64,000 bases of DNA from an alpha proteobacterium HIMB59 (lineage in GTDB: Bacteria > Pseudomonadota > Alphaproteobacteria > HIMB59), in NCBI GenBank assembly GCA_000299115.1, contig CP003801.1, forward strand, positions 1,116,001-1,180,000. The letters are read 5' to 3'. The position numbers and the translations under genes are program-made. Under the pieces are notes generated by a model, which saw only the letters and a list, made by a program, of their open reading frames with translations, was not told the origin of the DNA and searched no databases. This document shows, in pieces, positions 1-64,000 of the stretch (its first letter is position 1; each line of letters opens with the position of its first letter).

Positions 1-542
1 ATTCTTTAAATTTTAAAGTAACTTATAAAGAAGATTTAGAAAATTTAAGTATTAAGCATAATCAAAAGCAAAGAGTTGGATTAGGATATGATATTCATAA
101 AATTCAAAAAATTAATAGATATAATAAAATAAAATTAGGTGGTATTAGCATAAAATCAAAAGTTAAAGTTATTTCTCATTCTGATGGCGATGTCATATTG
201 CATGCAATAACTGATTCAATTTTAGGAGCTTTATCCTTAAGGGACATAGGTACGTATTTTCCTAATAATAAAATTAATGAAAATAGAAATTCAAAAGAAT
301 TTTTGGATTTTGCCCTTACAAAATTAAAAAATAAAAATTTTAAAATAAATAATATTGATTTAATGATTGTATCAGAAATACCAAAAATAAATCCCTATTA
401 TGAGAAAATGATAAAAAGTTTAATTCGAATATTGCAAATAGATAAAAATCAAATAACTATAAAAGCAACTACAAATGAAAAATCTGGACTTATAGGCAAA
501 AGTGAGTTTATTGCGTGTTGGTCTAATTTATCTATTTATTAA
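1..542 (+). CDS. ispDF: IspDF (C-terminal part, IspF domain), 5' end outside window
   Basis: MEP isoprenoid pathway. The visible part starts with the tail of an IspD (CDP-ME synthase) domain (KVTYKEDLE, about nt 15-41) and runs into a complete IspF domain, 2-C-methyl-D-erythritol 2,4-cyclodiphosphate synthase. The frame is open from nt 3, so the gene continues upstream and the internal ATG at 198 is not the start. IspF metal ligands are present: GYDIH (Asp and His, nt 87-101) and the His of SHSDGDV (about nt 171-191), followed by the family block LGAL..RDIG..FP and the C-terminal KATT.E. The fusion is normal for Alphaproteobacteria. Its stop lies one base from the end of convergent lipA. Later window gene dxr belongs to the same pathway. 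Confidence 0.93.
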   Translation, partial: SLNFKVTYKEDLENLSIKHNQKQRVGLGYDIHKIQKINRYNKIKLGGISIKSKVKVISHSDGDVILHAITDSILGALSLRDIGTYFPNNKINENRNSKEFLDFALTKLKNKNFKINNIDLMIVSEIPKINPYYEKMIKSLIRILQIDKNQITIKATTNEKSGLIGKSEFIACWSNLSIY

Positions 543-543
543 A

Positions 544-1449
544 TTAAATAGCTCTTTTTAATTTAATAAAATCCTCATCAGCATGATAGCTAGATCTAGT
601 TAAAGGTGAGGAAGAAACCATTTTAAAACCAATCTCAATACATTGATCATACAAAAACTTAAATTCATCTGGAGTATAAAATTTATGAACTTTTTCATGG
701 TGGATTGAAGGTTGAAGGTATTGACCAATAGTAACAAAGTCTACTTTATGATCTCTTAAATCTATTAAAAGTTCTTGAATGTCATCTAAAGACTCGCCTA
801 AACCAACCATTAATCCTGACTTTGTGAAGATATCTGAATTGTATGATTTGACTGATTTTAAAAGATTTAAACTTTCTTTATAAATAGCCCCAGGACGAAT
901 GGTTTTATATAGCCTACTTACTGTCTCAATGTTGTGATTAAAAACATCAGGCTTTGAGTCAACAATAGATTTATAAACTTCACCTTTTCTTAAAAAATCA
1001 GGAGTTAAAATTTCTATCGTGGTTTGAGGGGAAAGTTCTTTGATATATTTAATTGTGGATATGAATTGGCCCGCTCCACCATCTATTAAATCATCTCTAT
1101 CAACACTGGTTATAACAACATGTTTTAAGTTTAAAGCAGATACGGATTTTGCAACATTTAATGGCTCTAAAGGGTCTATAGAAAAAGGTTTTCCTGTTTT
1201 GACATTACAAAAGGAACAAGCTCTAGTACAAGTATCACCAAGTATCATAAATGTTGCATGTTTTTTAGACCAACACTCACCTATGTTAGGACAAGCTGCC
1301 TCTTGGCATACTGTGTGTAAATTATATTTTTTTACTAAATTGAGAGTGTCAATATATCGTTTCGATGTTGGTGCTTTTACTTTTATCCAATTAGGTTTTT
1401 TTAATTCTGTAGGATTATTTCTTTTAACTTTCTCTGGGTGGCGTATCAT
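544..1449 (-). CDS. lipA: Lipoyl synthase
   Basis: Radical-SAM enzyme that inserts two sulfurs into octanoyl-protein to make the lipoyl cofactor of the dehydrogenase encoded just upstream. 301 aa, normal length. The auxiliary 4Fe-4S cluster cysteines are C48, C53 and C59 ([12 protein letters not shown]); the radical-SAM CX3CX2C is C74, C78 and C81 (CTRACSFC). The C-terminal RSSYHA motif typical of LipA is present. Last gene of the pdhA-pdhB-pdhC-lpd-lipA run, six bases after lpd. Substrates would be the lipoyl domains of PdhC and PdhB. The coq10-like and cinA genes often found between lipA and ispDF in relatives are absent. Confidence 0.97.
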
Positions 1450-1455
1450 TAAAAT

Positions 1456-2829
1456 TTAAAAATGAAGTGGTTTTCCAAAAGCAGATAAAACACTTTCGTG
1501 AATAGACTCAGAAAGAGTTGGGTGAGCAAATACTGTGTTGATAAATTCGTCTTCAGTAGACTCGGAAGATATAGCTAAGCCAAAAGTTGATATCATTTCC
1601 GTTACATCTGGGCCAATTAAATGAGCGCCCAAAAATTCACCCGTTTCAGAGTTAAACAAGGTCTTAACAAAACCAAAAGTGTTGGACATTGTTTGTGATT
1701 TACCATTAGCTAGAAATGGGAAATTTCCTTTTTTAAAAGGTATGCTCAGTTCTTCTAATTGTTGTTCGGTATAACCAATAGTTGCTACCTGGGGCAAACT
1801 ATAAATACATCCAGGTATATGATGGGTTTTGGGTTTGTGAGTATTTTGACCTGTAGAAATACGCTCAACACAATTAATAGCATCATGCATTGCTTTATGA
1901 GCTAGCCACGGGCCACCTATTATATCTCCTATAGCAAATAAGTTTGCTGTATTTGTTTCATAATTATCATTTGTTTCGATATAACCAGCTTTATCAAGTT
2001 TTAATTTTGTATTTTCGATTATTTTGGTATCTAAATTGGGAGAAACGCCAATAGACATAATCAAGGCATCAGATTCAATTGATTGATCATCATTAGAAAT
2101 AATAACCTTCTTTTTATTTTCATTGATTGCAGAAATCTTGGCATTAAGTTCAAATTTAATACCTTTCTTTTCAAAAATTTTTTGAGCTTCAATTGAAACA
2201 TCTTTATCAAATTGAGGTAGTATTTTATCTTGTGACTCAAAGACTGTGACGTTAGATCCAAGAGCATTATATATGCTAGCAAACTCTATTCCAATGGCAC
2301 CAGAACCAATAATTGATAGATTTTTTGGAAGGAATTTAGGTATCATTGCCTCTTTAGAACTCCATATCAAATCTGAAAATTTTGTATCTCCAATAGTTCT
2401 TGGCTTACAACCAGTGGCTAAAATCAACTTATCTGATTCAATAAATTCATCATTATATTTGATTTTAAAAATATTATTTTCTAATTGAGGCACAGCTTTA
2501 ATAGCATAAACATCAATTTTATTTTTTTTCATTAAAGAACTTACACCTTTGGATAAATTTTCAGATGCTTTTCTTGATTTTTCTACAATCTTTTCTAATG
2601 CGATTTTACTTAAATCATCATTATTTAATCCAAAATGTTTGGCTTCTTCTATGAACTCAGCTGAATGTAGTAAAGATTTAGTTGGAATACACCCCCAATT
2701 AAGGCAAACACCTCCTAGACGATCTTCTTCAAAGAGCGCAACTTTCATTCCAAGTTGTGAAGCTTTAATAGCAGCAACGTATCCACCAGGACCACCACCT
2801 ATAATTGATAAATCATATTTATTAGTCAT
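1456..2829 (-). CDS. lpdA: Dihydrolipoyl dehydrogenase (E3)
   Basis: FAD flavoprotein that reoxidises dihydrolipoamide in the pyruvate (and probably 2-oxoglutarate) dehydrogenase complexes, producing NADH. 457 aa, full length. N-terminal FAD-binding GGGPGGY at residues 11-17; redox disulfide C42/C47 in GGVCLNWGC; second dinucleotide-binding motif GSGAIGIEFAS; FAD block AIGD; C-terminal HPTLSE with the catalytic His436-Glu441 pair. The ATG overlaps the pdhC stop by 8 bp, so the two are likely translationally coupled. Confidence 0.97.
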   Translation of the reverse strand: MTNKYDLSIIGGGPGGYVAAIKASQLGMKVALFEEDRLGGVCLNWGCIPTKSLLHSAEFIEEAKHFGLNNDDLSKIALEKIVEKSRKASENLSKGVSSLMKKNKIDVYAIKAVPQLENNIFKIKYNDEFIESDKLILATGCKPRTIGDTKFSDLIWSSKEAMIPKFLPKNLSIIGSGAIGIEFASIYNALGSNVTVFESQDKILPQFDKDVSIEAQKIFEKKGIKFELNAKISAINENKKKVIISNDDQSIESDALIMSIGVSPNLDTKIIENTKLKLDKAGYIETNDNYETNTANLFAIGDIIGGPWLAHKAMHDAINCVERISTGQNTHKPKTHHIPGCIYSLPQVATIGYTEQQLEELSIPFKKGNFPFLANGKSQTMSNTFGFVKTLFNSETGEFLGAHLIGPDVTEMISTFGLAISSESTEDEFINTVFAHPTLSESIHESVLSAFGKPLHF

Positions 2830-4114
2830 TATTTATTTTCTCCAAATTTGAAACTATACTAGAGAGGAACTGTGAGGCTAAAACGCCATCTACAGCCCTA
2901 TGATCACAAGATAAAGTTAAATTTACAAAACTAGCTATCTCTATTTTTCCCTTATTAACAAATACATCCTCGAATATTTGACCCACTGCAAGTATGTATG
3001 TCTGACCTGGTAAAATAATTGCATCAAAACTTCTAATATTATAAGAGCCAAGATTTGAAATACTAATCACACCTCCAGATAAATCTGATGGAGAAATTTT
3101 ATTTTCTCTTGTGATGTTTATTAAATCATTAAGTCCATTATTAATTGAGGATAGATCTTTAGAATTAATATTTTTTAAGACTGGCATTTTTAGACCAGTA
3201 TTAGTATCAACAGCGATACCTATGTTAATATCTTTGTTAATAAAAAATTCACCATTGTCTTTATATGTGCAATTAGCATCAGAAAATTGATCAAATGCCA
3301 AAGCTATTGATTGCATCAAGATAGCATTGAAGGAATATTTATTTCCTTTTTGTTTTTGAACTTTTCTAAATTGTAAAAGGTTACTCATATTTACTTTAGT
3401 ATTTAAGTAAAAATGAGGAATATTTTGCTTTGAATGGATTGTTGCTTTAGCAATGGCTTGACGAAGTTTATTTACTTTTGAATTATCAGACACGTTAGTT
3501 ATATTTAATATATCTCTGCCAATTATTCTATTCAAGGGGCCCGTGCCCTTAATTTCATTGATATTTATTGATTTTTCTTTTGCTAGAAACTTAGCAAAGG
3601 GTGAAATAAAAAACTTATCAGATGAGGAGCTATTTTCTTTATTTGTAATTTGATTTAGGTCCGATAAGTGAATTCTTCTAGATGCAGGAGTTATATTTTC
3701 AATATTAATACCTTTTAGTTTTGCTATTTTTTTAGCTAAGGGTGTTATTAAAATTTTTTCTGAAGAATTATTTGTTGTAACTTCAGTGACCTTAGTTTCA
3801 GATAAATTTTTTACTTCAGCTGAGTGAGCATTATTTTCATTAATAAATTTATCAATTTCACTCTCTTCTACATTTTTATTATCAGATATTATTGCTACTA
3901 GTTCATTTACTTTAGCGATATCACCTTCACGGGTTAGAATTTTTGCTATGTATCCATCCTCTGGAGATTCATACTCCATAGTTGCCTTGTCAGTCTCAAC
4001 TTCAAATAAAACTTCTCCACTCAAAATAGGATCTTTTTCTTTTTTTACCCATTTCACTATCTTTCCCTCCTCCATAGTAGGCGAAAGAGATGGAAGGTTA
4101 ACTTCAAAAAACAT
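2822..4114 (-). CDS. pdhC: Pyruvate dehydrogenase E2, dihydrolipoamide acetyltransferase
   Basis: Core acetyltransferase moving the acetyl group from lipoyl-lysine to CoA. 430 aa. One lipoyl domain (residues 1-80, lipoyl Lys43 in ETDKATME), a linker, then two segments resembling the peripheral subunit-binding domain: residues about 122-153 (TPLAKKIAKLKG...SRRIHLSDL, lacking the GTG motif) and 170-203 (SPFAKFLAKE...GTGPLNRIIGRDI, canonical). The catalytic domain ends in DHRAVDG with His405. Starts on the pdhB stop (1-bp overlap). A single subunit-binding domain is usual; the doubled one is reported as a finding. Confidence 0.95.
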   Translation of the reverse strand: MFFEVNLPSLSPTMEEGKIVKWVKKEKDPILSGEVLFEVETDKATMEYESPEDGYIAKILTREGDIAKVNELVAIISDNKNVEESEIDKFINENNAHSAEVKNLSETKVTEVTTNNSSEKILITPLAKKIAKLKGINIENITPASRRIHLSDLNQITNKENSSSSDKFFISPFAKFLAKEKSININEIKGTGPLNRIIGRDILNITNVSDNSKVNKLRQAIAKATIHSKQNIPHFYLNTKVNMSNLLQFRKVQKQKGNKYSFNAILMQSIALAFDQFSDANCTYKDNGEFFINKDINIGIAVDTNTGLKMPVLKNINSKDLSSINNGLNDLINITRENKISPSDLSGGVISISNLGSYNIRSFDAIILPGQTYILAVGQIFEDVFVNKGKIEIASFVNLTLSCDHRAVDGVLASQFLSSIVSNLEKINND

Positions 4115-5478
4115 TAATTTTTATAGGTAACTTTTTTTGCTGCACTAACGATTTCATCTTTAGTAGGAAGAGCTAGAGCCTCTAAATTTTCTGCATAAGG
4201 CATAGGGACATCTTTTCCGCTAACTTTAACAATTTCACTATCAAGATAATCAAAACAATTTGATTGTATTAAATATGATAAATGAGATCCAAAACTAGTG
4301 TTTCCCCAACCATCTTCAACAATAACTACCCTATTCGTCTTTTTTACTGATTGATAAATACATTCTTCATCTAAAGGTTTTATGGATCTTAGATCTATAA
4401 TATCAGGATTTAAGCCGAGTTTTTGAATTTCTGGTAGTGCAGATAAAATTCTATGTACGCTCATGCTAAAACCAATAATTGTGAGATCACTCCCTTCATT
4501 TATAATATTTGCCTTACCTAAAGGGATTAAGAAGTCATTCTCTGATGGGACATTAGCTTTTTCTTTATAAAGGAGTTCATGTTCTAAAAAAATAACTGGG
4601 TTAGGATTTCTAATAGAGCTTTTTAAAAGACCTTTGGCATCTCTAGCGTTAGAGGGTGCTACAACGATCAAACCTGGAATATGAGAGTACCAAGATATAA
4701 AACATTGACTATGTTGAGCTGCTACTCTTGCAGCAGCACCATTTGGACCACGGAAAACAATAGGAACATTAATTTCTCCTCCTGACATATAAAGTGATTT
4801 AGCTGCAGAATTAATAATTTGATCAATAGCTTGCATTGAAAAGTTAAATGTCATGAATTCACAAATTGGTTTTAATCCAGCCATAGCTGCTCCTATAGCC
4901 AGACCAGTAAATCCGTGTTCTGAGATTGGTGTATCTAAGACTCTTTTAGATCCAAATTTATCTAAAAGTCCTTGGGTTACTTTATATGCACCATCGTATT
5001 CTGCCACCTCTTCACCCAATAAGAAAACATCCTCATCTAATTCCATTTCTTCAGCAATGGCATTATTAAGAGCCTCTCTCATTGTAATTTCTATTTCACT
5101 CCAATTTTTATTATCAGTTACTTGGTTATTAAATATTGAAGACATATTTACAGAAGTAGATTGAATATTATTTGATATGTCCAATTCAGTTTTGATTGAT
5201 TTTTCTTCTTCAGTAGGGATTGGAGTAGTCTCTTCATCCTCTCCTTCAACTTTTAAAATAGCAATGGGTGAGTTAACTGGAATGTTTTCAGCACCCTCCC
5301 AAACAATAATTTTTTGAATAATTCCATCATCAGGAGACTCAAGCTCCATGGTAGCTTTATCAGTTTCTATTTCGGCTAGTATATCTCCAGAATTTACTTG
5401 CTGGCCTTCTTTAACCAACCATTTAACTAAATTTCCTTGTTCCATAGTGGGGGAAAGGGCTGGAAGTAAAATGTTCAT
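4114..5478 (-). CDS. pdhB: Pyruvate dehydrogenase E1 beta with N-terminal lipoyl domain
   Basis: Beta subunit of the thiamine-diphosphate E1 component. 454 aa, because a lipoyl domain (residues 1-77, Lys41 in [11 protein letters not shown]) precedes the E1-beta body, which begins around residue 125 with [11 protein letters not shown]. This lipoyl-E1beta architecture is characteristic of alphaproteobacterial PdhB. Body motifs include [32 protein letters not shown] and the C-terminal [12 protein letters not shown]. Overlaps pdhA by 4 bp (ATGA-type). Together with PdhC the complex carries two different lipoylated subunits. Confidence 0.97.
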
Positions 5479-6451
5479 AGATAAACCTCGGTGAATAATT
5501 CATTTAAATCTGGAAGTGGAGACTCTAATGAAAATTTTTCAACTTCCTTAATTTGTTTTTTTATATTGGTTTCAATAACCGTAAATTCATCCTCTTTAAT
5601 TTTAAAATCTTTTTGTAATTTATTTTTCATAGATATTAATGGGTCATTAGATTTCATTTCATTTACTTCATCCTTACTGCGGTAGGTTGCAGGATCAGAC
5701 ATTGAATGTCCTCTGTATCGATAAGTATCCATTTCTATGACATAAGGTCTTGAATTTTCATAAATATGATCTCTTGCTCTTATTGCGGCTTGGCTAACTT
5801 CAAAGAAATCCATGCCGTTTATCTTTTCTCCTTCGATTCCAAAAACAGTAGCTCTTTCATACAAATCTTTTCCAGCTGCCGATCTATTCACAGCAGTCCC
5901 CATTCCGTATCTATTATTTTCGATGATAAATAAAACAGGAAGATTCCATAAAGATGCCAAATTAAAGGCTTCAAAAACTTGACCATTACTCATTGCGCCA
6001 TCTCCCACATAGACTCTACTAATTTTTTTTCGTTTCTATATTTATGTGCAAAAGCTAAACCAACACCTATGGGAACTTGAGCCCCTACTATTCCATGCCC
6101 ACCATAAAATCGATTAGCTTTTGAAAACATATGCATAGAACCACCCTTGCCTTTGGAGATGCCATCTTTTCTTCCTGTGAGTTCAGCCATGACATATTTA
6201 GGATCTACGCCCCTTGCTAATATATGCCCATGATCTCTGTAAGAAGTTACAACTGTGTCCTCAGATTGAATAGAGGATAAAATTCCTGTAACAACAGCTT
6301 CCTGCCCAATATACAAATGACAGAAGCCTCCAATTTTTCCGGCACCATATAGTTGTCCTGCCTTCTCTTCAAATTTTCTGATAAGAAACATTTTCTCATA
6401 AAAACCAAGTAGTTCTTTATTTGAGAAAGAGTTGCTAATTTTTTTCGCCAT
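5475..6451 (-). CDS. pdhA: Pyruvate dehydrogenase E1 alpha, frameshifted in a poly(A) tract
   Basis: Alpha subunit of E1, which decarboxylates pyruvate on thiamine diphosphate. The gene reads as two overlapping frames: 6451 to about 6023 (N-terminal; [17 protein letters not shown]) and about 6022 to 5475 (C-terminal; GDGAMSNGQ...ENN thiamine-diphosphate motif, [11 protein letters not shown]). The break sits in 8 coding-strand A's (T's at 6023-6030). Adding one A restores [16 protein letters not shown] and gives a normal 325-aa protein. As sequenced, the N-terminal frame ends after 153 codons with nonsense residues VESMWEMAQ. One essential gene, either a homopolymer sequencing error or a real slippage site; not two genes. 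Confidence 0.93.
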
Positions 6452-6455
6452 ATGC

Positions 6456-6743
6456 CTAGTCCAGTTTAATTATTACTTCCCCATCTTGAGGGGTTGGGTT
6501 TTTTTGTTTTGATATTTCATCAATATAGTCTTCCTTATTGGAGTAAAAGGAATGTAAATCTACATTTAAGTCTATCATATTTTGATGAAGTTCCGAGCTT
6601 AGATGATCATACATTTTACTTTCAAATTTGTAGATAAGATAGTTACCCACATTAAATTTTCCATAAATAGTATGATAGATTAAATAAATCATAACAAATG
6701 CAAAAAAGAAATTAATTAAGTTATTAGCTTTTAAAAATTTCAC
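6456..6743 (-). CDS. ftsB: FtsB/DivIC-like septum formation initiator
   Basis: Small bitopic cell-division protein (95 aa) expected to form a coiled coil with FtsL and FtsQ. It shows one N-terminal transmembrane segment (about residues 9-27), a YG..NVGNYL stretch matching the family's position after the membrane helix, then a short helical region (about 40-75). Primary evidence is location: between eno and pdhA, the standard place for this gene in Alphaproteobacteria. Its start overlaps the end of eno by 20 bp and it ends 4 bp before pdhA. Sequence conservation is low, so the assignment rests partly on context. Confidence 0.72.
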   Translation of the reverse strand: MKFLKANNLINFFFAFVMIYLIYHTIYGKFNVGNYLIYKFESKMYDHLSSELHQNMIDLNVDLHSFYSNKEDYIDEISKQKNPTPQDGEVIIKLD

Positions 6744-7995
6744 TTAGCTCACCCGCATAACCTTTAATCTTTGGGTTTTCAGCAATCCTTAGTAATTGAT
6801 TATATTTTGCAACCCTATCAGATCTAGCCAAAGATCCAGTTTTGATTAATGGACAAGAGGAGGCTACTGCTAAATCAGAAATGAATGAGTCTTCTGTCTC
6901 TCCAGAGCGATGAGACATTATTGAAGCAAATTGATTGGAACTTGCTAAAGAAATAGCCTGTAGAGTTTCTGTAACAGAACCTATTTGATTCAGTTTGATT
7001 AAAATACTATTAGCTTGTTTTTTTTCTATACCTGTTTGAAGTTTTTCTAAATTAGTAACGAATAAGTCATCACCAACAAGTTTAATTTTATCTCCTAACT
7101 TTTCAGTAATTTTAGTCCAACCCTCGTAGTCCTCTTCATTCAAGGCATCTTCAATGGAGAAAATAGGATATTTATTACAGATATTTTCATAAACTCCTAT
7201 CATGTCGTCTGTCGAATAAGTATTTCCTTCAAAATTATATTTATCATCAGAAAAAAACTCACTAGAGGCCGCATCTAAGGAGATCTTGAAGTGTTTATTA
7301 AGTTCGTACCCTGCTTTAGTAATTGATTCACAAATACAATCAAGGACATCTAAATGAGATTTCAAATTAGGCGCAAAACCACCTTCGTCACCCAGATTTG
7401 TGTTAAGTGACTGACTTTTCAAATCTTTTTTAATGTTAGTAATAACTGAGTGTGTTGCGCTTAAAGCCTCCTTAAGTGAAGAGAAGCCAATTGGAAGTAT
7501 CATAAATTCTTGGAAATCAACATCATTGTCTGCATGTTGACCACCATTAATGACATTTAACATTGGGACAGGTATTGATAAATCAGAATCTCCTTGAGAT
7601 AAAAATACAGCGCCATAGTTCGCGTAGGACCAGGCTTTATAAAAAGCTAAGCTAAGGGAAAGAATAGCATTAGCTCCAAACTTAGATTTATTTGGTGTGC
7701 CATCTAAGTTAATCATAAAATTGTCAAATTCCTCATAACTAAGGAACTCACGTGAAATCAATTGTGGTTTTAAAATTTCATTAACGTTGGAAACAGCTTT
7801 TAATACGCCCTTTCCGCTCATTCTATTCTTGTCGCCATCTCTAAGCTCTAGTGCTTCAAACTTGCCAGTAGATGCCCCAGAAGGAACTAAACCTCTAAAT
7901 GGATAACCTATTCCCTCTATAATCATTTCACATTCAACTGTAGGGTTTCCTCTACTGTCAAAAATTTCTCTAGCTTTAATATCTTGGATTTTCAT
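6724..7995 (-). CDS. eno: Enolase
   Basis: Glycolytic enzyme converting 2-phosphoglycerate to phosphoenolpyruvate. 423 aa, full length. Motifs: N-terminal AREIFDSRGNPTVE, VPSGASTG loop, GDEGGFAPN, metal ligands in SLDAASSE, SIEDAL and GDDLFVTN, catalytic Lys region ILIKLNQIGSVTE, and SHRSGETED. The start codon directly abuts the kdsA stop. Probably co-transcribed with kdsA and pyrG upstream and ftsB downstream. Confidence 0.98.
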   Translation of the reverse strand: MKIQDIKAREIFDSRGNPTVECEMIIEGIGYPFRGLVPSGASTGKFEALELRDGDKNRMSGKGVLKAVSNVNEILKPQLISREFLSYEEFDNFMINLDGTPNKSKFGANAILSLSLAFYKAWSYANYGAVFLSQGDSDLSIPVPMLNVINGGQHADNDVDFQEFMILPIGFSSLKEALSATHSVITNIKKDLKSQSLNTNLGDEGGFAPNLKSHLDVLDCICESITKAGYELNKHFKISLDAASSEFFSDDKYNFEGNTYSTDDMIGVYENICNKYPIFSIEDALNEEDYEGWTKITEKLGDKIKLVGDDLFVTNLEKLQTGIEKKQANSILIKLNQIGSVTETLQAISLASSNQFASIMSHRSGETEDSFISDLAVASSCPLIKTGSLARSDRVAKYNQLLRIAENPKIKGYAGELSEIFKS

Positions 7996-8820
7996 TTATT
8001 TTGCCGCCTTATTTATTTTATTAATATCACTTAATAGCTTAGGCATTTTATGCAAATACATCATATTTGGTCCATCGCTTAAAGCTATTTCAGGGTTGGG
8101 ATGAGTTTCTACAAAAAATCCAGCAAGCCTTAATGAGGCTGCAGACTTAGCAAGTGGCACAACATACTGTCTAGCACCGCCACTTTTTAAACCCATTCCA
8201 CCAGGTAATTGAACGCTATGAGTAGCGTCAAAAATTATAGGGTATCCAAAACTCTTCATAAAATAGACACCCTTAAAATCGTTAATTAAATAATTATAAC
8301 CAAAAGAGTTACCTCTTTCTGTAATTAAAATTTTTCTATTATTTTCATTCTCTATCTTAAGGATAATGTTTTCTACTTCTTTGTGAGATAAAAATTGACC
8401 CTTTTTAACATTTACAATTTTTTTGGTTTGAGCAGCGGCTTTAATCAAATCAGTTTGTCGGCAAAGAAAAGCAGGAATTTGAAATACATCAATAATATCT
8501 GACAAAGAATCAATTTGTGAAGTCTCATGTACATCAGTAGTGATATGTATATTAAAGTCTTTTTTTAAATTTTTTAAAATATCTATGGATTTATCTAAGG
8601 ATATTTTACTTCTTACTGTTTTATCAGAACTTCTATTAGCTTTATCAAAACTGCATTTAAAAATTAAATTAAATTTATTTTTTTTTGTATAATTAATTAA
8701 GTTTTTGGCAACTAGTCTAACTAACTTTTCACTTTCTAATAAGCATGGACCTGAAATGAGCGTTAACTTATCTGTATCATTTTTGATAAATTGGTTTTTT
8801 AATTTAACAGATTTGTTCAT
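7996..8820 (-). CDS. kdsA: KDO-8-phosphate synthase
   Basis: 3-deoxy-8-phosphooctulonate synthase, condensing PEP with arabinose-5-phosphate for the inner core of lipopolysaccharide. 274 aa, normal. Family blocks: ISGPCLLES, FKCSFDKANRSS, TDVHE, FQIPAFLCRQTDL, NVKKGQFLS, ERGNSFGYN, FDATHSVQLPGG and the C-terminal FVETHPNPE..LSDGPN. Overlaps the end of pyrG by 17 bp. Shows that this organism makes KDO-containing LPS, in line with the lpx genes at 21448-25503. Confidence 0.97.
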   Translation of the reverse strand: MNKSVKLKNQFIKNDTDKLTLISGPCLLESEKLVRLVAKNLINYTKKNKFNLIFKCSFDKANRSSDKTVRSKISLDKSIDILKNLKKDFNIHITTDVHETSQIDSLSDIIDVFQIPAFLCRQTDLIKAAAQTKKIVNVKKGQFLSHKEVENIILKIENENNRKILITERGNSFGYNYLINDFKGVYFMKSFGYPIIFDATHSVQLPGGMGLKSGGARQYVVPLAKSAASLRLAGFFVETHPNPEIALSDGPNMMYLHKMPKLLSDINKINKAAK

Positions 8821-10432
8821 TCTTATAATCCAAACTATTCTTAATAAAAGATAAAAATACGGGGTGAGGTTTGAAAGGTTTTGACTTTAATTCGGGGTGG
8901 AACTGTACACCTAAAAACCATTTATGATTTCTATTTTCTATAATCTCTAAGAGTTTTTTGTCTTTTGAAAAACCAGAAAATATCAAACCTTTTTTTTCTA
9001 GTTGTATGCGAAATTTAGGGTTGACCTCATATCTATGTCTATGTCGTTCTTTAATTAACTTATTTTTGTATATCTTTGATGCCAAGGAATTAGCTTTTAT
9101 GTGACAAGGATAAGAACCCAATCTCATCGTTGCTCCTAAATCTGTATCTTTAGATCTTTTTATTTTTTTGTTCTGAAAATTCCACTCTGTCATTAAAGAA
9201 ATTAAATTATTTTTATATTTTCCAAATTCTGAACTACCGGCATTCTTAATTTTTAATACATTTTTAGCAAATTCTATGATTGACAATTGCATGCCAAGGC
9301 AAATTCCAAGAAAAGGTATTTGGTTTTCTCTTGCAAATTTTATAGCCTCAATTTTTCCATTAATGCCTCTGTTTCCAAAGCCACCAGGAATTAAAATTCC
9401 AGAAGCTGATTTAAGTAAATCTGATACGTTTTTAGAATTAATGGTCTCTGAGTCTAACCAACGAATTATTACATTTGCTTTATTATGAACACCAGCATGG
9501 TAAATAGCTTCATAAAGTGATTTATAAGAGTCTTTTAAATGAACATATTTTCCTATTATATAAATTTTCAAATCCTCCTTTGCGCGTGACTCAAGAATTT
9601 CAAAATTAATCCACTTAGTTAAATCTTTTTTCTTTGGTGATTTTATGTGCAGTTTTTTAATGACAAAGTCATCTAGTTTCGATTTTGAGAGAAGATTTGG
9701 AACCTGATAGATACTTTCAACATCATAAGATGGGATAACTGCATTAGAAGGGACGTTGCAAAAAAGACTGATTTTTTGAATTTCCTCTTTACTTATTTTT
9801 TTATTACTTCGACAAACTATAATATCTGGCTGTATTCCAGAATTTAATAATTCTTTTACTGAGTGTTGCGTAGGCTTTGTTTTTACTTCGCCTGAGGTTT
9901 CAATATAAGGTAATAAAGTAAGATGAATTAATAATGTATCTAAGTGATTTTCGTTTTTAAATTGTCTAATTGCTTCTAAAAAAGGAAGGCTTTCTATATC
10001 ACCAACAGTACCTCCTATTTCGCAGATGATAACATCATCTTTATTTGTAGATTTTTTAATAAACTTTTTTATTTCTTCGGTAACATGGGGAATGACCTGA
10101 ACAGTTGAGCCTAAATATTCTCCTTTTCTTTCTTTTGAAAGAATGGAAGAATAAATTTTACCAGATGAAATAGAGTCATTTTTTGAACAAGTGATGTCAG
10201 TAAATCTTTCATAATGTCCTAAATCTAAATCTGTTTCATAACCATCATCAGTTACATACACCTCACCGTGTTGATAAGGGCTCATTGTGCCTGGATCTAC
10301 ATTCAAATAAGGATCTAGCTTACGAATTTTTAGTTTGATACCTCTTGAGCGAAGCAAAGAGGCCAATGATGCGGTGACTATTCCCTTACCTAGCGATGAT
10401 ACAACACCTCCGGTAACGAAAATTAATTTCAC
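8804..10432 (-). CDS. pyrG: CTP synthase
   Basis: Glutamine-dependent amination of UTP to CTP. 542 aa, full length. The synthetase domain (residues 1 to about 265) carries the P-loop GGVVSSLGKG, DPYLNVDPGTMSP and GGTVGDIES. The glutaminase domain has the nucleophile in GICLGMQ and the His-Glu pair in GVQFHPE. ATG overlaps secG's stop by 4 bp. Confidence 0.98.
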   Translation of the reverse strand: MKLIFVTGGVVSSLGKGIVTASLASLLRSRGIKLKIRKLDPYLNVDPGTMSPYQHGEVYVTDDGYETDLDLGHYERFTDITCSKNDSISSGKIYSSILSKERKGEYLGSTVQVIPHVTEEIKKFIKKSTNKDDVIICEIGGTVGDIESLPFLEAIRQFKNENHLDTLLIHLTLLPYIETSGEVKTKPTQHSVKELLNSGIQPDIIVCRSNKKISKEEIQKISLFCNVPSNAVIPSYDVESIYQVPNLLSKSKLDDFVIKKLHIKSPKKKDLTKWINFEILESRAKEDLKIYIIGKYVHLKDSYKSLYEAIYHAGVHNKANVIIRWLDSETINSKNVSDLLKSASGILIPGGFGNRGINGKIEAIKFARENQIPFLGICLGMQLSIIEFAKNVLKIKNAGSSEFGKYKNNLISLMTEWNFQNKKIKRSKDTDLGATMRLGSYPCHIKANSLASKIYKNKLIKERHRHRYEVNPKFRIQLEKKGLIFSGFSKDKKLLEIIENRNHKWFLGVQFHPELKSKPFKPHPVFLSFIKNSLDYKNEQIC

Positions 10433-10752
10433 TGATTAGGCACTTCTGGAATTTGTTCCTCTATAGACTCGTCAATAACGATCTCTTCAGCAACATTTTC
10501 AAGATCATTCGAAACAGAAAATTGTTTTGTGATAACTGCTCCCATGAATAAACACCAAAACAAAAAACCAAAACCTAATGCATAAGTGATTTTCGTCATT
10601 CCAGAAAAGGAAGATTTATTCGAAGTCATACCGCCCGTTAAAGAAGTCTGAGTACCAAGACCTAAACTCCCACCTTCGGTTTTCTGAAAAAGAATTATTA
10701 AAATTAAAATTGCCCCAATAATTGCACTAACAATTAGAAATAAGTTAATCAT
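10429..10752 (-). CDS. secG: SecG preprotein translocase subunit
   Basis: 107-aa inner-membrane component of the SecYEG channel. Two transmembrane segments (about residues 3-22 and 52-75) flank the conserved loop with FQKTEGGSLGLG and a Gly/Ser-rich stretch. The acidic C-terminal tail (about residues 80-107) is typical of alphaproteobacterial SecG. Lies between tpiA (9-bp gap) and pyrG, the usual order. Confidence 0.93.
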   Translation of the reverse strand: MINLFLIVSAIIGAILILIILFQKTEGGSLGLGTQTSLTGGMTSNKSSFSGMTKITYALGFGFLFWCLFMGAVITKQFSVSNDLENVAEEIVIDESIEEQIPEVPNQ

Positions 10753-10761
10753 GTGTATTTA

Positions 10762-11472
10762 TTATTTAAAATATTTAATAAACGAAGATTTAGTTGAGGC
10801 TGATCCAACTAAAACGCCGTTAACAAATTGTAAATTTAAGATTTCCGAAATATTACTTAAATTTACCGAACCACCATATAAAATATTAATTTTTTTAAAA
10901 GTATATTTTTCAAGAATTTTACTTAAAAATTTACAAATATCTTCAATTTCTGATAATTCTGGTGTTAATCCAGTGCCAATAGACCATAAAGGTTCATATG
11001 CTAAGATAATTTGGTCGTACTTCGCGGTTTTTTTAAAAATAGTGTTAATTTGACTACGAAGATACGGTTTAGTTTTTTTAGATTTATAAATATTTAAAGA
11101 CTCGCCGATACAAACTATCGGGATCAACTTATTATTAATAGATAACTCTAACTTCTTACTTACAATTTTATCATTTTCACCATGATTAGATCTCATTTCT
11201 GAATGACCAATTATTGTATATTTAATTTTATTTTCTATGAGATGGGAAATATCTAATGAGCCAGTGCTAGCTCCCCTTCCATCCAAATCAAAATTTTGAG
11301 TTGCATATAAGTTTTTTTTAAATTTTTCTGATAATGCTAAATGAAAAAAATTATTTGGAGCAGATATTATTTTAAATTTTTTGCTCTTTTTAAATCCTGA
11401 AATAATATTTGAAAGCTTTACAGACTCTTTAAGATTTAAATATGATTTCCAATTAAATATTATATATTTCAT
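10762..11472 (-). CDS. tpiA: Triosephosphate isomerase
   Basis: Interconverts dihydroxyacetone phosphate and glyceraldehyde-3-phosphate. 236 aa, slightly short for the family (about 250). Catalytic residues visible: Lys9 (FNWKS), His90 (IIGHSEMR) and Glu160 (AYEPLWSIGTG); the phosphate loop YGGSVN and C-terminal GVLVGSAS are present. First gene of the leftmost minus-strand operon and divergent from the ppiD-like gene with only 37 bp between start codons. Confidence 0.96.
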   Translation of the reverse strand: MKYIIFNWKSYLNLKESVKLSNIISGFKKSKKFKIISAPNNFFHLALSEKFKKNLYATQNFDLDGRGASTGSLDISHLIENKIKYTIIGHSEMRSNHGENDKIVSKKLELSINNKLIPIVCIGESLNIYKSKKTKPYLRSQINTIFKKTAKYDQIILAYEPLWSIGTGLTPELSEIEDICKFLSKILEKYTFKKINILYGGSVNLSNISEILNLQFVNGVLVGSASTKSSFIKYFK

Positions 11473-11509
11473 AGTGTTTTACTGATATCAGATAATAATA
11501 ATATTTGAA
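11473..11509. promoter_or_regulatory. 37-bp divergent promoter gap with a perfect 10-bp palindrome
   Basis: The only DNA between the start codons of tpiA (minus) and the ppiD/trp operon (plus). It contains the palindrome CTGATATCAG (11482-11491). GATAAT at 11491-11496 could be a -10 for the plus-strand operon, which would put its -35 inside tpiA's first codons. Both promoters must overlap and both leaders must be very short. Operator function is inferred, not shown. Confidence 0.45.
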
Positions 11510-13045
11510 ATGAAAAAGCTTATTATAATATTCTTTAGTGCCGCACTTGGTATCAGCTTTTTATTTATTGGATTTGGCTCATATGTCTCTACCAATCACG
11601 TAATTAAATTAGGAAATACTAAAATTACTACTAATGAATTTAATGAAGCCTATGACAGCTACAAAGTTGAAAATGAAATTTCAAATTTATCTGAAGATCA
11701 AGATCTATATGCTAAAATTCAGTTTTTAAATGAATATATAAATGAATTAGCCTATGAAGAATTTCTAAATGAAAAAATAAAAATAAGTGAAAACTCCAAA
11801 AAAGTTATTCTAAAAAAATCTTTAAATAACGACGAGCTATTTAAAAATTTAGATGAAACGATTTTACAAAATTCAATAAAAGAGATAGAAAAAGGAATTC
11901 ATGCAGATATTTTCAATAATTCTCTAAACGCTCCTGATTTAGTTAAGGGAGATATTTTTGAAGAATTATTAGTCCAAAAAAATTTAGATATTTATGAAAT
12001 TGGTATTCGAAATTACCAACCAAGCAATTCTCATGAAGAAGAATTTTTTGAAAATTACGAAATATACAAAATTGAATTAAATAATTATGACTTAAAACAA
12101 TATGTTGAAGAAGAGTTAATAACATCAGAGATTATAAATCAATATTTTGAGGAAAATTCAGAAGAATTTATCGAGCCTAAAAGATACACCTATGAACAAA
12201 TAATATCAGTTAATGGCAATGAAAATGATTTCAATCTATTAAAAGAAAATCAAGAAAATCAATTTAAACTCTTTGAGGCTGTAGATGAAAAATTAATACT
12301 CCCCAAAGTTAAAGAGAAATTGGATATATTAAATCTAAACGAAGCCAGTCCTCCTATTCAAATAGGGGAAAAATATTTTTATGTAAAGTTAAATGAAGTA
12401 AGAGAGCAAAAAATTAAAAGTTTTGATGAAGTGAAAGAAGAAATTAACGAAAAGTTAATCCAAAATGAAATAGATAACTTCGATACAAACAATATTACGG
12501 ATCAAATGAATAAATATAAAAACTCATTTATTTTCTATTCAAATACATTTAATTTTTTAGAAAATATTCCAAGCGATTATCATTTCATAAATTTTAATGA
12601 TTTTGATAATTCATTAATACATGAGAAAAAATTAATTGAGTACAGTGTAAAAAATTCAGATATCAAAGATTTGTCTACTGAAATAAAATCAAAATTTCTA
12701 GAGTCTTATGACATATATAAAGAAGATATTATCCAATCTCACAGTGAAGATGAATTAATTAAAACTGGAAGTGTTCAAGTTAATTACTTTACTGACTCTT
12801 TAACAGTAAAAGGATTTTTCTTATCTGAGGATGATCTTGAAAATGTGGTTACTATTAAACAAAACAATCTATTGAAAGTAAGCTTGCCCAACGAGGTAAT
12901 TTACTTAAAAGTTAATGAAGTAAGCAAAATAGACCCCTTAAATATTAAACAAAATATTGTTAACTTAATTTACTCTGCAATAATTAATCAAATAAAGAAT
13001 GATTATGAAATTGAAGTTAACAATCAAGAAATACTCAATTTATAA
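11510..13045 (+). CDS. PpiD/SurA-like periplasmic chaperone, parvulin domain degenerate
   Basis: 511 aa. One N-terminal signal anchor (about residues 3-24) followed by a long, acidic, mostly helical periplasmic region. Residues 27-160 resemble the SurA/PpiD N-terminal chaperone domain. Residues about 215-300 (RYTYEQII...IQIGEKYFYVKLNEV) match the start and end of a parvulin (PPIC) domain, but the middle is shortened and the usual GDLGW motif is missing. A peptidyl-prolyl isomerase D at this place, between tpiA and trpE, is standard in Alphaproteobacteria. Likely role: folding of exported proteins at the inner-membrane face; isomerase activity is doubtful. Sequence similarity alone would be weak. 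Confidence 0.75.
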   Translation: MKKLIIIFFSAALGISFLFIGFGSYVSTNHVIKLGNTKITTNEFNEAYDSYKVENEISNLSEDQDLYAKIQFLNEYINELAYEEFLNEKIKISENSKKVILKKSLNNDELFKNLDETILQNSIKEIEKGIHADIFNNSLNAPDLVKGDIFEELLVQKNLDIYEIGIRNYQPSNSHEEEFFENYEIYKIELNNYDLKQYVEEELITSEIINQYFEENSEEFIEPKRYTYEQIISVNGNENDFNLLKENQENQFKLFEAVDEKLILPKVKEKLDILNLNEASPPIQIGEKYFYVKLNEVREQKIKSFDEVKEEINEKLIQNEIDNFDTNNITDQMNKYKNSFIFYSNTFNFLENIPSDYHFINFNDFDNSLIHEKKLIEYSVKNSDIKDLSTEIKSKFLESYDIYKEDIIQSHSEDELIKTGSVQVNYFTDSLTVKGFFLSEDDLENVVTIKQNNLLKVSLPNEVIYLKVNEVSKIDPLNIKQNIVNLIYSAIINQIKNDYEIEVNNQEILNL

Positions 13046-13047
13046 AA

Positions 13048-14439
13048 ATGCATATTTATGGTCGGAAAATTTTCTCCGATACAGAAAACCCAATAACAAT
13101 TTTTTATAAACTCAAATCAAAATTTAAAGATATTTCTATTCTTGAGTCGGTAATAGGTGGTGAAAACAAAGGTAGGTATTCAATAATATTTTTTAACATA
13201 GTTGAAAATGTTGAAATTTATGAAAATTATGCACTTAAAAATAATAAAAAAATCAAGATATCTTCTCCCAATAATTATTTAAAAGAAATATCTAAACTAA
13301 CTAAGGTAAAAAATCATTACAACTTACCCATCCCTATCCCATTTTTGATAGGAAATATGTGTTTTGATTTGTCAAAGTTTACTTTACCTAAACTAAAATA
13401 TGATAGATCTAAAAATCAAATTCATATTCCCTTGGCCCATGTTGTAAGACCTACTAATTTAATAATTTTTGACAATATATTAAATGAAACTCACCTAATT
13501 GAGATTAAAAAGAAGTCTCAAAAAAGCCAAAACTCTCTTAAAAAAATAGAAAATTTAATTTTTACTAATAAAAATATCAAATTTGAAAAAAAAATAGGAT
13601 CGCCATCAAAATTTTTTCACCATATGAAAAAAAGTGATTTTTTCAAAAAAGTAAATTCTATAAAAAAGGAAATTTCAAAAGGAGAAATTTTTCAAGCAGT
13701 TCTTTCACAGCGATTTTCATCAATCTATAAAATTGATCCATTTAGGTTTTATAGAGCCTTAAGATCCATAAATCCCTCTCCCTATCTTGTCTATTTGAAT
13801 TTAAAGGATTATCAAATTATATGTTCTAGTCCTGAGACAATGATAAATGTTAAAAATAAACAAGTTACTTTAAGACCCATAGCTGGCACTAGAAAAAGAG
13901 GATCAACAGAAAAAGAAGATCTAAAGTTAAAAAATGATCTTTTGAATGACAAAAAAGAGCTCGCTGAACACCTAATGCTTGTTGATTTGGGTAGAAATGA
14001 TGTAGGCCAAATATCAAAAGATAATTCGGTTAAAGTCACTGAAAAAAACATAATAGAATACTACTCTCATGTTATGCATATTGTTAGTAACGTAACGGGA
14101 GTTATAAAAAAAGGTTTTTCACCTATTGATGTATTATACGCTGGCCTTCCCGCTGGAACTGTTTCTGGTGCGCCAAAGATTAGGTCGCTAGAGATCCTAG
14201 AAGAACAAGAAAACATAAATAGAGAATTTTATTCAGGATCTGTCTTCTATCTTGATATTAATGGTGATATGGATAGTTGTATTAATTTAAGAACAGCATT
14301 AATAAAAAATAATAAAATTTATGCGCAAAGTGGAGCAGGAATAGTACATGATAGTAAACCAGAGAATGAATACCTGGAATGTATCAATAAGGCCAATGCT
14401 TTATTTAAGGCATATGAAATAGCCCACAAAATTACATGA
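13048..14439 (+). CDS. trpE: Anthranilate synthase component I
   Basis: Chorismate-binding subunit; makes anthranilate from chorismate and ammonia supplied by TrpG. 463 aa. The C-terminal chorismate-binding domain is clear: [53 protein letters not shown] and the final [14 protein letters not shown]. Starts 2 bp after the ppiD-like gene; overlaps trpG by 4 bp. The feedback-site region near the N-terminus (residues about 30-45, [14 protein letters not shown]) is recognisable. Confidence 0.96.
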
Positions 14440-15005
14440 TTACATTAATTGATAATTATGACAGCTTTACCTATAACCTTTATCATTACCTAAGCTCGAG
14501 AGAAAAAGTAGTAATAATCAAAAATGATCAGGTTTCTAAAAACTTCAACACAATTATCAAAAGTAAGGGTATTGTTATTTCACCCGGACCAAGCACACCT
14601 TTTAATTCAGGCGAATGCCTTTCATTAGTTCATAAGATTTATTCTTTTATGCCAATCTTAGGGGTTTGTCTAGGCCATCAAATACTAGGTGTATATTTTG
14701 GAGCTAGAATAAAGACTTTAAAAAATCCAATGCATGGAAAAGTATCTGAGATAATTACTCAAAATAAATTTAAATTATATGAAAATTTAAATTCATCTTT
14801 CACAGCGACTAGATATCACTCTTTATATTTAGATAGTAAAAATTTTCCTAAAAATTTACTTATTTCTGCTAGATCAAATGATGATAATATCATTATGAGT
14901 TTTAGGCATAAAGATTTTCCAATTTATGGCTTACAATATCATCCAGAGAGTATCGAAACAAAAGTTGGTAATACAATCCTGGATAATTTTTTAAACATAT
15001 TATGA
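14436..15005 (+). CDS. trpG: Anthranilate synthase component II (glutamine amidotransferase)
   Basis: 189-aa class I glutaminase supplying ammonia to TrpE. Catalytic triad visible: Cys78 (GVCLGHQ), His169 and Glu171 (YHPES). N-terminal IDNYDSFTYNL and ISPGPSTP motifs are canonical. 4-bp overlaps with trpE and trpD imply coupled translation. Could in principle double as PabA for folate synthesis, as in other bacteria with a single subunit; not decidable here. Confidence 0.96.
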   Translation: MITLIDNYDSFTYNLYHYLSSREKVVIIKNDQVSKNFNTIIKSKGIVISPGPSTPFNSGECLSLVHKIYSFMPILGVCLGHQILGVYFGARIKTLKNPMHGKVSEIITQNKFKLYENLNSSFTATRYHSLYLDSKNFPKNLLISARSNDDNIIMSFRHKDFPIYGLQYHPESIETKVGNTILDNFLNIL

Positions 15006-15988
15006 ACTTCAATATTAATAATGACATTAATCAAAAAAATTTAAATCTTGCTATAAATTACTTATTTAACACCGAAAATATTTCTCACCAGGCAATAATT
15101 ATCAATGAATTAACAAAAAAAATACAATCAAAAGAAGTTTTGATTTCTCTTAGAAAATATATTTATTCAAACTCCAATAAAATAAAAACTTATGGTAATA
15201 GTCTAGATACTTGTGGCACTGGTGGTGACGGACTAAAAACACTTAATATTTCAACTACAGTTGCTATCTTGCTTTCATCTGTTGGGGTGCCGATAGCTAA
15301 ACATGGTAATAGAGCCGCCAGCTCTAATAGTGGCTCAAGTGATGTTATAAATGAACTTGGTATTAATAATCCATCCAAATCAAATGAAATACATAAGCAA
15401 ATTAAAAAGAAAAATTTTGTTTATTTAAATGCACCTTTATTTTATCCAAATTTAGGAAAAGTTGCTCAAATAAGAAAACAATTAGGTTTTAAAACAATTT
15501 TTAACTACATGGGCCCTACTCTGAATCCGCTTGGAGCCAAATATCAATTATTAGGAACAGTAGATAAAAATTCTGCAGAAATTATGTGTAAGATATTATC
15601 AGAAATTAAACTTAAAAATTTTAAAATTTTTTATTCTCATGAAGGTCTTGATGAAATTAGTCTTTTCTCACCAACAACATTTATCATCAAAGATAAGTCA
15701 AAAATAAAAAAACAAACCATTTCTCAAAATTATTATAAAAAATATTTGAATAAAGTTCCTAAGTTTAGTCAGATAAAAGGCAAAGATCCCAGATATAATG
15801 CATCCAGAATATTTGAACTATTTGAAGGTAAGAAAGATACTTTTAGAGATATGGTTTTGATTAATTCATGTCATGCAATGATGCTTTATAAATCAAAATT
15901 GAAATTTCAAGATTGTTTTGATGAACTTTCATATGCACTTGATAATGGAAATGCCTCTAGACAACTAAAATTATTACAAAAAAAATAA
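15002..15988 (+). CDS. trpD: Anthranilate phosphoribosyltransferase
   Basis: Transfers phosphoribose from PRPP to anthranilate. 328 aa, normal. PRPP-binding DTCGTGGDG..TLNIST, the KHGNRAASSNSGSSDV block, and the FNYMGPTLNP segment after the GFKTIF helix are all present. Overlaps trpG by 4 bp and trpC by 1 bp. trpF, trpB and trpA are not in the window, so the pathway is split, as in many Alphaproteobacteria. Confidence 0.97.
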   Translation: MNFNINNDINQKNLNLAINYLFNTENISHQAIIINELTKKIQSKEVLISLRKYIYSNSNKIKTYGNSLDTCGTGGDGLKTLNISTTVAILLSSVGVPIAKHGNRAASSNSGSSDVINELGINNPSKSNEIHKQIKKKNFVYLNAPLFYPNLGKVAQIRKQLGFKTIFNYMGPTLNPLGAKYQLLGTVDKNSAEIMCKILSEIKLKNFKIFYSHEGLDEISLFSPTTFIIKDKSKIKKQTISQNYYKKYLNKVPKFSQIKGKDPRYNASRIFELFEGKKDTFRDMVLINSCHAMMLYKSKLKFQDCFDELSYALDNGNASRQLKLLQKK

Positions 15989-16758
15989 TGAATATTCTTG
16001 ATCAAATAGTCTTAGAAAAAAAGAATATAATCAAATATTTGAAACAAAAAAATTTACATGCTAGAAAAATTCCAAAAAAAAAGAGCCTATTCAAAAAATC
16101 TATTATTCAAGAAATTAAAAAACAAAAAAATGCTTTAATTGTAGAATTTAAGCGTTTTAGCCCCAGTGTAAAAAATTTTAATAAAATCAGAAGCATACAA
16201 AATACCATTGAAATTTATGATAAATCAAAATGTTGTTGTATTTCAATACTCACTGATAAGAATTTTGGTGGTAGTTTAAATGATATCTCTATAGCTAAAA
16301 AGTTAACAAATAAACCAATAATAAGAAAAGATTTTATCATAGATAAAACTCAAATTTTGGAGTCTAAACTTTATGGAGCAGATGCCATTTTATTAATAGC
16401 AAAAATTTTAACAAGAAAACAAATTGAAGACCTTTATCAATATGCAAATGAATTAAACTTAGATGTTTTAATTGAGATAGAAAGTATTCATGAAATATCA
16501 AAAATTAAGAATATTAAAAATTCTTTAATTGGAATAAATAATAGAAATTTAAAAGAACAAAAGATAAATATAGATAAATCAATTAACTTAAGTAATTTAA
16601 TAAAAAATAAAAACTTTATTGTTAGTGAAAGTGGAATTGATATCAAAAATATTAAAAAAATTAAAGAAGCAACAAATATTAAAACTTTTTTAATTGGAGG
16701 AAGTATTTTAAATTCTAATAAGACACTCAATTATATTAATAAACTTTATAACTCATAA
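15988..16758 (+). CDS. trpC: Indole-3-glycerol-phosphate synthase
   Basis: TIM-barrel enzyme closing the indole ring. 256 aa. Motifs: N-terminal EFKRFSPS (catalytic Lys), CISILTDKNFGGS, IIRKDFIID, ADAILLIAKIL, LIEIESIHE, GINNRNL and VSESGI. Very lysine- and asparagine-rich like its neighbours. Overlaps moaC by one base (TAATG). Confidence 0.96.
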   Translation: MNILDQIVLEKKNIIKYLKQKNLHARKIPKKKSLFKKSIIQEIKKQKNALIVEFKRFSPSVKNFNKIRSIQNTIEIYDKSKCCCISILTDKNFGGSLNDISIAKKLTNKPIIRKDFIIDKTQILESKLYGADAILLIAKILTRKQIEDLYQYANELNLDVLIEIESIHEISKIKNIKNSLIGINNRNLKEQKINIDKSINLSNLIKNKNFIVSESGIDIKNIKKIKEATNIKTFLIGGSILNSNKTLNYINKLYNS

Positions 16759-17222
16759 TGACTCTAACTCATTTTAAAAACAAAAATCAAAATATAGAAA
16801 TGGTAGATATCTCTAAAAAAAAGAAAACAGCAAGAATAGCTATCGCTGAGTCTTTAATTAAAATTGATCAAAGTCTCTATCAAGTATTATTAAATGATCA
16901 AAATTTATTTTCTAATTTATGTGCTACAGCTAAAATTGCAGGAGTATTAGCGGCAAAAAATACTTCTCTACAAATTCCCTTAACGCATCAAGTACCTATT
17001 GATCATATTAATATTGAATTTAAACTTTTAGATAAAGAACTTTTAAGAATAATTTCATCCGTGAAATCAAAATATACCACAGGCTTAGAAATAGAGGCTC
17101 TAACAGCTGTTAGCACCTCGTCAATAACAGTATTTGATATGTTAAAATCTTATAAAAAAGAAATTGTTATTAAAAATATTCAAATCATAAAAAAAAGAGG
17201 CGGGAAAAATAACATTGGATGA
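16758..17222 (+). CDS. moaC: Cyclic pyranopterin monophosphate synthase (MoaC)
   Basis: Second step of molybdenum-cofactor synthesis. 154 aa, normal. Start chosen at 16758 because LTHF precedes MVDIS, as in typical MoaC. Motifs: MVDISKKKKTARIA, AGVLAAKNT, the TTGLEIEALTAVS block and C-terminal KKRGGKN. The usual LIPLCHP motif is altered to IPLTHQV: the His is kept, the preceding Cys is Thr. Placement between trpC and moeA is standard. MoaA, MoaD and MoaE are not in the window. Confidence 0.93.
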   Translation: MTLTHFKNKNQNIEMVDISKKKKTARIAIAESLIKIDQSLYQVLLNDQNLFSNLCATAKIAGVLAAKNTSLQIPLTHQVPIDHINIEFKLLDKELLRIISSVKSKYTTGLEIEALTAVSTSSITVFDMLKSYKKEIVIKNIQIIKKRGGKNNIG

Positions 17223-18336
17223 TATTTTTAATGCAATAAGATTAATTGAAAAATATCTTCCAAAACCGACTTACACCCTAAAGAAAACAAAATATCTAAC
17301 TTGCAAAGATTTAATAAATGACAGATTCACTCTAAAAGAAAATATACCTCCATATAATCAATCCGCAATGGATGGTATAGGAGTTATATCTAAAAAAAAT
17401 GCTTACATTTTAAAAGGCAAAACACAACTTGATAAATTTATTGACCATAAGATTAAAGATGATGAATGCGTAATCGTTAAAACAGGATCTCTTATACCTA
17501 ATTCAATAAAATATATAATTCCAAAGGAAACTTATTTTCAAAATAAAAACTTATTTCATATTTTTAAATATGATTTTAAAAATACATTCATAAGAAAAAA
17601 AGGACATGTTTTTAAATCAGGACAAAAGTTTATCTTAAAAAATAGAAACTTAAGCGAAAAAGAACTTTTTATTTTTAATTCTTTCAAAGACATAAGTGTA
17701 AAGATTAAAAATAGTCTTTCTTTTAAAATTATTTCAACAGGAAATGAATTTACAAAAAATCATTTTATAAATCCTACTAATGCCTCATATTTAGAGAATT
17801 ATTTAAATTCACATAATCAAACAATAGATAAAAATATTCACATCAAAGATAATCAAAAAATTTTAGAAAGAGAACTTAACAATAGCAAGTCTGATATAAC
17901 GATCGTTATTGGCGGCACTGGTAAAAGTGAAGATGACTTTGATTTTAGAAATTTTAAGTTATTAGTAGATGGCTTAAATTTAAAACCAGGCAGACCCTTC
18001 AAATCATTTATTAGAAATAATCAAATTTTCTTATTTTTTCCTGGAAATCCATGTTCATCTTTTGTTCTTACAAACATTTTAGTTAATTCATTAATTCTTA
18101 AATATCAATTTTCAAAAGTTATTAATTTTGACAATGAAATTGATATTGAGAAGATAAAATTTAATTTTAAAAATTTAATGAGAAAATCATTTCTATTTGG
18201 ATTTATGAAAAGTGACCAAAATATCAAAATATTCAATAATCAAGAAAGTTCAAATATTTCTAATATATTAAAATCTAATTGCCTTATTTACTTCAATAAA
18301 ACCAAAAAATTGAAAATTTATAAATTAAATGACTAA
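17215..18336 (+). CDS. moeA: Molybdopterin molybdenumtransferase (MoeA)
   Basis: Inserts molybdenum into adenylylated molybdopterin. 373 aa, a little short (about 400 usual). Motifs: PPYNQSAMDG near the N-terminus, GTGKSEDDFDF in place of the usual GGVSxGDYD, KPGRPFKSF, and FPGNPCSSFVL. No ATG lies near the N-terminus. I choose TTG at 17215, which overlaps the moaC stop by 8 bp and gives the expected N-terminus. The diverged nucleotide loop and the shortened C-terminal domain are odd but the order of motifs is right. Confidence 0.9.
   Translation: MDDIFNAIRLIEKYLPKPTYTLKKTKYLTCKDLINDRFTLKENIPPYNQSAMDGIGVISKKNAYILKGKTQLDKFIDHKIKDDECVIVKTGSLIPNSIKYIIPKETYFQNKNLFHIFKYDFKNTFIRKKGHVFKSGQKFILKNRNLSEKELFIFNSFKDISVKIKNSLSFKIISTGNEFTKNHFINPTNASYLENYLNSHNQTIDKNIHIKDNQKILERELNNSKSDITIVIGGTGKSEDDFDFRNFKLLVDGLNLKPGRPFKSFIRNNQIFLFFPGNPCSSFVLTNILVNSLILKYQFSKVINFDNEIDIEKIKFNFKNLMRKSFLFGFMKSDQNIKIFNNQESSNISNILKSNCLIYFNKTKKLKIYKLND
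18053..18067 (+). promoter_or_regulatory. Candidate LexA (SOS) box inside moeA, upstream of lexA
   Basis: GTTC-ATCTTTT-GTTC matches the GTTC-N7-GTTC operator known for alphaproteobacterial LexA. It lies 262 bp upstream of the lexA start, within the codons for MoeA's PGNPCSSFV motif. A TTGACA at 18128-18133 with GATAAA at 18153-18158 (19-bp spacing) could be an internal lexA promoter. The coding constraint and the chance of one such match in a window this size keep confidence low. Confidence 0.3.
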
Positions 18337-18910
18337 TAAAGCAAAAAAACTATTTGATTTTATTCAAAGTTATATTCAAAAAAATGGAATAGCTCCCTCC
18401 TTTGATGAAATGAAAAACTTTATGGGTTTAAAATCAAAATCATCTATTTTCCAATATTTAGACTATCTTCAAGAAAACAAATATATCGAAAGAGACAAAC
18501 TTAAATCAAGATCAATAAAACTTAATAATGAAATTCCTTTATATCCAGAAATTTCAGCTGGAAAAGCCTTAGAAGCTGATTTAGCAAATATAGAATATGT
18601 TCAATTAGAAAATTTGATTAAAAATAAATCACGAAATTCTTTTGCATGTAAAGTTAATGGCGAGTCAATGAATGCTTATGGAATCCAAAATGGAGATATA
18701 GTAATACTAGATAGTAATAGCGATTATAAAAAAAATGATATTTGCGCTATACAAATAGATAACACCGAAATATCTCTAAAAAAAATTGAATTATTAAAAG
18801 ATAATATAAAAATTTATGGAGATATTGATAATTTTAAACCAATTACTATAAAAAAAGATAGGGTTAAAATAGTAGCAAAAATGATTGGATTAATCAGGAA
18901 CTATAAATGA
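18329..18910 (+). CDS. lexA: LexA repressor
   Basis: SOS-response repressor that self-cleaves when RecA is activated. 193 aa. Winged-helix DNA-binding domain at residues 1-65; self-cleavage site Ala77-Gly78 (ISAGKA); catalytic Ser113 (NGESM) and Lys151 (ISLKK), so autoproteolysis should work. Overlaps moeA by 8 bp and gltX by 4 bp. In many relatives comEC sits between lexA and gltX; here it is missing. Confidence 0.95.
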   Translation: MTNKAKKLFDFIQSYIQKNGIAPSFDEMKNFMGLKSKSSIFQYLDYLQENKYIERDKLKSRSIKLNNEIPLYPEISAGKALEADLANIEYVQLENLIKNKSRNSFACKVNGESMNAYGIQNGDIVILDSNSDYKKNDICAIQIDNTEISLKKIELLKDNIKIYGDIDNFKPITIKKDRVKIVAKMIGLIRNYK

Positions 18911-20139
18911 TAAAAACAAGATTTGCACCCTCTCCTACAGGTAACTTTCATATGGGCGGTCTTAGAACAGCCATTTATAATTACTTATACGCCAAAAAAA
19001 ACAATGGTACATTTCTTTTAAGAATCGAAGATACCGATCAAGAAAGATCGAAAAAAGTATTCGAAGAAGAAATTCTTCAAATATTTAAAATTTTTGAGCT
19101 AAATTACGACGAAATCAATTACCAATCTAAAAATATTCAGAAACATAAAGAGATTATTGATACTTTATTAGATCAAAACTTAGCATACAAAGAAAATGAT
19201 GGCCCTTATCGCTTTAAAGTAAGTAGAAAAAAAAATTATTTTGAATATGAAGACTTAATATTAGGAAAAATTAAAATACCCTCAGAAAATATAGAGGACT
19301 TTTCAATAGCCAGATCAGATAAATCTCCTACATTCATTTTATCAAATTTAGTTGATGATCATTTAGATCAAATTACTCATGTAATTAGAGGTAATGATCA
19401 CTCGATCAATACTATAAAACAAAAACTAATCGCTGAGTCTTTATCACTTAATAAAATTGAGTATGCTCATATTCCCCTTATTCATGATTTAAATGGTAAA
19501 AAACTCTCTAAAAGAGATAACATAACTAATGTTGATTTTTATTTGAATGAGGGATTTTTAAAAGAAAGCATTTTTAATTTTATAATAAAATTGGGTAATA
19601 ATTTTAATGATCTAGAATATTTAAATATACAAGATGCGATAAATAATTTTGAAATCTCAAAAATCGTACTATCTCCAGCTAAATTTGATATCCAAAAATT
19701 AGAATTTATAAATCAGCACTATTTAAATCAACTCTCATTTCAGGAGTTTAAACTTCATATTAATTCCCAAAACCTAAAAGCTACTGAAAATTATAATTTA
19801 GATATTATTTATAAAGATATTCTATCTAGAGTAACCACAACCAAAAAAATAAATGATGAAATTTCATCTTTAATTAATTTTTTTCATAAAAAACAAATTG
19901 TTGATATTGACAATAATGAAAAAGATTTAATTCAAAAAATTTATAAAACCATTCAAGATTTGCATAATGAAGAGGATCTTTTAGGGGCACTTGAAAAAAA
20001 TGATTTATTTTTAAAGAAAATTGGAAAAATAGTGAGAAAAATATTTGTTAATTTTGAATCAAAACTTCCAATTGATAAAATAATATTCTTTTATGGCATT
20101 AGTAATTTTAAAGAAAGATTGTTATTATACCTCCCATGA
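18907..20139 (+). CDS. gltX: Glutamyl-tRNA synthetase
   Basis: Class I aminoacyl-tRNA synthetase. 410 aa, short compared with about 470 in E. coli, the saving being in the C-terminal anticodon-binding part. N-terminal [17 protein letters not shown] contains the HIGH-type motif (HMGG) and the KMSKS equivalent is KKLSKRD; the [11 protein letters not shown] block is present. Could charge tRNA-Gln as well, as in most Alphaproteobacteria, with GatCAB correction; that is inference. Overlaps gltA by 4 bp. Confidence 0.94.
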
Positions 20140-21491
20140 TTGATGAAAAAAGATTTAAACTTATTGATAGCAAAACAGGTAAAGAATTTGAATTTGATGG
20201 CTTAACTGGTTCAATGGGACCAGATGTTATTAATATTTCATCTCTCTACAAACAAACAGGTCTTTTTACGTATGATCCAGGTTTTACTTCAACAGCGGCC
20301 TGTAATTCAAAAATAACTTTTATTGATGGTGAAAAAGGAATACTTCAGTATCGAGGTTACCCAATTGAAGATTTAGCTAATCATAGTACTCACCTAGAAG
20401 TGTGCTATCTTCTTTTACATGGAGAACTTCCATCAGAAACAGATAAAGATGAATTTGAAAGCATTATAAAGAACCATACTTTATTAAATGAACAAATAAC
20501 TCAGTTTTATAGAGGGTTTAGAAGAGATGCACACCCTATGGCCATGATGATTGGTATAGTTGGAGCTTTGTCTTCTTTTTATCACGATACTCTAAATATT
20601 GAAAATCCTGAACATCGAATGATAGCCACACATAGGCTTCTAGCTAAAATTCCAACAATTGCTGCTATGGCTTATAAATATTCAGTTGGTCAACCTTTTG
20701 TTTATCCATTAAATAAACTCAATTATGGAGAGAACTTTTTACACATGTGTTTTGCTACGCCAGCTGAAGAATATGAAATTAATCCGTTATACTCAAAAAT
20801 TATGGATCAAATATTCATTCTTCACGCTGATCATGAACAAAATGCTTCCACTTCAACAGTTCGTACAGCAGGATCCTCTTTAGCTAATCCATATGCATGT
20901 TTATCTGCAGGTATCTCTTCCCTATGGGGCAAATCCCATGGTGGAGCAAATGAAGCAGTCATAGATATGATAAATGAAATTGTAAACAATGATTTGAAAC
21001 CAAAAGATTTTATTGAAGAGGTAAAGAATAAAAAAAATAAAATAAGACTTATGGGTTTCGGTCATAGAGTTTACAAAAGTTATGACCCAAGAGCAAAGGT
21101 TTTAAAAAAAAGTACAGAAGATTTATTTAAACAATTAAAATTAAAATCAAAAGAATTAGAAATTGCAAAAGAAATAGAAGAATTAGCTTTGAATGATGAC
21201 TATTTTAAAGAAAAAAATTTATATCCAAATGTTGATTTTTATTCAGGAATACTTTTAAAAGCTTTGGGAATACCCGTTTCAATGTTTACACCTATATTTG
21301 CAGTAGGAAGAACCGTCGGTTGGCTCTCTCAATGGAAAGAAATGATAGAAGATAATGAATTCAAAATTACAAGACCTCGTCAACTTTATACAGGAGAAAA
21401 AGATAAAAATTATCGAGGTGTGAGCGAAAGAGAAAAGAAGTCAATATTTAATCTTCTTTGGTTAAAGAAGACTTTTTTAAATAATCAATAA
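20136..21491 (+). CDS. gltA: Citrate synthase
   Basis: TCA-cycle entry enzyme, oxaloacetate plus acetyl-CoA to citrate. 451 aa; type II hexameric-type sequence with [13 protein letters not shown], active-site His blocks [19 protein letters not shown] and [15 protein letters not shown], and RPRQLYTG near the end. Most family members stop soon after RPRQLYTG.. with a ..R ending; this one continues for about 20 residues ([15 protein letters not shown]...) that lie across the 3' end of lpxB on the other strand. Last gene of the plus-strand operon. Confidence 0.97.
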
Positions 21492-22548
21492 CAACTTCTG
21501 ATCTAATTTTTCGAATATTAGATTTATTTAAAGCTTCGATCATTAAATTGGAATAACTACAAAATTTGTCTTTATTTACAAATAAATATTTAAACTCTTT
21601 AAGAATTAAATAATGATTAAAATTTGACTGAATAAATTCCTTAATACTAGATCTCTTATTAAATATATTAACTAGCGATAAATATTTTGATCTTACAAAT
21701 ATCCTAAAAATTAAATAATTAAGCCAATTGGCTTTATAAAATATAAAATGAGGAATGTGAGAAAAGCTGAGCTCTAAATGAACAGTCCCGGAACAAGCAA
21801 AAGCAAAATCTAATTTTGATAAATGATTATAATATTCACGATCATTTAAATAAAATTGATATTTATCATTAGTAAATGAATTCTTAATTAAATCTTCAAA
21901 CTCTTTAGTGACAAAGAAATAGAAATTAAAATTATCTAATTTTTCTAAATTATTTAATAATTGAGTAATGATTGGAATATTATAGATAATTTCCTGATAT
22001 CTACTTCCAAGAAAGATACCAATATTTCTTATTGGATATTTATCTCTATTATCTAAAACAACATTATTCAATAGTGGATGTCCTATGTATGAATATTTTT
22101 CTTTTTTATAAAATTTTCTTTCAACTTCAAATATAGAGAAAATATGATCAAAATATTTATTGATAAACTTGGCCTTATTTTTTTTCCAAATAAAAACAGA
22201 AGGGCCTATAAATTGACAGTATTTAATAGAATTATTTCTATATTTTTTTAAATAAAATTTTGAAAAATCGAAAGAGTCAACAAAAAAAATATGTGTAAAA
22301 TTGTTTTCTTTTTCTAAAAGATTTAGAGAATTTCTTAAACTAAATAAATATGGTAAATTTTTAGATATATCTACTAATCCCATTAAAGATTTAATCTTTA
22401 TATTAGTCAAATCTTTAAATACAAGATCTTCGTCAGGCATACCAAATGTATAGAAATTCTTTATATTATTTTGAAAAAAATTGTTATTTAATACTACTTT
22501 TATATTTTCTCTCGCTGATTGCTCTAAAGTGACAAAAAGTATTTTCAA
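21448..22548 (-). CDS. lpxB: Lipid-A-disaccharide synthase (LpxB), N-terminal motif divergent
   Basis: GT19 glycosyltransferase joining UDP-diacylglucosamine and lipid X. 366 aa. Core family features are visible: [65 protein letters not shown] and [16 protein letters not shown]. The N-terminal GExSGD nucleotide-sugar loop is replaced by LEQSAREN, unusual for the family. Starts directly after lpxI and overlaps the convergent gltA 3' end by 44 bp. Context in the lpxD-fabZ-lpxA-lpxI cluster makes the assignment secure. Confidence 0.88.
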
Positions 22549-23364
22549 TTAAATTACAATTAAACTTAATTTAGACTTATTAATATTTTCGATAAATGTA
22601 TTTTTATTCGATACAATAATATTTTTATTTAAAAGACATATGGCCTTAAAATTGAACTTTATCAATAATTCTAAAGTTTTATTTCCAATAATAGGAAAAT
22701 CTATTTCATTAATTTGATCTTTCTTGATTGATTTAATAAATACTAAATTTTTAAATTGTTTATTTAAATTCTTAAATTTCTTAATCATATTGTCAGTTCC
22801 AAAAATATCTTCAATGGCAATAATTCTATCTCCATCCATTACCAAAGATTGTGATAAATTAAGCGAGAATATTTTCTTAATAATTAATGAGTTTTTCAAA
22901 ACATTTTTATAAATAATTTTGTGATCTTTTTTTAAATGCTGATCAGAATTACTTATCAATAATTGATCAAAAATTATTTTTTGAGAGAGTAATTTAAGTT
23001 TTTTACTTTCTATAAATTTTTTCAAAATTTTTGATTGATTGTTAATATCATTCAAAAAAAAGTTTTTTGATAAAATAATTTTAGATGATAAAGAGAGTCT
23101 TATTTCATTTATTGGGGGTAATTGGACGTATCCTATTATTAAAACTTTAGTAATTAATCTTTTCTTAATGAATTTTATAATATTTTCAATATCTTTAAGA
23201 TTGAATGATGAGACAATTCTTTTATATCGATTAGAAATTTTTTCATTTTTTGATATTAAAATAATATGATTTAATTTTTTTTTATTTGTTAAAAAGTTTG
23301 CAGCTTCAAATGCAAAATCACCAGATCCTGCTATAAGAATTATATCATTTTTGAATGTGGCCAA
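22549..23364 (-). CDS. lpxI: UDP-2,3-diacylglucosamine pyrophosphatase LpxI (DUF1009 family)
   Basis: Makes lipid X for LpxB; LpxI replaces LpxH in Alphaproteobacteria. 271 aa. The C-terminal domain has QSLVMDGDRIIAIED.FGTDNMI, then IKKDQINEIDFPIIGNKTLE, matching the family's QS..V..G.V.A.E...GTD.M and K..QD.R.D.P.IG..T blocks. The N-terminal Gly-rich loop is IAGSGDFA rather than GGGxLP. Overlaps lpxA's start by 20 bp and is flush with lpxB. Identification rests on the C-terminal motifs and position between lpxA and lpxB. Confidence 0.85.
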   Translation of the reverse strand: MATFKNDIILIAGSGDFAFEAANFLTNKKKLNHIILISKNEKISNRYKRIVSSFNLKDIENIIKFIKKRLITKVLIIGYVQLPPINEIRLSLSSKIILSKNFFLNDINNQSKILKKFIESKKLKLLSQKIIFDQLLISNSDQHLKKDHKIIYKNVLKNSLIIKKIFSLNLSQSLVMDGDRIIAIEDIFGTDNMIKKFKNLNKQFKNLVFIKSIKKDQINEIDFPIIGNKTLELLIKFNFKAICLLNKNIIVSNKNTFIENINKSKLSLIVI

Positions 23365-24100
23365 GTTTTTGATTTAATGTCTTGTTATATTCTATGAATA
23401 CATAGTCTACTTTATTATTTTTATTAAGCTCTATCCCTTCAATAAATTGATTGTGAATATCTTTTATTCTGGATATTTCTGATTTATCAAAATCTTTTCT
23501 TCTAATACCAACTAAATTAAGACCTCTTAGTTTGGCTCTATTTCCAATAGCTAGACTAAAGGGAAGCACATTTTTATCTATTCCACTCATGCCACCAATC
23601 ATAGAGTAAGATCCTACAGTAACAAATTGTATGATAGCAGATAGGCCACCAACTACTACATTATTCATTATATTGACGTGCCCTCCTAATGTTACTTGAT
23701 TAACAAAAATATTTTCATTTCCAATAATACAATCATGAGCAATATGCACGCCTGTCATAAATAAATTTTTATTACCAATAATTGTTTTCATACCTCCATC
23801 TTTGGTACCTTTACTAATAGTTACATTTTCTCGAAAAATATTATTGTCGCCAATAGTTAGTCGACTTGCTTCACCATTGAATTTTAAATCTTGTGGGTCA
23901 CATCCAATATTTGAAAACGAATAAAATTTATTATTCCTTCCGATAGTGGTGTTGCCTGAAATGACAACATGGGATTTTAATTCTGTGTTTTCTTGAATTA
24001 TAATATTTCCATCAAGATAACAGTAAGGTCCTATTTTAACGTTATTGCCTAATTGTACATTATCTGAAATAAAACTATTAGGATGAACTTGGGATGTCAT
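23345..24100 (-). CDS. lpxA: UDP-N-acetylglucosamine acyltransferase
   Basis: First enzyme of lipid A synthesis, transferring a 3-hydroxyacyl chain from ACP to UDP-GlcNAc. 251 aa. Left-handed beta-helix of hexapeptide repeats through residues 1-185, including HPNSFISDNVQLG, CDPQDLKF, TISKGT.DGG and the catalytic HIAHDC. The C-terminal helical domain follows. ATG lies 23 bp inside fabZ's 3' end. Confidence 0.96.
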   Translation of the reverse strand: MTSQVHPNSFISDNVQLGNNVKIGPYCYLDGNIIIQENTELKSHVVISGNTTIGRNNKFYSFSNIGCDPQDLKFNGEASRLTIGDNNIFRENVTISKGTKDGGMKTIIGNKNLFMTGVHIAHDCIIGNENIFVNQVTLGGHVNIMNNVVVGGLSAIIQFVTVGSYSMIGGMSGIDKNVLPFSLAIGNRAKLRGLNLVGIRRKDFDKSEISRIKDIHNQFIEGIELNKNNKVDYVFIEYNKTLNQKLGHIQK

Positions 24101-24524
24101 GAATCATAGCTGAAAAAATACATTGGGCATATATAACATCATTTACAACACACTGACCTTCAAATTTGTAAACATTTTTAACTTTATTTAATCTTTTTAC
24201 TTTAAGATTTAATACATCACCTGGTGTTACTGGCTTTCTAAATTTACATTTATCAATAGTCATAAAAGAAACACCTGGATTTTTCATTTCCTCTTTCATT
24301 TTCATAGCAACGGTAAAACAAGCAGCTTGAACAATAGCCTCTACAACTAATACACCAGGCATCAAAGGTCTTCCAGGGAAGTGACCCTGAAAAAAAGGTT
24401 CATTAATAGTTACACATTTAATTGCATGTGCGCTTTCATCGGGAACATAATCAATTATCTTATCAATTAAAAGAAAAGGATATCTATGTGGTAAAACCTT
24501 TTGTATTTCAATAATATCGATCAT
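24078..24524 (-). CDS. fabZ: 3-hydroxyacyl-ACP dehydratase FabZ
   Basis: Hot-dog-fold dehydratase of fatty-acid elongation. 148 aa. Catalytic His in LPHRYPFLLID and catalytic Glu in PGVLVVEAIVQA; NEPFFQGHFPG is canonical. Its position between lpxD and lpxA places it where the 3-hydroxyacyl-ACP pool is divided between phospholipid and lipid A synthesis. Follows lpxD by one base. Confidence 0.97.
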   Translation of the reverse strand: MIDIIEIQKVLPHRYPFLLIDKIIDYVPDESAHAIKCVTINEPFFQGHFPGRPLMPGVLVVEAIVQAACFTVAMKMKEEMKNPGVSFMTIDKCKFRKPVTPGDVLNLKVKRLNKVKNVYKFEGQCVVNDVIYAQCIFSAMIHDIPSSS

Positions 24525-24525
24525 G

Positions 24526-25503
24526 TTACCTATTTTTTATAATACTTTTTTTCCATTTAGTTAAGTCCATTGCTGGAAATCCACCAACCTTTTTATTATT
24601 AGCAATATTTTTTGTAACCCCACTTTTTGCTGCAATTACTACATTGTCACCAATTCTTAAATGCCCTGCTATACCCACTTGGCCTCCCGAAATCAGATTA
24701 TTTCCTATTCTTACACTTCCTGAAACACCTGTTTGAGCAGCAATGCAAGCATTATTTCCTATTATTACATTATGCGCGATATGGATTTGATTATCTAACA
24801 TAGAATTTTTTCCAATCAAAGTAGCATCTATTTTTGCTCTATCTATAGTACAATTTGCGCCTATAAAAACATTATCTTCAATATAGACAATACCTATATG
24901 TGGAAGAATATTTGAAGAGCCCATATTATGAAGATTAAATCCAAATCCTGTTGATCCTATTGTGCAATTTTCAGAAATTATTACGTTATCAAGTAAAATT
25001 GAATTTTTAATGTTTGAATTGGATTTAATTATACAATTTTTACCAATTTTAACTCCCCTACCAATAAAACAATTAGGTTCAATTATAGTAGATGGATGGA
25101 TAGAGGCATATTCAGATATATATGAATTATTAATATTCAAAAAATTATCTTTAAAGTCTATTGAGTCATTATGAATATAAATTTTATTTATTAATTCAAC
25201 AAAAGAGTTATCTAAATTTTTAACTATTGTATAATTAGGTAAAATAAAATTTTCTATTATTTTGATATTAGAAGTAATGATATGAATATTATCATTATTT
25301 GATATTTTAGAATAATCAAAATCTAAAATGTCAGAGAATAATATTGAATTATTTTTTAGAATATCTAGAGAAGAAATTTCTTCTATTCCAAAATTATTTT
25401 TACTCTTATGATCAACAAGAAGATTTTCATTTAAATATTGATTTATTTCTCTATTACTTATTTTATTTCTAAGAATTAAAAATTCTAATCTATTATAATT
25501 CAT
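24526..25503 (-). CDS. lpxD: UDP-3-O-acylglucosamine N-acyltransferase
   Basis: Third acyl-transfer step of lipid A synthesis. 325 aa. N-terminal uridine-binding domain (about residues 1-105) is diverged; the hexapeptide-repeat beta-helix (about 110-300) is clear, with [20 protein letters not shown] and the catalytic HIAHNV. Ends with a basic helix. Starts only 5 bp after bamA, so the skp/ompH gene often found between bamA and lpxD is absent here. Confidence 0.94.
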
Positions 25504-25508
25504 AAAAA

Positions 25509-27752
25509 TTAAAATGAAGTACCAATTGTAAAATTAAAGTTTTTAACTTTATCACTTGAGTTTTTTTCAATAGGAACAGCATAAGTAAGCGATATTGGAG
25601 CTATAGGTGTAATGAAATCTAAAGAAACACCCGCTGATGATCTTAGTTCAAAATCACTTTTTTGATAATCACTGCCCCAAAGTGAACCAGTAGTATAAAA
25701 AAGTTTGAACATAACATTGTCAGATTCATCAAAGATGAATGAACCTCCATAACCAACCGTAGAAGTAAATGACTCATTTCCTCCTAGGTATATGTTTGAT
25801 TCAAATGGACCAATACCTCGATAATCAAAACCTTTAAAATTTAAACCACCTAAACTTAATGCGTTCACTGTTTTCAAATTAGAAGAGTTCAGCGACTCTG
25901 ATTTTGAATAATTGTTGAATAAAAATGCATAATTTTTTGTGTATTCGCTAAATTTTATATAATTATTGTTTCTAAGATAGATTTCGTATCTGGAATTATC
26001 AGATAAACCTTCTGGTGTATAGGTGAGTGCAAATGAGTTTAAATAACCTTGAGTCGGAAACATAAAATCGTTCAAAGTGTTGTAATTTACACTTAAAGAA
26101 AAGCTAATATCATCAAAATTACCTATATTGTCAGTGATCGAAGTAACAGAGCTGTTTGTTGCTGAATGTCCCTTAATAGATTTAAAAATAAATCCACTAT
26201 TAATAGAAACATTATTACTAAAATCAAAAAGAATGTTATATCCAAAACCGACCTCTCTTAATTTAAAACCAAAAGAATTTGTTAAATCTTTTTCATCGTT
26301 GAAAATTTGATAAATGTTTCTGATTTTAGAATTATTGATTGGATAAGTCGTTAAACTGACATTAAATAAAGTACTTTCTTGATTTATATTAAAACTTGAG
26401 TCTATTTCATTGCCTGAGCCTAAAAAATTAAAATCACTTAAACCCAAATTAAAACCTAAACCAGTATCTCCAGATACAGAACCCGCTAAAAGCAAATTTC
26501 CAGATTTTGTATTTTCATCTATTTCTAATTGTAAATCAATGTACTCATTTTCTTCTATAGAATTGATTTTTACTGTATTGACATACTTAAGTTTTTCAAA
26601 TCTTTCTCTAGTTTGTTCTAAATCTGAGTCAAAAATATAATCACCAGGCTCAATTTCTAATTTAGAAAGTAAAGTTTTTTGTTTAGTTATATTATTACCA
26701 AATAATTCTAAAGATCTTAGTTTCTTAACTTGCCCAGGCCTAGAAACAAGTGATAAAAAATAATTTCCGTCCGGTTCGCTATTTAATTGATAATCAATAA
26801 CTTGATTGAAAAAACCTTGTGAAACTAAATAAGTATTTAAATCTTTTATAAGGCTATCAATTAAATCTTGGTCGTAGAAATTATTATTTTTAGAAATATC
26901 TTTTAAAAATTTGTTTTTTAAATCATCAATATTTATTTGAGTAAATAATTCATCATTATTTATTAGATTGCTAATCTTTGCTCTATTTCCCTCATTTATA
27001 AAATATGTTAGTGAAACGTTTTCTTTTTGTTGAGATAAAGAATATTCAACTTTAATATCAAAAAATCCTTTCTTTTTATAAAAGGAAATCAAATTATTTT
27101 GGTCAAATCTTAAAATACCTTGGTCAAAATTATTTGCAGTAGATATAAAAGAAATAATACCTTTAGGTTTGACCTTAATTCTGGAAGAAAGCTGATCATA
27201 TGAAAAAGAATTATTACCCTTAAAAATTAGTCTTTTTAACTTAGTAATATTTCGTTCTGTGACTTGAAAAATAACATTAATTTTATTTTGAGAAAAATGT
27301 TCAGTACTAACATTAATGGTAGTGTTATTGAAACCTTTTGAAGCATAAATCAGTTTTAAATTTTTAATATCATTGTTTATTAATGATTTTTGAAAAATAT
27401 TACCAGGTTGAGTATTCAACGAAGATTTTAACAACTCATCTTTGACTCTAAGGTTACCATTAAAGTATATTTCATTAATTACCTTTGTTTCAGAAATATT
27501 AATTTTATAAAAGCCGTCTTTTTCAGTGAAATTTATAGAGTCAATTAATTCTGATTTATAAAGATCTTTTACAATAGTATTTAAAGAGTCATCGTTTAAA
27601 TTTTCTGAGAATATATCTATTGAAGTTAGAGTCTGTATATCATCATTAGAAAGTCTATCATTACCAGTAATTATAAGACTTTTAGAGTAGACATGAGAAA
27701 TTGGTTGTAGAAGAGTTATACTAAAAATAAGTAAATATTTAATAAATTTCAT
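25509..27752 (-). CDS. bamA: BamA, outer-membrane protein assembly factor
   Basis: Omp85 family insertase. I choose ATG at 27752, giving 747 aa with a clean signal peptide ([23 protein letters not shown]); the upstream ATG at 27812 would add 20 unrelated residues inside dxr. The N-terminal half holds POTRA repeats (for example [37 protein letters not shown]); the C-terminal half is a 16-strand-type barrel with [16 protein letters not shown] (VRGF/Y-like lid-lock region) and the terminal Phe (TIGTSF). Its start overlaps the end of dxr by 14 bp. rseP, usually between dxr and bamA, is absent. Confidence 0.93.
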
Positions 27753-28829
27753 AATTGTTTTTAAAATTATTAATAAATTTAAGTGTTTTATTAAAGTTTG
27801 ATAAATCAACATTATTATAATCTCTTTTAAGTTTTTTAATTATATAAGGTATTATGTCATTATATTTTAATTTATTATTAATATACAAATCGTGAGCTTT
27901 ATTGTTTAGCAATAATAATTTAATGACATTATTATGACTTAATCTTTTCAAAAAAGAGAAATGTTTGAGCAATTTGAATCTTTTGTCATTGTATTTTTCT
28001 AGTGCAAACATTTTGTGGTCAAAATACATTTTTGGTAGTTTTAATCTTATATTAGGGTCGATGCTTAGTAATGGGAAAACCAGAGGAATTAACATGTTAT
28101 TATTGTAACAATTTATAGTAATGGTTCCATCAATGTATTCAACGAGACTATGAATATAAGCATTTCTTGATATATAAAAATTTATTTTTTCAATATTAAT
28201 ATCATAGATATATGTTAATTCATGGATTTCTAATAATTTATTTATAAAGTTAGATGAATCAATAGAATTGCTTATTCCCATAGTCCATTTTGGATGATTA
28301 ATTACATCTTTAAAATTAACATTATTTAAGTCTTTATATTTTTTAAAATAAAAAGGACCACCTGAAGCTGTTATGTAAATTTTCTTTATATTATTATTAG
28401 ATAAAAAGTTATTTTTTAAAGAAAAGTGCTCTGAGTCTAAAGGGATGAATTGATTTTTATTTTTCTTAAAATTTTTTATCAAATTTGGTCCAGCGGCAAT
28501 TATTAATTCCTTGTTTGCAACTGCAATTATTGAATTTGAATTTTTTCTTAATATTATATTTAGATATTTTAAGGACTCACATCCATAGTCCAAAAAATAA
28601 ATAATATCAAATTTATTTGATGATAAATACTTTATAAAATTTTTATTATCAAATTCATTTGAAATAGAAAATGAGTATTTGATGTTATGTTTTTTTTTTG
28701 ATTTTTTATTAAATTAAAATTTTTATAACAAGTAATACCAGATACATTAATTTTATTTATATAACAAAAATTTAATAATTTTTTACCTAATTTTCCAGTA
28801 GAGCCAATTATTAAAATTTTTTTTTTCAT
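27739..28829 (-). CDS. dxr: DXP reductoisomerase, frameshifted in a poly(A) tract and divergent
   Basis: MEP pathway enzyme (DXP to MEP). Two frames: 28829 to about 28690 (GSTGKLG NADPH loop) and about 28689 to 27739. Ten coding-strand A's lie at the break (T's at 28690-28699); one more A joins QKKKHNIKYSFS into a continuous 363-aa protein. Catalytic elements survive: VANKE, PLDSEH (metal Asp/Glu), ASGGPF, HPKWTMG and NKLLE. Other conserved parts are changed: HPQS to SRNA, and the NAANE region is not recognisable. TAATG overlap with cdsA. Either a sequencing error or a slippage-rescued gene; decay cannot be ruled out. Confidence 0.85.
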
Positions 28830-29554
28830 TAAACAATAAAATATATATAAAAAATTGTTAGAAAAATACTATCTAGCCTATCAAGAATTCCACCATGATC
28901 TTTCAAAACATGAGAGAAATCTTTGATATTTAATTTTCTTTTTATTGAAGAAAGATATATATCGCCAAAAAAAAACAAAGATGAAATTATAGAACTATGA
29001 ACAAAATCAAAATTAAAAAAATAATAAAGTAATATGGCGGTTATCAAAAATGAAGAAATAGTACCGGACCAAGTTTTATTTGGACTAATTATTGGAATTA
29101 TTTTGGGTCCTTTAAAATATCTGCCTAAAAAGTAGGCAGAAGTATCATTAATAAAAGAACAGAATATAAGAATGTATACGATATTTCTGTCTAAATGAAA
29201 TAAGTTTAAAAAAAGTATAAAAAAAATTAAGACTGTTGTCAGAAAATAAATTTTTAAATATTTTGATTGAATTAACGACAAAAGAAAAAAAGAAAAAAAA
29301 ATGATTAAAAAAATATTGTAATTCACTATAGGTAAAATTAAATAATTAGTAATGATAAAAGATAATATAAAAGATAATAAAAAGTATGTATTTATAAATA
29401 TTTTTGAAACATACAAATCATAAATTATTAAAGAAAAAATAAGGGCGCATAAAAAATAATCTAGATTAAAAATAAAGGACAAAAAAACAATAGACAGTAT
29501 ATAAAATCCATAAACTATCCTATTGTTACTACTAAAAACCAAATTTTCTCTCAA
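28829..29554 (-). CDS. cdsA: Phosphatidate cytidylyltransferase
   Basis: Integral membrane enzyme making CDP-diacylglycerol from phosphatidate and CTP. 241 aa with multiple hydrophobic segments covering most of its length. The C-terminal family signature is intact: SSIKRKLNIKDFS..LKDHGGILDRLDS. Shares one base with the dxr start and overlaps uppS by 23 bp. Standard uppS-cdsA-dxr order. Confidence 0.95.
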   Translation of the reverse strand: MRENLVFSSNNRIVYGFYILSIVFLSFIFNLDYFLCALIFSLIIYDLYVSKIFINTYFLLSFILSFIITNYLILPIVNYNIFLIIFFSFFLLSLIQSKYLKIYFLTTVLIFFILFLNLFHLDRNIVYILIFCSFINDTSAYFLGRYFKGPKIIPIISPNKTWSGTISSFLITAILLYYFFNFDFVHSSIISSLFFFGDIYLSSIKRKLNIKDFSHVLKDHGGILDRLDSIFLTIFYIYFIV

Positions 29555-30200
29555 TTTTTAAATAAGAGTCAATTATTTTTTTAATGTCATTTCTGGATAA
29601 ATCGGGCCAAAGTTTTTTTACAAAAAATAGTTCTGTAAAAGCTAATTGATATAACATAAAATCGCTTATTCTTGAAAAACCACCTGTTCTAATTAACAAG
29701 TCTGGATTTGGAATTTTTTTTGTCATTAACAGATCTTCAAAATTCAAGGTATGATATTTTTTTAAACTGATGATTTTTGCTGCATTGAGAATATCTATCC
29801 TGCCACTATAATTTAAAAAAATATGAAGTTTATGTTTTGAGTCTTTATTGAGACTTTCAATGTATTTTAATGACTCTTGCTGTTTTTTATCAAGAAAATT
29901 CAAATCTCCTTTAAATGAGATACTAAAATTAACTTTATTTTTTGATGAGAATTGCTTAATAAAATGGGAAAGTGTTTTATTTAACGCATTAACTATAGAC
30001 TTTTTTCTATTCAAATTATTTTTTGAGAGAGCAAATGCTGAGATGTGATTTACATCGTATGTAACAAAAATATATTCAGTTAATTTAAAAAGTCTATCGG
30101 CGCCATAATTATAACCATTATATAGAGATAATTTATTTTTTTTTGACCACCTATTATTCCCATCCATTATAAATGCAATGTGAGATAAAGTATTTTTCAA
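29532..30200 (-). CDS. uppS: Undecaprenyl diphosphate synthase
   Basis: cis-prenyltransferase producing the C55 lipid carrier for peptidoglycan and LPS. 222 aa. HIAFIMDGNNRWSKK carries the catalytic Asp; the C-terminal DLLIRTGGFSRISDFMLYQLAFTEL and WPDLS blocks are present. Follows frr by 2 bp and overlaps cdsA by 23 bp. Consumes the isoprenoid units made through dxr and ispDF. Confidence 0.96.
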   Translation of the reverse strand: MKNTLSHIAFIMDGNNRWSKKNKLSLYNGYNYGADRLFKLTEYIFVTYDVNHISAFALSKNNLNRKKSIVNALNKTLSHFIKQFSSKNKVNFSISFKGDLNFLDKKQQESLKYIESLNKDSKHKLHIFLNYSGRIDILNAAKIISLKKYHTLNFEDLLMTKKIPNPDLLIRTGGFSRISDFMLYQLAFTELFFVKKLWPDLSRNDIKKIIDSYLKIERKFGF

Positions 30201-30202
30201 AA

Positions 30203-30754
30203 CTAAACTTTTAAAATTTCGTTTTCTTTATGTTTAGCTAAAGTATCTATTTCTGATATTGAATTATCAGTAGATTTTTGAATATTTTCTTGGTTTTTTT
30301 TACTTTCATCAATTGATAAAATTTTATCTTTTTCGAAATCCTTTACTAAATCTATATATTTTCTTCTTATATTTCTTATTGAAACTTTAAATTTTTCTGA
30401 AGTTTCATTAATAATTTTTACAAGCTCTTTTCTTCTTTCTGCGGTAAGTTCAGGGAATTTTAAAAGAATGGTATTTCCTTCAGTTTGTGGAGTAGCTCCT
30501 AAATTCGACTCTAATATATTTTTTTCAATACTTTTGGTAAGTGATCCATCCCAAATATTTATAGATAGAGTCATATTATCAAGATTATTAATGTTTGATA
30601 ATTGAGGAAGTGGCATTTTTGATCCATAACTATCTATTATAATGTTTTTTAATATTTCAGGAGATACTCGCCCTGTTCTAATATTCTTTAAGTCATTTGA
30701 AAAAGCAGTAATAGTTGACTTCATTTCGTTATCACATTCATTAATATCAAACAT
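30203..30754 (-). CDS. frr: Ribosome recycling factor
   Basis: Splits post-termination ribosomes with EF-G. 183 aa, normal. Motifs: LKNIRTGRVSPEIL, YGSKMPLPQLSNIN, LGATPQTEGN, FPELTAERRKELVK, SIRNIRRKYID. Lies 8 bp after pyrH, in the conserved rpsB-tsf-pyrH-frr translation cluster. Confidence 0.98.
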   Translation of the reverse strand: MFDINECDNEMKSTITAFSNDLKNIRTGRVSPEILKNIIIDSYGSKMPLPQLSNINNLDNMTLSINIWDGSLTKSIEKNILESNLGATPQTEGNTILLKFPELTAERRKELVKIINETSEKFKVSIRNIRRKYIDLVKDFEKDKILSIDESKKNQENIQKSTDNSISEIDTLAKHKENEILKV

Positions 30755-30762
30755 TTTAAAAC

Positions 30763-31464
30763 CTATTTAATTATTGAGTAAGAACCCTTCCCATCAATTA
30801 TATCAATAATATTGGAGCTATTCATTATTGAAAAAATAATTATAGGAAGACTTCGATCTTTGGCAAGGCTAATAGCAGTTGCATCCATTACTTTAATATC
30901 CTTATTTAAATAGTCAGCATATGAAATTTCTGAAATTTTCTTAGCATTATCATTAGTTAGTGGATCTTTGTCATATATTCCATCTACCTTGGTACCTTTT
31001 AAAATTACATCTGATTTCATTTCTGAAGCTCTTAAAACAGCAGCAGTGTCCGTTGAAAAAAATGGATTTCCAGTTCCCGAAGCAAATATAACTACTCTAT
31101 TTTTTTCTAAGTGTCTTGTAGCTTTGTTTTTGATATAAGGCTCTGCTACTCTATTAATACTGATTGCTGTCATAACTCTGGAGGGGACGCCTATTTTTTC
31201 TAAGTTTGATTGAAGAGCTAAAGAATTCATTACAGTACCCAACATTCCCATATAATCGGAAGTTACTCTGTCAACTACACCGTTTGAAAAAGAAGAACCA
31301 CGAATAAAGTTACCTCCTCCAAGAACTATAGAAATACTTATATCTTTATCTACTAAAATTTTAATGTTGTGAGATAAATCATTTAAAATATCAAAGTCAA
31401 ATCCTTGTTCATTGTCTCCGGCTAAAGACTCGCCAGAAATCTTTAGCATGATATTTTTGAACAT
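30763..31464 (-). CDS. pyrH: Uridylate kinase
   Basis: Hexameric amino-acid-kinase-fold UMP kinase. 233 aa. Motifs: LKISGESLAGD, VLGGGNFIRG, DYMGMLGTVMNSLAL, FASGTGNPFFSTDTAA, LKGTKVDGIYDKDP and VMDATAISL. One base separates it from tsf. Confidence 0.98.
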   Translation of the reverse strand: MFKNIMLKISGESLAGDNEQGFDFDILNDLSHNIKILVDKDISISIVLGGGNFIRGSSFSNGVVDRVTSDYMGMLGTVMNSLALQSNLEKIGVPSRVMTAISINRVAEPYIKNKATRHLEKNRVVIFASGTGNPFFSTDTAAVLRASEMKSDVILKGTKVDGIYDKDPLTNDNAKKISEISYADYLNKDIKVMDATAISLAKDRSLPIIIFSIMNSSNIIDIIDGKGSYSIIK

Positions 31465-31465
31465 G

Positions 31466-32341
31466 CTATATAGTATATAAATCCATCGATGTAATGTTAA
31501 GGTCTAAATTATTAGATTTTGATAAATCAGATACATAATTTGCAACTGTATTTTTTGGGTCAGTTATTAGAGCCTGACCCATTAATGTATTCTCTTTGAT
31601 AAATTTATTAAGCTTACCTTTAACGATTTGTTCTTTTTTATCATCAGGAGTATTTTCTATTTGTTTGAGTATAATATCTTTTTCATCATCTAGAACTTTA
31701 GGATCTATTGAGTCTTCATTTAAACCCATAGGTTTCATTGCTGAAACTTGCATAGCTATTACTTTTAAATCATCTGAAATTTCTGAAGCTTTTTTTGTAT
31801 CATTTGTTGAAATCTCTACAACTGATGCAATTTTGGAGCAAGAAGAATTATACTTATTATGCAAGTAATTAATAAAAATTGAATTCTCGGAATGATACTT
31901 TTTATAAGAAATAATTTGAATATTCTCACCTATCTTAGATATAAGCTCTGTCAAGGCAGAGTTTAAATCTTTTTCATTAAAGGAAATCGAGCCTATATCA
32001 TCAAAATTTCCTTGGGGTTTTATGTTATCTGACTCATGGATAGCTTTTGTTAGCTGATTAGCAAATGATAGGAAATCTTCATTTTTTGCCACAAAATCCG
32101 TTTCACACTTAATTTTACACAAAGAAAAAGAATTTAACGAGGTTTCATGATTATAAAAAGAAATCACACCCTCATTAGTTTCTCTATCCTGTTTTTTTTG
32201 TGCTTTCAAAATACCTTTTTCCCTCAACCATTTTACTGCTGCATCAAGATCATCATTATTCTCAGCGAGAGCTTTTTTGCAATCTAGCATACCACTTCCT
32301 GTGGTCTCTCTAAGTTTTTTGATTAATTCCATACTACTCAT
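31466..32341 (-). CDS. tsf: Elongation factor Ts
   Basis: Nucleotide-exchange factor for EF-Tu. I choose ATG at 32341 (291 aa): GGAG lies 9 nt upstream and the start overlaps the rpsB stop as ATGAGTAG. The ATG at 32374 would extend into rpsB, and ATG 32332 is a weaker alternative. N-terminal UBA-like domain LIKKLRETTGSGMLDCKKAL, the dimer core with KCETDFVAKNEDF (the TDFV motif that contacts EF-Tu), and GQALITDP near the C-terminus are present. Confidence 0.96.
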   Translation of the reverse strand: MSSMELIKKLRETTGSGMLDCKKALAENNDDLDAAVKWLREKGILKAQKKQDRETNEGVISFYNHETSLNSFSLCKIKCETDFVAKNEDFLSFANQLTKAIHESDNIKPQGNFDDIGSISFNEKDLNSALTELISKIGENIQIISYKKYHSENSIFINYLHNKYNSSCSKIASVVEISTNDTKKASEISDDLKVIAMQVSAMKPMGLNEDSIDPKVLDDEKDIILKQIENTPDDKKEQIVKGKLNKFIKENTLMGQALITDPKNTVANYVSDLSKSNNLDLNITSMDLYTI

Positions 32342-33050
32342 TATTCTTTTCTCCATCATCAGAAGTGTTTTCACTGTTGTCAGAAGATAATACTTTTTTG
32401 AAACTATCTAAAATAAATTGAACAGACTTAACGCCATCATCGTTTGCAGGGATAGGATAATCAATTAAATCTGGGTCACAATTTGTATCAACAATTCCTA
32501 TAATTGGAATTCCTAGTTTTTTTGCTTCCAAAACAGCAATATGTTCCCTATTAGTATCGATAATGAAAAGAACATCAGGTGTCGACTTCATTTCGACGAT
32601 ACCGCCTAGGGTTTTTTCTAATCTTATTTTTTTCTTTTCAATATCCGATAATTCTTTTTTAGTAAAAACTGTTTCTTCAGAATTTAAAACGTTTTCATAA
32701 TTATTAAGCGTATTGATTGAATTTTTGACAGTATTCCAATTGGTAATCATTCCACCAAGCCATCTAAAATTAACAAAATAATTTCCTGTTTCCTTTGCTA
32801 TATTTTCAACAATTTCTCCGTGTTGTTTTTTAGTAGAAACAAATAAAAATTTCTTTTTATTTTTAGAGCATTCTAAAGCAAATTTCAGAGCATTTTCTAT
32901 CAATGGTAATGATTTTCTAAGATCTAGAATATGTGTGCCGTTTTTTTCACCATAAATAAATTTTTCCATTTTTGGATTCCAGCGTTTTTTGTTATGACCA
33001 AAATGGGATCCATTTTTAAGTAAGTCTTCTAAAGATATTTCTAAGTTCAT
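32334..33050 (-). CDS. rpsB: 30S ribosomal protein S2
   Basis: Last-assembling 30S protein. 238 aa. Motifs: FGHNKKRWNPKM..FIYGEKNGTHILDL, FVSTKKQ, NFRWLGGMITNW, PDVLFIIDTNREHIAVLEA, IPIIGIVDTNCDPDLIDYPIPANDD. Preceded by a strong Shine-Dalgarno (GGAGG, 33057-33061), a sigma70-like promoter and a structured leader that can sequester that Shine-Dalgarno, suggesting autoregulation of rpsB-tsf. Confidence 0.98.
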   Translation of the reverse strand: MNLEISLEDLLKNGSHFGHNKKRWNPKMEKFIYGEKNGTHILDLRKSLPLIENALKFALECSKNKKKFLFVSTKKQHGEIVENIAKETGNYFVNFRWLGGMITNWNTVKNSINTLNNYENVLNSEETVFTKKELSDIEKKKIRLEKTLGGIVEMKSTPDVLFIIDTNREHIAVLEAKKLGIPIIGIVDTNCDPDLIDYPIPANDDGVKSVQFILDSFKKVLSSDNSENTSDDGEKNNE

Positions 33051-33128
33051 TTATAACCTCCGGTTAATCTTTGATCAGTGTTGTGGAAAACCATATTTTT
33101 GGCACCGGAAAAACACTGGTCTGTTTTT
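33051..33128 (-). promoter_or_regulatory. rpsB leader with possible Shine-Dalgarno-sequestering pseudoknot
   Basis: About 78 nt between the predicted start site and the rpsB ATG. Stem 1: CAGTGTT (33118-33112) pairs perfectly with AACACTG (33082-33076). In the enclosed loop, TCCGGT (33109-33104) pairs perfectly with ACCGGA (33064-33059), which overlaps the GGAGG Shine-Dalgarno; two more G-U pairs extend the stem over the rest of it. The two stems interleave, so the fold is an H-type pseudoknot. A CCA/TGG mini-hairpin (33091-33102) lies inside the loop. Function as an S2 autoregulatory element is inferred. Confidence 0.5.
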
Positions 33129-33134
33129 TTACGT

Positions 33135-33163
33135 TTTATATTAGTTAATATGATTTATTTCAA
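33135..33163 (-). promoter_or_regulatory. Sigma70-like promoter of rpsB-tsf
   Basis: -35 TTGAAA (33163-33158), 17-bp spacer, -10 TATAAA (33140-33135). Transcription would start near 33128. The -35 lies just after the dnaE stop at 33167, separating dnaE-lolD from the translation cluster. Confidence 0.65.
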
Positions 33164-33166
33164 GAA

Positions 33167-36100
33167 TTAATTGAGGCTAATAGTTAAAATTTTATCAATT
33201 TTATTAATTTTGACCTCATTCAGCGAGTCATTCTTATCAAAATCAAGGAGGTCTTGAAAAGATAAGTACGAAATTTGATTTATGAGCCCATCGTCTTTCA
33301 GTATTTCGATCTTTTCAATATTCACATTATAAAAGTCGTTTTTTATGGAAGATTTAATTTTTGTTTTAATAAAATTTGCTTGGAGAGATTTCATGTCAAA
33401 TTTGTCATCAAAGAGTCTTAGATCAAAATATCCACTCTCGTTTATAACATTTAGTAAAATATATCTTTTTCCATTTTTAGTTGTCTTGTATTGAGACTTA
33501 ATGACATAAAAATAAAAATCTTCAAATATTTCAGACTTATTATCAATTTTTTCCTTAAAAGAATTTAAATTTAATTTTGATAATAAAGATGTTTGTTTTT
33601 TTTGAGAATACAAGAAGCCATAACTTTCAAATTCAGCATCAATCTGATCTATTTTAATGATTTTCTTATTCAAAAAAAATTGGGTATCATCTTCATCTAT
33701 AAATAAAGAGTTTTCATCTTTTTTTTGAATAATAGTCTCTACATTAGAGAATAGCATAGAGATATCTTTATGAATTGATTTAAAAGAATTTGATAAAATT
33801 AATTTTTCAATTTGTCTTTTATTAAGCACAGATCTGGATAATCTTTTATTAAAATCAACTAAAGATTTATAGACACCTTTTTCTTTTCTATTAAAGACTA
33901 ATTCATTCATAGACTCTTCACCTACTCCTTTCAGAGCAGAAAGGCCATAATGAATTTTATGATCACGAATTGTAAATCTAGAATCAGAAATATTAATGTC
34001 TGGAGGAATAACTTCAATATTTTGCGAAGAAATTTCACTTAATATAATGAATATTTTATCTGTGTTATTAATAGAATTATTAAGTAGTTCACAATAAAAT
34101 TCCTCAGGGTAATGAGCCTTTAAATAAGCTGTGTAATAAGTAATAAAAGCATATGCTGCTGCGTGACTTTTGTTGAAACCATATTCTGCGAATTTTTCTA
34201 TGAGCGAGAAAAGTTTTGAAGCATCTGAAGATTTAATCTTTTTATTACCAGCTCCTTTTACAAAATTTTCCTTTTGACTTAATAATTCTGATTTGATTTT
34301 TTTTCCAATAGCCCTTCTTAATAAATCCGCTTCTCCAAGCGAATAACCTGATATAACTTGCGCTATTTTCATAATCTGCTCTTGATACACAATAATTCCA
34401 TATGTTTCATTTAATATGGGCTCTAATAAAGGGTGATCATAAATGATTTCTTCTTCACCTTTTTTTCTTTTGATAAAACTATCAATAAATTGCATAGGAC
34501 CAGGTCTATTTAAGGCTAAAACTGCAATTACTTCCTCTAAATTAGTTGGTTGAAGTTTGACAAGCGTATCTACCATAGCGGCGCTTTCAACTTGAAACAC
34601 ACCACAAGTAAGACCTTTTCCTAATAACTCAAATGTTTTTTGATCATCAAAAGGAATTTCATTTAAATCTATATCTATATTATGATTTTGCTTTATCAGT
34701 TTTAATGTTTCATCAATTATGGTTAAATTAGCCAATCCTAAAAAGTCAAACTTTAGTAATCCTGCTTTTTCACAATCTTTCATATTAAATTGAGTTGCCA
34801 TTATTTCTGAGTCGTCATTTTTAAATAAAGGAACATTTCCATATAAATTTTCAGAAGAGATAATTATTCCAGCGGCATGAGTTGAAGCGTTGCGTAGAGC
34901 TCCCTCCATAGACTCAGCCTTATTTAACATTTCTGACTCTGCTAAATCTCCAAGCTGATCGCTATGATTTGCTTTTAGCTCCGAAATGGATAATGGGTGT
35001 ACCGGATTATAAGGAATTTTATTGACCATACGATCAACCTCAGAATAAGGAATACCCTCAACTCTTCCTATATCTTTTAGAATTGATCTTGATTTCATCG
35101 TTCCAAAAGTAATTATTTGTGCAACATTTTGGTAACCATATTTTTTTTGGACATACTCAATTACCTCATCTCTTCTTGACTCACAAAAATCAATGTCAAA
35201 ATCAGGCATGGAAACGCGATCTGGATTTAAAAAACGTTCAAAAAGTAGACCATATTGAATTGGATCAACATCAGTAATCAATAAAGACCATGCTACAATA
35301 GAACCTGCACCAGATCCTCTTCCTGGACCAACAGGAATTGATTGAGACTTTGCCCATCGTATAAAATCAGAAACAATTAAAAAATAACCAGAAAACTTCA
35401 TTTTAGTAATCACATTTAATTCATATTCTAGTCTGTCTCGATAAATCTTTGATTTTTTATTGAAATCCTCAATCGAGAAATCTTTAAATAATTTCTTCAA
35501 TCGAAGATCAAGACCGCTTCTTGACTGTTTAATAATCTCTGTGTCTTCATCTGAAGCTAGACCTTTTGAAAAGTTAGGTAATGAAATTGGCTTTTCTTTA
35601 ATCAAAAAATTAATTTTTTGTGCAATTAATTGACTATTTAAAACTAAAGATTTGTCAGAGCTATCTACCGACTTATCAAGTGAATAATTATTATTAATTT
35701 TAAAAGTTGAATTTTGCAAATATTCACCATTTTTTACACAGTGAAGAATTTGCATGGCATCAAAATCATTTGTAGATTTATAAAAACTAAAAAAAGAATT
35801 AAATAAAGGAATTTCTAATTTTTTGGATACTTCTTTTAAAAGAATATTATTCAAATTTGGGTCGTACTCAAAAAATAAATCGTTTTTAAATATTTCTTTT
35901 AAATTTTTAATTTCATTCAAAACTTTATTAAGATTTTTTTGGTTAATTGGAATGTCATCAAAGTAACTGTAAAGACCACCTAATATCAAAATGTTACCAT
36001 TAGCATAATTCTTAATATTATTTTCATTCAATAAAAAATTATTATTAGTATTAACTTCAGTTGATAGGATATTAAGATTTTTAAAACCCTCTTCACTCTT

Positions 36101-36346
36101 ACTCAAAAAAGTTAATCTTTTTGAGTGACCCAAGATTGAAACATAATCAATATCAAGTCCTATGATTGGTTGTATACCTGCTTTTTGACATTTGATCGAA
36201 AACTCTAATGATCCTGAAAGAAGCTTATAGTCAGTCAATCCGATAGCGCTCAAATTATTTTTTGATGCAAAATTGACAAGATCATCAATTTTAATATTTG
36301 ACTCACATATTGAGTAATTGGAATAATTTCTCAATGAAACTAACAT
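33167..36346 (-). CDS. dnaE: DNA polymerase III alpha subunit
   Basis: Replicative polymerase. 1059 aa, about 100 shorter than the E. coli protein. N-terminal PHP domain (YSNYSICES, LTDYKLLSG, GIQPIIGLD) with metal-binding His residues not conserved. Palm with GPGRGSGAGSIVAWSL, LLFERFLNPDR and catalytic Asp residues in MPDFDIDF; fingers with RNASTHAAGI, DFLGLANLTI and GVFQVES; NRPGPMQF and FNKSHAAAYA motifs; a C-terminal OB-like region. Overlaps lolD by 7 bp. Confidence 0.97.
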   Translation of the reverse strand: MLVSLRNYSNYSICESNIKIDDLVNFASKNNLSAIGLTDYKLLSGSLEFSIKCQKAGIQPIIGLDIDYVSILGHSKRLTFLSKSEEGFKNLNILSTEVNTNNNFLLNENNIKNYANGNILILGGLYSYFDDIPINQKNLNKVLNEIKNLKEIFKNDLFFEYDPNLNNILLKEVSKKLEIPLFNSFFSFYKSTNDFDAMQILHCVKNGEYLQNSTFKINNNYSLDKSVDSSDKSLVLNSQLIAQKINFLIKEKPISLPNFSKGLASDEDTEIIKQSRSGLDLRLKKLFKDFSIEDFNKKSKIYRDRLEYELNVITKMKFSGYFLIVSDFIRWAKSQSIPVGPGRGSGAGSIVAWSLLITDVDPIQYGLLFERFLNPDRVSMPDFDIDFCESRRDEVIEYVQKKYGYQNVAQIITFGTMKSRSILKDIGRVEGIPYSEVDRMVNKIPYNPVHPLSISELKANHSDQLGDLAESEMLNKAESMEGALRNASTHAAGIIISSENLYGNVPLFKNDDSEIMATQFNMKDCEKAGLLKFDFLGLANLTIIDETLKLIKQNHNIDIDLNEIPFDDQKTFELLGKGLTCGVFQVESAAMVDTLVKLQPTNLEEVIAVLALNRPGPMQFIDSFIKRKKGEEEIIYDHPLLEPILNETYGIIVYQEQIMKIAQVISGYSLGEADLLRRAIGKKIKSELLSQKENFVKGAGNKKIKSSDASKLFSLIEKFAEYGFNKSHAAAYAFITYYTAYLKAHYPEEFYCELLNNSINNTDKIFIILSEISSQNIEVIPPDINISDSRFTIRDHKIHYGLSALKGVGEESMNELVFNRKEKGVYKSLVDFNKRLSRSVLNKRQIEKLILSNSFKSIHKDISMLFSNVETIIQKKDENSLFIDEDDTQFFLNKKIIKIDQIDAEFESYGFLYSQKKQTSLLSKLNLNSFKEKIDNKSEIFEDFYFYVIKSQYKTTKNGKRYILLNVINESGYFDLRLFDDKFDMKSLQANFIKTKIKSSIKNDFYNVNIEKIEILKDDGLINQISYLSFQDLLDFDKNDSLNEVKINKIDKILTISLN

Positions 36347-36978
36347 TTAATTAAATTTTTCTCCTGTATTGTATAAGAGTTATCAAATTTCTTTTTAAAT
36401 GAGATATCATGACTAGCAACAATAGATGATACTTTATATTTTTTTGAAGACTGAATTATTAAATCAATAACCAAATCAGCATTTTCTCTATCTAAATAAC
36501 TTGTTGGCTCATCTGCAACAAGTAATTTAGGTCTATTGACCAAAGCTCTTGCCACACAAACTCTTTGTTTTTGTCCATTTGATAATTGACTTGGATATTT
36601 ATTTTTTAAATCATCGAGCCGAAAATAATCAAAAATTTCATTGATAGCAGATATATTATTGGTTTTTAATTGAATATTTTCAAAAATATTTAATTCAGAG
36701 ATTAAATAATGATCCTGAAAAATAATACCTATATCGTTTTTTAAAAAATTATGATGATTATTCGATATTTTATTATTCAGAAAAGTTATCTCACCCCCAT
36801 CAGGTTTATCCAAACCAGAGATTATATTTAGCAAAGATGACTTACCACATCCTGAAGGGCCAAATAAAAAAACATTCTCATTTTCATCAATTTGAAGGTT
36901 GATTTCTTTAAATACTTCAAAATTACCAATATTTGAATTGTAAACTTTAGAAATATTTTGGAGTGATAATAATGTCAT
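36340..36978 (-). CDS. lolD: Lipoprotein-release ABC transporter ATPase
   Basis: ATPase of the LolCDE-type complex that extracts lipoproteins from the inner membrane. 212 aa. Walker A GPSGCGKSSLL, Q-loop IIFQDHYL, ABC signature LSNGQKQRV (LSNGQ instead of LSGGQ), Walker B LLVADEPTS and switch His in ASHD. Sits between lolC and dnaE, its usual alphaproteobacterial place; 4-bp overlap with lolC. Could belong to the similar FtsE/MacB families by sequence alone, but context decides. Confidence 0.9.
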   Translation of the reverse strand: MTLLSLQNISKVYNSNIGNFEVFKEINLQIDENENVFLFGPSGCGKSSLLNIISGLDKPDGGEITFLNNKISNNHHNFLKNDIGIIFQDHYLISELNIFENIQLKTNNISAINEIFDYFRLDDLKNKYPSQLSNGQKQRVCVARALVNRPKLLVADEPTSYLDRENADLVIDLIIQSSKKYKVSSIVASHDISFKKKFDNSYTIQEKNLIKC

Positions 36979-38147
36979 CTTAATACTAGGTTAGGTTTAA
37001 TTTTTAGAATTCTTAGAATTGGGATATATGAAGCTATTAATGCCGAGGTAATAGAAATAGAAATGATGAATAAAATATCATTTATTTGGATACTATAAGG
37101 CATTGAAGCCAAATATCTAATTTCATTATTCCATAATTCATAATTTAATAAAATTGACAAAAAGTTTTCAATTGAGTCAATGTTAATCGATAGTATTAAT
37201 CCAAGACTTGTCCCTAAAATTATAGAGAAGATTGAAATTAAAAATGAATTAATGAAAAACAAGGAGCATATTTGCATTTGACTGATACCCAATGATTTTA
37301 ATAAGACAATATCCTTATGCTTTTCTTTAATAAAAAAAATTTGATTTGAAATTATCGTAAAAGAAGAGATCAAAATTATAAAAAATAGAATGATGAACAT
37401 GACATTTTTTTCAGTTGCTAGAGCTTGAGCTAGGGATTGATTTTGATCACTCCAAGTATCATAGATCATAGGATTAAGATCCTTTGAATCTATTTTTTTA
37501 TTTCCTTCATAAACTTCATAAACTGGATAATCTGAGATATCTTTAAAATAATTCTCATTGCTGTATATAAAATACTTATCGTAATCATAAATCCCCGTAT
37601 TGAATATTCCTTTAATTATAAGAATGTGTGAATTTAGGACAGGGCCCAATATAGTCATCGAAGAACCAGGAATGCTAATTTGAAGGCTGTCTCCAACTTT
37701 TACATCTAGTGATCTGGCCAATTCTGTTCCAATAAAAACCCAACTTTCTTCAATATTTTCAATTTCAAAAAGATTTTCATTTAAGCGAGGTATCTTATAA
37801 AAATCCTCAATTATCATTGATTTCATCAAAAGTCCCTCGATGCCCCTATCATTGGTCGCAATCACACGTTGCTGATAGTTTTTTACAATTTTAGCATCAG
37901 GGTAAGCCTGTTGAAGTTTAGATATTTCTTTATCGGTTGACTCATAAATAATGAAATCACCATTAATACCGCTCAGTGATTTGATAAGCTCTTCTCTAAA
38001 ACCATTCATCACTGACATAACAGTTATAAGTATGGATATACCTAATATTAATGCTAAAGAAGAAAGAATTGTAGATACAGAAAAAGCTTTATCTTTTTTG
38101 AAGTTAAAAATATAGGATATCGAGAGTTTAAGGAGTATATTGTTCAA
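36975..38147 (-). CDS. lolC: Lipoprotein-release permease (LolC/LolE family)
   Basis: 390-aa membrane component of the lipoprotein exporter. One N-terminal transmembrane helix (about residues 25-47, followed by MNGFREEL), a periplasmic domain (about 50-250) with WVFIGTELARSLDVKVGD, and three C-terminal helices; KSLGISQMQI is the cytoplasmic coupling motif. Alphaproteobacteria typically have a single such gene that homodimerises instead of a LolC/LolE pair. Overlaps proS by 20 bp. Confidence 0.9.
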   Translation of the reverse strand: MNNILLKLSISYIFNFKKDKAFSVSTILSSLALILGISILITVMSVMNGFREELIKSLSGINGDFIIYESTDKEISKLQQAYPDAKIVKNYQQRVIATNDRGIEGLLMKSMIIEDFYKIPRLNENLFEIENIEESWVFIGTELARSLDVKVGDSLQISIPGSSMTILGPVLNSHILIIKGIFNTGIYDYDKYFIYSNENYFKDISDYPVYEVYEGNKKIDSKDLNPMIYDTWSDQNQSLAQALATEKNVMFIILFFIILISSFTIISNQIFFIKEKHKDIVLLKSLGISQMQICSLFFINSFLISIFSIILGTSLGLILSINIDSIENFLSILLNYELWNNEIRYLASMPYSIQINDILFIISISITSALIASYIPILRILKIKPNLVLR

Positions 38148-39402
38148 AAGAAAAATTCTCTACCTCATTGTCACTTAAGAAAAGTTTCTCACCAGTTGAT
38201 CGATTAATAATTTCATATTGATTATTCTGTTCATAATTTTTTCCAATAATCACTGTCCATGGTATTCCCACTAACTCAGAGTCTTTGATCTTTTTGCCAA
38301 GACTTAAATCTCTATCATCTAAAGAAATATTTTTATATTTATTAGAAAGTTTTAGGTATAAATCTTGATCTACAGATAACTTTTCATCCTTTAAAGCGGA
38401 AATTATATTTATTTTAAATGGAGAAATTTGGAAAGGCCACTTAATACCTTTATCATCATGATAGGCCTCAATTATAGCGGCAGTTAATCTTGAAACACCT
38501 ATTCCATAAGATCCCATATGCAAATTAATTCTTTTGCCCTCATTATTCAGCACATAGCATTCTAAAGGATCTGAGTATTTAGTACCAAAATTAAAAATAT
38601 GTCCTACCTCAATCCCTCTTCCAATCACTACATCTGATTTACTTTTATCAATCATTTCATCAGAAGCAGAGTACATGGAAGTAATTTCTTCATAACTTTT
38701 ATCAATGAGATCATCAGATACTAATTTAGAGTCATAAGCTAATTCGCTTTCACCCGTTTTAGCTAAAATTTGAAATTCATGAGATAAATCTCCGCCAATA
38801 GCTCCTGTTGCTGCTTTGACGGGAATGGGTTGCAAGCCCAGATCTAAAAATGTTTGCAAATAGCATTTAAAGAATTTTTTATATGTATCTACAGCGCTCT
38901 CATGATCAAGATCAAAACTATAAGCATCTTTCATTAAAAATTCTCTTCCTCTCATCACACCAAATCTAGGTCTTATTTCATCACGAAATTTCCATTGGAT
39001 GTGATATAGGTATTTTGGTAGACCCTTGTATGAATTTACGTAATCTTTAAATAAATCCGTAATAACTTCCTCATTAGTTGGTCCATAAAGAAGCTCGTTA
39101 TCGTGACGATCATGAATTCTTAGCATTTCTTTACCGTAATCGGGATATCGACCACTTTTTTTCCATAATTCCGATGATTGAATGGTAGACATCAACATTT
39201 CATTACATCCAATACTATCCTGATTTTGACGAACTATTTCTTCAATATTTTTTAAAACTCTAAATCCTAAAGGGAGCCATGTATATATACCGGATGTATG
39301 TTGTCTAATCATAGAGGCTCTCAGCATTAATTGATGAGAAATAATTTGTGCCTCTTTTGGCGACTCTTTTAGGGTATTAAAAAATAAGTTTGAGAGTTTC
39401 AT
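38128..39402 (-). CDS. proS: Prolyl-tRNA synthetase (short form)
   Basis: Class II aminoacyl-tRNA synthetase. 424 aa, the compact alphaproteobacterial/mitochondrial-like form lacking the INS editing insertion. Motif 1 region RQHTSGIYTWLPLGFRVL, motif 2 FRDEIRPRFGVMRGREFLMKDAYSFD, motif 3 GSYGIGVSRL, and a C-terminal anticodon-binding domain. Four-base overlap with the DUF1467 gene upstream. Confidence 0.96.
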   Translation of the reverse strand: MKLSNLFFNTLKESPKEAQIISHQLMLRASMIRQHTSGIYTWLPLGFRVLKNIEEIVRQNQDSIGCNEMLMSTIQSSELWKKSGRYPDYGKEMLRIHDRHDNELLYGPTNEEVITDLFKDYVNSYKGLPKYLYHIQWKFRDEIRPRFGVMRGREFLMKDAYSFDLDHESAVDTYKKFFKCYLQTFLDLGLQPIPVKAATGAIGGDLSHEFQILAKTGESELAYDSKLVSDDLIDKSYEEITSMYSASDEMIDKSKSDVVIGRGIEVGHIFNFGTKYSDPLECYVLNNEGKRINLHMGSYGIGVSRLTAAIIEAYHDDKGIKWPFQISPFKINIISALKDEKLSVDQDLYLKLSNKYKNISLDDRDLSLGKKIKDSELVGIPWTVIIGKNYEQNNQYEIINRSTGEKLFLSDNEVENFSFEQYTP

Positions 39403-39599
39403 TTAAAATATTCAAATATACTATTTTCATATTTTATTAAAAAAAAGGAAATTATTATTGAGATTCCTAGAGATATTAGAAATTTAATACCCAAATAAGA
39501 TTTTTTTGGCATCCCCTCTTCAAATTGAGACCTTTTAATTGGGAGTATGGTCATAAAAATTACCCACCAAACAATAAATAAGAAAAATAAAAACTTCAT
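39399..39599 (-). CDS. DUF1467-family small membrane protein
   Basis: 66 aa with two transmembrane helices (about residues 2-20 and 38-58) around a short polar loop (LPIKRSQFEEGMPKKS). The FIVWWVIFMTILP stretch matches the start of DUF1467 proteins, which are conserved next to proS and lolC in Alphaproteobacteria. Function unknown. It shares 4-bp overlaps with both rnj and proS. In several relatives a methylmalonyl-CoA epimerase gene lies between rnj and this gene; it is absent here. Confidence 0.8.
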   Translation of the reverse strand: MKFLFFLFIVWWVIFMTILPIKRSQFEEGMPKKSYLGIKFLISLGISIIISFFLIKYENSIFEYFK

Positions 39600-41254
39600 A
39601 CGATAGACAAGTGAATGAGCAGTTCTGGTTTAAGAGAAAAATTTTTGGAAAAAGTTTTTTTTGCAATGTCCTCTAATTGATCATGAAGAGAGCGTTCATT
39701 CATTTCATCTTTCATAAACAGTATTTTATTGAGTAAAGACTCTTTAATTTGTTCTTGAATAAATTCTTTGTCAAAATCAAAAGGAAAACCTTTAGTATGC
39801 AACTCAGATTTTAAAATATCTAATTTTTTGTTAAGGATTATATTCAAACTGACAATTCCATTATTTAATATTTTACCTCTCTCAGAAAGGAAGTTCATAT
39901 CCTCAATAATAGAATTCTGAATTACGGGTAATTTTTTTATTACAAATTGATCAATTAGTTTGTGATTTTTATCTTTTAAATCTAATTCACAAAGATCTCC
40001 ACTAAGAAGCAATAATGATTTTTCTATATTTAAATCATGGGCTATCTCTAAATGTTTTTTTAGGTGCAAATATTCACCATGCATAGGAATTAGAGAGATA
40101 GGTTTAACATATTGATAAAACTCTTTAATTTCTTGAATTCCTGGATGACCAGAGACATGAACAAAGTCATCTTCATCTGAAATAATGTTTAAACCTAAAT
40201 AGGAAAAAGAATTTTTAAGATACGAGATAGCCTTTTCATTTCCAGGAATTTCTTTCGATGAAAAAATGATATTATCTTTTGGGCTCAGTTTAATATGATT
40301 GTGAGTATTATTTGCTATTTTAGACAAAGCAGAGTTTTTCTCACCCTGACTCCCTGTACAGATTAAAACAACATTGTCTCTATTATAATCAGCAAAAAGT
40401 TTTTCATTCAATATTTCAAAATTATCAATCAACTTCTCTTCAATGGCTGTTGTTATGGCTCTCTTTATACTTCGACCTACAACAAATATCTTTTTTTTGT
40501 GTTTTAAGGCATTTGAAATAACAGTTTTCAATCTCGCAATATTTGATGAGAAGCATGTAACTATTATCCTTCCATTTAAATCTTCAAATAATCGATCGAA
40601 AGAAGGGTCTAATTCTGACTCTGATCTGGAAATTTCTTTAACACCGGCATTAGTTGAGTCACCAATTAATAAGTCAATATTCTCCTCTTTAAGGATTTTA
40701 AAATTATCATAATCAAAGGGATCGCCAGTCACTGGATTTTTGTCAATTTTCCAATCTCCCGTATGGTAGATATTGCCATCATTAGTTTTAAAAAATATAC
40801 CTGTAGGATCTGGAATTGAGTGAGTTGTAGGAATTAATTGAAAAGAAAAGTTTTTAAAAGAAATTTCTTGATAACTTTTAATGATATGGAATTTTTTTTC
40901 GAAATCAGGAATTCTTTTAAATTTATGTTTGATATATGCGTAAGTAAACTGATTACAATAAATTGGAAAATCGATCTTATCAAAATAGTATTCAAGACCA
41001 CCGACGTGATCCTCATGTGCATGGGTCAATATCATCGCTTTTGGTTTAATAGAAGGATTTAAGAAGATGTAGGGATCAGGAATAGTAATATCAACACCAG
41101 GCAAGCTATCATCAGCAAAAGAAATTCCAGCATCCACAATTATTTGCTCACCTTTAAATGAATATAAATAATTATTTCCCCCTATTTCTCCTATGCCGCC
41201 AATGGGTAAGAAAAAAGATTGGTTTTTAGAATTTAATATATCTAAGTTACTCAT
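39596..41254 (-). CDS. rnj: Ribonuclease J
   Basis: Metallo-beta-lactamase/beta-CASP ribonuclease acting in RNA processing and 5'-3' decay. 552 aa. Metal-binding THAHEDHVGG, IPTTHSIPDPTGIFF, HTGDWKID, GDSTNAG and the beta-CASP HVSGHPG motif are visible, with PMHGEYLHL near residue 380. Occurs in the rnj-coaX-birA-nuoN arrangement typical of Alphaproteobacteria. Overlaps coaX by 4 bp. Confidence 0.94.
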   Translation of the reverse strand: MSNLDILNSKNQSFFLPIGGIGEIGGNNYLYSFKGEQIIVDAGISFADDSLPGVDITIPDPYIFLNPSIKPKAMILTHAHEDHVGGLEYYFDKIDFPIYCNQFTYAYIKHKFKRIPDFEKKFHIIKSYQEISFKNFSFQLIPTTHSIPDPTGIFFKTNDGNIYHTGDWKIDKNPVTGDPFDYDNFKILKEENIDLLIGDSTNAGVKEISRSESELDPSFDRLFEDLNGRIIVTCFSSNIARLKTVISNALKHKKKIFVVGRSIKRAITTAIEEKLIDNFEILNEKLFADYNRDNVVLICTGSQGEKNSALSKIANNTHNHIKLSPKDNIIFSSKEIPGNEKAISYLKNSFSYLGLNIISDEDDFVHVSGHPGIQEIKEFYQYVKPISLIPMHGEYLHLKKHLEIAHDLNIEKSLLLLSGDLCELDLKDKNHKLIDQFVIKKLPVIQNSIIEDMNFLSERGKILNNGIVSLNIILNKKLDILKSELHTKGFPFDFDKEFIQEQIKESLLNKILFMKDEMNERSLHDQLEDIAKKTFSKNFSLKPELLIHLSIV

Positions 41255-41988
41255 TTTTTAATCATTCGGTGATAAAGAGAAATGCCTAAAAGAGTTAAGT
41301 CTTCTTTATACAAATATTGGATTTGATTATTAAGCACATTGCTAGCATATCCACCTGTAAAAATCACTTTAAAATTTGAATTAAATTTTCTTTTGATTAT
41401 TTTGATATATCCATCAATCATGGTATTATAACCAGTATTAAAACCAGACAAAAGTGCATCTTTTGTATTTTTACCAAAAACTTTATTTGAATTTTCTAAT
41501 TTTATTTTTTTTATTCCTGATGCTAGATCGACTAAATTAGCATAGGAAGTAGTCAAACCAGGAAGAATAACACCACCAAAATATTTATTTTTTTTTACAA
41601 TATCTAGCGTTGTAGCGGTCCCCAAATCAATAATGATAAAATCCTCTTTATTGGGGAAAAGATGATTTACTGAAAGAACATTAATTATCCTATCTATGCC
41701 AAGTTGTCGTAAATTTACAGAAGAATGAACAAATGATTTTAAAAGTCTTTTTTGAATAAAATAAAAATTTTTTTTATTTGAAAAAGTTTTCTTTAAATAT
41801 TCATCAACTTCTGGAACGACCGAACATATGGATATATTTTTATACTTTTGTAAATCTTTTGAAAAAAATGCTTTAATTTCACTTAACTTCCCTTTGGAAT
41901 ATCTAATCTTGCGAGTAGAACCAATAGAATTCTCTAAAAAAGTGACTTTTTTAATAGAAGTATTTCCAATATCGATAGCTAAATTCAT
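41251..41988 (-). CDS. coaX: Type III pantothenate kinase
   Basis: First step of CoA synthesis from pantothenate. 245 aa. ASKHA-fold phosphate motif AIDIGNTSIK at the N-terminus, RQLGIDRI, DLGTATTLDIV, GGVILPGLTTSYANLVDLASGI and the C-terminal VIFTGGYA are all present. Four-base overlaps with birA (upstream) and rnj (downstream). Confidence 0.95.
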   Translation of the reverse strand: MNLAIDIGNTSIKKVTFLENSIGSTRKIRYSKGKLSEIKAFFSKDLQKYKNISICSVVPEVDEYLKKTFSNKKNFYFIQKRLLKSFVHSSVNLRQLGIDRIINVLSVNHLFPNKEDFIIIDLGTATTLDIVKKNKYFGGVILPGLTTSYANLVDLASGIKKIKLENSNKVFGKNTKDALLSGFNTGYNTMIDGYIKIIKRKFNSNFKVIFTGGYASNVLNNQIQYLYKEDLTLLGISLYHRMIKK

Positions 41989-42671
41989 ATCAATTCACCT
42001 AAAAAAATATTTTCATAACGACCCTGTAACTTTATACGTAAGGAAAGATCATTTAGAACCTCAATAATTTCAATATTATTTTGATTAAAGTGGGGATGAT
42101 TAACTCTAAATTTTTTTAAAAGATGACCGTTTAAATATTTTACTAAATAGGCACTAGATATATGCGAGTTTAAATGGCTATCTATGAACTTTAGAAGCTG
42201 TGAAGAGACTTCAAGAATAGGGAATTTTTGATTTAAAATTTTTGAAAGAGAGATTGATGTTTTAATTGGCTGGCTATTAAGGTTAAAACCGATTCCAGTT
42301 TGAATATAGCTTTTATTTCCGATTATTTTAGAGGTTGAAACCACACCACAAATTTTTTTATCATTATAATATAAATCATTGGGCCATTTATATTTAAATT
42401 TGATGCCATAATTTTTAGAAAAAAATCTGTGAATTAAATAACAAACATAAAAACTATTTTTTAAAATTTCATCCGTATTTTTGTTTTGGTTAATAGTGAG
42501 ATAGATATTGCCTCTTGGACTATTCCATTTCTTAGTGCCTCTTCCCACACCCGCAGTTTGTTCGTAGGATTGGACAGCTATATTGTTTTTTTCAACTAAC
42601 GAAAAATTGCTCTGATTATCAAAAATTTTATTAAAAGTCGTGTTGGTTGAGTCAAATAATACTTTATACAA
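41985..42671 (-). CDS. birA: Biotin--protein ligase (catalytic domain only)
   Basis: Attaches biotin to carboxyl carrier proteins. 228 aa, without the N-terminal DNA-binding domain of E. coli BirA, so no repressor role is expected. Biotin-binding motif SYEQTAGVGRGTKKWNSPRGNIY, KWPNDLYYNDKKICGVV, and QTGIGFNLN are canonical. Follows nuoN by two bases on the same strand. Confidence 0.93.
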   Translation of the reverse strand: MYKVLFDSTNTTFNKIFDNQSNFSLVEKNNIAVQSYEQTAGVGRGTKKWNSPRGNIYLTINQNKNTDEILKNSFYVCYLIHRFFSKNYGIKFKYKWPNDLYYNDKKICGVVSTSKIIGNKSYIQTGIGFNLNSQPIKTSISLSKILNQKFPILEVSSQLLKFIDSHLNSHISSAYLVKYLNGHLLKKFRVNHPHFNQNNIEIIEVLNDLSLRIKLQGRYENIFLGELI

Positions 42672-42673
42672 AT

Positions 42674-44062
42674 TTAATTAAATAAAGAGTCAACAAGATT
42701 AATTAATGGATCTGGATAAAAGAAAAATAAGGTAATAATTATGGCTGAAAAGATGAATATAAATGAACTAAGCCTATTATTATCTAATAATAGTTCTGTT
42801 TCAGACTCATTGAAAAACATATTCTTAATTACTGATAAATAATAAAATGCAGCAATAACGGAACTTATAACAGCTATGACAGACAAGATATAGAAACCTT
42901 CGTTAATAGAGGCTGATAAAATAAAAAACTTAGCAAAAAAGCCTGCAAATGGTGGGATCCCTGCTAAAGAGAATAAAAATACTAGCATCGAGATTGCCTT
43001 TGATCTTGATGAAGCCTTTAGTCCATTTAATCCAATTAAGAGAGTTATTTCTCCCTCGGAAGTACGTAAATTTAAGATAACTGAAAACACACCAAAAGTT
43101 GTGATTAGATAAATAATTAAATAAAAGAAAATAGTTCCCTCAGACATATATTGATAACTCATAATTGCTAAAAGCATAAAGCCAATATGATTAATAGAGC
43201 TAAAAGCTAAAAGTCTTTTAATAATTTTTTGTGTAATTGCGCCATATACTCCTACTAATAGAGAAATTGCACATACTATTTGAAAGATATAGTGAAGGGA
43301 CTCAATTTTGGGAATGTTCAACTCGTGGTAAATTCTAAATAAGAAAATTAAAGAAGCAAACTTAGGCAAAGTGGCAAAAAACAAGGTTGAAATTGTCGGT
43401 GATCCTTCATAAACATCCGGGGTCCAAATATGAAATGGGGCAGCCGATACTTTAAAGAAGAGTGCGATTAAAACTAAAGCCAAACCTACCTCACTAATAG
43501 TAGAATAATTATCTAAATTTTGAAAAGAGAATGAAGCTGTATCAAAGTAAATCATCGAGATACCAAATAATAAAAATCCTGAAGATAAAGCGCCTAAAGA
43601 AAAATATTTAATACCTGCTTCATTGGAATTTAAATTTTTAGTGTTAAATGCCGCCATTAGATAAAGAGACAATGATTGAAGTTCTAAACCAATAAAGGCT
43701 GTTAAAAAATTATTACTGGAGATAAGTACGAAAGAACCAAGAATAGCAAAAAGAATAAAAAGTATATATTCATAGCGAAATAAATTTTCATTTTTAAGAG
43801 GCCTTCGAGAAAGTAGGATGAAAACTATTGAGCCAATCGATAAAATAATTTTTGAAAGTAAAATTAAATTTATTGTATTTAAAGAATATAGAGAGTTTTG
43901 GTAGAGGCTATGTCCTTTTAATATCAAAAAAATAGTTAATAAGCTAAATCCTGAAGCATTAATTGTAATTGTTGCTCCCCTGTTCAAAATACCAAAGGTT
44001 ATAGAAATTAAAATTAAAGCTAAAATAAATATCTCTGGAGCAAATGAGTAAAAATCAATCAT
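42674..44062 (-). CDS. nuoN: NADH-quinone oxidoreductase subunit N
   Basis: Antiporter-like membrane subunit of complex I. 462 aa, about 14 transmembrane helices. Typical blocks: FIGLELQSLSLYLMAAF, KYFSLGALSSGFLLFG, KVSAAPFHIWTPDVYEGSPT, FSSINHIGFMLLAI, and LAGIPPFAGFFAKFF. Last gene of the nuoA-N operon; shares one base with nuoM. Confidence 0.97.
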   Translation of the reverse strand: MIDFYSFAPEIFILALILISITFGILNRGATITINASGFSLLTIFLILKGHSLYQNSLYSLNTINLILLSKIILSIGSIVFILLSRRPLKNENLFRYEYILFILFAILGSFVLISSNNFLTAFIGLELQSLSLYLMAAFNTKNLNSNEAGIKYFSLGALSSGFLLFGISMIYFDTASFSFQNLDNYSTISEVGLALVLIALFFKVSAAPFHIWTPDVYEGSPTISTLFFATLPKFASLIFLFRIYHELNIPKIESLHYIFQIVCAISLLVGVYGAITQKIIKRLLAFSSINHIGFMLLAIMSYQYMSEGTIFFYLIIYLITTFGVFSVILNLRTSEGEITLLIGLNGLKASSRSKAISMLVFLFSLAGIPPFAGFFAKFFILSASINEGFYILSVIAVISSVIAAFYYLSVIKNMFFNESETELLLDNNRLSSFIFIFSAIIITLFFFYPDPLINLVDSLFN

Positions 44063-45516
44063 TAAAGTATTCCTATGGATATACTGGCGTCAATCATGTC
44101 AAAAAGAAGTTTTGGATAAACACCTAGTAAAATTGTTAAAAAGGCCAAACAAGTAAAATAAAAAATTTCAATACTTGTCAAATCTGTAAGTTTTTTTATG
44201 TCAGCTTTTACATCTCCAAAATTTACATTCTTATATAAAAGCAGCATATACGAGGCCCCTAAGATAACACCTACAGCAGTAAAAATTGTTAAATATACGT
44301 TAACACTGATAGTGGACATGATTACAAGGAATTCTCCCACAAATCCACTTGTCCCTGGTAAACCTACTGAGGAAAGCATAAATACCATAAAGAAAAAAGA
44401 ATATCTTGGCATAATATTTGTCACCCCACTGTAATCGGCAATCATACGAGTATGATGTCTCTCATAGACAACTCCAACAATTAAAAATAAAGCGGCAGAG
44501 ACTATTCCATGGCTAATCATTTGAAAATATGCCCCATTCATTCCGTCTTGAGTTAAGGTAAATATTCCAATTGTCACAAAACCCATATGCGCTACGGAGG
44601 AGTAAGCAATCATTTTTTTCATATCCGTTTGGCGAAGCGCAACAATCGAAGTGTAAACTATAGCGATACAACTCAAGCTAAAAATTAAGGGTTGAAAATA
44701 ATAAGATGCAAATTCGAAAAAAGGTATAGATAGCCTCATAAATCCATAAGCACCTAACTTCAATAGGACTCCTGCAAGAATTACTGATCCACTTGTTGGT
44801 GCTTGAACGTGGGCATCCGGTAGCCAAGTATGAAATGGAAACATCGGGACCTTTACCGCAAAAGATGCAAAAAAGCATAAAAAGAGAATTAGTTGAATAT
44901 TTTCAGCAAAAACAAATTTTGAAATGATTTCAATATTTCCTGTGTTGGTAATTGAAATAATATAAATAATGGCAAGTAGCATTAAAACGGAACCAGCTAA
45001 AGTGTATAAAAAGAACTTGAAGGTTGCGTAAAGTCTATTTTCTCCACCCCAAATACCAATAATCAAAAACATTGGGATTAAAACAGCTTCAAAAAATACG
45101 TAGAAAATTACTAAGTCAACACTAACAAAGACGCCAATGATAAAACTCTCTAATAAAAGAAAATAAATAACAAATTCTTTAACTCGATTTTGAATTGAAT
45201 TCCAAGAGCAAAGAAGACAAATGGGGACTAAAAATGTAGTTAAAAGAATAAGGGGTATTGAAACACCGTCTACACCTAAATAATAATTTATATCAAATTT
45301 ATCAAACCAAGTATGATACTCCGTGAATTGATATCCATTTTGAGATTTGTCATAAAAAATTGGAAGTAATAAACTTAGAAGAAATTCACCTGTCGTAATC
45401 CAAAGACCTGAAGCAAATATTGTTTTATTCTTTAACTGGGTGCTATTTGATAGTGAGAGTGTGAGAGCTCCAATTAAGGGAGTTAAGATAAGAAGTGATA
45501 AAATTGGAAAATTCAT
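44062..45516 (-). CDS. nuoM: NADH-quinone oxidoreductase subunit M
   Basis: Antiporter-like proton-pumping subunit. 484 aa. Motifs: GVDGVSIPLILLTTFL, FYVFFEAVLIPMFLIIGIWGG, KVPMFPFHTWLPDAHVQAPT, GGFM-type KLGAYGFMRLS, YSSVAHMGFVTIG, GLPGTSGFVGEF. Two bases... its stop is shared with nuoN's start and it begins just downstream of nuoL (one base between the genes). Confidence 0.97.
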   Translation of the reverse strand: MNFPILSLLILTPLIGALTLSLSNSTQLKNKTIFASGLWITTGEFLLSLLLPIFYDKSQNGYQFTEYHTWFDKFDINYYLGVDGVSIPLILLTTFLVPICLLCSWNSIQNRVKEFVIYFLLLESFIIGVFVSVDLVIFYVFFEAVLIPMFLIIGIWGGENRLYATFKFFLYTLAGSVLMLLAIIYIISITNTGNIEIISKFVFAENIQLILFLCFFASFAVKVPMFPFHTWLPDAHVQAPTSGSVILAGVLLKLGAYGFMRLSIPFFEFASYYFQPLIFSLSCIAIVYTSIVALRQTDMKKMIAYSSVAHMGFVTIGIFTLTQDGMNGAYFQMISHGIVSAALFLIVGVVYERHHTRMIADYSGVTNIMPRYSFFFMVFMLSSVGLPGTSGFVGEFLVIMSTISVNVYLTIFTAVGVILGASYMLLLYKNVNFGDVKADIKKLTDLTSIEIFYFTCLAFLTILLGVYPKLLFDMIDASISIGIL

Positions 45517-45517
45517 T

Positions 45518-47434
45518 TTATGAAACTGAAATATAAAAAATAATTGTTATAAATAGAGTAAAGCCTGTGATGATAATGAAGGTGTAATCAAAAATAAAAC
45601 CTGATTGAAACCTTTTACAAGCTTTAGCGATAGTTGATACCACAGAAGCACTACCATTTGGTAAAAAACGATCAATAAATCCTTGATCTATTTTATTCCA
45701 TAAGAATTTACCTAAATCATAGATCGGATTAACAAATACTTTGTTATAAAGCTCATCAAAATACCATTTATTAAGTACGAATTGATATATTGATTTAAAT
45801 TGAGATTTAAGATTTTCTAGCTTTTGCAAATTAAAGCCATAATAGTAAACAGCTAAAGCAACACCGATTGCCACAATAGACTTTGATAAGATGGTAAAAA
45901 TTGAAGAGTATGAGTGTTTTTCATTAGCTAAATAAATTATCCCATTCCAAAACTCTTTTGATTCATATCCGGCGAGAAGATTATTTAAAAAGTATCCTGC
46001 AAAAATTGCGCCAATTGATAATAATAAAAGCGGCGTTAACATCAAAACACCTGACTCATGAACTTTGTTATAGTCATAATCACCTTTATACTCACCATGG
46101 AAAACTTTAAATATTAATCTAAAAGAATAAAAAGCTGTCATCGCAGATACGATAGCAAGGATGATATAAACAAGTGAACCTAGTTGATCTAAATTGAAAG
46201 AAGAACTCAAAATTAAGTCTTTAGAAAAATAGCCAGAAGAATAAGGAAAACCAATTATTGCTAAGGTTCCAATCCACATCATAATTGCAGTAATTTTCAT
46301 CTTAGAAAATAAATTACCCATCTTGTCCATGTCTTGTTCATCATGAACTCCATGAATAACAGAACCAGAAGATAAAAATAACAGAGCCTTGAAATATCCA
46401 TGAGTTATTAAATGGAAAATCGCTATGTTAAATGCACCTAGACCACAAGCGACAAACATAAAACCTAGTTGGCTACATGTAGAATAAGCAATAACTTTTT
46501 TAATATCTTTTTGAAAAAAACCAACCGATGCAGCAAAAAAAGCAGTGAGCAATCCAATGATTAAGATAAATGTCATGACAAAGTTGGACATCACCATCAA
46601 CTCAGAAAATCTTACAGTAAGAAACACGCCTGCCGTCACCATAGTTGCCGCATGAATTAAGGCTGAAACGGGAGTTGGGCCTTCCATAGCATCTGGGAGC
46701 CATGTGTGAAAACCAAATTGAGCAGATTTACCCATTGCACCAATAAATAAGAAGAAACATGCAAAAGTGAGAGTATCTATGCTAAAGCCAAAGAAACTAA
46801 TTTTAAATAAAGGAAGGTACTCTCGGTTTTGAACTATTTCATTGATCGATAGAGTATCTAAGAAGATGTATAGGGTAGCTATACCAATTAAAAAACCAAA
46901 ATCCGCTACTCTGTTAACTAAAAATGCTTTCATTGCAGCTAGGTTTGCTGATTTTTTATGATGCCAAAAACCAATTAATAGATAAGAAGCTAAACCTACT
47001 CCCTCCCAGCCAAAGAAAAGCTGAATAAGATTGTCACTGACGACTAAAGCGACCATACAAAAAGTAAATAAACTTAAATAAGTCATAAAACGAGTTTTCG
47101 ACTTATCGTGAGCCATATATTCAATAGAATAAATATGAACAAGAGCCGAGACTGTCAGAACTAGCGTTAGCATGATCAAAGTTAATGAATTGACTGCGAT
47201 CCCCCAGTTAAAAAATTGACCTGAAATTAATAACCAATCTAAAACGGGAATAATGACTTCAGATGAACCAGAGCTATAAAAATTAATAAAGAAATACCAG
47301 CTGAGAATTGCAGATAGAGAAATTAAACCAGATGAAATAACTTGAGCAAATCTTTCACCAAAAAAAATACCAGAAGGATAAGTGACTATCGTTGATAGCA
47401 GAGGTAAGAAAAAAAGAAGTTTGTAGCTAAGCAT
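45518..47434 (-). CDS. nuoL: NADH-quinone oxidoreductase subunit L
   Basis: Distal antiporter-like subunit with the long lateral helix. 638 aa. Motifs: GWEGVGLASYLLIGFWHHK, NRVADFGFLIG, GKSAQFGFHTWLPDAMEGPTPVSALIHAATMVTAGV, STCSQLGFMFVACG, THGYFKALLFLSSGSVIHG, GFPYSSGYFSKD. Overlaps nuoK by one base (TAATG-type). Confidence 0.97.
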   Translation of the reverse strand: MLSYKLLFFLPLLSTIVTYPSGIFFGERFAQVISSGLISLSAILSWYFFINFYSSGSSEVIIPVLDWLLISGQFFNWGIAVNSLTLIMLTLVLTVSALVHIYSIEYMAHDKSKTRFMTYLSLFTFCMVALVVSDNLIQLFFGWEGVGLASYLLIGFWHHKKSANLAAMKAFLVNRVADFGFLIGIATLYIFLDTLSINEIVQNREYLPLFKISFFGFSIDTLTFACFFLFIGAMGKSAQFGFHTWLPDAMEGPTPVSALIHAATMVTAGVFLTVRFSELMVMSNFVMTFILIIGLLTAFFAASVGFFQKDIKKVIAYSTCSQLGFMFVACGLGAFNIAIFHLITHGYFKALLFLSSGSVIHGVHDEQDMDKMGNLFSKMKITAIMMWIGTLAIIGFPYSSGYFSKDLILSSSFNLDQLGSLVYIILAIVSAMTAFYSFRLIFKVFHGEYKGDYDYNKVHESGVLMLTPLLLLSIGAIFAGYFLNNLLAGYESKEFWNGIIYLANEKHSYSSIFTILSKSIVAIGVALAVYYYGFNLQKLENLKSQFKSIYQFVLNKWYFDELYNKVFVNPIYDLGKFLWNKIDQGFIDRFLPNGSASVVSTIAKACKRFQSGFIFDYTFIIITGFTLFITIIFYISVS

Positions 47435-47745
47435 TAATCTCTTAACTGATTGATCTTTGTAACATCAATCTCTCCCTTGTTTCTGAAATAAATCACTAAA
47501 ATTGCAAGTCCTATAGCGGCTTCTGCAGCCGCAATTGTCAGAATAAAAATTGAAAATACTTGGCCATTAATATCATTTAGAAAAACAGAAGCGGAAACAA
47601 AATTAATATTAGCGGCTAATAAAATAATCTCAATGCACATTAAGATTAAAATCATATTTCTTCTGTTTAGAAAAAGTCCAAAACAGCCAATGATAAAAAC
47701 AATCAATGATAAAATAAAAAAGTGATTATAAGTAAGACTACTCAT
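47434..47745 (-). CDS. nuoK: NADH-quinone oxidoreductase subunit K
   Basis: Small three-helix membrane subunit. 103 aa. Helix 2 carries the conserved membrane Glu in CIEIILLAANINFV and helix 3 the second one in AAAEAAIGLAILV. Overlaps nuoJ by 8 bp. Confidence 0.96.
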   Translation of the reverse strand: MSSLTYNHFFILSLIVFIIGCFGLFLNRRNMILILMCIEIILLAANINFVSASVFLNDINGQVFSIFILTIAAAEAAIGLAILVIYFRNKGEIDVTKINQLRD

Positions 47746-48340
47746 TATAATTTACACCCTCACCTGACTTAGTCTCAACTAATTGAATTCGATCTTTAGA
47801 ATATGTTGTATTTTGCTTGTCAATATTTTGTCTTTTAATTGATGGACGGTAAACGTGAGTCAAAACAATAGCCCCGATCATGGCTAATAGCAGGACAACA
47901 CCACTTAATTGAAAATCAATAAAGTACTTAGTGTATAAAACATTACCTATTTCCTCAGTATTATTAGAAGATCGAACTATTTCATTAAGATTTGACTTTG
48001 AACTCTTAAAGACAGTCAGATAAATGATTTCAGCTAAAATAACACCTGCAAATAGTAAAGCTAAGGGAATGTATCTTTTAATATTGAACATTAAGGTGGT
48101 AATTTGAATATCTAACATCATCACCACAAATAAAAAAAGAATTGCAACAGCGCCGATATAAACGATGGCCAAAATAATTCCTACAAATTCTGCGCCAATT
48201 AAAATAAATAAAAAAGTAGAATTTAAAAAAGCTAAAACCAAAAATAAAACTGAGTTAACGGGATTTTTTGAAAAAATGACAGAAATACATGTCACTATTA
48301 AAAAAGATGCAAAAAAATAAAAAGTCCCTAAAAGAAACAT
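47738..48340 (-). CDS. nuoJ: NADH-quinone oxidoreductase subunit J
   Basis: Five-helix membrane subunit, 200 aa. Conserved features: NPVNSVLFLVLAFLNSTFLFILIGAEF, IVYIGAVAILFLFVVMMLD with the helix-3 region important for coupling, and LLAMIGAIVLTH. The C-terminal 40 residues are a polar tail. Shares one base with nuoI and 8 bp with nuoK. Confidence 0.95.
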   Translation of the reverse strand: MFLLGTFYFFASFLIVTCISVIFSKNPVNSVLFLVLAFLNSTFLFILIGAEFVGIILAIVYIGAVAILFLFVVMMLDIQITTLMFNIKRYIPLALLFAGVILAEIIYLTVFKSSKSNLNEIVRSSNNTEEIGNVLYTKYFIDFQLSGVVLLLAMIGAIVLTHVYRPSIKRQNIDKQNTTYSKDRIQLVETKSGEGVNYNE

Positions 48341-48828
48341 TATCTAAACTTACTGTCCCTTCGAATATTTTCACTTATTTGCTTTTCCCATATATCGCCG
48401 TTACGTAATAACTTTTCTTTATCGTATAAAAGCTCTTCTCGAGTCTCAGTGGCATATTCAAAGTTGGGTCCTTCAACAATTGCATCAACCGGACAAGCTT
48501 CCTGACAAAGTCCGCAATAAATACATTTTGTCATGTCAATGTCATATCGCGTTGTTCTTCGGCTTCCATCAGGCTTAGGTTCAGCTTCAATAGTGATTGC
48601 TTGCGCCGGACAAACAGCTTCACAAAGCTTACATGCGATACATCTCTCTTCTCCATTGGGATATCTTCGAAGCGCATGTTCGCCTCTAAATCGTGGACTC
48701 AATGGACCTTTTTGATTGGGATAATTAATGGTCACTTTAGGTTTAAAAAAGTATCTTAATGTTAATGCTAAACCTTTCATTAACTCAAATAAGGTAAATG
48801 ATTTGATATATTTATTTATAAATGACAT
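48340..48828 (-). CDS. nuoI: NADH-quinone oxidoreductase subunit I
   Basis: Ferredoxin-like subunit with two 4Fe-4S clusters (N6a, N6b). 162 aa. The two CxxCxxCxxxCP motifs are [12 protein letters not shown] and [12 protein letters not shown], followed by [35 protein letters not shown] is characteristic. One-base overlaps with nuoH and nuoJ. Confidence 0.98.
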
Positions 48829-49826
48829 CAGCTAGGCAATAATCCAAAATAAAATAAAAATGAAGATGTAATAACAACCCATACTAAAGTTAGAGGTAAA
48901 AATATCTTCCAACCGAGACGCATGAGTTGATCATATCGATAACGTGGGAAGGTTGCTCTAACCCAAAGAAAAACAAATAAAATCAAAAAAACCTTTAACG
49001 TGAACCAAAAGATCCCAGGAATAGCATTTAAAGGAAAGATATCTAATGGTGGATACCAACCACCTAAAAACAGAATAACCGTAAGCGAGCTCATTAAAAT
49101 CATGTTGGCATACTCAGCTAAGAAAAATAGACCAAAAGAAATCGAGGAATACTCAGTGAAGAAACCCGCAACAAGAGTGGCTTCATCTTCAGGTAAGTCA
49201 AATGGAAGTCTATTTGTTTCCGCTAAAGCAGAAATAATAAAAACCACAAACATTGGTAACAATGGAATGGCAAACCAAAGATTTTTTTGACTTTCAACAA
49301 TATCAATTAGATTTAGTGAGCCTACACAAATTAAAACTGTGATGATCACAAAGCCAATTGAAACTTCGTAAGAAATCATTTGAGCAGCAGATCGAAGGGC
49401 TCCTAAAAAGGGGTACTTGGAATTACTAGCCCACCCTGCAATGATTACACCATAAACACCAAAAGAAGAAACAGCGAAGAGATATAATATTCCAATATTA
49501 ATGTTTGCTATAACATAAGTTGAACTCACAGGGATAACCGCCCAAGCAATTAAACTTAAAATCAAAGTCAACATAGGGGCAAAAATAAATAAAAACTTAT
49601 TGGAACTAGATGGGAGTAGGTTTTCTTTTGTAATTAGTTTAATAACATCAGCAAAACTCTGAAGAATTCCAAATGGACCAACAACATTTGGTCCTTTTCT
49701 AAGCTGAACTGCGCCTAGCACTTTTCTCTCCAAGTATACAAGCAGGGCAACGGAGACTAGAACCGGAACTACGAAGCTAAATATTTTTAAAACCCCAATA
49801 AAAATTTCCATTGTCATTGTATCCAT
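48828..49826 (-). CDS. nuoH: NADH-quinone oxidoreductase subunit H
   Basis: Membrane subunit forming the quinone channel. 332 aa, about eight helices. Motifs: [86 protein letters not shown] and [19 protein letters not shown]. Two bases separate it from nuoG. Confidence 0.98.
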
Positions 49827-49828
49827 GG

Positions 49829-51865
49829 TTATGCTGTTTTCTCCAATAAGGGTTTAGAGAGAATTTCTTCAACACATTTGGCCATCGTGATGGAATTTTT
49901 GGAGATCACATCAGCCATATAAAAGTTACTTATTGGGTAAGTAGGTTTACAGCTTTCAATCTGATTATCATCAGATGGAGCTTGAGATTTTTGGACAGAG
50001 ATAACATTATTCCAAAATAATAGTTCAGGAAAATTTTTAGATAACTCTTCTCTTAAATCCTCAAAACTTTCGATTTCATAAGGTAGTGATAATTGGTTCG
50101 ATAATTCCTTTAAAATAGCCCATTCTTCTTTCGCTTGTCCGATTGGATTATGACATTTTTTGGCCTCTTGCGGTCGGGCTTCAACATTAACAAAGGTACC
50201 ATACTTTTCAGTATAAAGAGGAGTTGGCAATACAATATCTGCCTTCAAAGCACCTTCATCACCATGATGACCAAAATAAATTTTAAATAAATTTTCGAAA
50301 TCAGAGTTTGAAATAACTTCAGAACCAAAAGAAAGAACAATATCAAAATCCTTTTTGTTGATTGAACTAAGAGGTTGGCAGTCAATATTTGTTGTATTCC
50401 CTAAGAGAAGATTGCCAATTCTTGATGCATGAGGTGTTAAGAAATTTAAATTATTTTTCTCCTCAGTAATAATTTTATTCTTATAAGAAAATTCAAATAA
50501 TGCTTTTAGTGTTTTGACATCTTGAATATTTGAAAGAAAGCCAGAACCGATAATCATTAAAGGGTTTTTTGATTTTTTTAATGCTTTTTGTAAATCCTCT
50601 GAATTTAAATTAGATAAATCTTCACCAAGATGATGGGTTGGATAGTTTAAATCAAGATTCTCGCCAATATTAAATATTTCAGCAAAATTATTATATGCCT
50701 TAAAAATTTTATGATTGATGATGGGAGCTTCTATTCTTGGGTTCGTTCCCCCAATTATGATTAAATCAGCATTTTCTATTTCTGTTAAAGGGGTATTAAA
50801 ACGAATGCTTTCAATATTATTTTGAATAATTGCTTGATTATCAGTTCTGCATTCCACATTATTATCACCAAAGTTCTTCATAAACTTTTTAATGGCATAC
50901 CCTGTTTCGATATCAACTTGATCACCAATTAGAGATAAAGGCTTTGATTGTTTTAGTTTTTGCTTAAGAGATTTAATGGCATCTGACCAAGTTACTGGTT
51001 CTAAAGTACCATTCTTTCTAATATAGGGCTGGTCTATTCTTTGTTGGTAGTAACCATCATAGTTAAAACGAACTTTATCAGTGATCCATTCTTCATTAAT
51101 TAAATCATTCGCTCTTGGGGTGACTCGAAGGATCTCTTGTGCACGACTATCAATTCTGATATTGGAGCCAACAGCATCAAAAATATCAATGGAGTCTGTT
51201 CTTTTTAATTCCCATGGACGAGCTTTGAATTGATAAGGCTTACTAGTTAGGGCACCTACGGGGCATAAATCAATAACATTTCCAGACAATTCGGATGTAA
51301 TTGACTGCTCTAAGTAAGTAGTGATTTCGGCATTTTCACCTCTACCCAACATCCCAAGTTCAGGAACACCCGCAACCTCTGTTGCAAAGCGGACACAACG
51401 TGTACAATGAATACATCTTGTCATTATGGTATTCACAAGAGGACCCATATTTTTATTGTCAACTGCTCTTTTATTTTCTTGGTATCGAGATTTATCAAAA
51501 CCGTAATACATAGCCTGATCTTGAAGATCACACTCTCCACCTTGATCACAAATTGGACAATCCAGAGGATGGTTAATTAATAAAAACTCCATCACACCTT
51601 TGCGCCCAGCTTTAACTTTCTCTGAATTTGTAATAATAGACATGCCATCCATTAAAGGCATAGTGCAAGAAGAAACTAGCTTAGGAGCTTTTTCAATTTC
51701 CACTAGACACATTCTGCAATTACCTGCGATAGACAATTTATCGTGATAACAAAATCTTGGAATTTCTTCACCAGCTATTTCACACGCTTGCATCACCGTT
51801 AGGTTTTTATCAACTTGAATTTCTTTATTGTTAATTTTGATATTAATTAATGAATCTTCACTCAT
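49829..51865 (-). CDS. nuoG: NADH-quinone oxidoreductase subunit G
   Basis: Large iron-sulfur subunit of the peripheral arm. 678 aa. N-terminal 2Fe-2S site ([16 protein letters not shown]), the His-plus-three-Cys 4Fe-4S site in [18 protein letters not shown], then CIHCTRC...CPVGAL for the next cluster. The rest is a molybdopterin-oxidoreductase-like domain without cofactor. The extra N7-type cysteine motif is not seen. Overlaps nuoF by 4 bp. Confidence 0.97.
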
Positions 51866-53133
51866 GATGCTTTTCTTTTTTGATTATATTTTTTTAACAA
51901 TTCTGGTTTGAAATTTTTAATTAATCCTTGGATAGGCCAAGCCGCAGCATCACCTAAGGCGCAGATAGTGTGACCTTCAATTTGTTTCGTAACATTTTCT
52001 AGTAACTCTAGTTGCTCAGGTGATATCTCCCCTCTTACAAGTTTTTGCATCATCCTAAACATCCATCCCGTACCCTCTCGACAAGGAGTGCACTGACCAC
52101 AGCTTTCATGTTTATAAAAATGAGCAAATCTTTCTATAACCTGCGTGATGTCATGATTTTTATTTACCACAATCACTCCGGCAGTACCTAAACCAGAACC
52201 ATTAGCTCTAAGGTCATCAAAATTCATTAAAACTGTTTCACAAACATCTTTGGAAAGCATTGGGGTACTAGAACCACCAGGAATAATTGCTTTTAAATTA
52301 TTCCATCCACCATCAACTCCACCAGCATGCTTTTCAATTAATTCTTTGAGAGGAATGCCCATTTCTTCCTCGACGGTGCAAGGGTTATTTACGTTCCCTG
52401 AAATACAAAATACTTTTGTGCCTGTGTTGTTTTCGGCTCCTATTGACTTAAACCACTCAGGACCTCTTCTTAAAATAGTTGGAACTACAGCGATAGACTC
52501 AACATTATTAATAGTTGTGGGCATGCCGTAGAGTCCAGCACCTGCAGGAAAAGGAGGCTTTAGTCTTGGTTGGCCCTTTTTTCCCTCCAAGCTTTCTAAT
52601 AAAGCAGTTTCCTCTCCGCAAATATAGGCACCAGCACCACGGTGAACATAAAGATCAAAATCATAACCACTGCCACAAGCATTTTTACCGATAAGGTTAT
52701 TGTCATAAGCTTCAGCAATTGCTTTTTCTAATTGAACATATTCGTGATGATACTCACCTCTGATATAGATGTAACACTTAGTTGCTTGGATTGCGTAGGA
52801 AGCTATTAAGCACCCTTCGATCAAAGTATGAGGATCATTTCTTATAATCTCTCGGTCTTTACAGGTACCGGGCTCAGACTCATCTGCATTAACAACTAAA
52901 TAATGTTGTTTGCCTGTATCCTTTGGCATAAAAGACCATTTCAATCCTGTAGAAAATCCAGCCCCTCCTCTTCCTCGAAGCTGACTAGATTTTACCAACT
53001 CGATAACATCATTTTGACTTTTTGATAAAATTTCTTTGGTATTAGACCAAGATCCTCTTTTTTTAGCACCCTCTAGAAAGGCATCGTCAAAGCCATGAAG
53101 ATTTTGAAAAATTTTATCTTTATCGCTAAGCAT
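51862..53133 (-). CDS. nuoF: NADH-quinone oxidoreductase subunit F
   Basis: NADH- and FMN-binding subunit with cluster N3. I choose ATG at 53133 (423 aa), 8 bp inside nuoE's end; an earlier ATG at 53166 would add 11 residues inside nuoE. Motifs: [19 protein letters not shown] (NADH/FMN), [47 protein letters not shown], and the 4Fe-4[14 protein letters not shown] with a later cysteine in HTICALGD. Confidence 0.97.
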
Positions 53134-53713
53134 TTTCTGAACTCTTTCTTCCCTTTTGGGAACCAATTTTATTTGGAATATTATTTTTGATATTTTCTAT
53201 AATTTGCTTTGTAGTATCTTGATCTAGGTCTTCATAAAAATCATTATTGATTTGTATCATTGGGCCATTTGAACAGGCACCTAAACACTCAACTTCCACA
53301 ACAGTAAATAGATTATCTTCACTCGTTTCATTAATTCCACATTTAGTTTCTTTACAAATCGTATCAGTGATTTTATCAGATCCTCTTAGCCAACAAGGTG
53401 AAGTTCGACAAACTTGAATTAAGTTTTTACCAACAGGTTGAGAATTATACATTGAATAAAAGGAGGCTACTTCAGTTACTCTAATCTTTGGCATTTGAAG
53501 TGTTTCCGCAATCGCCTCAATACATTCTATGCTAACCCAATTTTTATTTTGTTCTTGGGCCAAATAAAGCAAGGGCATAACAGCACTTTGCTTACGCTCT
53601 TTTGGGTATTTTGAAATAATTTTTTTAATTTCTTTTAAATTTTCTTTCGACCATTCAAATTTTTCACCTGAACGGATAAAATTATTTGATAAACCTGGAT
53701 GATTGCCACTCAT
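53126..53713 (-). CDS. nuoE: NADH-quinone oxidoreductase subunit E
   Basis: Thioredoxin-like 2Fe-2S subunit (cluster N1a). 195 aa. The four ligands appear as CRTSPCW and [10 protein letters not shown]-terminal helical bundle with [21 protein letters not shown]. Overlaps nuoD by 4 bp and contains the nuoF start at its end. Confidence 0.97.
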
Positions 53714-54885
53714 CGATCAATTTCTCCAAAAACAATATCAAGACTACCTAAAATAGAAGGTACATCAGCTAACTGGTGGCCTTGAGATAAGAAATGTAAA
53801 GCTTGAAGATGGGGAAAACCAGGAGCTCTGAGCTTACATCTATAAGGCTTAGAACTTCCATCAGAAACAAGAACTACACCGAACTCCCCTTTTGGAGCCT
53901 CGACTGCGCGGTAAGTGATACCCTCGGGTACACGATAACCCTCAGTGAAAAGTTTGAAATGATGAATAATAGCCTCCATTGAGTTCTTCATCTCAGATCT
54001 TTTAGGTGGAGTGATCTTATTATTCTCAACCATCACCGCACCGGTAGGTATTTGGTTAATACACTGAAGAATAATTTTTACAGACTCTCTCATTTCCTCC
54101 ATACGCACTAAATAACGATCATAAGTATCCCCTGTCTTTCCAACAGGAATAGAGAACTTCACTTTGTCGTAAACATCATATGGTTGAGACTTTCTTAGAT
54201 CCCAAGCAACACCGCTTGCGCGAAGAACCGGGCCACTACAGCTTAGTCTTACAGCATCTTCTTTGCTTAAGATTCCAATGTCAACTGAGCGTTGTTTGAA
54301 TATTCTGTTTTCTGTTAGCAGTTCTTCAAGTGTGTCAATGAACTTTGGAAAATTTTCAAAATAAACTTTCATCTTTTCTAAAAGACCATCGGGTAGATCT
54401 TGATGAACGCCACCGGGTCTAAAGTAAGCAGCATGGAAACGAGCACCAGAAACAGCCTCATGAAACTCCAGCATTTTTTCTCTTTCCTCAAATGCCCAAA
54501 GCATTGGAGTTGCCGCACCGATATCCATCGCGAATGCAGGTATATTAAGTAAGTGATTTAAGATTCTTGTTACTTCAGCAAACATGACACGAATATATTG
54601 TGCTCTCTCAGGTGCCTGAATATTTAAAAGATCCTCTACGGCAATAGCAAAAGCGTGCTCTTGACACATTGGTGATACATAATCGAGTCGATCAAAATAC
54701 GGGATAGCCTGAGTATAAGTTTTTTGCTCAATAAGTTTTTCTGTACCTCTATGTAATAATCCAATGTGAGGTTCTGCTTTATTAACGACTTCGCCTTCTA
54801 GTTGAACTAGTAATCGAAGAACTCCATGAGCTGCTGGATGCTGTGGTCCAAAGTTAAGAGTTACAGGTTTGAAATTTTCAGACAT
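53710..54885 (-). CDS. nuoD: NADH-quinone oxidoreductase subunit D
   Basis: 49-kDa-type subunit lining the quinone site. I choose ATG at 54885 (391 aa, [21 protein letters not shown]); it overlaps the nuoC stop by one base. An upstream ATG at 54930 would add 15 residues inside nuoC. Motifs: [63 protein letters not shown] and [17 protein letters not shown]-type C-terminus. Confidence 0.98.
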
Positions 54886-55478
54886 TATTTTTTTAATTCT
54901 TCTTGAATAGTTTCTTTCATACCTTCCCAAGGGCTTTCATTGTCAAAGTCTCTAAACTCTTGTTTTAAACTGACTGGTTCATACACAACTTTTTTTAGAT
55001 TTTCATCGTAGCGAACCTCTTCATATCCAGTTAGAGGAAAGTCTTTTCTTAAAGGATGACCTTGGAAATTATAGTCATTCATTAATCTTTGAAGATTGGG
55101 ATGGTTTTTAAATTTAATACCAAAAAGGTCATAGCATTCTCGCTCATACCAATCAGCACACTCAAAAATTTGAGTTATAGAGTCGATATTTAAATCGTCC
55201 TCTGAAATATTGGTAAAAACAAATAACCTTTTATTAAATTTTAAACTCAGAAAAGTATAAATAAGCGTATAACGCTCACTGGAATATCCTGTTTTAGACA
55301 GAATATTATCAGTCGCAGTGATATCGACTAACTGCTCATAGAGTAACTCTTCGTCTTCTTTTACTTTTTGAACAACCTCTAATATTGAGTCTTTATTGAC
55401 TAAAATATTGTCAACACCAGATCGAATTGGAAAGTGAAAATTTCCTACTGAATATTTCTGAAGCAAATTGGGAGACAA
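54885..55478 (-). CDS. nuoC: NADH-quinone oxidoreductase subunit C
   Basis: 30-kDa-type peripheral subunit. 197 aa. Signature [47 protein letters not shown] is intact, followed by [13 protein letters not shown]. Starts 3 bp downstream of nuoB. Not fused to NuoD, as usual in Alphaproteobacteria. Confidence 0.98.
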
Positions 55479-55481
55479 AAG

Positions 55482-56012
55482 TTACCTATAAATCTTTCTT
55501 TTCTTTTTGATCTTGTCCTGTAGTTGCATAATCCCATAAAGCAGTGCTTCTGCGGTAGGTGGGCAACCTGGAACATAAATATCAACTGGAACAATACGGT
55601 CACAACCACGAACGACAGAATAAGAGTAATGGTAGTAACCTCCACCATTAGCACAAGAACCCATAGAAATTACCCATCTTGGTTCAGGCATTTGGTCATA
55701 AACTTTTCGTAAAGCAGATGCCATTTTATTAGTCAAAGTACCAGCAACAATCATCACATCTGACTGTCTTGGTGAACCTCTTGGTATTACGCCTAATCGA
55801 TCTAAATCATAACGAGACATATAAGAGTGCATCATCTCTACACCACAACAAGCTAGACCAAAAGTCATTGGCCATAAAGATCCAGAGCGCGCCCAGTTAA
55901 TTAAATTTTCAAATGAAGCAGTGACAAAACCTTTTTTCTCAAAAACCTCATCAATGTTTAAAGATGAATTGTGTTCAATATTTATTCCCAATCTAAAGCT
56001 CCATTCTTCCAT
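55482..56012 (-). CDS. nuoB: NADH-quinone oxidoreductase subunit B
   Basis: Carries cluster N2, the electron donor to quinone. 176 aa. Ligands: tandem Cys in [10 protein letters not shown], Cys of GSCANGGG and Cys of [11 protein letters not shown]. Also [29 protein letters not shown]. Start at 56012 lies 31 bp inside nuoA; no later in-frame ATG precedes the conserved region well, so this start is kept. Confidence 0.97.
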
Positions 56013-56341
56013 TCATAAATAAAACCAACGGTTAAAATAAATAAGAAAAACATCATTGAATAAAAACCTAATGCTCCAATATTTTTTAGACTAACAGCCC
56101 ATGGAAATAAAAATGCAATTTCTAAATCAAAAATAATAAATAGAATTGATACAAGATAAAACTTTACATCAAACTTAGAACGAGCATCATCGAATGCTTC
56201 AAATCCACATTCGTATGCAGAAAGCTTTTCTGAGTCAGGTGAACTTGGTGATAGAACTTTTGAAAGCAAATACATTGCTAAAGCCATCCCTGCGCCAATG
56301 ACAATGAAAATCAGAATAAGAATATAATCAACAGAATACAT
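55982..56341 (-). CDS. nuoA: NADH-quinone oxidoreductase subunit A
   Basis: Three-helix membrane subunit, first gene of the complex I operon. 119 aa. Conserved [40 protein letters not shown] block. No clear Shine-Dalgarno precedes the ATG. The 139-bp upstream region holds direct repeats and a strong hairpin. Confidence 0.97.
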
Positions 56342-56480
56342 AAAGTGTTGAATTTATTGAAAAATAGCAATTTTTATATTTATTAAAATGACGCAACTTA
56401 TAATGGCTTTAATTATGGCTCAAATTGAAGAAGTTTTACTTCTTCAATCAAGAGTTTTTAAGAATCAATAAAATTAATTA
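56342..56480. promoter_or_regulatory. nuoA upstream region with direct repeats
   Basis: 139 bp between nuoA and lysE. Two copies of ATGGCT (56403-56408 and 56415-56420) with similar flanks are spaced exactly 12 bp. On the nuo strand TTGAGC...TATAAG could be a -35/-10 pair, but with only 15 bp between, so I do not name a firm promoter. The hairpin at 56424-56448 lies immediately upstream. No open reading frame is credible here. Confidence 0.35.
56424..56448. repeat. Perfect 10-bp inverted repeat (hairpin) between lysE and nuoA
   Basis: ATTGAAGAAG (56424-56433), loop TTTTA, CTTCTTCAAT (56439-56448). It lies 32 bp past the lysE stop. On the minus (lysE) strand no T-run follows, so it is not a textbook intrinsic terminator in that direction; on the plus strand a T5 run follows 6 bp later but there is no plus-strand gene to end. 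It may stop or stabilise lysE transcripts, or serve as a nuo operator. Confidence 0.6.
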
Positions 56481-57083
56481 CTAATTTAACTTAATAAATA
56501 ACATCCATAAACCTACAAAAAATAACGAAATAGCGAATACATAATTTAGTTTTTTTGCATATTTTTCATTTCTAAATTTTGTTCCTAAAAGGTCACCGAA
56601 TATTGTCCAGAGTGTGAATGAAAGACAGTTATTAAGAGTAAATATCACGCTTATTATAATTACTTTTAATAAATTCTGATTATTGTTTAAAAAAATTGTA
56701 AACATTAAAGAAATAATTACATAGGCTTTGGGATTAAATATTAAAAGAATTACGCCATCAGTAAAAGTTGTGCCTATATCTCTTGTTGTTGATTTATATG
56801 CTCCAGCTTTGAGAAATTTATATGAGAGAAAAATCACATATATTGAACCAATAATTTTTATGTACTCATAGTAATCTTCAATAAATGAAAAAAAAAATCC
56901 AAATCCAAGACCTATTAATAAAGTGACTATAATAGTTGCTAAATGATATCCAAAATTTGCTGATAAGGTTTTTTTGAAACCAAACTTAGCACCACTTGCA
57001 GCAAAGAACATATTTCCTGGTCCTGGACTAAAAGCCAGAGGAAAAAGAAAAATTAATAAAGCTATAATTTCTATAAGTTTCAT
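56481..57083 (-). CDS. LysE/RhtB-family amino-acid exporter
   Basis: 200-aa membrane protein with about six hydrophobic segments. N-terminal FPLAFSPGPGNMFFAASGAKFGFKK is the family signature (SPGPGN), and LIFNPKAYVIISLMF matches the central conserved NPK motif. Exported substrate cannot be told from sequence (homoserine, threonine, lysine or related). It interrupts the otherwise conserved tRNA-Asp to nuoA junction, so it looks like a lineage-specific insertion. It has its own long upstream spacer. Confidence 0.88.
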   Translation of the reverse strand: MKLIEIIALLIFLFPLAFSPGPGNMFFAASGAKFGFKKTLSANFGYHLATIIVTLLIGLGFGFFFSFIEDYYEYIKIIGSIYVIFLSYKFLKAGAYKSTTRDIGTTFTDGVILLIFNPKAYVIISLMFTIFLNNNQNLLKVIIISVIFTLNNCLSFTLWTIFGDLLGTKFRNEKYAKKLNYVFAISLFFVGLWMLFIKLN

Positions 57084-57266
57084 AATCTTAATATCTAAAT
57101 ACTTTTAAATCACACAATATCAATCTTTAAAGCGATGGAGGTGTTTGTCTCCCACGTAGAGATACTTCATGAAATAAACAGACATTTCTTTTCAAAAAAA
57201 TATTATTTTGGGGAAACAGAAAACTTTGACTTTACTAGGAGAATTAAGTGCTACTCTTGATTTGAG
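57084..57266. other. 183-bp spacer between tRNA-Asp and lysE
   Basis: No credible gene. On the lysE strand, around 57165-57130, the GGGAG of ACGTGGGAGACA can pair either with the TCTC just before it or with the CTCC just after it, giving mutually exclusive small hairpins. An 8-bp palindrome TTCATGAA lies at about 57167-57174. Near lysE, TTGATA...TATTTA (16-bp spacer) is a possible promoter. I recognise no known riboswitch. Confidence 0.4.
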
Positions 57267-57344
57267 TGGCGGGAGCGACGGGACTCGAACCCGCGACCTC
57301 CTGCGTGACAGGCAGGCGTTCTAACCAAACTGAACTACACCCCC
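57267..57344 (-). tRNA. tRNA-Asp (anticodon GTC)
   Basis: Full cloverleaf on the minus strand: acceptor GGGGGTG/CGCTCCC, D-arm GTTCAGTTTGGTTAGAAC, anticodon arm CCTGC-CTGTCAC-GCAGG, T-arm GCGGG-TTCGAGT-CCCGT, discriminator G and encoded CCA. Thirteen bases downstream of tRNA-Val. Confidence 0.97.
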
Positions 57345-57357
57345 GATTAATATCGAA

Positions 57358-57433
57358 TGGTGGGCGATGACGGACTCGAACCGCCGACCCTCTCGGTGTA
57401 AACGAGATGCTCTACCAACTGAGCTAATCGCCC
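57358..57433 (-). tRNA. tRNA-Val (anticodon TAC)
   Basis: Full cloverleaf on the minus strand: acceptor GGGCGAT/ATCGCCC, anticodon stem-loop TCTCG-TTTACAC-CGAGA, T-loop TTCGAGT, discriminator A and encoded CCA. Lies 15 bp past the hupB stop with no terminator between, so probably cut from a hupB-tRNA-Val-tRNA-Asp transcript. Confidence 0.97.
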
Positions 57434-57448
57434 TATCTAATTCTAAAA

Positions 57449-57730
57449 TTAGACTGTGGACTTTATTAGTTCTTTGAGCTGTTTTCCAGCAAGAAATTTT
57501 GGCTTTTTTGATGCAGGAATTTCAATTGACTCTCCGGTACGTGGGTTTCTACCTGTTTTTGCTTTAGTGTTAGCTACCTTAAAAGTACCAAAACCAGCAA
57601 TCTTCACGTCACCACCAGCCTTTAAAGTATTTGTGATAATATCAAATAAACTTTCTACAGCCTTAGTTGCATCTGATTTACCTACGTTATTTTTTGAACT
57701 GTATTCAGCAATGAGTTCATTTTTATTCAT
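57449..57730 (-). CDS. hupB: HU-family nucleoid protein
   Basis: Small DNA-bending protein, 93 aa. Sequence MNKNELIAEYSSKNN, GFGTFKVANTKAKTGRNPRTGESIEIPASKKPKFLAGKQLKE matches HU, including the RNPRTG DNA-binding arm. Strong Shine-Dalgarno AAGGAGG and its own promoter upstream. Follows lon, the normal alphaproteobacterial order. IHF is less likely because the arm and context fit HU. Confidence 0.96.
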   Translation of the reverse strand: MNKNELIAEYSSKNNVGKSDATKAVESLFDIITNTLKAGGDVKIAGFGTFKVANTKAKTGRNPRTGESIEIPASKKPKFLAGKQLKELIKSTV

Positions 57731-57760
57731 ACCGAACCTCCTTAGTGATTCTATTACTTA

Positions 57761-57790
57761 ATTGTAGTAAGAAAAAGGTAGGAAAATCAA
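57761..57790 (-). promoter_or_regulatory. Sigma70-like promoter of hupB
   Basis: -35 TTGATT (57790-57785), 18-bp spacer, -10 TACAAT (57766-57761) in the 70-bp lon-hupB gap. Start predicted near 57754, leaving a leader of about 24 nt that contains AAGGAGG. Confidence 0.5.
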
Positions 57791-57800
57791 CAATAATATA

Positions 57801-60218
57801 CTAGTTGACGAACGATTTTTCTTGATTTTGCTGGTTTTTTTGCTTCATGGACTCGCTCACTATGTGTCTCCAGTCCAATTTTTTATTGATTTTGCTTATT
57901 TTTCCATCCAAAGCAATGTCAAGAACCTCTCTTGCAAACTCAACTTTTTTAATCGTTAACTTGTTTTGAATATCTTTTTGTATTTCAATTAAGTCTTTCT
58001 CATTTTCTTTTGGAATAATAACTGTCTTAATTCCATAACGAATTGCGGCCAATAATTTTTCTTTTAAGCCACCAATTGGAAGTACTCTACCCTTAAGAGT
58101 AATTTCACCAGTCATTGCCACATCTCTTTTTATTTTAATTTCAGTGAGAGATGAAATTAGAGAAGTAAAAATAGTTATTCCTGCGCTTGGGCCATCTTTT
58201 GGGATAGCACCCTCAGGAACGTGTAAGTGAATATCTATTTTATCAAAGACCTTAGGATTGACGCCAAACTCAACAGAGTTTGATTTAATATAACCAAGAG
58301 CCGCAGTAATTGACTCTTTCATAACATCGCCTAATTTACCTGTTGCGTGGATCATACCCTTACCTGATGATAGGTTAACTTCAATATTGAGAATGTCTCC
58401 TCCAACTTGAGTCCAAGCTAATCCATTAGTAATTCCAACTAAATTTTTCTTTTCTAAAACACTGTCTTTGAATTTTTCAGGACCTAAAAACTTTTTAATA
58501 GTTTTTTCATCAAACACAAAAGGCTTTTTAGATCGAGATTTTGTTTTTTCTAATTGAAATACAAGTTTTCTAAATAGCTTATCAAATACCTTTTCTAAAC
58601 CTCGGACACCTGACTCACGAGTATAGTGTCTTACAACTTTTGTTACAGCATTACGGTCTAATTTAAATTCTGATGGCTTCAAAATATTCTTATTCATTTT
58701 TCTTGGAATTAAATATTTTTTAGCAATTTCAATTTTTTCTTTTTCTGTATATCCAGAGACTTCAATTACCTCTAATCGATCAAGAAGTGGTCCGGGGATG
58801 TTATAAGTATTACCAGTACAGATAAACATCACATTTGATAAATCGTAATCAACTTCAAGATAGTGATCATTAAATTGGTTATTTTGTTCAGGATCTAAAA
58901 CTTCTAAAAGAGCAGAAGAAGGATCGCCTCTCCAGTCATTTCCTAATTTATCAATTTCATCCAAAAGAATAATAGGATTAGAGGTTTTGGTCTTTTTCAT
59001 CGCTTGAATAAATCTTCCCGGCATAGAACCAATATAAGTTCTTCTATGACCTCTTATTTCTGCTTCATCTCGAATACCACCAAGAGAAATTTTAGCAAAC
59101 TCTCTACCTGTTGCTCTTGCGATTGACTTACCAAGTGAAGTCTTACCAACACCTGGAGGGCCAATAAAACATAGTATTGTTCCAGTCGCTTTTTTTGAAC
59201 GTTTTTTTACAGCTAAAAACTCTAGAATTCTTTCTTTTACTTTTTCTAAACCATAATGATCTTGATTTAATATTTTTTCAGCACCTGCAATATCATTAAT
59301 TTCTTTTGAGAAAGTCTCCCATGGAATATCTAACAACCACTCTAAGTAGTTTCTTATTACAGAAGCTTCAGCAGACATTGGGCTCATTGACTTTAGTTTC
59401 TTGAATTCATTAAGAGCCTTATCTTTAGCTTCCTTGGAAAGTTTAACTTCATTGATCTTTTTCTCTATTTCTGTGTATTCATTTGAACCGTCTTCACCAT
59501 CCCCTAATTCTTTTTGGATAGCTTTCATTTGCTCATTTAAATAATACTCACGTTGAGTTTTTTCCATTTGACGTTTCACACGATTTTTTATCTTCTTTTC
59601 AAGAGCAGAGAAATTAAGCTCTTTTGAGAAGAAGTTTAAAAGATTTTGAATTTTTTTATTAATGTCAGTGATTTCTAAATTTTTTTGTTTTTCTTCGATG
59701 CTTACATTTAAATTGTAGTAAACATTATCGATAAACTGATGAGGGTCATCTATATTGAGTAGTCCTTCTAGGATATCATTATTGTTGCCAATATTTTGGA
59801 TATAATTTTGAAATTCATTTTTTAATACTCTCAAAGAGGCCTTTAATTCAACGGAGTTCTTTTTGCTAATTGTTACTGGTTCAAGTTTAGCTGTTAAAAA
59901 GTTATTTGTAGCTTTTACGGCTGATTTTATTTTTACAATTTCTAAACCCTCAGTTAATACTTTGTAAGTATTGTCAGGTAGCTTCAAAAATTGAATAATT
60001 TTGGATTTTACACCATAGGAGTAAACATCATTCACCTGAGGATCATCGGTAGTAGGCTCTTTTTGGGTAAATAAATAGATGATTTTTTCATTGTTATTCA
60101 TCGCAAAGTTAATTGCGTCAATAGATTTAGCTCGACCTACAAATAAAGGTGATGTTATTGAGGGATAAACAACTAAGTCTCTGAGAGGTAAAATAGGGCC
60201 GATAATTTGATTTTCCAT
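57801..60218 (-). CDS. lon: Lon protease
   Basis: ATP-dependent serine protease for misfolded and regulatory proteins. 805 aa, full length. N-terminal substrate domain (1 to about 200), coiled region, AAA+ module with Walker A GPPGVGKTS and Walker B IILLDEIDK, and a C-terminal protease domain with the Ser678-Lys721 dyad (DGPSAG and GLKEKLLAA). Sits between clpX (23-bp gap) and hupB. Confidence 0.98.
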   Translation of the reverse strand: MENQIIGPILPLRDLVVYPSITSPLFVGRAKSIDAINFAMNNNEKIIYLFTQKEPTTDDPQVNDVYSYGVKSKIIQFLKLPDNTYKVLTEGLEIVKIKSAVKATNNFLTAKLEPVTISKKNSVELKASLRVLKNEFQNYIQNIGNNNDILEGLLNIDDPHQFIDNVYYNLNVSIEEKQKNLEITDINKKIQNLLNFFSKELNFSALEKKIKNRVKRQMEKTQREYYLNEQMKAIQKELGDGEDGSNEYTEIEKKINEVKLSKEAKDKALNEFKKLKSMSPMSAEASVIRNYLEWLLDIPWETFSKEINDIAGAEKILNQDHYGLEKVKERILEFLAVKKRSKKATGTILCFIGPPGVGKTSLGKSIARATGREFAKISLGGIRDEAEIRGHRRTYIGSMPGRFIQAMKKTKTSNPIILLDEIDKLGNDWRGDPSSALLEVLDPEQNNQFNDHYLEVDYDLSNVMFICTGNTYNIPGPLLDRLEVIEVSGYTEKEKIEIAKKYLIPRKMNKNILKPSEFKLDRNAVTKVVRHYTRESGVRGLEKVFDKLFRKLVFQLEKTKSRSKKPFVFDEKTIKKFLGPEKFKDSVLEKKNLVGITNGLAWTQVGGDILNIEVNLSSGKGMIHATGKLGDVMKESITAALGYIKSNSVEFGVNPKVFDKIDIHLHVPEGAIPKDGPSAGITIFTSLISSLTEIKIKRDVAMTGEITLKGRVLPIGGLKEKLLAAIRYGIKTVIIPKENEKDLIEIQKDIQNKLTIKKVEFAREVLDIALDGKISKINKKLDWRHIVSESMKQKNQQNQEKSFVN

Positions 60219-60241
60219 ACTATAAAGATAGTGAGGAATTT

Positions 60242-61495
60242 CTAATTTTCACCTACTTTTTTTTTTATTTTTTCTTTTTCTTTGTAGACAATAATCGGCT
60301 TGTTTGCTACGACCGCATCCTTATTAAGTACTACTTTATCCACAGAATCTTTATCTGGGATATCGTACATACATTCTAACAAAAGCTTTTCCATAATTGA
60401 TCTAAGTCCCCTTGCGCCAATCTTTTTGTCGACAGCGAGTTGAGCAATTTGTTCCCTTCCATCTTCGGTTATTTCAAATTCCACACCTTCAAAAGAAAAA
60501 AGAGCCTTATACTGTTTTGAAATTGCATTTTTGGGTTTGGTTAAAATTTCCTTTAAATCTTCTAATTTTAGCTCATCTAAACTTGCGCTGACAGGTAGTC
60601 TTCCAACCAATTCTGGGATGAGACCAAATTTAATTAAATCATCATTTTCTAATTGAGATGTCATAGGAACATCCTGGTTGATTGATTTATTAAAACCAAT
60701 GGACTTTTTGTTAATTCTATTTTTAATTATTTTATCAATTCCTTCAAAGGCACCACCACAAACAAATAAAATATTTTTAGTATCTACTTGAAGAAATTCT
60801 TGTTGAGGGTGTTTTCTTCCACCTTGTGGAGGTACGCTAGCTGTGGTTCCTTCAATAATTTTTAATAAAGCTTGTTGCACACCCTCTCCAGATACATCTC
60901 GGGTAATGGATGGATTTTCGCTCTTCCTTCCAACTTTATCTATCTCATCAATGTAAACGATACCTTTTTGGGCTAAACTCACATCATAATCACACTGTTG
61001 AAGTAGTCTTAAGATAATATTTTCAACATCTTCACCAACATAACCAGCCTCGGTCAATGTTGTAGCATCAGCAATAGTAAAAGGAACATTCAAAAATTTT
61101 GCAAGGGTTTGGGCTAGTAATGTTTTACCACAACCAGTTGGACCAATAAGTAAGATATTTGATTTTGAAATTTCAATATCCTTAGAAGGATTCTGAACTC
61201 TTTTATAATGGTTATAAACAGAAACAGATAAAATTTTCTTAGCATGATCTTGTCCAATAATGTGATCATCTAAATAATTAAAAATTTCACTTGGTTTTGG
61301 AATTTCAAAACTTTTTTTAGTATCAATTTTGTCATCTTCGACAAGGATATCCTTACAAAGAACTACACACTCATTGCAAATATAAACATTAGGGCCAGCT
61401 ATTAATTTTTTAACCTCTTCTTGGCTTTTCCCACAAAAAGAGCAGGATATTTTTTTATCCGAAGTTCCAGCTGAAGTGATTTTATCGTCTGCCAT
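60242..61495 (-). CDS. clpX: ClpX ATPase subunit
   Basis: AAA+ unfoldase of ClpXP. 417 aa. Zinc-binding cysteines C18, C21, C40, C43; Walker A GPTGCGKT (about 118-125); Walker [10 protein letters not shown]; ClpP-docking IGF loop as KKSIGFNK; pore loop GYVGEDVE; sensor region PELVGRLPV. Shares one base with the clpP stop. Confidence 0.98.
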
Positions 61496-62085
61496 TATTT
61501 ATCTTCTCTATTTGTGATGACTTTGTCAATCAAACCAAATTTGAGGGCCTCCTCTGGATCAAAAAACCTGTCTCTTTCCATTGCTTTTTCAATTTCATTA
61601 ATACTAATATTTGTATGTTTTTGATAAATTTCATTGAGTCTTTTTTTTGTTTTTAAAATCTCTTCAGCATGAATTTTAATATCAGTTGCTTGACCTGAAA
61701 ATCCACCAGAGGGTTGATGGATCATTATTTTGGCATGAGGAAGTGCATAGCGATGACCTGATTTACCCGAGGCTAAAATTAAAGAACCCGCAGAAGAAGC
61801 TTGACCGATACAAACTGTGTGAACAGGACATCGGATATACTGAATGGTATCGTACATAGCTAGTCCAGCAGTCACAAGACCGCCGGGTGAGTTAATATAT
61901 AGACTAATTGGTTCTTCGGGATTTTCTGACTCTAAGAAAAGTAATTGAGCACAAATTAAAGATGCCGTTTGGTCATCTATTGGACCTGTTAGAAAAATAA
62001 TTCTTTCTCTTAGTAAACGGGAGAAGATATCAAAGGATCTTTCTCCTTTACCAGATTGTTCAATGACTATGGGAACCAGGTTCAT
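61495..62085 (-). CDS. clpP: ClpP protease subunit
   Basis: Serine peptidase of ClpXP. 196 aa. Catalytic Ser98 (GQASSAG), His123 (MIHQPSGG) and the Asp in [16 protein letters not shown] and the Q-rich handle are present. Overlaps tig by 26 bp and clpX by 1 bp. Confidence 0.97.
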
Positions 62086-63286
62086 GATTATGGGATCCTT
62101 TTTTCATCATCTCATCTAAACTTAACTTAGTTTCTTTAATTTTAAAAGTTTTCATAGAGTGATCTGCTATTTTATTTCTTAAAAGAGTTCCATAAGCTGT
62201 TTCTGCAGCTCTTTGGTCTACTTTTTCACCATAATATTTTTGAATATGTTCCTGAAGTTCTTTTTGCTCCACCTTAACATCTAGATATTTTATTAATTCT
62301 GAAAAAATAAGATCTTTTTGAATATTATCACTCGTCATTTTTTTTAGGTTATCAACTCGCTCTTTGTGTTCTTCTTTGATAGTAGTAATGTCGACTTGAT
62401 ATTTTCTTTTTAACTCCAAATTCACAACTTCATCGTGAATATCAATTTTCTTTTTTTCAGAGAGAACCTTAAGAAGGTTTTCAATAAAAAACTCCTTTTG
62501 AAGATAATTGACGTCTTCATTTAATTTTTCAGATATTTTGGTATTAAGGTCTTTAACAGAATCTAGCTTTAAGATTTTTATCAATTCCTCATCATTTTTT
62601 GGATATATCTTTTTATTGATATCTTTAATTTTTCCATCAATTTGTACATCTTTTGTCTTAATTGAAAAATCAGATTTATTCTTAACTTTCACGAGAGCTT
62701 TTTTTAAATCTAAAAAAGTTTGTTCTTCGGTTTGTGTGTTTAAATCAATTCTGACATCTTTTTGAGAAAAGATTTTTTTTTGTTCTTCTTCAAAATTTGT
62801 AACTTCAAAATCAATCACTGAATTTTCATCTGACTCATCAATGGACTCTAGAGAATAATATTCTTTTCTTACTTTCTCTCTAAATTCATCTATATCTTTG
62901 TCATTGACATCAGCAGTAATTTTTTCAATTTCTGAGTCTTTCAGATCGTCTATTTTTAAATCAGGTTTTAAAAAGAAAGAAAGAGAGAAATTATAATTAT
63001 CTTTAAATTGGATATCCGGTTGAATTAAAGATTGTAGTTTTTCTTTTTCACTTATTTCAGTAATATTTTTAGAAATTTCTTCATTCAAAACTTCATTTTC
63101 TACTTCTGTGCCAATTTTAGATTTAATAATATTCAAAGGAACTTTTCCTTTTCGAAAACCTGCTATTTCAAAAGTGGGTTGTTTTTCAGTAATCTTTTGA
63201 TCGATAATTTTACTTATTGCTTCTTGATCTAGAGATACCTCAAAAGAGGATTTATGATTTTTTGTTTCTATATTTTTGTATTGCAT
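62060..63286 (-). CDS. tig: Trigger factor
   Basis: Ribosome-bound chaperone with peptidyl-prolyl isomerase domain. I choose ATG at 63286 (408 aa): a longer frame from 63328 would run through tRNA-Leu. The ribosome-binding loop is [18 protein letters not shown] (residues about 43-60, GFRxGKxP signature). The middle FKBP-like domain (about 145-230) is diverged. Starts 12 nt after the 3' end of tRNA-Leu with no Shine-Dalgarno. Ends with a His-rich tail ([12 protein letters not shown]). Confidence 0.93.
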
Positions 63287-63298
63287 ATTAAGTCTTTT

Positions 63299-63382
63299 TG
63301 GTGCGCCAGGAGGGACTTGAACCCCCACGAGTTGCCTCGCTGGTACCTAAAACCAGTGCGTCTACCATTCCGCCACTGGCGC
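63299..63382 (-). tRNA. tRNA-Leu (anticodon TAG)
   Basis: Minus strand. Acceptor GCGCCAG/CTGGCGC, anticodon stem-loop CTGGT-TTTAGGT-ACCAG, a short class II variable arm, T-loop TTCAAGT, discriminator A and encoded CCA. Directly precedes tig, as in many Alphaproteobacteria. Confidence 0.96.
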
Positions 63383-63391
63383 ATATAAAGT

Positions 63392-63469
63392 TGGGGCGAG
63401 TAAGGGGACTTGAACCCCCGACCTCCGGTACCACAAACCGGCGCTCTAACCAGCTGAGCTACACCCGCC
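63392..63469 (-). tRNA. tRNA-His (anticodon GTG), G-1 encoded
   Basis: Minus strand. The extra 5' G-1 (63469) pairs with C73 (63395); acceptor GCGGGTG/TACTCGC; anticodon stem-loop CCGGT-TTGTGGT-ACCGG; T-arm GGGGG-TTCAAGT-CCCCT; CCA encoded. Keeping G-1:C73 is the standard bacterial identity element. The 66 bp up to glnB is the shared divergent promoter region; I see no clear promoter there. Confidence 0.96.
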
Positions 63470-63496
63470 AAAAATTAGCATTAATTTATAGTATAG

Positions 63497-63874
<378 letters not shown>

Positions 63875-63918
63875 CTTTATCTATCCCACTACCATAAAAA
63901 ATTTAGGAGTATTTTAAT

Positions 63919-64000
63919 ATGGATAAAAAATCATTACAGAAACTTATCGACGAAAAAGGTATTCAATATATCGACTTTCGTTTTACAGACCCATTAGGAA
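63919..64000 (+). CDS. glnA: Glutamine synthetase, 5' end only
   Basis: The first 27 codons are visible; the gene runs off the window. A TTAGGAGT Shine-Dalgarno precedes ATG 63919. The translated start (LIDEKGIQYIDFRFTDPLG) matches the N-terminus of type I glutamine synthetase. glnB-glnA is a standard pair: GlnB controls GlnA activity through adenylylation and its expression through NtrBC. Confidence 0.93.
   Translation, partial: MDKKSLQKLIDEKGIQYIDFRFTDPLG

Follow-up and report, generated by a model that had tools for sequence, protein, structure and literature searches.

The leader of the rpsB gene in the alphaproteobacterium HIMB59 can be drawn as a compact pseudoknot, and comparison with related leaders confirms that this knotted RNA is a real, evolutionarily conserved structure. 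The leader is very probably a shortened member of the known rpsB motif, i.e., an S2 leader of a known kind, rather than a new regulator.

The rpsB locus and the structure of its leader

We have analyzed a 64,000-nt stretch of DNA (the window, to which all positions refer) that forms part of a single-contig genome of 1,410,127 bp. The gene order on the minus strand is dnaE, a gap of 116 nt, rpsB and then tsf. The rpsB gene (32334-33050, minus strand) encodes ribosomal protein S2 (TIGR01011, E = 1.6e-87), and tsf (31466-32374, minus strand), the downstream gene in a presumed operon, encodes elongation factor Ts (TIGR00116, E = 7.9e-60). The rpsB start codon lies at 33050, 6 nt downstream of a Shine-Dalgarno (SD) sequence GGAGG (33057-33061, minus strand). 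The genome also encodes S1 (rpsA, E = 7.8e-167), the helper of S2 in Escherichia coli (PMC10931766). In the draft genome of one genus-mate, L108 (G013:C27), rpsB is broken by stop codons into two matches, probably as the result of an assembly error.

Just 3′ of the dnaE stop codon is a promoter-like sequence, TTGAAA-17 nt-TATAAA (33135-33163, minus strand), which scores 5/6 and 5/6 against the consensus with a spacing of 17, and which is also found in locus L083. It is absent from the output of a standard promoter scan because the final base of its −10 element is not T. As judged from its sequence, this site would place the start of the leader near 33128, at a run of A nucleotides (33124-33130, minus strand) that is seen immediately 5′ of the first helix in the leaders of the genus, giving a leader of about 78 nt.

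Two helices can be drawn within this 78-nt leader, both on the minus strand. In the core of helix P1, CAGUGUU (33118-33112) pairs with AACACUG (33082-33076), and the helix can be extended past a C⋅A mismatch by two further pairs (33121/33073 and 33120/33074), so that its 5′ and 3′ strands occupy 33112-33121 and 33073-33082. The pseudoknot is formed between UCCGGU in the J2-3 junction (33109-33104) and ACCGGA (33064-33059). These positions of the helices and of the SD had been given in a preliminary description of the leader, and all are correct. A minimal P3 hairpin, GCC/GGU (33090-33103, minus strand), is assigned from the sequence alignment, in which an indel splits its column count over two registers. 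This helix of about 3 bp is missing in the deepest members of the genus (L105, L106 and L108). Across the order P2 has been lost, and P3 is minimal or absent.

The 3′ strand of the pseudoknot overlaps the SD in this lineage, as the preliminary description had proposed in suggesting that the SD is hidden; however, it covers only the GGA of GGAGG, and not the whole sequence. Two additional G-U pairs had been suggested to extend the helix across the last GG of the SD. These pairs lack conservation: most of the 27 genus leaders do not have U at both of the leader positions, and their inner base is unable to pair with G (columns 13-14 of alignment A1). We have consequently rejected the extension.

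Covariation of the two helices

The reality of both stems is established by covariation and not by the statistics of the single sequence. When the leader was subjected to dinucleotide shuffling, 3,102 of 200,000 shuffled sequences (1.6%) contained a perfect 7-bp stem interleaved with one of 6 bp, and among about 9,800 segments of 78 nt taken from this AT-rich region the same geometry is found in 344. If the second stem is required to overlap the SD, the frequency falls to 221 in 100,000 shuffles (0.22%). The z-score for the energy of the nested fold is an unremarkable −0.65. Single-sequence folding and chance geometry thus do not settle whether the knot exceeds chance, and one sequence provides only a modest excess. 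To have called the structure unlikely by chance on this basis was an overstatement, although covariation vindicates both stems.

We compared 27 rpsB leaders from the genus with 21 from a second family within the order and about 100 drawn from the class as a whole. Within the genus (alignment A1, columns 3-12 for the 5′ strand) P1 comprises ten pairs, and 96.3% of its cells are paired. Compensatory, two-sided changes occur in eight of the ten pairs. For the structure as a whole there are 30 two-sided cells in the 27 leaders, compared with 6.5 after shuffling. The sequence of P1 turns over extensively; the window has CAGUGUU/AACACUG, where other members of the genus have GUUAAUAG/CUAUUAAC or GUUAACAG/CUGUUAAC. 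P1 is the only helix recovered by RNAalifold, pseudoknots being outside its representation.

The pseudoknot behaves differently from P1 in the genus, where UCCGGU/ACCGGA is 100% paired and nearly invariant, with four of the six pairs showing no change in the 27 leaders. The role of the SD accounts for the constancy of GGAGG, but not for that of UCCGGU or ACC. Since the bases of the pseudoknot hardly vary within the genus, evidence of covariation must come from other families. In an alignment of 107 alphaproteobacterial leaders that was made without regard to pairing, the core pairs CCGGT/ACCGG are 98.9% paired. Two-sided changes were observed in 16 cells, affecting four of the five pairs; shuffled alignments gave 1.4 such cells on average and never more than 6. 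The compensated variants include CCAGU/ACUGG, CCGAU/AUCGG, CUGGU/ACCAG and UCGGU/ACCGA, and A2, a further alignment of 24 leaders that was trimmed by hand, is in agreement. The preliminary description had proposed examining related rpsB leaders for covariation, and both stems prove to be compensated, P1 within the genus and the pseudoknot across the class. The frequency of the geometry in shuffles and the weak z-score would be compatible with fortuitous complementarity in an AT-rich leader, but this reading is refuted by the strong covariation of both stems, and we assign it a negligible probability.

Relationship to known S2 leaders

The rpsB motif was described from Pelagibacter as a helix P1, variable P2 and P3 helices, and a pseudoknot between J2-3 and a 3′ extension of P1 (Meyer et al., 2009; PMC2704228). 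The motif, which lies directly 5′ of rpsB or tsf and includes the pseudoknot, was reported for the majority of Alphaproteobacteria and for several further groups, with P2 and P3 short or absent in the Pelagibacter copy (PMC2704228). The HIMB59 leader corresponds closely to this published description, which is the form in which Pelagibacter was compared. It lies directly 5′ of rpsB, as do 48 of 48 leaders of the order, with dnaE as the neighboring gene as in Pelagibacter. It has a long P1 of ten pairs in the genus alignment, and a J2-3 junction CCGGU that pairs with ACCGG in the 3′ extension after P1. The reduction of P2 and P3 is allowed by the published motif. The HIMB59 leader differs in that P2 is absent, P3 has at most about 3 bp, the CACAC and GGAGG flanks of P1 are eroded, the pseudoknot strand is merged with the SD, and its score falls under the Rfam threshold. 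The suggestion that this was an undescribed alphaproteobacterial element does not hold, since the motif with its pseudoknot was published (PMC2704228) and is represented in Rfam as RF01815.

In order to avoid circularity we trained a covariance model, R1, exclusively on 24 leaders from outside the order. When the 64-kb window was scanned with cmsearch, the rpsB leader was the sole match at E ≤ 10 (18.1 bits, E = 0.0018). The model also matched all 48 leaders of the order at the right place (E = 6.5e-12 to 0.0037), together with the leader of E. coli. In contrast to the search of the window, a whole-genome search with R1 gave no match, which we ascribe to the prefilter and the larger search space.

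Rfam searches of the whole window and of the leader region returned nothing relevant, and RF01815 had no match in the region at E ≤ 10. None of 60 relatives exceeded the gathering cut-off of 40 bits for RF01815, and neither did any genome of the order. Across the class, RF01815 was found upstream of rpsB in 77 of 114 genomes at E ≤ 0.1, and in 28 of the 114 over the cut-off. In the sister family (G041, G047) there are matches below the cut-off, and these fall at rpsB. Rfam misses the HIMB59 copy because the leader has been shortened and reduced. Given the matches of RF01815 and of t44 (RF00127) to other leaders, the failure of RF01815 reads as limited sensitivity of the model, and the absence of an Rfam match was misleading. 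From its name and position we infer that RF01815 was derived from the motif of Meyer et al. (2009). Both RF00127 (t44) and RF01815 (rpsB) are typed in Rfam as 'Gene; sRNA', and both match rpsB leaders (L217, 287-373; L005, 1394-1487); they look like two models of one cis-acting element.

In E. coli, S2 in excess, helped by S1, represses translation of rpsB-tsf through the leader (PMC10931766), so that the control by S2 invoked in the preliminary description is established. The E. coli leader, which matches t44, serves the same gene in the same layout and is matched by R1. It contains CACACACG...CGUGGAGG, in which P1 is flanked by CACAC and GGAGG and a GGGGU junction is complementary to ACCCC 3′ of P1. 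On sequence grounds we read GGGGU/ACCCC as a compensated form of the same knot. The E. coli leader differs from that of HIMB59 in having a long P3, full flanks, and an SD (GAGG) well downstream of the pseudoknot strand.

The operators of S4 and S15 in E. coli, in which a ribosomal protein acts at its own ribosome-binding site by stabilizing a pseudoknot, had been offered as precedents. They provide a working analogy only, with different proteins, sequences and architectures, and we claim no homology; the S2 leader motif is nearer.

Fusion of the pseudoknot with the SD and a possible mechanism of repression

Throughout the order the 3′ strand of the pseudoknot is fused with the SD (ACCGGAGG), and the knot ends 7-12 nt upstream of the start codon. 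This overlap is kept in all leaders of both families. The CACAC/GGAGG flanks of P1, a candidate contact for S2, have decayed in the genus and are retained in the sister family. In most of the 99 alphaproteobacterial leaders from outside the order the knot lies at least 12 nt before the start codon, usually with a separate SD downstream. The fused arrangement is nevertheless not unique, as the distance from knot to start codon is 11 nt or less in 16 of the 99.

The same minimal, SD-fused knot is present in family f9 of small-genome alphaproteobacteria (L132, L137 and L148); in L137 and L148 the loop is similar too (CUGGUGUUUUC). The resemblance possibly reflects convergent streamlining or shared ancestry. 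Further afield, Firmicutes loci (L023, L034, L072 and others) have CACACG...CGGAGG about 100 nt upstream of rpsB, with a GGUGC loop and a downstream ACCA. These sequence features are consistent with the 3-bp pseudoknot reported for the rpsB motif of Firmicutes (PMC2704228). R1 gave no detection in the three Firmicutes leaders tested.

How might the knotted leader act? At the start of the rpsB-tsf mRNA, P1 closes a loop whose CCGGU sequence pairs with ACCGG located 3′ of P1. S2 in excess, possibly together with S1, would bind and stabilize the knotted leader. The knot would lock the GGA of the SD, leaving the 30S subunit unable to start, and the blocked initiation would lower the synthesis of both S2 and Ts. 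By homology with E. coli, S2 is likely to be the ligand of the HIMB59 leader. Direct occlusion of the SD by S2 is plausible, and would be the simplest mechanism as the stabilized knot would bury GGA. The choice between occlusion as the repressing step and a route independent of the SD, like that of E. coli, is about evenly balanced. The most far-reaching reading is that bacteria of the HIMB59 type, and some other lineages by convergence, have rebuilt an ancient S2 leader as a minimal knot whose pseudoknot strand is the SD; control by S2 would then have moved from the SD-independent mechanism of E. coli to direct SD occlusion. We give this reading slightly less than an even chance.

Alternatively, S2 could act on the same motif as it does in E. 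coli, perhaps through a complex in which S1 or the 30S subunit is trapped on the leader, and the overlap would then be no more than a consequence of intergenic shortening in a streamlined genome. The S2 operator of E. coli includes neither the SD nor the start codon, and a 2024 review calls the mechanism of repression unclear (PMC10931766). SD occlusion is therefore unlikely to be the ancestral mechanism, and it may be incidental in HIMB59. The greater distance and usually separate SD in most leaders outside the order point the same way, and the short 3′ end fits genome streamlining. Against this, the overlap is stable in both families of the order and comparably short distances recur outside it. 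We regard this alternative as a credible but lesser possibility.

It is improbable that the leader is a constitutive element, acting in mRNA stability, 5′-end protection or translation enhancement and not in sensing S2. Conservation demonstrates function and not the identity of a ligand, and the data we found on binding of S2 to its leader are for gammaproteobacteria only. However, the motif is almost strictly associated with rpsB (PMC2704228), and S2 exerts control via the homologous leader in E. coli (PMC10931766).

Lastly, there is one terminator-like site at 33104-33120 on the plus strand, a stem followed by a T-run, but we have rejected a plus-strand terminator as highly improbable because no plus-strand gene terminates at this position (the minus strand carries all three of dnaE, rpsB and tsf) and the compensated stem is found in rpsB leaders class-wide, even where no A-run precedes it. 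The terminator-like appearance is probably a mirror effect, the A-run before P1 being a T-run on the plus strand.

These results show that a regulatory RNA which has been published, but is poorly modelled, occurs in a marine lineage where it was missed by Rfam, and they add class-wide compensatory support for the pseudoknot of the rpsB motif. The minimal knot, because it overlaps the SD, provides a convenient system for studying how S2 represses rpsB, the mechanism of which is unclear in E. coli (PMC10931766).
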